A stretch of 64,000 bases of DNA, taken from contig CP099840.1 of assembly GCA_030062745.1 (NCBI GenBank), forward strand, positions 35,033,101 to 35,097,100, read 5' to 3'. The position numbers and the translations under genes were made by a program. The notes below the pieces were generated by a model. It had not been told where the DNA came from. It did no database searches and was given only the letters and a program-made list of their open reading frames with translations. Origin of the DNA: Capitulum mitella. Its lineage: Eukaryota; Arthropoda; Thecostraca; Pollicipedomorpha; Pollicipedidae. The first letter of the stretch is position 1; every line of letters starts with the position of its first letter. Below are positions 1-64,000 of the stretch, piece by piece.

Positions 1-1349
1 GACCTGAAGAGCATGTGACCATGACTGTTCCCCCTTTTTCATGTCCCTGGTACCGCCTATGCCAACGTTATGCAAACAGTGTAATACGATTTGTACTTTT
101 TTTTAGCATAACATGACTAGCAGAAGCCAAAAAAGCGTTTTTTTCCTTTTTTGTTCATTCAGTTGTTAAACAGCTAATCCTCCTATTTTAGAAACCCTGC
201 GAACGCCAATGAATTTTCTCAAAATTTCAAATGTGTGTACCAATGGTAAAAGCCCTATCCATAATCTCTCGATTCATGCCAGTTTCATCGAAATCGGTCC
301 ATGAACAATGGAGTGATAAGAAGTCTAAAAATACCCCTGATTTTGACATTTTTGCCCTCTGTATCCACATCTTTCTAAATTTTGGAAATTTCTTTTTACA
401 AAAATGTAGTTCACTTTACGGCAAATCGATTGCCGTTTGTTGCGATGAAATCGGATGTGTAGTTCTCGAGATCACAGGGAGGGGGGGGGCGAATCCGCCC
501 CCCCTGCCGGGAATCGACCATACCGTCTAGCCCTCCGGGAATAGGGTTAAGGGTGAGTCAAACTGCGCACCGTAATTGTGCATTCTTTTATTACGGCGCT
601 TGATCTATACACCTCTCAACAACGCAGAGTGGATTGAAGTCCTTGGTGCCATATCAATTTTTCTGTCATTATCCTTTGAACGAACGACGATTCCTGTCGA
701 ACAGTGTGCTTTCCAGAAGTATTGGTTTTTATTCTTCCATAGACTTTGCAAAGCAAAAAATTCTGCTGACAGCGTCTTGGATTTACTGTAATGTTGGCCA
801 TTGCCCCTCGCATGTCAGACGAAGAGGCTTATTTATATCCTGATCTACGGAATACATACTTTTTTCCTGCTATTCGTTTCTGCACGCAGAAACAAGTATC
901 CTTGAACCGAGTGACCACTCGCGTCAAGGACACTTGATCCTGTCCGCAGAATATGAATAGCAGGGAAGGTGTTCCAATGAGCACGACTAAAAATCCTGGC
1001 TAGAGATTTCTCGACATAATTTGGGGGGCAAGGACAGCGGAAGTGGGGGGGGGCAGGGGGGCTGCTACCTCCAATTGTGATGGGTCTGGGGCAAGACTAT
1101 GTTTCCGCCTCCCCCATTTATGATCTTGGGGGGCCTCGTAAAAAATCGAGCAGAAAAGAAAATGGGGATGAAAGCGGCGAAAACGCTACAAACCAAAACA
1201 AAAAGAAAGGAAAATGAAGCTATGGAGGCAGGGAAATAGACACATGGCGTGCGTGTTCTTTCAAGTCTTACTTTGTTAGGGGCTTCAGCTTTCTTCCGGT
1301 AGTGGCCTCGAACAGGTTGGACCCAAAACTAGCCAGGCACCACGAACTT
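1..1349. other. No gene seen
   Basis: Open frames are short and lack domain or splice support. A G9/C7 hairpin (about 482-507, GGGGGGGCG-AATC-CGCCCCCCC) and a G-run region (1020-1080) stand out. Confidence 0.6.
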
Positions 1350-1880
1350 ACGATTTTTAAGGGGCCTTGCGGAATGGACCCGGCCGGCCTGCCCGACACG
1401 CAGTTCGGACCCTCCTAGGTCCGAACTGTGCCAGGGGGCCCGGCTTCCATCCAACAGAGGGCCTCGTGTTGATTACACTCAAAGGTGGTCCAGCGACCAG
1501 GACCTCACAATTTCAAGGGGGTCTCACAGAATGAATGAACCGGGGTGGCCTGTGCTAAACCGGGGTTCGAACCCTGCTAGGAGGCCCCGGCTTAGGTCCA
1601 AAGGAAGGCTTCTTAGTGATAATCACGCAAAAGCAAAACAGGGCCCGGGAACCTACAGTTTTTCGAGAAGCCTCATAGAATGGACCCAGGGGGCCTTTAC
1701 TAAACCAGTCCGGGTCTCGGGGGTGCCCCAGCATTCGTCCGTAAAAGGACCTTGCGCGAATTGCGCTCAAAAGTGACCCAGAGGCAGCGAACTCACATCT
1801 TTTAAGGGGCCTCGCGGAATGGACCCGGCAGGCCTCTGACAGAGTTCGGACCATGTTAGGGGCCCCCGGCTTCTAGCCGA
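1350..1880. repeat. Tandem repeat, about 140-160-bp units, four copies
   Basis: Blocks of the type AAGGGGCCTCGCGGAATGGA, a variable centre, then GGGGGCCCCGGCTT recur near 1357, 1515, 1665 and 1803. Between them lie shared pieces such as ACTCAAAGGTG and CCAGCGACC. The copies are quite diverged. Confidence 0.65.
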
Positions 1881-3254
1881 GAGCGGAAGCTGATATATTT
1901 GCATTATCCTCCATTTTGAGCATCGTATTGGTTCGTGAAGGCTCATCCACACAATGGCTCTTAGGGCCCAGTCAGTACAATGTTAGCTTATAAGACACAT
2001 CATTGTGTTATGTGTCGTTATGTATCAAGGCAAGAACATTGCGTTATGTGCTCAGTTGATGTAAGGGTTTTCCTAATTTTTGTATCAAGTCGTAAGATAA
2101 TTAGACATGGATTCCGTTTCTCCGCGCCAGTTGCCTCAGCTTCCGACCAGTTGTCCGGTTGTGGACGTCAGGGGTTCACGGTGGGACCAAGCTGTTCCGT
2201 ACCTGCCGAGTTTAGCGGTTGAATGCCAGAATTCGCACAACGCACGACTGGATCGTGGGCCCACCCGGTCGGGCGAAATATGAGTGAAATTATATTAAGT
2301 GAAATATTAAGTGAAACATGGACTTTTTGAGAATGAGGGCCCTTCGTAGGAAAAGGGAACCTATCAAGATCAAGGGGCACCGAAATTTTGCTTTGCCCCC
2401 GTGATGAAATACGTCCGCCGCCAATGGAGGGGGGGGGGAAGATGACTAGGATTTCAGATAGATTTTTCCAGTCATTGCCATGAACCGAAAACAAAATTCC
2501 CGAAAAACTGTTGGGGGCCTACAACTTCCTGTCCCTCCTCCCCCCCCCCCCATGGATATCGAGCCATGTACGCAGGCTTCTGCGGCTAAATGCATATCAT
2601 GCTTGGGACAATGTCTGTAGCCGTTGTATTGACAAGATGCTGTCCTGTCCTGAAGGTTCATCAGGTCCCAAAGTCTGTAGACAAAGAATAAGAAGCAACA
2701 GTTCTAGAAAATACACTAGCAGATCGTGGCAATTGTTCGGTTCACAGAAGAGTGGCAGAAAACCTTCCGCGACATTCCGGATTTGAACTCGCTCCCTGGT
2801 TACAGTTACACACATTAAGCGTCACAACAGATCGCGCCATCACGGCACCTACCGATGTACCCAATCTACCAGTATTAAACGCTGAAATCTAGTGGGTTTT
2901 TGTGATTCTGCTTTGACGGCTTCCGGACCTGACCAGCAGTTTTATTACTCAGTTTTACGCCGTATTCAAAGCTCTTCGATCTGAAAGGAATATAAGAACG
3001 AAAAATCCAGCAATATCTTCTATTACATTCACCAAATGGGATTCGAGAAACCATTTCCCGGTTGACAGTAACCACCAATTAGGAAGCGTTTCCAGATGTC
3101 ACGTCACGTGGACAACGGCATGAACCAGATCAGCCAATCACAGAAACCTGGTGCCGTATTGGTATATGCTTCGTAAATACGCGACCGTGAAGGCCTAGAT
3201 CAGCCACCGTCGATTCCGCTCCGCCGTCACTGCGGCCCGGTACCTTGTACGTAC
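1881..3254. other. No gene seen beyond possible SINE remnants
   Basis: Contains a G9 run near 2430 and a C12 run near 2540. The next exon of the Ig gene (the strand with the conserved Trp) was looked for on the minus strand and not found. Confidence 0.55.
2700..2860 (-). repeat. Possible degenerate tRNA-derived SINE
   Basis: On the minus strand, an A-box-like GATGGCGCGATCTG near 2840 precedes GAGTTCAAATCC (B box) near 2783, about 60 bp apart. A second, weaker head of the same shape (TGATTGGCTGATCTGG then TTCTCGAATCCC) lies at about 3035-3150. Confidence 0.3.
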
Positions 3255-3376
3255 GTTGTACGGCCCCAGGTGTTCCACAGTGCAGGTCAGGATGGCTTCT
3301 CTGCCCTTGGCCACGGTGACATTCTGGATCTGTCCGACGAACACCGGCCCCCTCTCCCGCTCGAACACGCTGTATG
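3255..3376 (-). CDS. Internal exon: first half of an Ig domain (lachesin/DIP-like surface protein)
   Basis: The exon encodes the N-terminal half of an Ig domain: a GPVFVGQIQNVTVAKGREA strand segment, then LTCTVEHLGPYN with the first Ig cysteine. The pattern NVTV, GREA, LTC, LG-Y is typical of the first Ig domain of arthropod lachesin, DIP and related IgLON-type adhesion proteins, which act at the neuronal surface. The acceptor is a pyrimidine-rich tract ending TTTTTCCAG at 3377 and the donor is GTACGT from 3254. The exon enters in phase 1 and leaves in phase 0; an alternative GT four bases downstream would leave in phase 1. The second cysteine and the strand with the tryptophan must lie in a later exon left of this window, because nothing between 1 and 3250 encodes them. 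The family call is firm at Ig level; the subfamily is inference from a short segment. Confidence 0.72.
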
Positions 3377-4324
3377 CTGGAAAAACAGACAGTCGTGACA
3401 CGTTCAGAGTCTGAGCACTGAAAGTCAGCGAGGACGTTCTCGGAGCCGAAAATTGTGCTTTGCTCAATAAGGAAGCAGGAGCACTGGTTTAAATTTTCAG
3501 CATAGGCTTAAATGAGAATCTGCTTTGTTTTCGTCGCGGTTGCATGTGTCATCCGTAAGGAAGACTGGTGTTTCCGTGAAACATAATTCCAGACCAAAAC
3601 AGTGACAGTGCAAACCGGCTGGTAAGACAGAAACGGATTCAGAGGTAAACGGCCCAACGGTCGTCAGACTGTCACGATGAACAACGAGAAACGCTAGTCT
3701 GAATTCTTTAGCGCCAATTTCTGAGGCTCATTTCTCTTCCGAACAGTAAACGCTGCCGACCGACCATGCCCAGTCTTCAAGAATGTGAACGTCCCGCTCT
3801 GTGAAAAGCCTTGAACCGACGCAGCAGGGACAAATGCAGTTCGCACTCATCGCCAGTGACGGCAGCTTCGCTTTTCTTTTTGAGAACTCAGCCTGGAGCA
3901 CGTGGCCGCCGCGCTCAGAAGCCCAACACTGGCCGTCTGATGTCCAAACACCGCCGACAATGCGCTGGCGTGTCGGGCCCTCGGCGCCCGCTGTGACTAC
4001 GCCGGCGCGGAGGGCTCCGGGCCCCTCCGCCGGCCCCGCCGCAGCTCGGGCGCGGCCCGCTCGTCACGTGTTTACTTATTCGGCTGTCATCCGGCTATCT
4101 CCGGCCGCTCCCACCGGAGTCGCCTTATTATCGGTGATTTTCATTATCCCCTCCGGCGTATGGGAGAAAAATATTGTTCCTGGGTGCGGACAATTGAACG
4201 CGCCGCCACCATTGCGTCGGCGGCTGTTTGGACAGGGCTGGTGGGCGGACGGCGACGGCTCGGCATTGTAGCTGGTAATAAGCGGGCGTCGGCCGTCACA
4301 GGGGCGGACTGTCCTGATAACCAG

Positions 4325-4600
4325 CTCAGTCACACAGGGCCGGCAGCCCTCAAATTCGGCTCAGTCACACAGGAATGGCAGTCCTCATAACCAGCTGCCA
4401 CACAGGGACGGCAGCCCTCAAAATCAGTCCAATCACACGGGGACGGCAACCCTCATAACCAGCTCATTCACAGTCAGGGAGCACTGCCCCAATAACCAGC
4501 TCAGTCACACAGGGATGGCAGCCCTCAAAACCAGCTCAGTCACACAGTCAGGGAGCACTGCCCCAATGACCGCTTCAGTCACACAGTCCAGTTAGTAACA
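4325..4600. repeat. 35-bp minisatellite, about 7-8 units
   Basis: Units follow CCAGCTCAGTCACACAGGGA then CGGCAGCCCTCAAAA; two units carry a CAGTCAGGGAGCACTGCCCC variant. It lies in the long intron of the proposed Ig gene. Confidence 0.85.
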
Positions 4601-5129
4601 CACACCCAGTGTCGCCACGACTGCGCTGATAACCAGCTCAGCTACGGAAACAGACGCGACGTGCCGTGTTGATATGTGCAGTCCGAATGATGTCGCCGGC
4701 GGTGTACCCCTGTTCTGGTCGCACGACGTTGACCTGCGGCAGTGCGACTGTAAACGTCCTGACCGCTGTCGGCGGCGGCACGCGCCTGCCGTCGGCGGTG
4801 CTATGCCGCCTGCCGGGGCCGGTGTGCCGGCCTGCCGCCGGGACGGCGCTAATTAGCCGGAGGGCGACGCTGTCGGCGGTGTCGCCGGCTCCGTCAGAGC
4901 GGAACTAACGACCGGCGACGGACGCGCCGCCGACCGGACAAACAATTAATGCGCGCCCGCCGATGGCCGCGATCCCGGACGTCAAATCAAAGCGGCGGCG
5001 GCGGCGCGGCGGCGGCGCGGCGCAGACAGGTGCGCCGCCGCACGCCGCTCCTCCCCGGGGACCGATCTGTGTCCGGGCACGGCCGGCCCGCCGTCGTCAA
5101 CAGGACAGCGGCCGGCCGCCGGGGCACTC

Positions 5130-5232
5130 TTGCCCGGCACGACTGCCGCCCCTGCCCGGCACGACTGCTGCCCCTGCCCGACACGACTGTTGCCCCTACC
5201 CAGCACGACTGCTGCCCCTGCCCGGCACGACT
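5130..5232. repeat. 22-bp minisatellite, five units
   Basis: Five units of the pattern CCCGGCACGACTGCTGCCCC TG lie at the edge of a GC-rich island (3.9-5.25 kb). Confidence 0.85.
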
Positions 5233-5299
5233 TCCTGCATCCATGTACACATTGGTAATCGATGTTGTTCAAGGGATAAGAAGAAACACACTTTTCCAT

Positions 5300-8200
5300 T
5301 GGCTTTGAATTTTGTTTTTTTTCTTACGTCTACTAAAAACGAATATCACGCATCGGTTAGATTACGGAAACTTCGACATTCACCAAATATATATAATTGT
5401 TTTTAGTTGCCTTTTATTCGTGTCTGATGCTTCAAAGGGTTTGTGAACGACCTTTGCAATCTTTTCGAGACTAGGTGCTGAAGCTGACCATTCACTAACT
5501 GTTATCAGCATGAAAGTCATTCTTCCGCTTCATTGGTTTGAATCAGACAACCTGAAACATACCTTTGCTTCGGAGAGACAAGTAATTTACTCGCATTTTG
5601 TGAAAGAAGTATCCATATTCTCCTGATTATGATCCGAAATGAGGGTAGTCCTAAAACTTGTAAAACGCTTTTTTACATCAGCTTGGGTGTTTGCAGAATA
5701 TCGCGATGGGGGGATACAACTCGAAATTTTTTCTTGAAAACCCAGTTTAGGGAGCCGCAGGAGCGCGAAATTTCTTGCATGGTGTACAACATCTTATGTT
5801 TTCGATTTGCTTATTTGCACCTGCCTACCTCGAACTTTTAAATGTCGGCATTTATTCACATGTCTATAAATACATGTAAAAAATTGATAAGGGGCACATG
5901 CCCCCTGTGGCTCCCCCACCCCTTGAATACGCCACCGATCACCATCATCGCAGAGCGGTGCATTTGATCCAGATTCGTCTCACACCGGCTCATTCAAAAC
6001 CTAGTCACCTCCACCCCTATATGCATTATCAGCATTTTACCATGAACAATATGTCCTGCTGTCCAGCCTCACCTTGCTGTTAAAGTCTGTACACTCGTTG
6101 GCTGTTGGCGATGCAGAGGAGACCTTTTCTCGGTGCCTGCGTCCGTCGCCTGAGTTCTCCCCGCAGGACCGTTCGTTCCGGCGCCTTAAGCTGTCTCGCG
6201 AAATGGAACGACTCCGGCGGTGACGTTTGTTCTAACGACCTAACGCGATGAGCTTCCCAAAAGCTTATAAGGCTGCGCATTGTTTAGATGCATGAGCGTG
6301 CTGCAAGCTGAGGAGCAGAGTTGGCGCCGTGAAGAGCAAGGTCGCGCAGGCTGCGATTGCCTCTCACTAGCCGATTTAGTTCCAGGGAGCTGCAATTATT
6401 AACCCATATTCTCTTCAACATGCAAACGGTAGCTCAGAGACTAGAATCCCTGAAGACAGACCCTTCAGGGATGCGACAAAGCTGAAGTATATCGAACGTG
6501 AACTTTTCGTTAGGGAGTAAAGACATCTGATGCGTTTGAAACTTTTATTTTTATCGTTGTGCGAAATCTTAAAGACAACAGTTTCAAAAACGAAAATACC
6601 CTAGTGTTTGGCCAACGGTTATGCAAAAATCACTTTGAGGCAGTGATGCTTCTCATCTGATTTTTCGGGAAAGGAAGTTGATGGTTCGATACGTGCTGAA
6701 TTATCAGGAAAAGCTAGGGAGACGAATGGAGAAATCAATGACCACTGTATGTTAGGCTAAATTTTGAAAACCCTATGCAACCAAACTGCCATGTTTTGCA
6801 TCAAGTGCGTACGAGCCCCTGTGACGCCATTTTAATTTGCGTTCTGTCTTGTTGCAATCCATTACCGTTTCCTCGCACATATGCAATCAAAATTAGGTCC
6901 TTCGTACTTCTCTTCTCTTAGAGCACCTTCTCTTAAGCGTGGAGAGTGAAGAGCAAGGCCCAGTGAAGCACCCGTCGAAACGACACTGCGCAGAAAACGG
7001 CCAAACACCCATACACCCATACCTTATATCATACTTTTTATACAAAGGTGCATTCCAGAAGGAAGGTCGTTGAAAACTGCGTGGTTAACCTTCAACATGT
7101 CGCCGCTTTATCTCCCGTAGCAGCTGTCCTTAAATGGACTGACGCTGTTGAGAAGAGCATGCAGAGCATTGAAGAGCAAATACTTAGCAAAGCATTCGGA
7201 TAAAATTTATAAAAAAAAGAAAAACAGCCTATTGGAAGCGACAGCGACGCCCCTCGACAACTTCATCTGGCGCTGTCATGCCTAACTAGTCCTCGGTAAT
7301 AATCTCTGGTCGATCTTTTTTCAAAATCCACGGAACTTTTTTGTCAGTTCACTTAGCTTTCCGGTGCACTCTTCGTTTATCGACACATATCATATCAACT
7401 CATAGCGACATCATGGAGAACATTTATTCGCGCACTCGTAAACAGCATCTTTTGACGATGAACTGAATGAAGAATGTCGAGTCGACATGCAGTTGTGTGA
7501 GTTAAATACACATATCACTGCGCAATGTGTTCGGGGGTCTTTTCAGTCCTTTTCTACAGAGTTATTTCGAGGTTTGTAGGGCGCAAGATTAAGATCAAAC
7601 TGCCAACATCAACTCTGACGTCTATTTGTCATGATACCTCGGACATCAAAGAGTAAGGCTATCGGTTCTCGTTGGGTTGAACGAGATCGTAACAATGAAA
7701 ATAAACGTTGGGCCTCCAGAAACCAAAACGGAGGAAAAACGAAATGCCGACGGAGACTAGGAATAGGGAGCAAATATATGCAGATCGTTCGGAGTGTTGT
7801 GCTGTGTGTTCACATGATCGTACCCTTTTATTGTGTGTTCATATTTTCCAGTGAAATTCCTTTTTTCTTTCTATGACGAGATACCCCGAAAAGCCATCTA
7901 GAACATGACCTACACGACAAAACCGACAAATGACATATTTAGAGTCCAGAAACGTTCTACAGAAACATCTAACATCGTTGTTTTCAAGCAAATTTATTTC
8001 CACGCCTGAAGGCCATTGACAGTACATAGTAGACATAGTAAATGTGTAGACAGTAAAAGTAAAAGTAAAAGTAAATACATAGACAGACATAGTAAATGTG
8101 CATCCAAGCTTCGCATTCTCCCCAGGCGTTTACCCGCTGAATAGCTTACCCCAATCGCCCATTGTTACGCAGAGATTTATCACTGCATTGGTAGGGAGTC

Positions 8201-9469
8201 CTTAGAGCTTCTTGACGTCTGTTTTCGGACGCCAATGATATTTGATTAGGTGCACGCATTGATCTCGCTTGAGCTATCATGGGGTGAACTTGACGAGTTC
8301 ATTGACGAATACAACTATTGGGCGTAAAATAATGGAATTTTCATGCAAAGATGGCTCGATTCTTTCAACTCTATGTGGGTGCATTAGCAATGTATTTGCT
8401 TGCTCACTCTTTCTTCCACAAACTTCTCCGGGAGTAATGCTTTCACTCCTGAAACTGTCATTCCATGCATGCTTTTCGACAGTTCAGTAATGACAGTTAA
8501 CCTACAACGCTTCGGATGCAAAATACTGAAACAGATCGATAAATATCCTGTTGTACTGCGGAATGCAGAAAGAGAAAGCAATAATGCGAGCAGCAGTGAA
8601 GTAGACCTCGCTCGTTAAACACTCCGCAAGGCGTCTTTCTGATATATTCCTTGCATTTCGAAGTTTATGAGATGCGCCAACTTTAATGGTATTGTTCCAT
8701 CTTTTCTTCAACAGACGGCTTATGCGCTATTGAATTAATGATACGACAAGGTCTCAGGGGAACGTGGCAAAATCTTGGCACTTCATACCAACCAGCTAAC
8801 CAGGCAGCCCCCTCCCCCAGCGCACCACCGCTTAGGATATACTTAGGATACTTGGGATAGTAACATTTTGTCTCTGTAGTCAGCACACCACATGTGGTCG
8901 TTACTTAATGTGCCTGGTTTGTGGTTTGGGATTTTTTCGATCTCCTAGAGGCACTTTCAACGTATTGCTGGCATTCAGTATTGGCCCTGTGGATGGGTAC
9001 CGGCTGGGAATATTGGCCCCACTAAACATATTTCAGTATATTTCTCTCTTGACCTTTTTTTACATGTTCCATGGCTACGCCCTTACCCTAGGTAGTATGC
9101 TGGCTGTTTGCGTTTGTTTGCTTGTAAAGAACGGGATGTGGCCCATGACCTCTAAAAAGGAGGGTACATTTCGAGGGTACCTTGAGCAATAAGAGCACTC
9201 GAAGCCGCAAGGCGGGATCCAGATGTACAATTTGAAGAGCTAATTGTGTATTGGGGGTGCCGGACAAAAGCCGAAAAGTCTCACGAATTTTTACTAACTC
9301 CCGAATTTCGTTTGCTTGTTACCGAAAATATTTCTGAAAAATGAACTTAATGTAATGAAAGGTATTTAGAGTTCCTTAAAAATGCAGAAGTATGACAAAT
9401 TTTGAAAGACCTTGGACTATTTGACGGGAAAGGGCATAAGTATTATCTAACCCTGGATCCGCCGATGTT
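5300..9469. other. Intronic or intergenic DNA, nothing recognised
   Basis: AT-richer sequence with short frames only. A small AGTAAA tandem run lies at 8053-8080. It would be intron of the Ig gene if the two-exon model holds. Confidence 0.55.
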
Positions 9470-10490
9470 TGGCTCGTCAAAAGGGCACTTTGTTCTCATA
9501 TGGGGCCATCTAAGTTGCCAATGGCACACCCTAAGCAGACCATGACCCGCATTTAGGTGTCTTAGAAGCAATTTGAACTTTAAAAGTGGCACGTTGAGCC
9601 GCCAAAAGGGATCTCAAGCTTCCTTATGTGCACTCGAAGCTGTCGACAGGGTGTCCTGGGCCGCAGAAGGGCTTCTTTACCTGCAAGAGCGACATCTTGA
9701 GCTGTCTGAGGACGCCTCCGGAAGTCACCAGAAACACATTCTGATCTGCCAGAGGGGCACCTTGACATGTGAGAGGGCACTTTGATCTACTTTAGGACAT
9801 TGTAAGCTGCGAAGAGCCCACCCTACGTTGTCCGAGGTCCGCCATTAGCCGTCTTAAGGGCACCATGAGACTTCAAAGCGGCAGGCGGAGCTTTTAGAGG
9901 GGCATCCAGACTTACATAAAGACATTCTGAACTGGTTTAGGGACAACTTGGCCCGCCAGAAGGATGTCTTGGGCATCCTGAGAGCACCTTGAATTACCAG
10001 AGGGGCACTCTAAGCCACCAAAGAGGGCACTCTGCTACATGGTAGTAGCACTTTAATCTGCTATAGGGCACACTAAGCTGCAGACTATCAAATGTTGTCC
10101 CTTAGCCGTATTTAGGGCACCCAAATGCTCCATAAGGACACTCCGAACTACCAGCGGGGCATGTAGAACTGCCAGGGAGGCACCGAAAGCTTCCATAAGA
10201 GTATTCTGAACACGAGCAGAGGCATCTTGACCTGACAGAGCGGCACGTGGACCCGCTAGAGGGACATCTTAAGCTGTATGAGGGCAAATGGACTCCTGCC
10301 AGAGGGCCACTTTAAGGTGCCAAGGCGCTCTAGGTGGCTGTGGGGTGATCTGGCTTGTTGGAGAAATGGACTTGCTTGCCAGAAGGGCACTCGAACCATG
10401 AGACTGACTTTCCCTCTGTGCTCCCCAGTGAGGTGAAACTTGAGGGAGCTAGAGGATACCTCGACAAGGCTATGGGAGACTTGGACTCGC
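9470..10490. repeat. Degenerate 21-bp minisatellite, about 1 kb long
   Basis: About 48 short units, 20-22 bp each, follow the loose consensus GCCAGAGGGGCACCTTGAACT. Almost every unit differs, but the GGGCA(C/T) core and the GC(C/T) start recur in register throughout. It lies in the long intron of the proposed Ig gene. Confidence 0.75.
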
Positions 10491-10916
10491 ACTTTTTCAT
10501 ATAAAAATGTCCCGGCTTGGACCCTCTAAATGAGTAGGAAACTCAGCCTCTGGTTAAGGCGCCACGCCACGCAACAAAATCAAGGCCCATCGTGAATGAT
10601 ATTGAACACGTTTGTTTTACATTCAGTGAATACCTCCTCTAAGAGGCGTAATTCTGCCCTCTCATTGGTGCTCTAATCCAAATGGGACACTTTTGACTGG
10701 TGGGCACAGGCTGAGGGTCACTGGCAAAAATGCCCACTGGTCAATATGTAAAAAACCCTGGCTTATGTTATTCATTTTTGGACGCTAACTTGGTGCATTA
10801 GAACTAACGGTGCCGCAGCAGCACGCCAAAACCATACGACTTTGGCGAGCATTATTAAAAAAAAATCGGCAAACCTAATCAAATTGCACTATGCCAAGAA
10901 GACTTGTGAACGATTC

Positions 10917-11190
10917 CACCGGAATCAGAATCGATTCCGAAATCGATTCCATTCCAGTCAGACCACCAGAGTAAAAATGGGTGGCGATTCCACCAATAAG
11001 TGCCGGATTCAGAGTCGAAGTTGAATGACACGGTTGTCTGCGGAATCAGAACTGGAATCGATTCCAATGGGATAATCAAATCTAACGGGTCTTAGTGGAG
11101 TCGATTCCGGAAATGATTTAGTTCAATTTGAGTCGAAATCGGAATCGATTCAGTTTTGGAAAATCAGTAGGATTCGAAATCGATTCCCCC
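10917..11190. repeat. Cluster of GGAATCGATTCC palindromic motifs
   Basis: Variants of the 12-bp palindrome GGAATCGATTCC recur at about 10928-10952, 11051-11066, 11100, 11140 and 11170-11187 in both orientations. Such motif clusters are common in the sub-terminal parts of DNA transposons; no transposase is attached here. Confidence 0.5.
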
Positions 11191-11199
11191 GAAGTGAAA

Positions 11200-11985
11200 T
11201 GAAGCACAAGTCTCGTCAAGATGATCTGATAAAAGGTGCAAAATAGAATGACAAAAAATATAGTGCGTACCTGACACTAGTATCTGGTGGGAGAGTTGCA
11301 GCTAGCAAAGAACAGGCTTGTAGAAACCCCAGTAATTCAGTGATGAATGACAAAAAAAGCGACCGAATACGGTGATTTCACATTTTTCATTCCTGGATGT
11401 CGACTAGTGTTATTTGTTAAGACTTGGAATTCGGTGTGCCTTTTTTTTAGTGGACGATTTTGCACTCAGACAAAACTTGCACCTAATCGGTCTTTAAACT
11501 ATTTAACAACCGCTTTCGTTGTGGTCTGTCCTCACGGCCCATGTTCCCCACAATCCTTCATCAAACGACGCTTTTTTACCGAATTTTTTGCCGAAGAGCC
11601 TTCTTCAAGCATTACCGTCTGTCCTATAAAATCTGTTATTTTCAACGTACAACGTTTTGCGCACATACTCTCTTGTTTTATCATCTTATTATATCATCCG
11701 TGATGTGCACAGCATTGTTGATTTTTGTTTACATCTACAGACACAGCCAATTATTTTTTCTCTAACAGATCTTACTCGGTTTGGTAGGACGGGGCCTCTG
11801 GTTGGCCATGCACTGACAATATGCGTTTAAGACTAGAAAATACTTTATGGCTGGAACTTAAATGTAAGTTGGGATGCTGGTGCGTCTCCAGCTTGGTGAG
11901 AAATTAACATTACGCCTACGGCGCCGCATAAAAAATAAAGATCAGAATGGCCTGTGAGTCCCGAATAATTATGGAAAAGTTCCAC

Positions 11986-12027
<42 letters not shown>

Positions 12028-13700
12028 CATATATATATGCATATACATATATATATATATATATATACGGTAAAACAAAACTAATACAACACATGTGTAA
12101 CCCATGACAGCTTGGCATGGCTGGCCACTCTGACCACATCTGCCAGGACTTTCTGACTTAACCCAAATTTATTCGTTGGCTTGCACGTAGCTGTGTTAGT
12201 ATGCGGCCGGAATGCATCGGCCATTATCGTTTTATGGGCCCTAAAAATCCCTTCGATTAACACGGGCTCTAAATGGGGAAGACATGCAGCTAAACCACCA
12301 GAAAAGACTTTCCCTTTATCTTTACGACAGTGGTGCAGGAAACCGTTGTTCCGCCGTCCGGAAATATCATTGACGGGCTTGCTATCGTAGATGATTTGCA
12401 TTGGCTAATCGTAAGGAGGCAAAGAAATCTAAACTTCAGGTCTGAAGTAAGTGCTGACTCTGGGTTTCCGGTAGCGTTCAATCTTACATGCGTCATCAAC
12501 GTACACTGTCCGCCAGGCAGACCGTATGTGACTGAATACTGTAAGATTTTGGACGGTTACCTTGAAATAAACAGCCTTTGAAGCAGCAATCCAGCGTTGC
12601 TCCTGTGCCCAAAACATTGCAAAAGTATGGTTCATTGAAAAGAGTTTAACGTTTTTGTATATAAGAGGATGCAGTGATTTCACAGTAAAATGCTGAAGAG
12701 AAGTCACGGAACGCATGCGGGTATGTTTTCTTCTGAAGCAATTGAGAACGACCTGGGCGCATGAGCGTGTGGCAGCGGTGGTCCAGATGCTGGGCACATC
12801 ATTCTGAAACATGGTTGTGAAGCTTGCTTAGGAGGTCTCAACAAACAAGACTAGAAATGCAATCGTTTCAAATTGACCCAGCATATGCTAACAGCCCTGC
12901 CTGTACTGGTGACGTTTTGGGCGTTCGCTGGAGGAGAGTTCGGCGGTCTGTTAGCGCTCGGACGGGCTGCGAAGCTGCAGACCCTTCCCTGCGGTCCCTA
13001 CAATTTTCAGAACGCTGCGTGGCCAGAAGATAAACACAACGCAGGGAAACTATGATGCGATCATCACGTGACCTTTAGTAAACGGACTGATTTCATTCGC
13101 CAGTTGTCATCAATTTGGATCGAGTGATTGTGCAAAGGCGACCACAAATGATCAAAGGATCTCCACAAATAAACAGCCATGGACAAGAAAGCTGATAAAG
13201 GAAACAAATCGGCTTTGAAATGATTTAAGGGTCTATACACTTCGCCTCCCGACGCGCAGTCCAAGACGACGTCATTACTCAATGGTTACGTCGCGACATC
13301 GTATCAGGCGTGACATGCAGTACCACTGTCAATGACGCCTTCGCGGAAATCGTTCCATCATTTGTGGCCATCTTTGCACCGCTACATCGTAGCAGGCGTC
13401 ACCGGCACTGGCGAGGTGGTCTTCACCATGCCGCCTTTAACTCGGAAATCGATGCATGGTGAGAGATGCATTGAGAAAAATGGTTCCGACCCGAACGCAT
13501 TGATCTTCGTAACATCTACCTGATCTGATCTCACTTGTGCCCGCAGACAAGGTGACGTGACCTAGCACGGTGATGTTCGCGGGACCATACCGCCGCACGT
13601 GTGTCGGTGAGCGGACTTCACACACACTGTGCACGAGCAGAGCTAACGACCCCGGATTCCACGCATGGATGGACCTACCTTCCGATAGACGAACTGACCT
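11200..13700. other. No supported gene
   Basis: Two adjacent minus-strand frames (12081-12401, 106 codons; 12429-12812, 127 codons) have mixed composition and could be a degraded mobile-element gene. I recognise no domain, and the frames are not contiguous. Confidence 0.45.
11989..12067. repeat. (TA)n microsatellite
   Basis: An AT dinucleotide tract with short interruptions (GTGCAT, GCATATAC). An apparent open frame rich in Tyr-Ile is an artefact of it. Confidence 0.95.
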
Positions 13701-13743
13701 AGTGACTGGGCCTCACCTATTCCGTTGGACGAGCTGACCTGAC

Positions 13744-13789
13744 CTAGCGGGAGCACCAGCGCAGCGGCCAACAGCCAGGTCAGCGTCAT
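13744..13789 (-). CDS. First coding exon: signal peptide, probably of the Ig gene at 3.3 kb
   Basis: The start codon lies in a strong context (CCACCATGAC). It opens a classic signal peptide, MTLTWLLAAALVLPL, with a hydrophobic Leu/Ala core and no charged residue. A donor (CTAG|GTCAGG) follows after 15 codons plus one base, so the exon ends in phase 1. The next recognisable minus-strand exon, the Ig exon at 3255-3376, begins in phase 1, so the two join in frame and put the Ig domain directly after the signal peptide, as in lachesin/DIP proteins. The joint model has 168 coding bases (56 codons). Linking them across a 10.4-kb intron is inference; another exon could lie between. The upstream 5' UTR/promoter is GC-rich, with a (GCC)9 run and a 33-bp minisatellite. 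Confidence 0.5.
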
Positions 13790-13841
13790 GGTGGAGCTGC
13801 ACAGCCGCACATGTCGCCGCCAGCCGTGTGTCTCCTGTCGT

Positions 13842-13868
13842 CGCCGCCGCCGCCGCCGCCGCCGCCGC
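13842..13868. repeat. (GCC)9 trinucleotide run upstream of the signal-peptide start
   Basis: Nine uninterrupted GCC/CGG triplets lie 53-79 bases upstream of the minus-strand start codon at 13789, probably in the 5' UTR or core promoter. More interrupted GCC triplets follow to about 13900. Confidence 0.85.
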
Positions 13869-13965
13869 TGCGCCGCCCTCCGCCGCCGACGGCGCCGCGC
13901 GCTGCCGCTGCGCGGCGAGGAGGCGCAGCACGCCGCCGACTGATGCTGGTGCACCACCGGCCCTC

Positions 13966-14722
13966 TGGCGGCCCGTCATCAGACCATCACCGGTCCACCG
14001 GCGGCCCGTCATCGGACCATCACCGGTCCACCGGCGGCCCGTCATCGGACCATCACCGGTCCACCAGCGGCCCGTCATCAGACCAATCCTGATCCACTGA
14101 CGGCCTGCCATCAGACCATCACTGATCCACTGACGGCCCGTCATCAGACCATCACTGATCCACTGACGGCCCGTCATCAGACCAATCCTGATCCACTGAC
14201 GGCCCATCATCAGACCATCACTGGTCCACCGACGGCCCGTCATCAGACCAATCCTGATCCACTGACGGCCCGCCATCAGACCATCACCGGTCCACCGGCG
14301 GCCCGTCATCAGACCACCACCGGCCCTCTGGCGGCCCGTCATCGGACCGTCACCGGTCCACCGGCGGCTCGTCATCAGACCATCACTGGTCCACTGACGG
14401 CCCGCCATCAGACCATCACTGGTCCACCGACGGCCCGCCATCAGACCATCACTGGTCCACTGACGGCCCGCCATCAGACCAATCCTGATCCACTGACGGC
14501 CCGCCATCAGACCATCACTGATCCACTGACGGCCCGTCATCAGACCAATCCTGATCCACTGACGGCCCGTCATCAGACCATCACTGATCCATCGGCGGCC
14601 CGTCATCAGACCAATCCTGATCCACTGGCGGCCCATCATCAAGCCAATCCTGATCCACTGACGGCCCGCCATCAGACCATCACTGGTCCACTGACGGCCC
14701 GTCATCGGACCACCACGGCTTG
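13966..14722. repeat. 33-bp minisatellite, about 23 units
   Basis: The array has tandem units of 33 bp built on CACTGACGGCCCGTCATCAG, followed by either ACCATCACTG or ACCAATCCTG and then GATC/GGTC. Two unit types are interspersed. Because 33 is a multiple of three, a long open frame runs through the array on the minus strand; this is a by-product of the repeat. The array starts about 175 bp upstream of the signal-peptide start codon. Confidence 0.93.
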
Positions 14723-15899
14723 GGGGAGGGGTACTCGGAGGTAAGAGAGATGTATGGGACGTTAACAGGGTAGGTTCTATCGCTATTCTTTTCGTCCAAG
14801 AGGAGGGGGCCTCCAGCCCCTTTTTGGACGCGCCTTTGCATCCTCTGACTGTCAAAGGATTATCATTAGTTTTTCATCGGTCTTTCGAGAGGCCATCAAC
14901 TGTCATGTGATCATCGTCTTATCATCAGCGGCATGTTGTCACAATGTCCAGGAATCATCTTTAGCCCATCGCAGGCGCGCTGCTGACCTGTCATTCAACT
15001 GGGCGATCAGCAATATACCGGCATTTACGACTTCCATTGGTTCATTACCACGCAGTCTTCAGTTTATTGTCCATCAGCGCCCAACCAGTGCAAGACTGTC
15101 CCTGGCTGGTGAATCAACGGCCAATATTCGGTCCATTCCCTGTCCACTTCTGTTTCTTCTTAGAGGTAAAACTGGTCAGACATCGGTCTGTTGCTGATTT
15201 ATTACTGCTCCCTATTTATCGTCATCGGCGCATCCTGTCCACATACGGGCCATGTGAAGCATGTGTGTCCGGTAAAATAACAGACAGGAGGTGACCAACT
15301 GATTGGAACGCAGGCGTGCGTAGCTAGTCTATGAGCCTCTTGCTATCCGGTATGCCTATTGGTGCAAATGAGTAAAATGCCAACCGGTCCCGTTCAGATA
15401 TTATGCTGCTCAGCCACAGCGGTCGTTACAATCTGCAGCATTATCATTGTAGGAGTGGTTTCAAAGTCGGTATGGCCAAACCTATTTGCGCAGTTTTTCT
15501 TCCATGTAACACCGTAGGGCTAATGCTAAACCCACCCTAAGTTCGTAGGAGTGCTGCAGGTTGGCAGGGCTGCAGCCTTACCAGCTCTGTAGACTGCTAT
15601 GTGCATGTTCAGGACGATACGATGTTTCCGAAAAAGTCTCTCCGAAAAAAGTTATGTTACTGCTTGTCGGCACAGTGTGATCTTGAAGGCACTGCACATG
15701 CATCCTGTGTCGAGCATTTGTCTCTCTCTCTCAGTTGGGTCACGTGTGGAACGGAGATCAACACAGGCCTCGTGCCCCCATCCACACCGGGGCCTGTCGC
15801 CTGCCTGTTCCGGGGACAGCTTGCCGAACCCAATCACGCTTCATTCGCCCCATCGGCAGCCTCCGGGCCGTCCCTTAACTAACCCCATCCGGCGGAGAT

Positions 15900-17420
15900 G
15901 CGCGCGAATTTTTACATATCGCGCCGCGGGCGGGGGCGCATCGCCAATCCATCACTCCAGCCGCATTACAGGGTATCGAGCAGGGCGGCGGCGGCGGCCG
16001 TGCCGGCGCATACGGCGGCCGGCGCACGAGGGTCCTCACCGCCGCCGCGCCGACCGCGCCGGCGGCCGAGCGCGGCCTCTAATGATGACCGCCGGCCGAG
16101 AGCGGCCGGGCCGGCGCGGCTCTCGGCTCCCCCCGCGATGTGCCGTCACCGGGGAGCCGCGCCGCCTCTGCCGGGCTGGTCCTGCCACGGCGGAGACGCC
16201 TGGACCGCGCCGCCTCTGCCGGGCTGGTCCTGCCACGGCGGAGACGCCCGGACCCTGGGCCACGGAGATGCCGCCGGCGCCGAACTGTCCCGCTGCTGCG
16301 GAGTCTGGACCGCAGGCTGGACAGTACCGTCGCTGGTAAACTCAGACCGCCGCAGCGGAGACACGCGGACAGCGTCACCGCCTCGAGGCTGCCTGAACTG
16401 ACCGCCACCGCGGACAGAATCGGGCCGATTCTGTCAGTCTGAGAGCACATGAGCTGAGACCGCCATGATGATGCCCGAGCTACGGCGCCGCGGCGGAGCC
16501 TTCTGCACCGTTCCGATCAGCACGGAGCCGGCTCAGCTGCTCCACTGCCGCGGAGCCAGGAGCTCCGTGCCGCCCGGAGCCGGGCGCATCGAGCTCCCTG
16601 ACCTCGGAGTGACGGCACGGAGCCGGCTCAGTGCAGTGCGGTGCGGCCAGAAGCGGCGCCGTGGCCCGGGATGGCCCGCCTGGACACCGGGGCGGCCAGC
16701 CGTGAAACGAACCGCATGAAAACAAAAATAATCGCTCCGCCGGGCGGGGGGCGGGCCGAGAGAGGCGCCCGTGACGGGCCGTTGGTCTTCCCGCTGGGAA
16801 TACGTCAGCTCAGACTCGGACCGAGTGTGTGGGAGTATGCGACCCCGGTGTCTGAGAATGGAGTAGGCCGGCGGCGGCCGGTAAATGCAGTTTTTGAAAT
16901 GTTGCTGCCTGATTCTCCACCAGAAACGGCCAGCCCACGATCATTGGGGTTCGGATGTCACGTCGATTTTGTTCTCATCTTCGGCCTAATGACCACGATC
17001 ATAAACCGTACCTGGGCTCGGAGTATTTGCCTGAGGAAGAGCGAAACCTTTCTGTGGCCCAGATGCAAAACATCGTTATCCCACTTTGCGCCGCTGTCGG
17101 AGGAATTAGGCCATAAAATTAATGTTTCAACTTATTTGATTAATTCGAGTTATGCGCCTGTAAATCTCGGCGCGAATTGGCCGTGGCCCGGTCCCAGGTG
17201 CCGCTATTGGTTCACTGTTAGGCCGTGATGAATAGGCCACGGCCGCGGCTACAAATCCCGCCAGGATACAAATGCTCCGGCAGATGAAAACGTCGTCGGC
17301 GGCGGCCGCGCGGCACTGAGACGGGCCCGCAGGAAGCGCCTCGGGCGCGGAGCGCGGCCGGAACAGGTGCAGAGAGCAGAGACTCGGCGGGACGACCCAG
17401 GCTGGCGTCTCGTCCTCGGC
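15900..17420. other. GC/CpG-rich island, possible promoter region
   Basis: Dense CpG and GGC/GCC runs (15900-16760, 17270-17420) stand out from the surrounding AT-richer DNA. It lies about 2-3.5 kb upstream, on the minus strand, of the signal-peptide exon at 13.79 kb. It could hold an upstream 5' UTR exon or promoter, but no splice-linked exon was identified. Confidence 0.4.
16159..16254. repeat. 48-bp tandem duplication in a CpG-rich island
   Basis: Two nearly identical 48-bp copies beginning GCGCCGCCTCTGCCGGGCTG lie at 16159 and 16207. Open frames on both strands here simply reflect GC-rich sequence lacking stop codons. Confidence 0.85.
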
Positions 17421-18055
17421 GGGGCGCCGGGACGGGCCCAGTGTATTCCATTCCTGTTGTTTGGCCTGGTCCACGTGCGTGCCTTTGGTTTCTGCCTTCA
17501 TGACTGTCATTGGACAGTCGCCAGGCACTGGATCGATGCAAAGTTAGGCGCTGGCTGAGGCCGAGGAGAAACCTGCGCTCGCCAATGAGCAGATGATTCG
17601 TGCAATACGGCCACTCAGCACATTCCACTACGGAGTGGACCTCGCCGATGTGGTGCGGATGATCGTGAGAAAAGTTCACATGTGCTGCAATCGCTGCGGT
17701 GTGGAGAGCGTGGTGGAAGGCGGTTCTCTACATCGAAGCGGTTCACTAGAGCCTGCCACCCGCCTCAGAGTGGGTCCGGGCACGCTTTCCTCAGGCAGCC
17801 GTTTAGCGCGGCCATGACCCCCGTTGTTTACCAAGATCCCTGTAACCGACACCCACGTACATCGCACGATGCGATGCGCACGTGTGTGCTATCGTCTTTG
17901 TTGGCCGAGTTCTTATTAGCTCGGGTTCAGTTTGAGATCATCAGACTCAGACCGCAAAAGCTCGTAGACTGCAGTGCTGCTGGATTTGGAGATGGACTCC
18001 ACCTCCCGCCTGTTCCGTTTGCGGCGGCCGAGGCGTCTGCATGACAATGTCTGAC

Positions 18056-18515
18056 GCTGTTGACAGTAACGGCTGGTAACAGTGGTGATTGGCGCTGATG
18101 ACGTCGGTAGTCCGCATTGGTTAGAGCGGAGGCTGGTGGCGACAATGACCGGTGTCGGTGACGGTGGTGGTCAGGGACTGGTGACTTTGGTGTTGGTAAC
18201 TGTGGTAGTTGGTATCGGCGACAGAAGTGGCCGGCAATGAAGGCGGCAGCAGTGGTCCGTGCTGGCGACGGCAGCAGTTGGTGCCAATGACAGCAGTGGT
18301 CTGTGTCAGTGACAGCGGAGGTCCGTTAGTGACAGAGGCGGCCAGTTTTGGTGGCAGCAGTGGTCGGTGCTAGTGACAGCAGCGGTTGGTGCCAGTGAAG
18401 CAGTAGTCGGTGCTAGTGGCAGCAGTGGTCGGTGTCAGTGACAGCAGCGGTCTGTGTTAGTGACAGCTGTAGTCGGTGTCAGTGACAGCAGTGGTCAGTA
18501 CCGTGGGCAGCAGCA
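18056..18515. repeat. 22-bp minisatellite, about 20 units
   Basis: Units are close to AGTGACAGCAGTGGTCGGTG TC, with frequent substitutions. It is best preserved at 18370-18510. Confidence 0.85.
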
Positions 18516-18519
18516 ATCG

Positions 18520-20639
18520 GTGTCGGAGGCGGCGCCCAACGGCGTCGATCCCCAGCTGCCGTCGGCGCCGACCCGGACCGTCGGCGCCGACGGAGAGAGA
18601 GCGCGACGACAGGCGAACCTCACGTCCCAATAAACGGCCCATTCCCGTGAAATGCGATTGATCCGGCTATTTACACGGTCCGTAACCGGGACGGGGGGAC
18701 TGTTGGGGTCGTCTGATGTCGGCGGACACAGCACCGGATGTCGGCGGACAGGACGGGACGAGACAGGCTTGATAAACCCGCACGGATAAGGGATAGAGAA
18801 GGGTGTAATTGACCACGCCCCTAGATGTAGATAAGGAGAGCAGCGCAAGATAGAGAGAACTGTCTTGGTTTGCAACGGAAAGCAGCAGGACAGCAGATCC
18901 CATCACTCCTTAAAGTAGGGCAAGATCCAGGGAAACCGAAGTTTCGTGATTAAAAAAAGTTATTAAGGGTTCCTCTTGCTTGCGGAAAAGTGTTAAGTGG
19001 TACGAAAACAAATTGCGGGGGTGAAGTAAAGACACATAGTGCTAAGAAACAGGGAAACGTGTTTTATGATTGACTTCGTGGACTTCTGGGGCCTACATAC
19101 TGTCACTGTGAGTGAGAAACCATTCTAAAGAGTAAAGGACCCCTGAAGCCAAAAGCGGTCGACACGCACAGCCACAGAAGCGTGGCCTAAAGCCTGGTGG
19201 TTTGCGATGCACAAGAAAACTCATAGCGCAGGGGTCTCTGTGTGTAAAGGGCCTAGAAAGCGAGAGAGTGGAGGGAGTTAACGTCGGTGTTTGCTGTCGC
19301 ACCCTGAGCCCAAGAATGCAGGCCCCAATCCGTTAAGGCCTAAAGGCACAACTGTACATGTCACGTGACGTGCCAGTGCTCCGACCAAAGGACGTGAAGT
19401 CCTGCGGGGCCAGGAAATGTCGCTGTAACATCAACTGCCAGGGGCCTCGAAGCTTACAAATTCCAAAATCTGAAGACTCCTCGCCATGAGAGTTTTCCAG
19501 TCCGTGTAGGGACCTCGAATAATGGATGCTAGCAATGTTTCAGAGCCCAAAAGGAAAGAAGATTACCCATCAGCTCCTGTTGTCCAGCCAAGCCTGACCC
19601 ACCAACTCTTACTGCCCCGTCATATCCGACTCATTAACTCCGTCCGTCGGTTTTTGCCTATTCGACCAGATTTTGCACATAATTGCCTCTCCTGGGTCTC
19701 TCCTTGTCTCTCCTCGGCATGTCTCTCCTATATTCTATTCCCTTTCGCCACCGGTCCTTTCCAGTTATCTGGCTGCGTCCGACCGGTAAGCCCCCCTTTC
19801 CTGCTGGTGTTTCACGCGGCCCCGCCGTCCTTTTCCCTCAGTCCACCATCCGTCCAGAGGTGGCGCTGTAAATGAGCTGCAACATCTCACCTATTGGCAG
19901 TCGAGACAAATCGTCACAGCTGCTTCGCAAACCTATTACCAGTAAACCTGCCGCGTTCCCAGCCTACCTCCCTCCCTCTCTCACTCTCCCTTTCTCTTCC
20001 TGCTTCTTTCTTTTCTGTCGTCTCTCTCTTCTCTCACCCCCTCTCTATTTTTCCCTTCCTCCTCGCTCCCATTTCGTTCTCTCTTTCTCACTGTCTCTCC
20101 TGTGTCTGTCATGGGGATGACGTCAACAAGGTGCGTTCAAAAAGGATAATTTACGAATGTTATTCCACAACTGACCCAGTCACCGCAAAGATAAAAATTG
20201 TGAGGTCGTAGTGGGCCGGAATTTTTTACTTCGTCGCTGTCAACACGGCTTCTGAGACCGTGTGAGCATAATGCTGCACTCGTTCCCTCCCTGAGGTATT
20301 CAGTACATGATTGTCGAGAACTTTTATGAACCTGGCTTGCGTTTTAGTCAAACAAACAGCTCTCCAAATAGACAGATTGACTTACACCACGGGTGTAGGA
20401 GCCTATAGGTCACGCAAAGTGGTATCTCTACCAACCAAAGCGTCCTTTTATCCCAGTTTTATGGTGTTGCATGGAAAGCTTTACACTCAGAATGACTCCA
20501 ACCTTGCTTCTTTTAAACACGCGCCTCCGCACAAAAATGACACTTTCAACCTTTCAATCTTGGGAAGTTTCGACGCGTTCGACAATCTGGCTCCAGCGAC
20601 CAAACAATTGCATCTAAAGAGAAATCTATATGCCATTTG
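18520..20639. other. No gene seen
   Basis: Holds a pyrimidine-rich stretch (19960-20110, CTCTC/CCTCC) and text near 19440-19520 (AGGGGCCTCGAAGC, GGGACCTCGAATAATGGA) resembling the tandem repeat at 1.35-1.88 kb. Confidence 0.5.
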
Positions 20640-23600
20640 AGAGATGTGTGTCTGTCTGTCGTCAAATCTTTCCTCCGGTCCAGAGCCCAAACGGACTGAC
20701 GGATGGGTACGTGCCGCGAACCGTTCGAAAGATCCCGCGCACCGCCAGAGAATCCGCTCGTTTTCGTTCCACTGTGCCCCGTCGTTGGCGCGTGCGGCGC
20801 CCTTAAAGGGCTGATCTTTAGCCCATAGGGCTAACACGTACAACGGAGAAACGCAAACAGCGCCAAACATTGCTTCGGTTCCGACGAGTTTTCTCAGCAA
20901 CCACGGGTCAGATCGCCCTCAAAACGCATCTGCATGGAAAGGCAATTGAACGGGCAATCGCGTGGAACAAAACACGTTTCATTGCGCGCAACACAAGTCA
21001 CACGTAAACGAAGGCAATGTGAAAAAGCTATTGTCTGGGCGTTTTTAGAATTTGGTATGGTGCTGGCGATCCAGAGATCGCAGCGACTCCGAAAAAGCAT
21101 CACGGTGTAGTTTCGTGTACCGTCTTTCGTTCGTACCGGAAGCCCAAAGGCTTTGACCCATGGTGGGTGTGCCACGCCGCCTGAAAACAGACGATGCACT
21201 AATTGTCGAAACCCATATCGATTCCGCTTCAATATCGCGTAGAAGCTTTTGACTTTTTGCAACGAAAATCACATCAGCGTGTAACCCGTTCTTTTTTGCC
21301 CTGTATCAACCGAACAAAGTTGTCGTATTTTGTTGTAATATGGCTGTAATAGATCGCTTGGTAAAGTCCTGCATATCCTACCGGGGATTTATCCCGAAAA
21401 AGAATTGATGCAGGCTGCAGTCATAGGCTCAAGTTCCGGCCAGATAAAATGAATAGCGCACGCGCTCCTCAAACGCTGGGCTCTGCGTAGTAAAAAACTC
21501 GGCACGTTTCGTTGTCAATTAGTCTTGGTTCCAGAAACCTGTCCTGGCTATCCATGACTTGAATTGGATATTCTCTGTAAAAAAATGAACATCATATTAC
21601 TCAGAATATTACTGTGTGCGTTATGAATGACCAGGGACAGGGAGGAAGATGGCTATTTGACATGTTTTTTTTTTTTACATTCTGTGTCAGGCGTCGAGGC
21701 AGCCACCATGATTGGATGATCAAAGCGAAATGCAAAATGAGATCAAGTGCATTTAGAAACGGGGTCTGTCACGCACAGTAGCGTCCGGCAAGGAGCACGT
21801 TACCGTAATTTATGACATTGCACGTCCCAAAACTAACCAAGGATACCAAAGGTAAGATTGCTTCGAAAAGGATACTTTTGGAAACTGGGCAATTCATCGT
21901 TAAAATCTTGTTTAACGAAGTATGCGACGAGCCCTAGCCTATACACTGTTTCTGAAGCGTGTGTCTGTCTGTCTGTCGACAAATCTTTGCTCCGGTCTAG
22001 GGCCCAAACGGATAGGCGGATCGGCACATGCCTCGCACCGTTCGAAAGGTCTCGAGCGCCGCCAGAAAATCCGCTCATTCTCGTCCCGCTGCGACCCGTC
22101 GTTGGCGCGTGCCGCGCGATTCAAAGACTGACTTTTAGCCCGTAGGGATAACACGTAAAAAGGGGAAACGCAAAAGGCGTCAAACGTTGTTTCAGTCCTG
22201 CGACTTTTTTCGGCAACCACGGGTCGGATCGGCTCGAAACGCACCAACCTAGAATGGCAATTGAACGGGCAATCGCGTGGCCACAAAACACGTTTCAATG
22301 CGCGCCGCACGTGCCAGGCGCAGGCGAAGGTAATGTCAAAATGCCGTTCTGGGCGTGATTCAGAATTGGGAGTGGTGCTGGCGATCCAGAGATTGCAGCG
22401 ACTCAGAAAAGCATCACGGTGTAGCTCCGTGTACCGTCTTTCGTTCGTACCGGAAGACCATAGACCATAGGCCATAGACCATAGGCTTCGACCATAGGCC
22501 AAGACCATCGACCCACGGTTCGGGTGCCACGCCGCCCAGAAGCAGACGATGCATTCCCAGACATTCTCGAACCCCATATCGATTCCACTTCAATATCACC
22601 TACAAGCTTTTGACTTTTTGCAATGAAAATAACATCAGCGTGTAGCCGGTTTTTTGTGCCCCATATCAGTCCAAAAAATCAACGTATTTTGTTGTAGTAT
22701 GTCTGTAATACACCATTTGGTAACGTCCTGCATACCCTAACGCGGATTCATCACAAAAAAGAATTCATGCCGGCAGCAGCCACAGGCTCAATTCACAGCC
22801 AAATAAAATAAATAGCGCACGAGCTCCTCAAACCCTGCAATTTGCTTAGTTAAAAACTCGGCATGTTTCATTGTCAAAATAGTCTCGGTTTCAGAAGACT
22901 GTCTTGGCCTCCCAGACACAGTGACTTGAAATGGGTATCTTCTCAAAGAAAATTGGATAGCGCGTCGCACAGCGTCCTGTCTGCGTTTAAGAAGGATGTT
23001 CATAGGCAAGGTGGAAAATGACTACTCTCCATGTTTTTCATCATTTGTGTCGGACGTAAAGACTCTCACCAAAACCAGATCATGAAAGCGAAATGCAAAA
23101 TAAAATAAAGGGCATTTAGAAAAGGGTTTCGTCATGTACAAGAGCGTCCAGCAAGAAGCACGTTACCACCATTCATGATCATCCGCGCTCCAAAGCCGAA
23201 AACCAAGCAAAGATCCCAAAGGTCAGACTGCTTTGACACCTAAACTTTTGGAAACCAGACAGTTCAGCGTTCTTGAACCTTGCTTAACGAAGTAAGCGGC
23301 GAGCCCTAGTCTATATACTATTTGAGAAACGTGTGTCTGTTGTCAAACCTTTCTTCCAGGGCCCAAACAGATCGGCGAATAGGCACGAGCCGTGCACCGT
23401 TCGGAAGGTCTCGTGCGCCGCCAGGCAATCCGCTAATTTTCGTCCCCCTGCGACGCGTCGTTGGCGCGTGCCACGCGCGTAAAGGCTGATTTTAGGCCCA
23501 TAGGGATAGCACGTAAAAGGGGAAATGCAGCCAGCGTCAAACATCGTTTCGGTTCCGGCGAGTTTTCTCAGCAACCACGGGTCGGACCGGCTCCAAGCAC

Positions 23601-24655
23601 ATCTACTTGGAAAGACAATTGAACCGGCAATCGCTTGGCATACATCACGTTTCAGTGTGCACGACACGTGCCACACGCAAACGACGGCAATGTGGAAAAG
23701 CTGTTTCTGGGCGTTTTTCAGAATGGGGTGTGGTGCTGGCAATCCAGAGATCACAGCGACTCGGAAGAAGCATCACAGCGTAGCTCCGTGTACCGTCTTT
23801 CATTCGCACCGGAAGCCCAAAGACTTCGACCCGTGGTGCGGGTGCTACGCCGCCTGGAAGCAGACGATACACTCATTGTCGAAACCCATATCGATTCCAC
23901 TTCAATATCGCGCAAAGGTTTTTGACTTTCTGCAATGAAAATCACACCAACCTGTAGTCCGTTCTTTTGTGCTCCATATCAACCCAAAAAAATCACCTGA
24001 TTTCATAATAGTATGTCTTGAATACGTCATCTGGTAAAATCCTGCATGTCTTAATGACGATTCATCGGGAAAAAGAAATTGATGCCGGCTGCAGTCGTAG
24101 GCTCAAATCTCAGCCCACATAAAATGAACAGCGCACGCGCGGCTCAAAACCTCGGATCCGCTTTGCTAAAAACTCGGCACATACCGTTGTCAAAGTATCT
24201 CGGATTCAGACGGCTATCTTGGCTTCCGAGAGACAGTGACTCGAAATAGGTATCCTCTTAACAGAAACTGAACAGCACATCGCGTAACGTTCTACGTGAG
24301 TTGAGGAATGTTCAAGGGCAAAGAGCACAAAAACCTATTTCCCAAACTATTTTTGTGTAGGACGTAGACACCGCCACCAAAATCGTATCATGAAAGCAAA
24401 ATGCAAAATGAAATTAAGGGCATTTAGAACCGCAGTATGTCATGTACAGGAGCGCCCAGCAAGGAGCATGTTACAGTCATCGCTGACAATCCGCGACCCA
24501 AAACCCAAAAACCACTGCCAAAGATCACAAAGACAAAGACTAACAAGGAAAGCCAGACTGCTTCCAAACTGGTTCCATGGGAAACCGGACTTTTCATTGT
24601 TCATAGAACTTGCTTAACGAAGTAAGCGGCAAGCCCTAGTATATTCTGTTTTAGA
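20640..24655. repeat. Three-unit tandem repeat, about 1.3-1.37 kb per unit
   Basis: The same landmarks recur in the same order: GTGTCTGTCTGTCG near 20645, 21960 and (variant) 23331; CGTGTACCGTCTTTCGTTCG near 21115, 22428 and (CATTCG) 23787; GCTTTTGACTTTTTGCAA near 21245, 22605 and (variant) 23918; AGCACGTTACC near 21796, 23158 and (variant) 24464; and TGCTTAACGAAGTAAGCGG near 23281 and 24610. Spacings are about 1315 and 1370 bp. Fragmented frames appear on the minus strand in each copy, but none stays open across copies, so I see no supported gene. Confidence 0.85.
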
Positions 24656-24659
24656 TTCT

Positions 24660-26680
24660 CGCGTACAATTATACATAGGGCACATGACAAAGTTGAAGAT
24701 TAGGTCATGATGCAAGTTTACGCCTTGACCCAGGTAAACATCGGGCCGTTTTTGACAAAAGCAATGTCCACTCAGAGTGTATTCACCGCATGAGTTCATT
24801 TACGCCACATGTCGTCGCCGGAAGGGAAGTGCTTACTTTAAGTCCCGCGTTAGAACATACGCAGCAAAATGCTGACTTCGAAAATATGTTCGGGTAAGTG
24901 GGTCATCGTCGCCTTTTTTGAAGTTCGACTCGATTCGATTCGTTGTTTGCACTGTATTAATTATCAAATATACCTCATTTAATGCTCTATAACTTTCCCT
25001 GCTTACTAATGGACGGCTTGAAAACCTGTCACGTCACGTACAGCCAATTCTGACCACTCATGTCATGTTAATGCGTTTCTGAAGATGTTGGTAAATCACT
25101 TTTACTTTTAAATCTTTGGCCTTACCTCCGACGTCATATATGGCCTAGAAGTCAACAGATGGAGAATATCTGGGGCCTTGGGATGACAGGGTATCGATGG
25201 ACGTCCAAATCATCGAAATCGCACCATTGGTTCTCGAGGTATATGGGGGGAGGAGAGGCAACTAATGCCCCTTCCAATAACTGGTGGTTAGCGAAATGCC
25301 CCGCTTACCGCCGGGTTATGTTCCCTAGTCCTGTATCCATCCTCTTTAAAGGAAAACGATCTACCAGCCGTTGTCATTTTTTGTTCCACTGGCTAGCGGT
25401 GTCATATTCTTTTTTTTGTTCACGGGATCTCGAGAAACCACCGAAATGCCACGGTGGACCAATGGCAGTAGACGAGCTGAAATCCAGAGAAGTCTTTAGT
25501 GGGCTTCGTCATGTTCTTTTGAACGGCGAACGATGCCCCAGACTTTTAATAGCACTATTAATACCTGACTAACAGACCAAGCAAGGATCAAACACCGATT
25601 TCGATCCTTATTAACAAATATGATGAAAACACGGACGGTTGTGGGAATCAAATGACGAAGCAGTGAAGATTCGAGCCAAAATGTCCAATAACCAAGTTAC
25701 TGTCCATCCTCTGCAATGTGTAGCGGACTTTGGTAGCAACATCAAAGCTCGCAGATATCAGCAGCACGTCTGCCGCAAGCACGTGTTGTTTTTTGGGTAT
25801 TTTCCTGTTGTGCCCCGGCTGGAGTCGGAGAGGGAATGGAGAGGGGCCACGCGGCAAGGATGGAGGATCACCAAAGCCGCCCCCCGGGGAGGCTGGCGGA
25901 TTTTCAGACGGCCATGTCATTTATCACCAGGGATCACCTTGATGTGAGAGAGCCAGAGAGGCAAGGCGTTGCCGACGAAGAAGGAAAAACACGGAAGAAA
26001 CTATGTGTAGGATGGCAGCCTATCGGTGACCTCGGTAATGAAAAAGAAGCAAACCAAATGGAATGTAAAATTAGTTTGTACTTCTTGGGAACAGCTGGGT
26101 AATGACTTCTGTTCTTTTTTCATTTGGCCGGGATGGGTGTGGGTGGGGGCAAAAGGTGTTTCCGCTTGTTATCAGCACTGCTGACGAAGCGTTATAGTCC
26201 TGAGCAGTGACTGGCAGACCTACTCATTTTCCATTTCTCATTTGCCATCTAGTCTGTGTTCCTACTTATTACATTTCGTGTTACAGCAAATGTAACTTTG
26301 GTTTAACCAAAGACGCGTAGTTAAGTCATGGCTTGCCCCGAAGCATTTCATGCGCTTCTGATGACATGTTTCTAAAAAGCACAGATGTGTCATGACTGCT
26401 TGTATTTATTGTGGGTTGTCTACTGGGAACATCTTTACGTGCCAAAATGACAATGACTGGAAACGAATGGTCCAATGACCATCAATGTCCTTGAACAAGT
26501 TCATCTGAGACCGGTATGGTATAATTCATTTAATCCACGTGCGGGGTGGCGAACTGAAAGAGTGAGAACGCGGTGACATAAACGACGCCTGAACATCGTC
26601 GCGTAAACTACGTCTATGGTGGTAGCTGGAGCTTCGAACAGTGAACCGGCCTATGATAGTCTTCTAAGCTCTTGCGTAGG
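24660..26680. other. No gene seen
   Basis: Only short frames without recognisable motifs; the longest (25159-25572) has no domain signal. Confidence 0.5.
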
Positions 26681-26723
26681 GCAATTAGCCGTGATTTCCC
26701 GGCGGGAAATCACGGCTAATTGC
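26681..26723. repeat. Perfect 20-bp inverted repeat with a 3-base loop
   Basis: GCAATTAGCCGTGATTTCCC is followed by GGC and then the exact reverse complement, GGGAAATCACGGCTAATTGC. It lies 280 bp left of the transposon and is not part of its ends. Confidence 0.95.
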
Positions 26724-27005
26724 AACATGCAATCACAACATCAATTTTTTGTCCTGCCTTAGTCCAGCTTCGTATTCCAAAATACGACCGTTTTTAAGTG
26801 TAAAGATGCGCCGTAATGTCACAGGGGTATCACACCCCAGGTAGTCGTTCAGTCTGCTGGAGGTTGCGGCTGTCCAGATGGCAGTGCTCGAGAGGAATCA
26901 GGAATTCTGGGACAATCAGAAATCGGGAACCTTTGACGAATGAACAGTGGTAGATGCGTGCATGTTCCTAATTTGAGTTGGGAATGTATTATGCAACACC
27001 GATAA

Positions 27006-29726
27006 CACTGGTCAACAACAAATTTTTTGTCTGAGTTTTTTCAGCTGATTTAGGACGAATCTGATGCGCTGAATCTAAAAATCAGATTGGTTTTGCTCAA
27101 TCAGGTCAAGTTTTTGAGCTATGGCCACATGTCGTTTTTTTACGTTTTTGTTCACGTGTACGCTTGTATGGAGCATTTTAGAAGAAGTTGGTGGGGGTAA
27201 AATGCCATGTCGAATATTTTTTTGATTGGAAATGATTATTTTAATGACAAGAAGTATTCAGGTCCGATAGTTCTGGGTGATTATGTCGAAAAGGGATCAG
27301 TTTGAAGTCATAAAACCTCTCGAAATCTTCCAAAAATTCGTGCGGCAAAGCATAAAGTCGGTGGATCAAAACTAAGTTAATGGGGCAGCCGCCCCACGAA
27401 GTGTATAGGAAATTCCACCCGCGCATGTACGGGTGTTTTCGCTTCATGTGTGTTGCGGAATATTTGCGTTGTCGTGCTGGTGGCGGCAAATACGGAACGC
27501 GGTGGGCTGCGGTGGTTGTGTACAGTGGAAGTGGCAACTAAACGTGAAGCCGCTGGTTGTAATTTTGTGATAATGTGATACAAAAAAGTTGTATTTCTTG
27601 AAATAACGAACTCTGGAGAATGTACAATACCTACATGTGCCAACTTATGACTAATTTGTCCATATTTTTGTTTTGCATGTGAATAAGATGGCTTCGCCCA
27701 GAAGATCGTGCAGAAATAAGCCCGACGTGTTCTGCTACATATGTGGAGAATACACCCTTGCTCCTAATAGGAAGCCAGTCACAAGTTTCATAATGCGTGC
27801 TTACCATGCTTATTTTGGTATTAAACTTGGTGACCAGGATAAAGCTTGGGCGCCACACATGGTGTGCAAGGCATGCACCGAGACTCTACGTGGGTGGACC
27901 AATGGCAAGAGGAGTCTGAACTTTGGAATTCCCATGGTTTGGAGGGAGCCGACAAACCATGTCACTGACTGCTACTTCTGCGCTGTTGATGTGACTGGGA
28001 TCAACAGAAAGAACCGGGGCAGCCTCAACTATCCTGATCTTCAATCAGCACGTCGTCCTGTAGCTCATTGTGATGAAATTCCAGTGCCTATCTTCGGAGA
28101 ACTTCCTGACATTAGTGACGAAGATGCCTCCAGTGTTGAAGGACATGAAGAAGAAGAAGAAGAAGAAGTGGTTCTTGAAGATGATGCTCCACATCCGTTT
28201 TCCCACAAGGAGTTGAATGATCTAGTTCGCGACCTCAGCTTGTCAAAGGACTCTGCCGAACTGTTGGCATCCAGATTGAAGGAAAAAACCTCCTCTCTGA
28301 CAGTGCTCGCATCAGCTTCTTCCGCAACAGACATCAAGAGTACCTCCGTTTTTTCTCTGAAGAGAAGGACTTGGTGTACTGTGCAGATGTTGCGCAGCTT
28401 CTGCTCAAGCTTGGAGTGCCACAGTACGAACCCAAAGATTGGAGACTGTTCATTGACAGCAGCAAGCGATCACTGAAATGTGTTCTGCTACACAACGGCA
28501 ACCAGTTTGCCTCTATACCCCTGGCTCACTCGACTACACTGAAGGAGAAGTATGAAGCGGTGAAGTATGTGCTGGAGAAAATTGGTTATGATCAGCATAA
28601 GTGGTTTATTTGTGTTGACCTGAAGATGGTGAACTTTTTGTTGGGACAACAGTCTGGCTTCACCAAGTACCCATGTTTTCTGTGCATGTGGGATAGTAGG
28701 GACCGTGCTCAGCATTACACGAAGAAGGACTGGCCTGTGCGGGAGGAATTGGTGCCTTGCAAAGAAAGGAACGTCATCAACGACCCTCTGGTGGACAGAG
28801 ACAGAATACTTTTCCCACCGCTGCACATCAAGCTCGGCTTAATCAAGCAGTTCACCAAGGCTCTGGACAAGGATGGTGACTGCTTCACTTACTTGTGCCA
28901 GGCTTTTCCAGGATTGACTATGGAAAAGTTGAAAGCTGGCATATTTGACGGTCCTCAGATCCGTCAGCTCATCAGAGATCCAGAGTTTGAAAACTCAATG
29001 AACGAAGTGGAACTCGAAGCGTGGGAGGCATTTGTTCTGGTAGTGAAGAACTTTCTTGGCAACAACAAGGCCAGAAACTACGCAGAACTTGTCAACAACA
29101 TGCTGACTGCTTTCGGAAACCTGGGCTGCAACATGAGCGTCAAGATGCACTACCTATTTTCACATATGGACCGGTTTCCTGAGAACCTGGGTTCGATGAG
29201 TGACGAGCAGGGAGAGAGATTCCATCAGGACCTGAAAGAAATGGAGACCAGGTATCAGGGTCGCTGGGACGCAGTCATGATGGCTGACTACTGTTGGACT
29301 CTGAAGAGAGACCTCCCTGCCGCTGAGCATTCCAGGAGTTCAAAGAAACGGAAGTTCAAGCCCTGAAGTTTGAAAATCTGGTGAAGCAACATGCAATTTA
29401 AGTGTACTTACCTTTATCAATGTCCACCATTCAGTTTACAGTAATCGCTGTTTCTATCAGGTAATCAATATATGTTGTTGGAAAAACATATTTTCTCATA
29501 AAAACATATTTGGGATGATATGTGTTGACAAAAATCAGCTGATAATGCCACAAAAATGTAATCGATTTTGTCACAAGATCTGATTTTTTTCAAATCAACT
29601 TAGCACAAAAACCTGACCTGATGGAGAGAAACGGATGCCATTTCCTGATTCAGCAGCGCAAAAATACCCTAAATCAGTTGTAGAAATCTAGACAACATTC
29701 AAAAAGTAAAAAATTGTTGCCCAGTG
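27006..29726 (+). mobile_element. Nearly intact DNA transposon with CACTGG/CCAGTG ends
   Basis: The 5' end CACTGGTCAACAACAAATTT and the 3' end, read on the other strand as CACTGGGCAACAATTTTTT, are inverted repeats. The similarity continues in blocks for about 120 bp: CTGATTTAGG at 27045 and inverted near 29665, and TCAGGTCAAGTTTTTGAGCT at 27102 against inverted TCAGGTCAGGTTTTTGTGCT near 29605. The trinucleotide TAA directly flanks both ends (27003-27005 and 29727-29729), as a 3-bp target duplication would. CACTG termini with 3-bp duplications are known in the CACTA/Mirage/Chapaev group, but the family assignment is inference. The interior holds one transposase-like gene split by a frameshift. 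Confidence 0.85.
27688..29366 (+). pseudogene. Transposase-like gene of the 27-kb element, broken by a single-base shift
   Basis: The start chosen is ATG 27688 (context AATAAGATGG). The N-terminal part has paired cysteines that look zinc-binding: CYICGEYTLAPNRKP, CKAC and CYFC. An acidic Glu run (EEEEEEE) and ELNDLVRDLSLSKDSAELL follow. The frame shifts at an A6 run (28283-28288); the continuation runs in the third frame to the stop after SKKRKFKP at 29366. The C-terminal part has conserved-looking acidic positions in an RNase H-like order: RLFIDSSKRSLKCVLLHNGN, FICVDLKMVNFLLGQQSG, and SDEQGERFHQDLKEME. It also has a CFLCMWDSRDRAQHY zinc-like motif. Proteins of this type occur in many copies in arthropod and cnidarian genomes, usually labelled uncharacterised. 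The DDE reading is inference. Only one disabling base is seen. Confidence 0.8.
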
Positions 29727-29984
29727 TAATGCTTTAATCGCGCGACGCCCTCGGTAAGACGATATGCACAGGAGGAATGGACTTGAAGTCCTCCGATAAC
29801 ACCAGTACTCTTCTGGGCCCCACCTATGCACACGACCGTCTGTATGGGATTTTAAGAGACGGAATAAGGATACTACCGGTAATAACGTGTAAAATGGACG
29901 CTATCATACATCGGATTTGTGTATCACGAACGTCACCGGAACGGGCTAGTGTGACATGCATGTCATTGTGTCCGGCCCGGTAAT

Positions 29985-30320
29985 ATTGTGCCAGGCCCGA
30001 TTAACAGCCGTCACTGCGTCAAGCCATAGCAACAGTCGTCACTGTGTCAGGCGCGAGTAACAGCTGCCACTGTGCCGGACCAGACCAACAGCTGTCACTG
30101 TGCCAGGCCCGATTAACAGTCGTCACTGCGTCAAGCCAGAGTAACAGCCGTCACTGCGTCAGGCCCGAGTAACAGCCATCACTTTGTCGGGTATGAGTAA
30201 CAGCCGTCACCGTGCCAGGCCCGAGTAACAGTCGTCACCGTGCCAGGTCCGAGCATTAGCCGTCACTGTGTCGGGCCCGAGTAACAGCCGTCACTGTGCC
30301 GGGCCTGAGCCACACTCGAC
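29985..30320. repeat. 28-bp minisatellite, about 12 units
   Basis: Units follow AACAGCCGTCACTGTGCCAG GCCCGAGT with point differences. The array starts about 260 bp right of the transposon and runs into a GC-rich island. Confidence 0.9.
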
Positions 30321-31580
30321 ACGCAGTCGGGCCCGTCAGGCCGTGAGCCGGCGTTGTCCTGCGCGCCGTGAGCGCGCCGCGTGGTCCGGCGGCCGGCACG
30401 GGCACGACTCTGACTGGAGCCGACAGTCGGGCTCGGCTTACGGTAAACGTAGCCGGCCGGGGCGCGCCGGTTTGCGGCTGGACCGGCGGCTGAATCGATG
30501 GTGCTGCCGCGGCCTGCCGGCCGCTACAGGGAGCCGAGATTGGCGGGGTGGGCGGTCCGGGCACCGATCTGCCGATCTGCCGATCTGGCCTAACACTAAA
30601 CGAGATCAAATATATTGAATCATGCTGTCGCATCGCCTCATTTGCATACAGAAGTGATATCCATTTGCCCGTGCTCTCACTCATCTGTCCACGATTGCCC
30701 ACCGGCCTCCCCCTCAGGCTTCCAGACTTGGAAGCGCAGCAGTGTCGGCAGTGGCGCCGCCTGATGGCTACTGTACCACTTTACTGCTGGACATGCGGCA
30801 CAGCCTATGGATTCAGGGCTCAGCGCCGGGGAACTATTTTGGAACCAGCAGTGTTGGACCAGACCAGCCATGTTCGTCACACTGTGCGTTCGAGCATTTA
30901 GAAAACCCTAAGGAGGAGCGAGGGAAAGCATTTTTGTCCTCTCACTGAAGATGCAAAACTTTCACGCAATCTGCCGAGACAGAAACGTGGATTCGTCTTG
31001 TAATGGTCAGTGCTGGCTACGGTCTTCGAGCACGTCGGAAAAACGGAGCCTGTTATAATCCGCTGCTTCCACCGTCACACCATCACATCGCCATCTGTGC
31101 CATCGCGCTCAAAAGGCAGGCGGGCCTGCCCCACCCACGCTCCCATTTCTGCTTCGAATCGCCGCCCATGTCCAGGCGTCCACCGCGTCGGACGGGGGCC
31201 GCTCTGGCCGCGACACACCGTCCCGGGCCCTCAGCCGTCGGCAGCGGTGGCGACCGCTCGGTCCGGCCGCGCTGAGAGCTGTACGTGGCGCGAGCGTTAA
31301 CCACAGGTGAAGGTAAGTTACGCCGCCGGACTGTCGGCCGGGTGGCGATGACAATCGCCCCCTGGTGGCCAATCCTGTAAACAAGGCGACACGCGGCGCC
31401 CCCGGCCGCATACAAACCGGACCGTTCGGCCGGCGCCGCGGCCGAACGGCGGCAGACGGCGCAGAATGACACGTCCCCGGGCGGGCCGCGTCGCACCGGC
31501 GCGGCCCGCCCGCCGCCGCCAAACGGGCGTTTTTGCCGCCGTGCCGTTCGCGGTGGCCCGTTTTCTGGCGCGTGAGTGCG
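30300..31580. other. GC/CpG-rich island without a recognised gene
   Basis: GC-rich stretches (30330-30560, 31150-31580) are interrupted by ordinary sequence. A good donor-like string, GTGAAG|GTAAGT, sits at 31307-31318 on the plus strand and could end a non-coding first exon. No coding content is supported. Confidence 0.3.
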
Positions 31581-33051
31581 CGGGAGGCGTCGTCACGTTT
31601 GAGAAGTGGATGAAATGGACGCGGGCGAGATCCCAAGCATCAGATGAACGAAGGAAGGTTGCGACGACCTTGTGTGCCTCTGGCAAGCAGCAAGCAATAG
31701 TTTTAGAATGATATCTGAGGCTACGGGTAATCATTTTGCTAAGACTTCCCAAACCAATATCAGTTCCTTTTCCCATCATTTCCAGTCCTTCGCTTTTATT
31801 GTCATTTTATGCTACGCATTTCGAACTTCTTTCGTTGGCTTGTCATTTTGTGGTTATGTCCTGCACTACGGAAAAACACTTTAGTCGAGTACAGTGCAGG
31901 CTTTGAATCATGTTATTGCTTACATGTGTATCAATACAGTGGTCTAGTTGCCCCAAATGATGCTCAGGTCAGTCGGCGCTTTCCGCTGACTTGTAGAAAT
32001 TCACACACACAGGCAAATTTCCGTCCCGCAATTCGATGGCACCGCGTAAGCCTTTATTCTGGTTTTCAACCCAGCAGTGCTATAGTCCAGTGCATAGACA
32101 CCCATGCAAGGCGCTAATGCCCTATTTAATCACATTAAGCAACTAAAGCTAGGCCGTGCCAACTCTAAGAAGTCTACTGCAGCCGCAGGCAGAATCTGCG
32201 TTTTTGTGCGCATGATTCTGAAGCCGAAAGGACATACAACTCAAGAAAAACAAGCAGGTCAAATAAGAGAGAAATGAATTCGGGGCGATGTTGGGCTGAA
32301 TTCTTTCTCTATGTGATGGAAGAATTTCGGAATTTCGGATTTCGGATGAATTTTTCTATGTGCTGGACGAATTAAATTACTACCGTAACTGACCTTCCCA
32401 CATGCATGATGATGATACACCATGGCTTCGTCAATAAACGATGAACGAAAGTAAACTAAGCCATCCAGTCACCCGTTAAGCTTATGGATGGATGGATTAT
32501 TATTGAACCAAGAATGTTAGAATTTCATTGTTGGCTCAAACAACGGAAGGGAGTATTTCGAAACCGTCATAAACTCTTTATGCCTGCATTATCCCTGAAG
32601 GCGCGTAGTTCAGCGCGACGCAGTTCGTACAAACAAACATGAAAGACGTGCTTGAAACGTTATTCATACAAGACGTGCCTAGAGTAACAATCGGAGTCTT
32701 TAACCTGTCAAAGACTGGTGTATTTCGTCACCTTCCATTGACTGGGGAGGGGCGGCTAACGTCCCTTGTATCTATCTCGAGATCCAATCGTCCTATTCGG
32801 CTGATTCAAAATGCAGTCGATGGCGCCAAGCCTTGCGTCCCTGTAACATTCACATTGTTTGAATTAGGGGTCACTGATGACGTCACAGGTCAGGTCAAAC
32901 ACGGAAACGAGGCCATTTTCTCCAGCATTTCTAATTCATAAGGAAAAGCGGAACGTGACTGAATCTTGCTAGGTAATATGTTTCTGGCAGCTTTATTTCA
33001 CATTCTAGATGCCATCGAATCTGAGGTCACGCAAGGCCAACGTCAGAGGTC

Positions 33052-33067
33052 AGGTCAAATTTGACCT
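33052..33067. promoter_or_regulatory. AGGTCA inverted repeat with 4-bp spacer
   Basis: AGGTCAAATTTGACCT is a perfect 16-bp palindrome of two nuclear-receptor half-sites. It is immediately preceded by another overlapping AGGTCA and sits in a stretch with further half-sites at 33023 and 33079. It may be a repeat property rather than a regulatory site. Confidence 0.25.
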
Positions 33068-33179
33068 CCGTTGTAACGTGACCTGCGATACATGTTTCCT
33101 GGTCCATTTGACAAGGGGATTTAAAAAAATGACACTTTCAAAGAGCCTTAGACACAAAAAATTGTCATCGTGTGCATGC

Positions 33180-33270
33180 GACGCTGCAACATATTTATTA
33201 TTTATATATTTATTATCATATATTATATTATATATATTTATTATTATATTAACATATATAACAACAACGC
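33180..33270. repeat. TA/TTA-rich simple repeat
   Basis: Imperfect (TATTTAT)n and (TATA)n tract. Confidence 0.85.
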
Positions 33271-35507
33271 TGTTTCATACTCGGAATACCACAAGCACGA
33301 TAGCAACCCCCAACTGGATTACCCTACAAGTCAGTTCACCCATGTTGCATATTTCCACCGAATGTTGCACAACATTGCAAAGGCTGATATTTCCACACCG
33401 GTCATCTATAACGTCAAACAGACGCCACCAGTTTACTCCCTAACCCAAAATCTGCATAAAACCAAAGGCCTGCATAAAATCATAAACCTGCAAAGGACAA
33501 ACTACGGAAAAAATGTTCCAATGTCGCAAGAAACTACCGTGTAAGCTTTATGCACAGTCTGTTGCAAGGCCATTCCATAATCTGTCTGACCGTACCCGGT
33601 AATAAATTTATTCATTTACTTTGCTATAATGTGTTCTCACGGAACCCAGAAAGAAAAAATGCATATTTGGCCTAGGAGGACCTAGCATGAGGTCACATGA
33701 GCTCTATACTGAACTCTCAGGTCATGCTGATATGCAGTGCAAGTCACAGCCATCACACATTGTAATAACACCGACAACACCGCGGTGAAGTAAAACTGGA
33801 CGTCAAATCGCAAAAGATGGTCTCCTTTACGACGTCATTAAGACGTGACCTAAGACGGCCTTGTTTCCAAAAATTTGTTAGTATGTGCAGAATGTGCAAG
33901 AAAAGGTACTGAAAATTCCAGAACGCTGCGTTAATTCCGGGGGGGGGAGGAGTCGGCGTCGATCGCCCTTCCCCAGCCAATGGCGGGTTTAACCGGCTCA
34001 CGGCCTTGACGATGCATAATCACAGGGATATTACTGCGTACGTGGTCGACCGTATCTGGTGCGTGCGACGCAAGGCAGCCGAAGACGTGGTCATCGGCAA
34101 GCTTTGACCGGTTTCCCAACAGCCCAGCACTGCTGTCAACGAGGGCATGTCACAGAGAGAGAGAGCACTGCTTGCACATACTGCCAAATGCTGCCAGCGA
34201 GCATTTGGAGAGAAAGTCCGCGAGGAATGTATTTGGGGAGTTTGTTGCCAGAATTGTCACAAACGGAGACCTAAAAACTGACCTGCGGGATATCTTTCTG
34301 TTCTAAAAAGAAAAAAATCTCGACTAGCTCCATGGCAAATTATCTCCATGCCGACTAGCTCTGTGGCGATTTAAAACCCTCACACGGCTGGACGCCCAGA
34401 CTATCCTGGCATTCAAGATGCTTGCAGCTTTCCTTCTCAGACTTGTGCTGGGAATATGAAGAACCTGTCATGAACATAATCAAAGTTATTAAATTATCTT
34501 CTTTGGGCACCGACCAACGAGCTGACCCGACGTTGCTGCGCTGGTCTTATCAGTCGAGGGTACCGGCAAGAACTTGCAGGAGCTACCCAACGAAAACTGG
34601 CTCGCTGTCCACACAAAAGGAGGTTTTGGGCCAATTGCTCTAACTCGGGATACCGCTGCACGCACGATAAAGCAGCGACTGAGTATTCAAAACATTCTTA
34701 TTATTCTCGTACGATGTATTAGTGATGTAAAAGTTACATGTGTTGGCAACTCATCTCCGGTATGGCCGTGTCGTCGGACAGTCTGCTTCGGAAGCTCCGT
34801 ATTGTCGACAAGCATGGCCTCTTCACCCGATTTGTTTGTTTGTTTGTTTTTTTTTATCTTTTTTCGACGAATGAGTCAGGATTGACCATTAGCGTCGTAG
34901 TCGGACGCCGACTAATCTTGTGTCAAGCAGCGTGTCTCGTCAGACGTCAGTCGGTCGTCTCTCTCTCGTCCCCCCCCCCTTATTTGGACTGCCCGATCCG
35001 ACGCCTGATCGCAGGTCACCCCGCCGGCCGGCCCCCGAGGCGCAGAGCTGTAGGATTTCACCACGACGGGCCCGCCGGACCGGGCGCCCCAAGCCGCAGT
35101 CCGACCCGCGACGTCCCAGCACCGCGATCGAGTGCGCGTGCGACGCTCGCCGCACCGCAACACTTGCTTCAAAGCTTCACAACAAAAAGTTTTAAATATG
35201 ATATAAAGGTGTAATTTTATATCTTTTAGTGGGTGCGCATGCGTCCACGAACCAAATTTGTGCACCCACAAACATGGTCCATGCACCCACAAACTGGAAA
35301 ACAGTTTATGAGTCTATAAATAATACCTGAACTTTTCCTTCCATAACCCAAAACGGCCATGTTCAGAGTGCGCCGAAATTAGGGTAGCGCTTTTCAGGCA
35401 CTTTTCTGAGAGGTCGCCAAGCAAAATAATTGCTTCATGTTTATGGTTTGATTTGCTTATGACGTAAGCTCACGGCAAAACGATTTCGGTTCTGTCATTT
35501 TCTCGCC

Positions 35508-35702
35508 ATGGACCTGGATGTAGGGCAACTTTTAACCGGCCGTCTCCGCGCGGATGGGAGCACGCCCGTCATCATCAAGGCCTTACATGTGTCGAGGAAG
35601 ATGGTGATGACGGTACGGGACATAATGACTCAAAGGGGAACGCTGACAGAGTTCAAGGGTAGGAAAGAAGGAGACAAGAAAGCAAATGAACCGATTTGTT
35701 AA
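35508..35702 (+). mobile_element. Possible Tc1/mariner-type helix-turn-helix remnant
   Basis: A 64-residue frame contains STPVIIKALHVSRKMVMTVR then DIMTQRGTLTEFKGR. This resembles the first helix-turn-helix and linker of Tc1/mariner transposases (IxxxLxVSRxxVxxVxxxxxxxGTxxxxxGR). No catalytic part or terminal repeat follows, so if real it is a fragment. A host DNA-binding exon or chance are alternatives. Confidence 0.3.
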
Positions 35703-36379
35703 TTATAAATAAATCTGATGAATTTGTTTTTTGTGTTCTTTTTGGATATTATAAGCTTAAGGCTAATTCTATTTTATCTCATTACGATGATTGCGCCACT
35801 CGGAACCACGCATAGAAAATTACTGCCATTTTTCTACACTTGATTCTCACGGTGATCCGATCTTTGACAAATCATTAGCCCTGTACACTGACAATGGAGC
35901 AGTGAGCTTTAAAGAGGGGACCTCCAAGTGATTCATGAATGCCCTTGTACGCACGGTCAAGAAAGTGCAAGAAAACAGTTCAGTAAGGTTCTCTTCACAC
36001 TACATGCAAGTATCACTGGAATCCTTTAAAGTATTGCACACAAGGGAGAACGGCAGCAGGTGTCGACATCTACGGCTGTAGTACGGAGTTCTGTCGTAAG
36101 GGAGCACTACTTTCAGGCAATGTCACGCGCCGTATCCGGACGCTCTTTTGGGGCAAATTATGTAGCAAAGCCATAAGAGGTATGCATAATCTCTACACCA
36201 TTCACATTTCCTCGGCACATTTTCAGTTTCCGACTCTCGCAGCCATTCGGCTGCTGTGAAGCAGGCAGAGCTGTTGGCGTAGTTTGTATCGTGTGTTCAT
36301 TTGTACCATCCGGGTCTGCCAGCACGGCGGCTTTCATTCCGCCTCGTCACGCAGCGAAACGAAAGGAAGGAAAAACACT

Positions 36380-36405
36380 CACACACACACACACACACAC
36401 ACACA
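36380..36405. repeat. (CA)13 microsatellite
   Basis: Uninterrupted CA dinucleotides. Confidence 0.95.
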
Positions 36406-37311
36406 ACAAACAAGCTGTCGTTTGGGAACCAGCGTCGTAGAAAAAAACACAAGGACACAAAATATCTGGTCCGCACCCGCAAATGGCAGCCGATCGGTGA
36501 AGCGCCATTCGGGGAAAGGCCCTCGCAGGTAGACCAAGGCATAGAGATGGGAAGAAAACGGTCTCCGCCAACGAAGAGTTAGTGAAGGAAACCACGAATG
36601 ATTTTTGCAAAACAACGCTTTTAGTTCTCGCCGTGCCCCGTACCACTTCCCTATATGGCGATTTGTTGAAAACAAGTCAGACGGCACCCCTGGTTCACCG
36701 AGAGACAAGATTTTCGTTTACGTTGTCACCGTATAGCAAGCCTTCATTTCGCTGCATTGGAGCTGTCACGGGTCGTCTCGCAGGTCAGACAAGCTGCTAA
36801 ATTTCCGGCTCCGAAAATTATTCTGTCAGAAAGGCTCAAAATATTACGAACCCATATCGACTCTTGTTTCAGAATCGTTACCGGATGTACAAAAGGCAGC
36901 ATCCTACCTGGAAGATAACCGCGGATGTGACTACCAATGTTATCACGTGGCGCTAAAGGTGATCTTTGGGGTACGTGATACGATGCAACACATCAAAACA
37001 TCCAGTGGTGGTCGCCAAAACGTGGGAGCCCCACGAGAGGTGGGCTCGCAGAAGACATCCAAGTGTTCGCATCCTGTCTGGTACCCGACAGCTGGTCTGG
37101 AGCTCGTTGATCGACCTCGTACCCGGCGCGCCGCCTGATACCCCCGCGGAGCCCGATACCCGGCGGCTGGCAATCGGCTGTGTGACGCGGGCGGCGTCTT
37201 ATCATGTCCAGATAGCTGCGAGCGGATAGCTGCGAGCCGGGCGGGCCGAGCCGGGCCGGGCCGGGCCAGTCAGGGTGCGTGCAGGCGGCCGCTGGCAGCG
37301 GCAGCGCCACG

Positions 37312-37435
37312 ATGTGGCGACCGGGTCTGTTGGTGCTGCTGGCCGGCGCGGCGGCGGCCGCCGCCGCTGGTTTGCCGCTGGCAGCCCAGTTCGCCGGCGC
37401 CCGGCCCGGCCGGCCGCTGGGACTCCTTCTGCAGG
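37312..37435 (+). CDS. Exon 1: signal peptide of an EB-module, PPxY membrane protein
   Basis: The exon starts at ATG 37312 (context GCCACGATGT) within a GC-rich island. It opens MWRPGLLVLLAGAAAAAAAG, a signal peptide with a Leu/Ala core, then LPLAAQFAGARPGRPLGLL. The donor is CAGG|GTGAGG at 37436, leaving in phase 1. Exon 2 enters in phase 1, so the junction keeps frame and makes an alanine codon. The four exons give 747 coding bases (249 codons) once the single extra base in exon 3 is discounted, and the reading remains open at the last donor. I do not recognise a named orthologue. The architecture (signal peptide, cysteine-rich ectodomain, one membrane helix, WW-binding tail) is that of a type I surface protein regulated by Nedd4-type ligases. 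Confidence 0.68.
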
Positions 37436-37816
37436 GTGAGGCGTCCGGCGGTCGGTCGCCGGACGGTCCTGTGGGCGCCCGCCGCCTCGGCCGGGAGACG
37501 GTACATCAGGCTGGCACGGGTCGCACGCGGCGTCCGGAGCTGACGTGAACCCGGACGGTTAGCGTACATGAAAAGCTCCCGTGTCGTGTCGATGTTGCCG
37601 TGTCACTGGGTTTGCTGAGTCCAGAGCCGCCGACTGGGACGAAGTGGCTGAGGTTTTGCCTCCCACCGGCGAGAAAACCAAATACCGCTCTGCCGGCCAG
37701 CATTCGCAGGACTCCGAGATCTGCCAAATAAAGACAAAACAGAGGCGACGTGAGCTCCCCTCCCGACAATGTCAGACGTTTGCCATTTTCTTACAATATT
37801 CTCTCTTCGGTTTCAG

Positions 37817-37972
37817 CATCGGCATTTTCGTCCCCCTGGTCTCATCCATGCAACGAAACGAAAGACTGCTGCAAGGCAGACCCTAGCATCTGCTACTGCT
37901 CCCAGGCGAATGTCTGCAAATGTCACGAAGACGCTTACTGGCAGAGCACGGCTCAGGCCTGCGTGCTGAAAG
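37817..37972 (+). CDS. Exon 2: first cysteine-rich EB-like module
   Basis: The acceptor is CTCTTCGGTTTCAG ending at 37816 and the donor is AAAG|GTGGGC at 37973; the exon is phase 1 at both ends (156 nt, 52 codons). The product holds HPCNETKDCCKADPSICYC followed by CKCHEDAYWQSTAQAC. The spacing C-x5-CC-x6-C-x-C-x5-C-x-C-x11-C resembles the EB module of ecdysozoan extracellular proteins. It is presumably extracellular because a signal peptide precedes it and a membrane helix follows two modules later. The symmetric phase is usual for a shuffled extracellular module. The intron after it (37973-42528) holds the large palindrome. Confidence 0.75.
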
Positions 37973-40444
37973 GTGGGCGCCCGTAGCGGAGGGCGGCCGG
38001 GTCGGAGGTCTGGCCTGTCTGACCACGCGTCTGGCCGGGCTGGCTTTCTGTTCCTGTCACGTAGTGAGAGCTGATGACCCTAAGCTGTGTTCCAGGACGG
38101 TTTCACAAGTATAGCTTTAAATACGCCGGACACCGTCATTGCCGCACACTTCGAGCAGCCGCCCAGCCAACTGAATACCAATTAAATATCTTCCCTAACG
38201 GTACAAGGCGGAGTTCTAAGGCCCACCACTGGGCTCTTGCACAGTTTGATGAATCTCCTAGGATATTGCCGCATTATTTCAAATGATTTTAAACATCAAT
38301 GACGTCAAAAACAACGTGTAAGCACCTCCGTCAAGGTCATCTCAGTGTGACGCACGAGCGTCACAGCCTCCTTTGTGATAGTGAAGCCATGGTTATGATA
38401 GCGAGAATCAGTCGGCCTGCGATCTGAATCAGGGACATTGCCGTAGTCTGGTTTACAAAATAGATTTTTGGCACCCAAGAAGTAGACATCGGCTTATATA
38501 CGTCCTCTAAAACACGCAGAAGCTGTACGAAAAGCGGAATACACGAAGCATGTTTGCATATGTAGTGGAAGCTGCGTAGTCGATTACCGGCTTTTCAAAC
38601 GTCGTAAACTTAATACAGTGCTCGTTTCAGCAAAAATTTTGAGGGGAGATCCGCGGAAAATTCACATGTGCACGTTAGCCCTTCAGACATCAGCCAATTT
38701 GTTCATATACCCGAACCTGACATGAAGAGGGATTCTCCATAGATTCTTGTCTTTATCGAAGGGGAAATGCAGTTGAAAATGGGGATGTGATATTTCTTGA
38801 TCTTAACCGCGAACCAAGGCCAGGATGGACCATTGACCTCTGTACCTGGCCACTTCCCAAAATTTTCTGGCCGAGCTGCGGAGTTGAGGCTTATCAGTAG
38901 ATTCTGACGTCATCTGCTGTGACGCAGAACTGCATCATTAGTTCTTTGACGAAGCAGATGTCTTAATTTCGATAGACATCAGTGTGACAGCCTGCATGGA
39001 GCAAAGCCTGAATGCTGCAGCCCGGCTTCCTCATAGACCTGATATCAGAAACCTTCCCATAACTTTGGTAGATCCCATAATTTCGGAACTCATGTCAGCT
39101 TTACATTTCCGCAAAACATGCTTCGAGGAGACTGTCCATTGTCATCGCTATGAAGATCTCAGGTCATGCCTCCTCAGTTGTGTGTTTGTGGGTGAACTGT
39201 CTCAGCGTTTGGCTATTGGGACAGGGAGCCATCAGTTTGCATTCAATGGACATATTTCACGACAAAAATTTGTTTCTTTGGCTCGAAGGCAAGTTGCGTG
39301 CTCCCGTCACCCAGTCATTGCTCGCTGGGCGAGGGTGGTGATTCCCTGGTAGTTTCCGTACAAATCGAAGGGTCCAGTGATATTTCTATGGTTACGTGTG
39401 ACCACGGACTTTGCCCCTACTTAGATTATTGAAGCTAAGAATAATCCTTGCAGGACAGGTAAATCCAAGAGTCAGGAGAGGAGACAGCCAACGTAACAGC
39501 TGGATGTCGTTATTTCAGAGCATAAGCTGGCCCACTGGGCCGTCACGGCCAGGTTGAACATTATCTGGGCTTGTCTTCACATTTCATTTTTTTGGCCCGG
39601 TCCTGCATCGTTTTTCTGCGCTAGGCCGAAGTCCCAACCGGAACTAAAAAAAATGAATTTCATCCTTTGACGGGGCCTTCTTTTCACCAACTTCCTCATA
39701 AACAAGAGTAAAACCGATGGGGATGGAGACCCTCTCCTTACCACTAGATCGACTCCTACTGCACAATGCATGGACATGCAGTGACATCTGCCGCTCATCC
39801 AATCCCGCTGGAGCCTTTTCCAACAAAAAGCATAAATCGGAACTGACTTGAATGCATTATCCAAAGCTCTCCACGTTAATCTACGACTATAAGCATTGGT
39901 GGAAGGGCCCGGCTTTGTTGCCTTAGAATTAATGAGCCCAGCTCTACCATTTTTAGGTCGGGAATCAATTTTTCAGCCGTTGTTGCAGTTGGAAACAGGC
40001 TTAAAATTTGAGGGGAGGAAATACCACCTTTCCCCACACCTAAGACTCTTATAAAGGCTCACCCTTATCCCGAGTTTCGACAAAATTTTAGATCTGTGGT
40101 TTTCCCTGCACAACAAAGCAAATTACTATTTTTTTCAGAAACCATGCAGTCATAAAGTGATAATTGGCCGAAAAAAATGAAAAAGCACAGCTTAGCGATT
40201 TAAGACCAAGGACAAAGTCACTATTTAATCCCTTAGCTTCCAAATTTATTCGGTACCTCCTTGCAGTACGGACCAGATTTACAGGAGTGTGCAAAGACAA
40301 GTAGAGGGAACCAGGGTTGCCCATTCTTCTTGCCCTTTACTAGTGAAACCGGCCAACGTACTGAGCATCGAGCGAAAGGTGCGGTGGATGGTTGCTCAAC
40401 CGCCCATGCCTTTCCGAAATCTGAGTCCATGCCCTTCTGGATTA
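37973..40444. other. Left part of intron 2, nothing recognised
   Basis: Ordinary sequence between exon 2 and the palindrome, with short frames only. Confidence 0.6.
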
Positions 40445-42372
40445 TTCCACGTCAAACCACCCAAGAACTGGCCCAACCCCCTGGATTTTGATTAAGTTTA
40501 GTACTCTAATAGTGTCTACCGAAAAATGGCAAACCATTAATTTTTAGTCCTAGCCGACCTCTGAGGTCAAAGTTACAGGTCATGAAAGGTAACCAATTTT
40601 TTATAGACATTGCATGCTTCAAATGCCCATAACTCCGTGACAGACTGTCACAGAAAGGTGCGATGATCGCCATTCGAAAGATAAATGTTCCAGCTTTCAT
40701 AAAAAAAAACAATTTTTTCGATGATCTCGGGATGACATTTGACCCGATAAAGTCACACGGGCCATTTGCAGTTTTAACCATGTTTGCCCGCCGTGATATT
40801 CGCGAAAATGTACGATGTGTCCTTAAGTATCTGCAAAAGTGTGGCGGAAAACATTTCTGGGCAAATTAAAACTTTTGCACGCATCTTGATTTAAGTGCTG
40901 TTAGTGGCGCTTGAGGAATATGCCCTGAGGCTATCTGACGAATACTGATTGATGTCGTGCCTTCCGTTTGTCCGATTGTTCTACGATTTGGTGAGCGCAA
41001 TGCCCTGCTTGCCTGCTACACATCAGCTTAGTTTTCAATTGCTTGACCAGAAAGGTCAAATTTCACACCACCACTGATCGACCCTCACCTCTGACTTATT
41101 CCTTCTTCCCCTTTTTCACGAATGTGAGTTTTTCGGGTGTTTTTAGGCCTTAAAACCAACTGAGATAATCCTAGCCACGTATCGGGGCCTCTGTAAGGTA
41201 TAAACGAGGCCAGTGACATCGGTTGACCTTTTGTTGCCCATATTGACCTCGAATCATTTATAGATTTCTTGAGGTCTTATTTCGAAGTCCACATTTATTT
41301 TGCACGCAATGGTTCATTTATGTTCATTCTATGTCCTGGATGAAAGTCAGTTTTTCTAATTTTTGGAGGTACGTATCTCAATTATCACGTCTACCTGCTT
41401 CTATACGAAGTCGTCGTTTCATTTGTAACTATTCCAACATTCAGGGAAGGACTTCATGACGAAAAAAAACGTCCTACAGCTAACATGGAATTTTTCATAC
41501 GTGCAAACTGCGATACGTCAACAGTATATGTGTCATCAGTGCCTTAAAAAGTATGTATGGATCCGAGGCCAACAAGTTATTAAGGTCCTTCGAGGTCACT
41601 GACCTCGGGCGACCTTCAAAGCTTCTATGCATGACTAAGATTGTCCCAGTTGGCTCAAAGGATAAAGAACACCTAATGAACTCACTTCCGTGGAAATGTA
41701 TAGAGCGGATATGTCAGATCCGGATGGCAGGGGCCGATTGGTAGTGGGGTATCATGACTTTCGACCATTCCGGTCAAGCAATTTAAAACTAACCTGATGT
41801 GTAGCAGGCACGCAGGATATTGTGCACACCAAACTGTAGAACAATTCGACACACGAAAAGTACGAAATCAATCAAGATTCGTCAGATACTTCCAGGGCAT
41901 ACTTCTCAAGCGCCACTTTGCAACACTTAATTAGGATGTGTGGAAAGCTTCGATTTTCCCAGATTTTTTCTTGCCCCGCTTGCTGTAGATAACTGATACC
42001 ATATTGTGCTACATTTTCGCGAAGATCACGGTGGGCAAACATGGTTAAAACCGAAAATGTCCTATGTGACCCGGCGAGGTCAAAGGTCGTCCCGAGGTTT
42101 CCGAAAACATCGCCTTTTATGAAAGCTGGAAGATTGATCTTTTGAATGGCGCCAATCGCGCGTTTCTATGAACGTTTGCCACCGAGTTATGGGCAATGAA
42201 TCATGGATGTCTGAAAAAGACGGTGACCTTTCATGACCTGTAACTATGACTTCAGAGGTCACCCAGAGCTAAAAATTTGTGGCTGACCATTTTTCGATTG
42301 GTATTATGAGAATATCAAATGTCATCAAAATCGAAGGGGGTCGGGTAGATTCTTATGCGATCTAACGTGGAA
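40445..42372. repeat. 1.9-kb imperfect palindrome (foldback element) inside intron 2
   Basis: The left half (40445 to about 41400) matches the reverse complement of the right half (about 41400-42372) in order along its length. Matched blocks include ATTCCACGT at 40443 with ACGTGGAAC at 42365; TTACAGGTCATGAAAGG at 40573 with its complement near 42227-42243; CCAGCTTTCATAAAA at 40691 with its complement near 42116-42130; TTAACCATGTTTGCCC at 40774; and CCTGCTACACATCAG at 41014 with its complement near 41794. The halves are diverged by many substitutions and small gaps but are collinear almost to the centre, so there is little unique spacer. No open frame is conserved, so this looks like an old foldback element or a head-to-head pair of one repeat. 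Confidence 0.85.
41593..41605. promoter_or_regulatory. Perfect IR-1 nuclear-receptor motif (ecdysone-receptor type)
   Basis: AGGTCACTGACCT is two AGGTCA half-sites inverted with one spacer base, set in a longer perfect palindrome (CGAGGTCACTGACCTCG, 41591-41607). It fits the published EcR/USP consensus RGKTCANTGAMCY. It lies in the right half of the intronic palindrome. Function is unknown. Confidence 0.4.
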
Positions 42373-42528
42373 CGACAGCTCTGCGGAGGTGCACTGGATC
42401 GCAGCTCCGACAGTACGCTGGATGGGTCGACCCTGCCTTGGCCGGAGCTCAGGTGGTCGGAGCTCCCACAGCCCGCCAGCTGGTCCGACGCCTGACGCCA
42501 GCGCGGGCGCGCCGTGCCGCTCCGGCAG

Positions 42529-42776
42529 GCGAGCTGGGGGACAACTGCACGGTGGAGATCTCCGACGTCGGCGACAACACGTGCCGGCCCACCGAACAGC
42601 GAGTGCGTGCAGGGCCACTGCATGTGCCATTTCCCGTACTACCCGACCGACGAGAACACGGCCTGCACGGTCGTCCAGACCCGCTTCTACACCACCACCA
42701 TCGTCATCTGCATCTGCATGCTGTTCGCCGCCGTCGCCATAGGCCTCATCATGCAGGTCCGCAGCAACATGCGCAG
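42529..42776 (+). CDS. Exon 3: second EB-like module and membrane helix, with a one-base frameshift
   Basis: The acceptor is CCGCTCCGGCAG ending at 42528 (phase 1) and the donor is CGCAG|GTGAGC at 42777 (phase 2). The first part reads GELGDNCTVEISDVGDNTC. The second part, in the next frame, reads NSECVQGHCMCHFPYYPTD and ENTAC, then a hydrophobic helix TTTIVICICMLFAAVAIGLI, then MQVRSNMR. The two frames abut at 42582-42604, and one surplus base near 42594 explains the shift. Together they form one complete EB-like module followed by a single transmembrane segment. Both splice phases agree with the neighbouring exons only if the shift is corrected, which suggests an assembly or sequencing error, or a recent disabling change. 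Confidence 0.72.
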
Positions 42777-43469
42777 GTGAGCGGGCGCGCTGATGTTGGT
42801 GGACTCGGGCTGCGACAGTCGGCGAGTTCGGACGACCCGAACGGTGGGGAAGACGGGGAGCGGATGGGGCTTCATGCGCGCGACACGCGTAATGCGTGTC
42901 GCGTGTTAGCTGCACTACGTATCGACGTCTCATATGCCGAACGGCTGGTGAAAACATAGCTCCAACTTAGTCATGACCCCGTGTTTTCCTGCCCTAAATT
43001 GCGTCAATGACCTTTTGCGTTTGGTTCGTCATACCAGAAGATTAACGTCCAAGGGAAGATAATCAAGATCGCTCTGCTATGAAGGTTTTGTTGTATGGTT
43101 AACTCCTGCGAACGGCGTTCTTCACTGTTGAGGACCTGGAACCTGACTCGCCTTTAACGAAAATCCGTCACCTGCAGGAACGCAAGAGCATTCAAAAAAG
43201 TGTGCGTGTTTGTGGAGGGGGGGGGGGCAAAAGACGTTTCTTCTGTAGGGCTAATGTTAAATTTCCAAAGGGTCAGCCGGCCTTAGCCTCCGGCCTCCTC
43301 CCGTGTTCTTACGCCCGTGCGGTCACTTGACTGTACTTTAGCCCGGCCGTCTCCAGCGCTTATGATGAATACCCCAGCTCTTTAACGTGCGATGGGTGGC
43401 CTGGCTGTTAACTGGCTCTTGTGACCTTGATGCTGTTTCGACAATAAGTAACAAGGCTAAACCGCTCAT

Positions 43470-43790
43470 CGGTGGTTTGATTCCCCTGTACCGCCCGTCA
43501 GTGATCTGACTCCCCTGTACTGCCCATCAATGAACAGACTCTCCAGAACCACCCAGCAGTGATCAGACTCCCCTCCACCGCCCATCAGTGATCAGACTCC
43601 CCTGTACCGGCCATCAATGAAGACTCCCCCGTATCGTCCATCGTGAACAGACTCTCCAGTACTGCCCATCAGTGAACGGGCTCTCCAGTATCAACCATCA
43701 GTGAACAAAATGTCCAGTGCCGCCCATCAGTGGCCACACTCCCCTGTACCGCCCATCAGTGAACAGTACCTTCCATCAGCGACCCGATTT
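43470..43790. repeat. 29-bp minisatellite before exon 4
   Basis: About 11 tandem units of 29 bp follow the pattern GATCAGACTCCCCTGTACCG CCCATCAGT (shown in two parts). They end about 45 bp upstream of the exon-4 acceptor in the last recognised intron. Single-base differences and a shortened unit near 43620 show an old array. Confidence 0.9.
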
Positions 43791-43836
43791 CCCCGCGCCC
43801 ACGGCGCGAGTCCGACTGACGGCCTCTGGCGGGCAG

Positions 43837-44056
43837 GCGGCTTCAGAGGCGGCACTACCGGCACCGGCGGCGGCTGGCCGGACGGCTGCCGCGGCCGCCG
43901 GCCCGCCGCCGCCCGGACGCCGCGCGCCGCTACTCGGAGGAGGACGAGCCGGACGAGCCGCCGCCGCCCTACGTGCCCATCTTCACCACGCGCTCCTCGG
44001 GCAACTGGGGCAAGCTGCCCAGCTACCAGGAGGCGGTGGCGAACTCTGCGGTTGCG
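43837..44056 (+). CDS. Exon 4: cytoplasmic tail with PPPY and LPSY motifs
   Basis: The acceptor CTGGCGGGCAG ends at 43836 and restores phase 2 (AG|G, Arg). The donor GCG|GTGAGA at 44057 leaves in phase 0. The segment begins with a very basic juxtamembrane stretch (RRLQRRHYRHRRRLAGRL), as expected on the cytoplasmic side. An acidic, proline-rich stretch follows, RYSEEDEPDEPPPPYVPIF, then NWGKLPSYQEAVANSA. PPPY is a canonical group I WW-domain ligand, and LPSY is the variant known from Drosophila Commissureless and other Nedd4 substrates. The gene probably continues, since the frame is still open at the donor; without splicing it stops near 44195. No later exon was recognised. A 29-bp minisatellite lies just before the acceptor. 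Confidence 0.72.
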
Positions 44057-44059
44057 GTG

Positions 44060-45536
44060 AGACGGTCGGCTTTTCGTGGCGTTTCAATCAGCAGGGCGCA
44101 TGTGCGATTTCAGGAGCGCGATGGTGCGATTTCGATAACAAGCCCCTCGGCTCACTCTGCTTGGAGGACTCCACAAGAAGTCACGCGGAAAGTGTAAGAG
44201 AAGGAAAGTTCACTACTAACAGCAAGTAAAGAAGCCCCTGTCATACAACAGTCATTCAATGGCATTCACGGTCTACGTCCGTGCGACTCCGCGTCCCACC
44301 TCTGTCCGCCTCGTCCCTATTCGGGGCCCCGTTCGGCTCGTCAACGAAGGGAGGGACTCGGCTTCCAAGCCTCTCCGTACGCCTCTTCAGCTGAGCGAAT
44401 TTCGTCGTGGGCATAATGAAAGTGCTCTCGATTGGAGTAAAATGAACCTCGTGATGCACGATATGGCACTGACATATGGTCCGAAATGAAACGAACAGAC
44501 TCGGAGATGTGGCCCGAATGCCCGAATGTCTGGTTAGAATGCACCATGTTTAATGCTGGAATGCCTGGTTAGAATGCACCAGACCGTGGCTCGTGGAAAA
44601 GGACAGGTTTGGATCCTGGGCGGCAACCTGCTTGTCTCGCCTTTCAATGCAGCTAGCAGTCAGCTGAGGGCGTGTTCGGAAGACTGCATACCACAACCAT
44701 CCTCCGTTTTCTGAAATCTAGGTTCTTCGCACCAAAAATAATGGTTGTCTGATTCCTTAGTATATATGTTGGACATGCACGTAGCCAGAATTCTCCTCAG
44801 GGGGGAAATGTCAAATTTTGGTATGTGTCACCGGCATATGACGAAATTTATAGGAAAAAGCAGAAATTTTGCGTAACTGACATCATATTTAACGAACAGC
44901 AAGACAAACAGTTTTTGGTTTTGCAACATATATATGATCACTGTTTTGTTTTCCTGCGAAATCGCTGTATATCTAGTGCAGACCGCCTGGCTCAGGGGAA
45001 GGGTCATCGCCCCCATGCCTCGCTTCCTTGGCTACGTCCCTGTTATCGGATCAGAGACCGAAATCGGCCATTGGTCGTTTCAAACAATCATACCAAACAC
45101 CGCAATTAGAAGAAAGGTCGTTCTTTGGTCAAAAGAAAACGACCTCGACGCTTTCCAGCAATCTCTGCACTCCCAAACACGAACGAAGACATCACTTCGT
45201 ATCGTGGTTCCCATAAAAACGACCACAACGCATGGAGGCAAACCGTTACTTGCAGGCAAGGGGTTGATTTATATTTTTTTGAGAGGGCCCTGGCCCACCC
45301 AATGTTGATTTGGGTGCTCGTAATGTTGCTTTGGGCCCATCCAATATTTTCTGCCGGTTTTAAAGGAAAATGAATAATAATAACGAAAAGAACGACCGCA
45401 ATAGATAAGAGACCAGCAGAAAGGTAACGAACAGTCTAAAGCGATGTATCTTTCTATCTTTTCTCTCTCACTCACTCTCTCTCTCTCTCTCTCACTCTCT
45501 CTCCCTTTCTTTTCTTTCTCTCTCTCTCTCTCTCTC

Positions 45537-45594
<58 letters not shown>

Positions 45595-48500
45595 AATTTA
45601 AATAAGTATATACCTGTGAATATCGGGGTAAATGCAGATTTTTCAAGTTGATAAATAGTAGCAAAAAAAGCTGGGAATTTCCGTTGGTCAAAATAAAGTG
45701 GGATAAAACCGTCAAGGAACTCACATTTCGGGGAGATTAGGTTGTCAGACCCTCGGCGCGGCTCCCTAATCATTTACAGAAATCGATATCACTGCTTGCC
45801 AGAATGCATTCTGGCTGATTTATCGTGAATGACCGATGACCGATTGATGTTAAATTTTGGGTTACACTCGTGCATGTCTTTTTCTCTCCTCCGGGGAATT
45901 AACTAACTTTTTGGCCTCACTCAGCAGTGGCGCAGGAAAGGATTTTCATAAGGGCAATCGCGACCCTCTTCAAAAAACGGATTTCGGCTACTTTATTTTG
46001 TGGTTGGGGAAATCAGTTTTTCTCGTGAACATTGAAATGTTTTGTATGGAGTGGAGGATGCTACTCATTATAATGCCTTGAAAATATGGCCACCTTTTTG
46101 AGGCCACTTTCAGCAGGTGTCAGACGGGAGCATGCCCGGGGCGGCGGAACAGGGTGGAGGGGAAAAACTTGTCCCTGCGTTCCGGACTATGGGTAGGGTA
46201 GTGTTTTTCGTTCCCGCCCTCTCCTCCCCCAACTCTGCCCCGGATAACCCGGCTCCGAGACCCCTCAGTCAAGGCAGACCCCACACACCGCCCTCAAGCA
46301 TTCTCAGGGTCCTTATTTAGAGCGGAAAGGTCTCTCACCGTCCCCAGGAGTCTCATTCGTCGCCAGAGGTGCCCCGCCAGCAAAGGAGGCGCGTTATCGC
46401 CAGAGGAGGCTCTTTCTCAGCCAGAGGAACCTCCTTTCCACTCCCTTTCTCTTGGAAGAGTTCGGGTGTACCGACCACCATTCTTGACACTAAACGATAG
46501 GTGCATGCTGAAGCTGAACCCATGTCCGATACCGCCTTAAGAAGCCCCCCCCCAGGACAGGGCAGCCCCAAAAACAAAGGTGACCCAGAAGCTCGGAAGA
46601 CTTCACCCCCTGGCTATCTCCATTTTCTGCTCTTGGGCCCGTTGGGCGGTCCCCGTGTGTATGTGAGAAATCACTAGCTGAAAGTGGCATCTCCGTTCAG
46701 AATTGTTGATATGTATTAACCAGGCACTACTTAACTGGTATCGTTACTCACTCACATCGGTATATCGGTGTGGTCTTGGGTCGTTTCCTAAGCAGCCACG
46801 ACGCGTTCTGTCAAAGAACGATTCGCCCGAGCGAGTCGTGGTCGTTTTTTAGGAGCCACCATGCCTCATTTCTTCGTGGGTGTTTGGCAACGCAGAAATT
46901 GCCGAACCGCGTCGTGATCGCGTTATTTTAACGATATGTTTTATATGATCGGCATTCTTTCTATTTCAGCGTTTGGTAATTTGGCCATATCCAGAATGCA
47001 GTCTAGTTGTTTAGAACGACGATGGCCAGTTTCGGTCTCTGATCCTAAAATATATACTCACTTCTCAGTCAGACCAAAACATTATACGTCGGCATTTCAT
47101 TTAGACCATTGCTGATGAGATACACGAACCCTTTCAGGAAAACGAGGCATTCGCCATGGAGGAAATCTCGTCAGAAAGGACCACGCCAGCTGACCCAGAA
47201 CATGTGACTGCGACCGGCGAACACGAGCCAACGCCTTCGGCATCGCCCGCAGAGCGCCGAAGGAGCTGTGTGTATTAAAACCGGTACGAGATCAAAAGGC
47301 GATACACCGTTGACGTCGGACGGTCTGGTGATTTCATGTGCAGCCCGTTCTGAGCGGACGATATTGCGCACGTGACGCTTCTAAACATGCATAAGCCGTA
47401 CAAATGGCAGACATAATGAAAAACGCGAAGGACTGCCGACAGTGCTTCGCCCGCCAGTCTGTTACGAATGACAGAAAGGAAGACATTCATACAAGCGCCG
47501 TTTGCGTTCGATGTCTGCATTTTCATTTTCTTTTCTCCTGTGTAATCAGGACATGAATGAGCATAGCGCGTTCACGAGAGCGACACCGTTTCCGTTTAAT
47601 GGGGATTCACGTGGACCCTGATGGAGCCCGCCGGTATGCGGCCTTGCCGTGAAGTCAGTGATTCGCCTCCAGCCTATTTACAGGAAAATGCTGATTCACT
47701 CTGGCATTCCCCTTCACTGGGAAACTCGACATTTGAAGACGTTGGGGGACGCATGTGCATTCATATAAACAACAGTTATCTTCCCAGCGGTAGGGAACTC
47801 AAACACATCACCTTCCCATGGCCTTTCCATACGATACGTGAAAAGTTATGGTGAGTGAAGAGGAAGTAAGCGATTGTCGCGAGCATTGCGGTGACAGTAA
47901 CGACATGATTGCAGACAAGACATGAACTTCGGACCTTTTGTTCTTGGATCAGGGGCATCACCGCTTGTCGTTTCCCATCTCATAGAACATGAATAAATAC
48001 CAGGAGTCTTGTATCTTGATGCTCTCTAATGCACGGCTACCGGCGCTGCATGGGGCTAAGCCAGTTGGCACGTGAAGTGGCTTTGTGAGGAATGAGCCCT
48101 TTTTCCACCAGGCGGATGCTTAAATGATGCACAATCATGCTGTAGGTTTCCCGATGCAAGGCATGCCATTTGAAACATCCCAGAAGGCACCGGTCAGAGA
48201 GAGCTCACAAACAAGAACAAACAAAAAAACCATACTGTACTCTGTCGGACGCACCCACAGATCTGGCCGCCACGTCTTACCACGCCGCAGTATTCACGAG
48301 CTATGCCAAGGCTTAAATAACAGCGTGACTCTTTGTATATCCCGCGTGTTCAGTTTGTAGTGCTTGAACTACACCAAGAGCTTCCACTTCACTGGGTGTA
48401 ACGTCATAACTAGCCTGGTGGAAGACCACTAGGGGATGCTAATTTGCAGCGATTGCTCGTCCAATAAAAATGTGATTTGATGGTATACTATTTCATCATG

Positions 48501-51129
48501 GGCACATACAAGAACGCAATACTTTGACAAGCGGAAGGTCGACAGAAGGGAGGTCAGCCAAAAGAAATGCTTCTGAAACACCCGAGATACCAACGGTCTC
48601 CAATCGCATGTTTTTCTTGACAGGGACGCGGACAAAGGATTCGTAATACCGATCGGGAAGGAAACTATACGACACCATACCATTTTGTCATAATTTTGCA
48701 ATATATTCATCATTGGCACCACGGATAAAACTATGTTATCTCGACACGCAGCGAACACGCAATAAGTCTTTTCAGCATTCAGTTTTCTGTTCCCACTTAG
48801 CATGCACATAGCAGTAATGGGACGCATTCCCAGGTGGAAACTGCGAATGAGCGGACTCAAACATCCGCTGGTCCACGTGAGATAACGCATCGATGACATA
48901 CGCTTTCGAACCATTTCGATGCCAGACAAACTAACAAAGACGTGCATATATTTCGCCACATCGAGGTTACTCCTGGTTCACGCATACATCCAATGAGGGA
49001 CCTGCAAAACCCAACTAACGGACGAACGGGGAACATGGGCATCCATGAAGACCCAAGGATCATTGCTTTCAAAAGATACCATGGCATTGCGACTGCAAAA
49101 TGACTGCAATGACACCAAGCCGGTGGCTAATTGACAAGTCTCGAACCGCCACTCAGGCCATCTCGATCACAGATTCCTCATCGTCTTGCCAAACCGGATC
49201 GCGTCTCTTGAGATTGTTGCTGATCCGAGGATGTCAATGTCATCTCTGGAGTCACTGGCGACCTTATCCCAAGATCAGTTTGAAAAGTATTGTTAATATG
49301 TTCAGAAATATCAAAGGAACTGAAACAAAACGACAAATTACAATCAGTTCAACGTGACTATTGGTTCGCGTAACTGGGTGCAAAACATATCACAAAACGA
49401 TATAATGACTGACAGTGCGCGAAATCGGACACACAATAAACCAACGTGAATGAAATAATCCTCGTCGTATTAAACGTCACGAAACGCATTAAATGCCTAT
49501 AAGAATCCGTGTTTTCACCAGAAAACATTTAAATGGCTACCATCCGATATTATGGCACATACTGACACAGGATGGCATTAAGTGCAGTTGTATAAATATG
49601 ACCTATGATGACCTTGGGTGAGATCAAGGGTGGTCTACAACGACACATCATGATTCACATCATGATTCAAACACACACTGCGCACTTTCGACCATCATAC
49701 ACGACCGGCATATCGATAAAGGCAAACCAAACTTGAAAAAAACGCAGTCGGAAAACATTACCGTCCTCATAACGTTACTCTGACAAGACCGCGCAACACG
49801 ACAAACCTTGGATGGCCTCGGCAAAAAAATCACCCGATGTGCAAAGCTAATGCACTGTGGAAAAAACTCGACGACGCTGCGCCGTTCGGCTGTGGAGTTT
49901 GCAGTTGACAAGACAGTGGGGCGTCTCACGTCTCTCCTTCCCCAAGAAGTCGCGGGATGAGAGCTAGTGGTTGTTACATCACACTAAGGTCTTCGGTATA
50001 CCTTTCACCTCTTCCATTACAAGATACGATGATCCGGGTGCTCTGCGTCAGGTCTTGCTAGTTTCTGTCTGCGTGTCTCCAGCATTTAGCTACTCCGGGG
50101 TCCTCCGGCAACACACGGTATCTAACTTGTAAACGGGTGGCAAACCCCTCCCCCTCCGAAGAGAAAACCGAGTCACCTTGTCATGCGCAAATAGACAGCG
50201 CTCAGATACCACCAAGTTTGAAGCGCATTAACATGATTTAACAGTTCAAAGAATACTGTGTGCTTCTCAATATGAAATACGCTGGAGTGTCTACTGACAG
50301 TTTATCGACGCGATCTGTTGTGTATCTGCTGAAGGAACTCGAAAAGGGAAAAGACTTGCTGGAGACACACGACTGGCGATTTACGAGACACCAGGTGGCC
50401 CCGAAACACCAGGATCATCGCATCACGCAATGGGATAAGAAAACTGTTTATGGTGGAATTATGTGATAATTATCATACCATAAAAACACACTTACTTCGC
50501 ATAACTGTCCTGACAGAGCGAACAAGGGAGATCACTTGCTGTTTAGCCCCCGGTTCCTCGCCAAAGCCACGCAACTGGTCTTTGCCACCAACTGACAAGA
50601 GAGAACAGATGAGATTCATGTCTCAAGTAACAAATGTTTTAAAATGCATTACAAATAATAACACACATCAGCAGCATTCCCACAATGTCGGATGCACTCC
50701 AAGATATAGTACCATTTAACAAAGAAATCGTAATTACTCAAGGGCCTGCACTAGTAACCTATACAAACAGACCTGATGAAATACACAACTGTTCTACTGT
50801 CTGCAGCAATGACTTACTTTTTGACAGGAACCTCTCCTCATTTAGGACAGCAATACCATTAATAACGAGAAGGGATGCTTCAAACAAAGTATATAGGCTG
50901 AGCGTCATTGTGGTTTACCAACTTGCAAGTGAGGTTCAAACACAGGACATCAACACCTGAAAATGGACATATGTTTTTTAGAACAAATAGTTACAGGGTC
51001 ATGCACTGATATGCATCGTGTGCAGTTGAACATGAGGAAAGACAACATGAGAGCACAAACAGTAAAATGAAGCACAAGCGTAAGTCTACAAAAGGATTCA
51101 AACAATGTATGGCACACATAAAACACTTC
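44060..51129. other. No gene seen
   Basis: Downstream exons of the membrane-protein gene were looked for and not found. Short CCAGAGG-type tandem text occurs at 46360-46435, and a CATCATGATTCA direct repeat at about 49646-49669. Minus-strand frames near 48429-48959 show no domain. Confidence 0.5.
45455..45593. repeat. Compound (CT)n-(TA)n microsatellite
   Basis: CT-rich tract (45455-45544) with a few CTTT and CA interruptions passes directly into an uninterrupted TA run (45545-45593). Charged open frames on the minus strand come from the repeat. Confidence 0.95.
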
Positions 51130-51260
51130 ACAAGTTAGGGATGCACAGGATTTCCGGTACGGCCGGATATCCGGCCGGATCTGGTATCCGGTCTTATCTG
51201 GTATCCGGTGCCCCGCAGATATTTCTGTGATCCGGCCGGATGCTGCCGGATCGATCAAGT
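51130..51260. mobile_element. hAT-like transposon terminus with CCGGAT repeats
   Basis: TAGGGATGCACAGGATTTCC begins at 51137 and is followed by many CCGGAT/ATCCGG repeats in both orientations to 51253. A TAGGGATGCAC start with CCGGAT-rich sub-terminal repeats is typical of hAT-type ends. A degraded inverted relative (CTGGCTGGATCACAGAGATC-like text) appears near 52230-52262. No transposase was recognised between or beyond. Confidence 0.4.
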
Positions 51261-54200
51261 ATATCAAGCATATCAAGCCTCCCAGTGTGCAATCAAGACA
51301 TTGTTCTAATGTCTGCCTACAAAACCGTTTCAGGAGAAATGTGCCTTGTATCCTTGTATCCTCGATGTAACTGGCAGATCCAAGGATTCGTCTGGAGCAC
51401 TATGTTTCCTTCTTACCTTGGGAGGATTGAGACATATTTTGCAAGAGTGGTATTCAAGGTCAAAGCTGTGAAACAATAACCAGCATGTGCTCAGCAGCCC
51501 ATTTTGGGGTGCATTATCCTTGTTTTTTCATATTTATCATTCTCAAATCCTCTGATACAAATGCATTAATGGATGATGTACTTCAAGAGACATACCTATG
51601 TATTCACACAGAATGCTTATCAAGCCAAGTATTCTAGTTCTCCCAAGGTGTTTTAAATACATTCTGCATATTCTGGAGTCTTTGTCCATGGGTATTATCT
51701 CTGCAGGAGCTGCGGAGGGGGGCAAGTTCCACGTAGTTTTCCAGATGTGGTGATTCGTCCCCCTATTTTTTTAAGTGCCAAATAGACACTTTCCACTGGC
51801 AACACAGTTCCTTGAACTGTGAAATCCAACAAAGGAATTTCAATTTTATGTCATCACACAATGACCAAAGAAGTGATATTAACCCCCCCCACTTATTATT
51901 GGTGGAATGCAGCCAACTTGTCTACCTCCCCAATTTTTGGACCATGGTAACACCCATGCTTCTGAATACAGTGCAAGATGGTTTGTGTTCTTTATCTATT
52001 TGTTTGTTTTTTACAAGGAAACCTATGGGAACCCCAATGTAAGTGTAGGCACTAAGGTGAATGATTCACAGTGTTAACATTTCATTTAATACTTTTCAGT
52101 TTTCCAGATCTTTGCTCTTTTAATGGAGTATTTTTCACAACATTTTTCTCAGTAAAAACAGTAGATAAAAATAGGTAAGCACAATATCCCACATATGACC
52201 AAATGTCCAGCACCCCAATCCGGCATGTCTGGTATTTGGCTGGATCACAGAGATCCTGATCCAGTGTATCCCCACCACAAGTTATTGCATTTAATGTGTG
52301 ATAACTTCATCAAGGCTTTTTGGACCATTTGTTTGTCTTGAAGGATTAAACCATTAAAAACAAAGTACAATATTTTGGGGCTAGCAATGCCAATTATCAA
52401 AGACAACATTTTCAAGGAAACTGCAGGAATAAGAATATTGACAGCAAGATTAATGCCCAAGAGTAAATAAAAGTAAGGACCAAAATCAAGGATGAGGCCT
52501 CTCAGTTGTTTAAAGTATGTGTGTTAACCCTCATAAGATGTGTGGATTTACATCTAGCCAACTGAGTAGTGGGACCTCACCAAGCTGTTGCCATCTCAAG
52601 TTGTCACTCATGCACATTTTGCTTGTAACTGGATATGAGTGTCAAAACAAAGGAGTACACCCAGCCTCCTAGCTTATTTTATGACATCCAATTTGATCCT
52701 TCAGGCCACCTGATGAATTCTAAGGTCAATTCAAGACAACATTATGCCATTTGTTGTCCTCCCTGTCACTGCAGGTTTGTAGAATAAGTGTCTGCAAGCA
52801 AAATTCTTGTACTGACTTGGTTTTGAGACTAATCAACCAATGAGCCCAGTGACTGCTTTTGTTTCCACACACTGTGGTTTGGTAAAAGAGAGGTGATATA
52901 TCATTACTGTCTTTTATGAGCTTGCTTGTGCCAAACACTATCCTTTGTCACCAAGAATAGTGTTTTATCACCAAGGGGAGAAAAATAACCCATACAATAA
53001 TAACATGACTGTGATAACTCACAATTCCCAACATAACATAACTTTCAATACAATGTTCAGGAAATAGTGACAGGCACAGTGCACCATATTTGTAAAATAA
53101 AAGTCTGGAAAAGATCATGTTCTTATTCACCAAATAACAAAAAAATACAACATTTTCCTGTCATGGACCTAAATGGACTACATATGGTAAGAAACAGTGC
53201 CTCAGAGAATGGTTACGGAATTGTGAAAATGGCAGGCAGGCAAACACACTGAGTCCTCCCTCTAGATGTGCTCATGCTTCCAGCAACAATGGTTTGAACT
53301 ATGGTAAGTTTTAATGCCACCACTGGGCAGCATGGCACAGTAATATACATTAAATGCATGAAATGATCATTAGATCTGTCTCTGTTTCCTGTTACCATAA
53401 CCATAGGCATTCAACAGAAATTTTGAATCAATGCCTACTTTGAAAATCAATAGGAACCACTACTGGTCTACTGGTACCAGTGGGGGACCTGGGGGCATAA
53501 AGTTCTGCAGGTCCTCCCAACCTGCAGGCATGCACAAGTGTGTCTACAGTGTCTGGAACAAATCTGGGCAATTTGGGGCCAAAGCCCACTTTGCTGCCAA
53601 GCATTTGGTAGGCAGCCATCCAAAATTTACATTCAGGTATTGAAACATACATTAAACATACATTTACGTCCTCTGTCATGGCTGTCATAAGCAGGAGTTT
53701 TTGGAAATACTGCCCATTTAAATGACTGGATTTTTTAAATGTTACAAAATGAGCAGAATGTTATTACATGTGACTCTGAGATCATGAGGTCATTCAAAAT
53801 AAAAGGATGGCCTGATAAACATATGACCATAACATGACAGTCATAATGATGAACACTGATGGCAAACAAGAGGCCTCATGAACATGTGACAACCCTTTTC
53901 ATGTTTTGGCGTGACGATATATGGACAATGCAACAATCTATGCATACTTCTGAAGTGCCTAAGAGTTTCCTCTAAATTCAAAATCTATATATCTAGGGGA
54001 AATTATCATCCAGCTGTCTACTCGTGCCAAATGCAGGGAAACCGATCCATAAACAGTGGCGTTATAGCGTGAAAAAAAATACCCCCAATCCGACTTTTTG
54101 GTACTCCTATAGCCATCTGTTACGAGGCTTTCAAAACCTGCCACGAGAAACTCGTAGTTTTCTTTGCAGTTTCGAAACCCTTAGCCCTCGCCGGACGATG

Positions 54201-54468
54201 GGAGTCGATGCCACCAAGGTCCTCTATGGTCACCCAGCGATTTGTTTACATTCTGCGTAAGCCGCTGTGTGACGTCACTGGGAATGACTCCGTCGGCACC
54301 CGCCATGGGTATTGAATAAGCGGCCCAGAGCTCGGCCGCCGGATGCTTGTGTTTCATCTTCATCCCGATTTGAACGAAGGCAGGATTATGTGGTATGCCA
54401 TATTTTCATGAAATTAAAATAACAATCCACAGGAAAGGTGCATGTTTTTTATGTCAATGACGTGTCAG
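51261..54468. other. AT-rich DNA, nothing recognised
   Basis: Possibly the decayed interior of the hAT-like element. A 70-codon plus-strand frame (53431-53643) has a Cys/His pattern, but not enough for a zinc-finger call. Confidence 0.45.
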
Positions 54469-54536
54469 TGGCTCAGTTAGAGTCAGTTGTTAGAGCGTCT
54501 GTTGCCGCTGCCCACCCTGCTAGGTGGGTTCGGGCC
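54469..54536 (+). repeat. tRNA-like head of a probable SINE
   Basis: TGGCTCAGTTAG (54469-54480) matches an RNA polymerase III A box. GGTTCGGGCC (54527-54536) matches a B box about 50 bp downstream. The text between (GTTAGAGCGTCTG) resembles a tRNA D arm, but the segment cannot fold as a full tRNA with an anticodon arm that I can see, so a tRNA-derived SINE is more likely. The SINE tail and limits are not clear. Confidence 0.45.
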
Positions 54537-54718
54537 GTCTCAGCCCTCACCATTTCTCACGGAGATCACTTGGCACTCCAAGCGACGCGGTCGTGTGGGT
54601 CACACCGGCGCGTTAAACTATCGCCTCCGAATTACGCAGTCGGACTAGAATTACGCCATCCGGTGCAGAGCAGACTGTACAAGCACAGCTCAGAAGAACC
54701 CAGAAGAAGCAGAACCCG

Positions 54719-55703
54719 TGGGACCGTTCGGGGAGCGTCATGGGCGTCGGCAGACGACGCAACTACCTGGTACGCATGCCCAGCGGGAGCATCAGCCGGT
54801 ATCTCCGGCCCTTTCGACCGACCGTGACAGTCTCGCAAGGTGCCGGCAGCAATCAAGACAACGGCGACTGCAGCTGCTTCGACTCCGGCGGCCGCCACGG
54901 CTTCGACGGCGGCATTAAGGGCGATGGCGGCCGCGGCGACGGCTGTGACGACGTTGGATGTGGCGAATGCGGCGGCGGTCGCGTCAACGACGGTGTGTAG
55001 CAGCGACTGCGTAGGCATTGGAGCTCCTGCACTACTGTCCACGAGGCGGGCTGCGGACTGGACTCGGGCTGCGAGGACAGCAGTGGCCGCAGAGACTCTC
55101 GGTCAACTGGTCCGAGCCAGTGTATCGTTACGGGTAAAAGGTACGGCAGCACAGTGGTAGCCAGATCGAGCAGTGGTGATTGGTTTCGTGGGGATGGCCG
55201 CATTAACATTGGCTGTTGCTTTGTTTTGTTTGCGGTGACTTGTATGGTCGTGCATATGGGTTGGTCTCATCCACGTCTTAGGGGAAGTGTTTTGTAGCCA
55301 TGACTACGCTGGTCTCGGACGCCGGCGCCTGCGGCCCGCTGATCTGGCGGGCCTTCAAGATCGACCGGGTGACCGTACGTGGCCCGGGGCGGTGGTCGTA
55401 CTGCCCCACCTGACATGTGCGCTTGTCGGAAGGAATCGAATAGAGTCGCGCGAGAGAGAGCTCAGCTTTGAGAGGTGTCCCGGCCTGCCGCGCAACTCGG
55501 AGAAACGTCATGGCCGTGTTGAGAAACGTTGGAGTAAATCGCCGTGCTTCCCGCCCATGGCCCCGGTTTATTATCATTGCACTAGCACGCAGGGGCCTGA
55601 GATATCGGCTGATGCGCCCATACATGCGCCCGCCGGGCATGCGTACCAGGTAGCATGCGTACTAGGTAGGCCGACGCCCATGACGCTCCGCGAACGGTCC
55701 CAC
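54719..55703. repeat. Inverted repeat, arms of about 93 and 112 bp
   Basis: The left arm 54719-54811 (GTGGGACCGTTCGGGGAGCG ...) matches the reverse complement of 55592-55703. The right arm carries two small extra insertions made of repeated GCATGCG / ACTAGGT text. The 780-bp spacer is GC-rich and includes an alanine-codon-rich stretch (54840-55000). Both arms read YLVRMPSG-like and RYLRP in one frame, which may be an ancestral coding remnant or coincidence. Confidence 0.75.
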
Positions 55704-57225
55704 AGACCTGCCTTAGGGTCCTACGTGAGGACATACTGTTTGGTAGAGAGACGCTGGAGCGGGCAGGCACAAATGTCGTTAGAAACGTAGTTACATAAGC
55801 CCAACACGAGATTCATGTAATTACATGTAAAAAACTACGTGCGATAACTTCATAAGCAAAACATATAAAATCATAAAACGTAAGTAAAAAAAAAGAAACC
55901 GTTAAAAAACAGTATGTACAAAACACCCAACAAAAAGTAAACCAGGCAGACATGGCTCATTACTTGGTGACATCAACATTCAGCAGGCACTGGTAGAAAT
56001 AAACATTGCTGTGAGGCTGTGAAAAACATAAACTGTCAAGCCTACTGACTGAATGCCTGATTGACTGACCTGAGTGAATGAAAATTATTCTTTGCGGACA
56101 TAAAAGATGCCCACAGCTCCGAAGCTTATCAAATTCATACGCATTTTGACCAGCATCACGAAAGAATTATCTTAACCAATTTTGTCTTTTGGCAGTGACC
56201 ATATGAATATCTATGCCATTAATTATTATTATTAGTGTGCTGCGTCTATTGGGATTGGTACGTGATATGTACTTGCAAATTAGCACCAAAAGATTGTCAT
56301 ACCAAGAGAACAGCACACCTTTCTTAATATAGCAATAAATTAACAGTTAAGGTTGCATTAGGACCTCCAAACAAATATGTCAGCTGCTACCCAAGTGGTG
56401 CCACAAATAATAATGCATTCAGGGGCCCTAAACAGCAAAACAATGACAGGTAACGGTATGTCACAAAGCATCACTCAAATTCCGCCTGCCCCGTGCAATC
56501 CCAATTTTAGGCCATTGTCATAACCAGGTCTCAGCCACAAACCAATAACCAGTAACAGTGAAAATATCTAGGTAAGTAGGAGATTACAAACATTAACGTG
56601 AAGGTCTCATCACTGCAAAATCCAATAATTTCACATGGGCACTTGGTTTCACGAGCATCCCAAACTGCATCGACAGTTACTGCAGTCAGTCATTTTCTGG
56701 CGAGGTGTGACAACGAAATTGACCTAAATAACTTCTATCATTTGTGGCAAGAACTTTTGCGTAATACCCAGGTAAATAACATTTTAAGAACGCCGAAACC
56801 ACGACGCAACCCCATCCGTCGCTCCGCAGCACAAGCAACCGCTGCCAGTAGCTGCTGGTTTGTGTACATTCGACTCTCAGCGACTCGCTCCCAGTGACGT
56901 CACTGCGGGGCCGTTGCTAGCAAAAATGGCTTTCCTATGGGCGATAACACTGGTGACATCCCCCTGGATGCCACACACAGTGTTCCCGGGACCACAACCA
57001 CGACAAAACAACGCGGGACAGCGCCGCGAAATGTGGCATAGCAGGCGATGCATTCATGGCGCATCTTTCGAAAAAAGGGTGACCGAGTCATCTCCGGTCC
57101 CGAGCTATGACGCAATTACTGAAGGCTTGCAGAGATTTTTGCGTCAAATGTCGGCTTTTTACCGTTTTAGGGGCAATAGACATGCATAAACGGCGAATGA
57201 CGGGCATGAAATCGGTCCAGAAAAC

Positions 57226-57296
57226 GGGGGGGGGCGGCCCCTTCCCTCGGTGGAGAAAACAGGGGGGGGGGGCCGCCCCTTCCCTCTTACACCCGC
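57226..57296. repeat. Two-copy duplication containing long G runs
   Basis: GAAAAC followed by a G run, then CCGCCCCTTCCCTC-like text, occurs twice in about 71 bp, the copies differing mainly in G-run length (9 and 11). Confidence 0.8.
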
Positions 57297-57458
57297 GTTT
57301 TTTTGTGAAAACCGCCGCACATCGTCTTCCCGCAGGCGATTTCGTATGATTTGAGATGACACTTAGTTCCAGGCCCCCCTTAGGAAAATCATGGCTCTGG
57401 TTCAGAATGGCAGTCCACATGCGAACCGATGGTAGTCCTGGTAGTCCTTGCTTTAGAC

Positions 57459-57487
57459 AGGTCAATGCCCTTCAAGGTCAGTGAACT
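57459..57487. promoter_or_regulatory. Tandem pair of IR-1 ecdysone-receptor-like sites
   Basis: AGGTCAATGCCCT (57459-57471) and AGGTCAGTGAACT (57475-57487) lie three bases apart. The second fits RGKTCANTGAMCY exactly; the first fits the looser form with C at the third position of the right half. They lie 2.4 kb beyond the last recognised sushi exon. Function is not shown. Confidence 0.4.
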
Positions 57488-59896
57488 TAAAACCACGCCA
57501 GGTACGATCAAAAACGATACAAATGAAAAGGCGGGAAGGATATTTTGGAAATGAATGAAGGAAAAAATACTTTTACATCATGTTGATCAATTTCATTACA
57601 TTTTACCCAGTACATTACTGTTTAAATATTTGGCCACTAGCAGTGTTGCGAATCTGCACACAATGTCAGGAAAAAACGCTAACATATTTGTTGCGACAGA
57701 GACAAGTACCTACGTAGATGAAATACGCGGTAATTTGCTACCAAATGATGGCGTCTTTGCTCAGAAAGGAAAGAAAAGCGAGGTTTTCATCGTTTTTACC
57801 CTAAAGGCACCTTTGCTTTGTAAAAAATTAATTAAACGAATTAAGTATCCACAACGTTGAATTTCCCAAGATTTCAGCTTATGTCCCAAGATTCCCAGAT
57901 CTGATTCGATTTCCATAGAAAAGGGAAATTTCCCTAGGTGTGGTCACACTAGGACAAAACGTTGATGTTGGCATGGACCCATCGCACCGTTTCAAGCACT
58001 CACAACAAACAGATGCGCACAATGAGAAGCGAACAGCTTGAATACCGGCCATCTTCAATCACTCCGCTTTGTGACGTCTCGCCACGTCACGTCCGCCAGC
58101 CCGACGTCACGTCACCCGCGGGCCGTCCCGGCGGCCGTCAGTCGCCGACGCCCGCCGCCGCCCGGTCCGGGGAGACGAGACGGGGCCACGTGACCGCCGG
58201 CTGGACCGATCAGACGAGGTGTCGCTGTCCGCGGTGGCCCAACAGAAGACGCGCCGCCAGCCCCAGTCGCACAGGCAGGGGCGCTGCCCGTCGGCAGCCA
58301 GCGCGGTGACGCCGGCCGACGAAAGCACCAGTTGGGTAATGGCCGACCGTCGGAGACTTCGCCAAAGTTCGGGTTGTACGTCGCCAGCGGCAGGTAGCAG
58401 GCAGGTAGCCCCGCTGGCAGCAGGTAGTCAATGTGCGGAGTGGCCGAACGCCGCCGCTAGAGGTGACCGTCGACGGAACAGGTCACCAGGCGACCTCGGT
58501 GTAAGCCAGCCGACGGTGCGCGCAGACTGCGATGATTCAGCCGGTGATGGGGAAAGGAAAGATGATATGTTTGTAATTAATACAAAAGCACTGCCAAAGC
58601 AGCTACTGAGAGCATACCTCAACAATCCACCGTCTCAAGAAAATGCTCAAGCAAGCCAATTCTACATGAATATGTTAAAACGTACATCGTAGTAGAAAAA
58701 AAACAATGGCATACGAAGACGGAAGTGTAAATGAAGGTGACCAGCGGTTCGTCAGGCTGGTTCCATGCCGTCGTCGAACGCAATCCTCCCGTGCCAGCGG
58801 CGCCATGAAAAGAAAACAAAACGATACTTTAGAGGCGTCGTCGAACGTTGTTACTGTTTCGGCCGTTTCATGCCGGCTGCTTAAGAACTGAAAGGCAGAC
58901 GTGACCTTTGAGAAAACCAACAAATAAAATAAGGTTAGGAGGTCAATGATGTTTTAACTGGCACCAACAGACGCTAAAAGTGCAATTTTTCCGCAAAAAT
59001 CATTCGGATCATTTGGAATGAACTGACAATACGGAACTCTGACAGGGCAGTTACGGACAAAATGACTCAATTGTACGACATATAATTTTCGAAAGCAAAC
59101 TAAAGCAATGTCTTGATCTCGAAATGTCAAGTTCTGGAAAGCCAAACTTTCGTCATTGTAAACTAAACTACATCTCAAAGAGACTCATAACAGCTGAGAC
59201 ACGTGAAAACTTGTACTATGTAGGCACCGTATTGTCTCACGACGGTTATTCCGTTCTAACGAGTGACCCTGATCTGGTGACCCAAACTTTTGTCGCTTTT
59301 TAGCTATCTGAACAAGCCATGTGGCACGTACCTGCGTTCGCAGCGGCGATCCTGCAGTCCAGTTACAGCAGCGGCAGATGAGAGCAGAGCCCGTCCCACA
59401 CTCCCTCCCGGCTTTGACCCCTTCCTCAGTCCCAGGCACGCGTTCAGGCACACCTCAGCCGCCGACGCCCGCGTCACACCGAAACATACTGCCTCTCATT
59501 CACCCAAACATACCCATCTTCCCATTCTCGCATGCGGCAGCACCAAGTCGTTCAGGCACAGCAGGGGACCTGCAGGCCCTTCTTCTCACTCACACCAGAA
59601 GGGGGAGGGGGGGGGGGGCACTGAGACAACGCAATATACAGAGGGTTAGCGGCCGGGACCGGTGGATCCTCAGAGGGTCATGGGTGTAGGTAGATCAGAC
59701 GGATGTAACGACCAGAGCATGGCAATCAAACATGACGTACAAAAACGGCTAAACCTACATGACGCCAGCGGCAAACCAGTACACCAAGAGCCGAGCGCGT
59801 ATATCATCTAAAAGAACACATTTTAAAAAGACCTTTATCTCACGATATGTCATTGTCGCCAGCCAGGAAATATACCCCCGCCTCAGCTCGGCTCAC

Positions 59897-60070
59897 CGCA
59901 GGGCTGCAGCTCGGCCGGCGTCCAGCTGCGGTTGAGGCAGGTCACCGTCTGCTCCATGCCGCCCGGACAAGTGTAGAGCACGGCGGCGCCGAGTCGTCGG
60001 CTGCCGTCCCACGTGACGTTGAGGGCGTCGGTGCCGTTGCCGGGGTCGGGGATGTCGCCCGCGCACGCCA
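59897..60070 (-). CDS. Sushi (CCP) domain exon E
   Basis: The exon is 174 nt, phase 1 at both ends, between an acceptor ending GGTCTGGTTTCAG and a donor CTGCG|GTGAGC. It encodes one full CCP module with four cysteines in order: ACAGDIPDPGNGTDAL, VLYTCPGGMEQTVTC, the tryptophan in NRSWTPAELQPC and the last cysteine. CCP modules are extracellular binding domains of complement-like, adhesion and synaptic proteins. This is the most 3' member seen of a run of such exons on the minus strand. Because each whole exon is symmetric and a multiple of three, skipping or duplication keeps frame. Any further 3' exons to the left were not recognised. Confidence 0.85.
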
Positions 60071-60122
60071 CTGAAACCAGACCGGCCAGCTCCATCGGGC
60101 CCGGCGGCGCGCTCACCAGCCG

Positions 60123-60975
60123 GACGTGAAGGAAGGTCACGTCCCGCCAGGTGGGCGTGAAGGAAGGTCACGTCCCGCCGGGTGGACGTGAAGGAAGGTC
60201 ACGCCCGCCAGGTGGACGTGAAGGAAGGTCACGTCCCGCCACGTGGACGTGAAGGAAGGTCATGACCCGCCAGGTGGACGTGCAAGGTCACGTCCCGCCA
60301 GGTGGATGTCAAGGAAGGTCACGACCGCCAGGTGGACGCGAAGGAAGGTCACGTCCCGCCAGGTGGATGTGAAGGAAGGTCACGACCGCCAGGTGGACGC
60401 GAAGGAAGGTCACGTCCCGCCAGGTGGATGTGAAGGAAGGTCACGTCCCGCCAGGTGGACGTGAAGGAAGGTCACGTCCCGCCAGGTGGACGTGAAGGAA
60501 GGTCATGACCCGCCAGGTGGACGTGCAAGGTCACGTCCCGCCAGGTGGATGTCAAGGAAGGTCACGACCGCCAGGTGGACGCGAAGGAAGGTCACGACCG
60601 CCAGGTGGACGCGAAGGAAGGTCGCGTCCCGCCAGGTGGATGTGAAGGAAGGTCACGTCCCGCCAGGTGGACGTGAAGGAAGGTCACGTCCCGCCAGGTG
60701 GACGTGAAGGAAGGTCACGTCCCGCCAGGTGGACGGGAAGAAAGGTCACGCCCCGCCAGGTGGACGTGAAGGAAGGTCACGTCCCGCCAGGTGGACGTGA
60801 AGGAAAGTCACGTCCCGCCAGGTGGATGTGAAGGAAGGTCACGTCCCGCCAGGTGGACGTGAAGGAAGGTCACGTCCCGCCACGTGGACGTGAAGGAAGG
60901 CCACGCCCCGCCACGTGGACGTGAGGGAAGGTCACGCCCCGCCACGTGGACGTGAAGGAAGATCACGTCCCGCCA
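60123..60975. repeat. 31-bp minisatellite with a 243-bp higher-order duplication
   Basis: About 27 tandem units are built on GTGGACGTGAAGGAAGGTCA followed by CGTCCCGCCAG. The block 60243-60485 recurs at 60486-60728 with the same variant units in the same order (TCATGACC, then a shortened GTGCAAGG unit, then GATGTCAAGG), so a 243-bp multi-unit block was itself duplicated. The array fills part of the intron between sushi exons D and E and ends about 55 bp from the exon E acceptor. Confidence 0.93.
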
Positions 60976-61938
60976 AGTGGCAGGGTTGGAGCGACGTTCA
61001 GTGAATCGGGAGATATGGAACGAAATGTGAGTATGAGCGTTACGCCACAGGAAACCGGGTCGCTCCTCTTTCAAATATTTATAGACCAGTAAAATATAGG
61101 TCATAAATTGGATAGGTAACACGGTTTAGAGTGGTCAAAAGAAAATGCGCAAGCAATCCTGGTTGTCTCTATCCGCAAAGGAATATCCAGAAGAATGATA
61201 GAAAAAATTGCTTTCAACAAATCGCGCTGCAGAGATGACGGAAACCAACCCAATGGAGAAACATTGAACTCAACAAATACAAAACGACAGACGTACCATT
61301 TCAGCCCGTTGGATGGCTAATGCACTGAATGGAGTTTGCAGACCTGATGCCCGGATGGACAAGATCAACCATCAATGCCAGGTGCGGTCTCTCAGTCTCT
61401 CGAGAACGATTTGGGCACGGCCCGCTCATAATGGCAGGAATCCTGGACACTGCGGCCGCCTAAGCAGGAGAGGACCCCACCATCAACGGACCACATCTCT
61501 GATAAAGCCTCCACGGTGGTGAACAGACCACGTCTGTGAGAGGAGGGGGAAGATTGTCCCTTGAAGAAGAAGAATGAAAGGAGGGGGCTGCCGCCGTGAG
61601 AAGATTGTCCCTTGAGAGGGCGGCATCTCTCACTGAACTCATTGAACAGGCGACATCAGAGATGTCGCCTATTCCCCGTGATTGGACTGGACTGCAGTTT
61701 CTGAAGTAGAGTGCTGCTGTGAGACAGATGTCTCTGTGGGAATGTTTACTATGTGAGGGGACGATCTCTGTCAGTGGTCTTGCTTACGAAGCCGGGCCGA
61801 ATCTGAACGGGTCACCTCTCGTGAGAACACGAGCTCTCCGAGAGGACTCGCGTGCCGGCTGGCCTGGCCAGCACCGGCGACCGCGCGACCTCAGGTCAGG
61901 GTCCCGGGGGCAGTCGCTCGTCACCCGCCGGCCCTCAC

Positions 61939-62133
61939 CGCACTGCTCGAGCTCGCCCAGCCAGCCGGCCGCGCCGCAGCTCAGCGTCTGGTTGGTGCTG
62001 TCGGTGGACACGAGCACCGTCTCGTTGGTGCAGATGTAGGTGACGGTCGTGCCGATGGGCACCGGTCCCGTCACGTTGGCGTCCAGGTCCCACACCTGGG
62101 TCAGGTTCTCCGGCGCCGGCGGCTGCGGACAGT
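61939..62133 (-). CDS. Sushi (CCP) domain exon D
   Basis: The exon is 195 nt, phase 1 at both ends; acceptor CACTGTCGACAG, donor CAGTGCG|GTGAGG. It encodes CPQPPAPENLTQVWDLDANV, VTYICTNETVLVSTDS, QTLSCGAAGW and GELEQC: the four CCP cysteines and the conserved tryptophan after the third. There are several Asn-X-Thr/Ser sites (ENLT, ANVT, TNET, TNQT), compatible with a glycosylated extracellular domain. The intron to the next exon on the minus strand is about 1.9 kb and is partly filled by the 31-bp minisatellite. Confidence 0.87.
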
Positions 62134-62626
62134 CTGTCGACAGTGGGACACAGACGGTGGCAGTCTGTCTACCGTCTACTGTATATGTCTATTGTATACC
62201 ACTGCAGCACACACACAGCGACAATCCATTCACGACAACGCGAAGACGGTGACAACCTGTTGAAAGTGGCGCATAGACAACACTAGTCACAGTAGCGCAA
62301 CGAAGGGCAGTTTGTTGACAGCGCTAACAACTTAAATACGATAGTACACGTATGCTGACATTCCACTGACAGTGACACACGCTGAAGCAAGCTTGGCAGA
62401 TGTAAGACACAATGGACACCTGAACAAGAGTCAGCTTTCTTTTAATGGAGCTGCAACACTACATACGACGACAGCAAAACAGCATATACCGACCACTGCA
62501 TAAAAGTAAAGAGACCAGACGCTCGTCGACTGAGCTCCAGAGGCCACCTGTATTGCCCCCCCCCCCTCCCGCTGCCGGCAAGGGAGGCTCGGACCAACGC
62601 AGCTGAAATCCAGCCGGACTGCTCAC

Positions 62627-62809
62627 GGTCGCAGGAGGCCGGCGGCCGGCTCCAGCCAGACGCTTTGCACTTCATGGTCTGCTCCCGCAGGCCGGCCTCG
62701 GTCGTCATCGAGTCGGTGCAGATGTAGAGCAGCGCGTTCTCCAGCTTGCCGGTCACCTCCCCCGTCCGATTCTGGGAGGCCCCGGGCTCGGCCGGGTCTC
62801 CGATGCACG
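62627..62809 (-). CDS. Sushi (CCP) domain exon C
   Basis: The exon is 183 nt, phase 1 at both ends; acceptor GGTGTTTCGTTTCAG, donor GCGACC|GTGAGC. It encodes CIGDPAEPGASQNRTGEV, LLYICTDSMTTEAG, REQTMKCKASGWSRPPASC, with the four CCP cysteines and the GW motif. The exon boundary falls one residue after the final cysteine plus one base, as in the neighbouring exons, showing they arose by duplication of one module. Confidence 0.87.
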
Positions 62810-63119
62810 CTGAAACGAAACACCGCGAGATGAGCAGACACCCTGAAAATGCACTCCGACGGGAAAATAACAGTCTGAAATATCGCGAAACGAACAGACA
62901 CCCTAAAAATACAACGTGAGGGAAAGGGAAAAAAATCAGATATCATGAGATGAACAATTTAAGAAGACATGAGACGACAATGAAGAGATACCGTGAGGTA
63001 AACGGACACTTTAACGGGGCACTGCGCGAGAAACCAACATTGGAACGACACGCACGAGACGAACACTAGCGAGACGCCGCTAGGCAGTCACGGTGCGGCG
63101 CGCCGGTCTCCGTGCTCAC

Positions 63120-63299
63120 TGTCGCAGTTCAGGGCGTGCTCGCCGGTCCAGCCGGTCTCCGTGCAGACGAGCTCGCGCTCCTGAGGGCCGGAGACGTCCT
63201 GCATGCCCGGCCGGCACACGTAACGAGTCGTCCCGCCGCGCGCGATGCTCAGCTCGCTGATCCGGGAGCCCGGCTCCGGCTGCGGCGGCCACCGGCACG
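63120..63299 (-). CDS. Sushi (CCP) domain exon B
   Basis: The exon is 180 nt, phase 1 at both ends; acceptor CTCCGCCGACAG, donor GCGACA|GTGAGC. It encodes CRWPPQPEPGSRISELSIA, TTRYVCRPGMQDVSG, RELVCTETGWTGEHALNC: a complete CCP signature. The donor context GAC-N|GTGAG is nearly identical to those of exons A and C. Confidence 0.87.
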
Positions 63300-63850
63300 C
63301 TGTCGGCGGAGGCACGGAGCCGTGCAGCAGCGCCCTCTGGGCCATCACAGGGCTGAGTTTGGTCGGTAGCAGGACGCCCAGGAAGCGCTGCTGTTGTCTG
63401 TATACGCTCCGTTTTCGCTAAGGTTAACGCTTTGTTCCTTTGTGATGCTGGGCAGGGAGACATTTTAAAGGGAAGACGGTCGCTTAGTTCAACGATAATG
63501 ACAAAGCCAAAAAACTGTCATGGCAAACGGAAAGTATAGAATAAACTTTGGACGATGTTTGACGTTGAAATCATGACAACGAGCGCCTTTTACAAAGCAC
63601 AGTTAGCAGCTGACGAGGGATCTTGTATAGATTGCTGGCGCTGAGACTCGGATAGCAGAGCATGAGAAGACAATCACGTCAACTCTACACCATTCCCGAA
63701 AACTGATCCTTCCGCGTAAACCGCCACTGTCTACACGGACGCATCCAGTCGGTAAGGCATCGCGCAAAGCCGGTCTGTCCCAAACCAGACCTTAGCCTCG
63801 CAGTCGCGGTCCAGAGAGCCGGCCTGCGGCAGACCAGACGGCCGACTCAC

Positions 63851-64000
63851 AGTCGCACTCGGGTACGCAGCCGTCCCAGCCGGTGGGCGAGCAGGCGAGC
63901 CGGTACCAGTGGCGGCCCCAGGGCAGCTGGGACGCGTCCGAGCACTGGTACGTGGCGGCCTCGTCTCCCAGCGTCCAGTCGACGGTCGACGCCATGCCGG
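63851..64000 (-). CDS. Sushi (CCP) domain exon A, cut by the window edge
   Basis: This is the 3' part of a further CCP exon, ending at donor GCGACT|GTGAGT in phase 1. The visible product reads GMASTVDWTLGDEAATYQCS, WYRLACSPTGWDGCVPEC, covering the second to fourth CCP cysteines and the GW motif. The first cysteine and the acceptor are beyond position 64000, so the gene continues to the right, where its 5' end must lie. Confidence 0.83.

Follow-up and report, generated by a model that had tools for sequence, protein, structure and literature searches.

A 1.95-kb palindrome in the Capitulum mitella genome is probably a decayed copy of a dispersed foldback DNA transposon

The palindrome and its surroundings

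The window analysed here is a 64-kb stretch of the Capitulum mitella genome that contains part of a putative membrane-protein gene, a separate DNA transposon, tandem repeats and, at 40445–42372, a collinear palindrome that is the top-scoring inverted repeat among those listed for the window. The putative gene is seen in the list of open reading frames (ORFs), in which we recognised by eye a Cys-rich membrane-protein exon at 42366–42780 with a transmembrane stretch and a NSECVQGHCMCHFPYYPTDENTACT-like motif, spread over two frames by an apparent one-base frame break. An ORF with PPPPY and LPSY motifs at 43820–44197 may be the exon of this gene that encodes the cytoplasmic tail. A Pfam search with three putative exons of this gene, including the second part of 42366–42780 and the ORF at 43820–44197, returned nothing significant. 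As the exons were recognised by eye in ORF lists, the location of the palindrome within an intron is putative.

The separate DNA transposon lies at 27005–29728 and was also identified by eye, with ends reading CACTGG(T/G)CAACAA, which we take to be CACTA-like, and TAA at either side. Over about 300 bp its inverted-repeat similarity exceeds that of shuffles, and its overlapping ORFs at 27655–28476 and 28221–29366, which presumably encode a transposase-like protein, have no significant Pfam match. Kinship between the palindrome and this transposon was considered and rejected, as eight arm-to-flank scores fell within the shuffle range. The window furthermore contains minisatellite arrays at 13965–14716 (unit of about 33 bp), 18247–18524 (22/44 bp), 29987–30309 (28 bp), 43482–43766 (29 bp) and 60122–60980 (about 28 copies of a unit of about 31 bp, at 90%), and a unit on the 1.3-kb scale is duplicated in tandem at 20625–24532 with 75–82% identity.

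Using standard scoring, 40445–41230 aligns to the reverse complement of 41582–42372 with 72.9% identity over 805 columns (E 2e-118), or 78.1% over 767 columns when gaps are left out. The arms are 786 and 791 bp long under this scoring and lie about 350 bp apart. The collinear inverted repeat that the original prediction had placed at exactly 40445–42372 is thus borne out. That prediction also described arms of about 960 bp with nearly no spacer; the collinearity stands, but the clear arms are only about 790 bp long. With match and mismatch scores of +1/−1 the alignment does cross the centre (69.6% over 1985 columns), yet the innermost ~350 bp contribute little: their local score was reached by 25 of 2000 dinucleotide shuffles and their global score by 45 of 2000. 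The collinear similarity of this inner part is weakly above chance, and “near-spacerless” is a generous term for the copy in the window.

Comparison with the other copies described below moves the ends of the element outward by 5–7 bp, to 40438 on the left and to 42377 to 42379 on the right. The candidate foldback element as a whole covers 40438–42379, or 40438–42377 when a 2-base gap is placed in the right terminus. Its left arm (40438–41230, + strand) starts with TGGATTATTCCACGT, where the family has TGGGTCATTCCACGT, and is alignable to the right-arm reverse complement from 40445 onward; the central part (41231–41581) consists of degenerate inner arms plus loop, and the right arm (41582–42379, − strand) finishes at the opposite terminus. 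Directly outside, TC at 40436–40437 and TC at 42380–42381 may represent the left and right sides of a 2-bp target duplication in the ungapped reading of the right terminus; in the gapped reading there is no match.

Copies and ancestral form of the family

Does this sequence occur elsewhere? Using the left arm as query, we searched the genome to which the window belongs (477 Mb, 16 contigs) and obtained at least 41 matches (40 scored out of 1131 first-look candidates), nearly all with 75–80% identity, the exceptions being the query itself and one short piece. A self-inverted match longer than 1900 bp is present in 16 of the 30 loci that were fetched, two of which (L018 and L023) correspond to opposite arms of a single copy. 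Palindromes of about 1.95 kb with the same sequence are therefore found at dispersed places, other contigs included.

For the comparison of complete copies, we drew a set of 14 from the 30 loci, leaving out L023 as the same copy as L018, L005, L025 and L028 as broken or cut by the end of the locus, and all loci with a single or interrupted arm. The ends of these 14 full copies, some of them decayed, concur on (T)GGGTCATTCCACGTCAAATCGCACAAGAA. A 26-base pattern of the terminus, allowing at most three mismatches, is found at 481 sites in the genome, which count ends rather than copies and miss decayed ends, and its reversed control is found at none. From 20 additional stretches, 13 were used in the counts of target duplications and arm transitions; L062, L063, L066, L069, L070, L079 and L080 were dropped for having a different interior or a second arm that is partial or missing.

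The majority sequence of the 14 oriented copies is 1951 bp long, with an arm identity of 95.3% over 865 columns. In blocks of 80 columns the identity is 94–100% over the first 720 columns and fades to 41% at the centre, with a clear loop of about 225 bp, so that two long terminal inverted repeats make up most of the majority element. It contains no stop-to-stop ORF above 90 amino acids, and Pfam searches with two arm ORFs of the palindrome yielded nothing significant.

One copy, L061, was considered as a carrier of a transposase and rejected, being instead a more completely palindromic copy. It measures 2256 bp, and its 532-bp interior is also palindromic, with halves that align over 247 of 266 bp. 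Matches to this interior occupy at least 87 rows in the genome, many of them on both strands (40 of 68 candidates scored). Because the interior of L061 is palindromic and is matched elsewhere on both strands, the family may originally have been an inverted dimer with almost no loop. An autonomous, transposase-bearing partner was found neither in the ORFs of L061 and L063 nor behind 11 ends that have a different or truncated interior, a search that covered a small part of the family.

Folding of the palindrome as RNA

A transcript through the palindrome would, by prediction, fold into a long imperfect hairpin. RNA of 40445–42372 folds at −903.5 kcal/mol for the + strand and −921.1 kcal/mol for the − strand, compared with a mean of −508.0 kcal/mol (sd 6.7) for 20 dinucleotide shuffles, and 646 of the 730 predicted pairs lie on the palindrome diagonal. 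The proposal of a candidate long hairpin RNA source in the original prediction holds for the capacity to fold, but the sequence tests for use of such a hairpin, given below, are negative.

Is the hairpin used by the cell? The locus could be a functional hpRNA locus, in which the intron hairpin is diced to 21–22-nt siRNAs that silence a target, or a selected ADAR substrate. The strong folding is in line with such a role, as is the transposon sequence described for some fly hpRNA arms in the available text of one report (PMC10317233). However, the longest perfect helix in the window copy is 20 bp (27 when G-U pairs are counted), no perfect 21-bp helix is present in this copy, and outside the element no match to the palindrome in the window is better than E 0.15, leaving no target there. 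G-U-compatible transitions between the arms are not in excess either, neither in the window copy (49 for the + strand versus 51 for the − strand) nor summed over 27 full copies (1370 versus 1377). A single copy of the 27, L071, which is not the window copy, is biased at 43:77 (p <0.005, uncorrected for 27 tests); we treat this as an effect of multiple testing, yet it counts against a perfectly even picture. Across the 14 copies, arm identity is 75.1% within a copy and 74.6% between copies (364 pairs). The two arms of a copy thus resemble each other no more than they resemble the arms of other copies, and hence nothing keeps partners alike. Use of the hairpin as hpRNA or by ADAR is possible but unsupported, and as far as can be judged from the sequence nothing suggests selection on the hairpin or its use or maintenance by the cell. 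We consider a functional or selected hairpin very improbable.

Flanks, mobility and relation to known repeats

How did the copies reach their present positions? Outside the termini TGGGTCA...TGACCCA, the flanking 2 bp are identical in 11 of 23 copies, whereas cross-copy pairs agree in 9.5%; exact matches of 3–10 bp are absent, with the exception of one of the 23 copies at 7 bp. Nine of the 23 copies had served to select the terminus for this count, in a scan of 11 offsets and 7 lengths; the 14 copies that played no part in that choice include six exact 2-bp matches. The count omits L072, the end of which was not located, and L015, L017 and L018, which have flanks in common with L006; L074 and L076, both lacking an exact 2-bp match, were kept though their flanks resemble those of the L006 group. 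Immediately outside 40445 and 42372 a target duplication is not above chance. A candidate 4-bp duplication, ACGT, is trivially satisfied by this self-complementary sequence and was abandoned when comparison with other copies revealed where the element really ends.

The flanks, fetched in unequal lengths of about 100 to about 1500 bp, differ from those of the other copies in 10 of the 14, bar simple repeats and a 234-bp stretch present in both L003 and L010. L006, L015, L017 and L018 have both flanks in common. In this subgroup the palindrome was thus carried and multiplied within a larger composite repeat rather than by its own transposition. The shared flank, taken from L006, has 72 first-look candidates in the genome (40 scored), and 15 of 16 sampled flank copies (L081–L096) lead directly into the palindrome terminus, L094 leading into other sequence. 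No empty site was found among these 16 sampled from the 40 listed.

These junctions would also be expected if the palindrome were, throughout the family, no independent element but an internal segment of a larger repeat. However, flank candidates are far fewer than arm candidates (72 versus 1131), 10 of the 14 full copies do not have the L006 flank yet start with the same terminus, and the exact 2-bp duplications in 11 of the 23 copies are situated right at this terminus, which together make such an origin highly unlikely. A local inverted duplication of unique DNA, in line with the search of the 64-kb window that found no second copy of the palindrome, is refuted by complete palindromes of the same sequence on other contigs and can be dismissed almost with certainty.

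We conclude that the palindrome is very probably a decayed copy of an old non-autonomous foldback DNA transposon. The complete palindromes dispersed over the genome argue for a foldback element rather than a local duplication, the distinction for which the original prediction had proposed a genome search with the arms, and they contradict the notion that the two halves are separate insertions. Its description of an old foldback element with intact collinearity agrees with scattered copies that share their ends, lie for the most part in unrelated flanking sequence and have 2-bp target duplications. Against the foldback transposon speak the 12 of 23 copies in which the exact 2-bp duplication is absent, the failure to find a transposase-bearing partner or an empty site among the copies read, and the L006 subgroup with its shared flanks; the duplication of the window copy, moreover, depends on how its right end is read. 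The element would have been about 1.95 kb long, consisting almost entirely of two long terminal inverted repeats with a short loop between them, and without coding capacity. A transposase from another element would have recognised the TGGGTCATTCC ends, and copies would have moved to scattered sites, leaving a 2-bp target duplication. The window copy would have come to lie about 150 bp upstream of the putative coding exon and would since have decayed, each arm independently, to 73–78% similarity. A more far-reaching and rather doubtful possibility is that the family represents a separate lineage of palindromic DNA transposons, with an almost loopless inverted-dimer ancestor, TGGGTCATTCC ends, a 2-bp duplication that agrees with neither of the foldback families compared below, and a transposase still to be found.

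The suggested “hairpin RNA source” thereby becomes a tangible object, probably a single decayed member of a palindromic transposon family dispersed over the genome, and as far as the window is concerned the palindrome is an ordinary repeat. Should many introns contain copies of this kind, these would be well suited to asking whether long transposon-derived hairpins are edited, diced or ignored in invertebrate cells. The 2-bp duplication combined with the palindromic structure may provide a handle for finding the mobilising transposase. If the family is indeed a separate lineage, its many copies, some of them in introns, would together make up an extensive reservoir of long double-stranded RNA.

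A literature search with the terminus strings gave no transposon paper by title among the matches listed, and a scan of the window against Rfam gave no match at gathering scores. No distant DNA similarity was found in a plasmid collection, and two exact 19-base arm motifs were absent from viral contigs.

Comparison with known systems is by structure. Drosophila hpRNA loci, which according to the available text (PMC10317233) are recognised by a primary transcript and by siRNAs that depend on Dcr-2, similarly have an inverted repeat from which long double-stranded RNA can form, whereas the Capitulum mitella arms are old and drifting apart. Another known system is Tetris, a foldback transposon of Drosophila virilis that its authors place in the Mutator superfamily: in the part of the description available (PMC4079207), it likewise has long terminal inverted repeats, a non-coding middle domain and no autonomous partner found, but its target duplications are 8–10 bp, in contrast to 2 bp here. 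Galileo, of the P superfamily, also has foldback-like long terminal inverted repeats; in its available account (PMC4168063), most copies have target duplications of 7 bp and the transposase is known, compared with 2 bp and no transposase found here. Both comparisons are by description and not by sequence. Duplications of the 7–10 bp typical of the Mutator and P types are practically absent from the present family, with one of 23 copies exact at 7 bp and none of 23 at 8, 9 or 10 bp. Because the 2-bp duplication differs from both, we apply neither family name, and we regard the family as a known, ordinary kind of repeat with unusual details, namely its 2-bp duplication and its nearly loopless variant.
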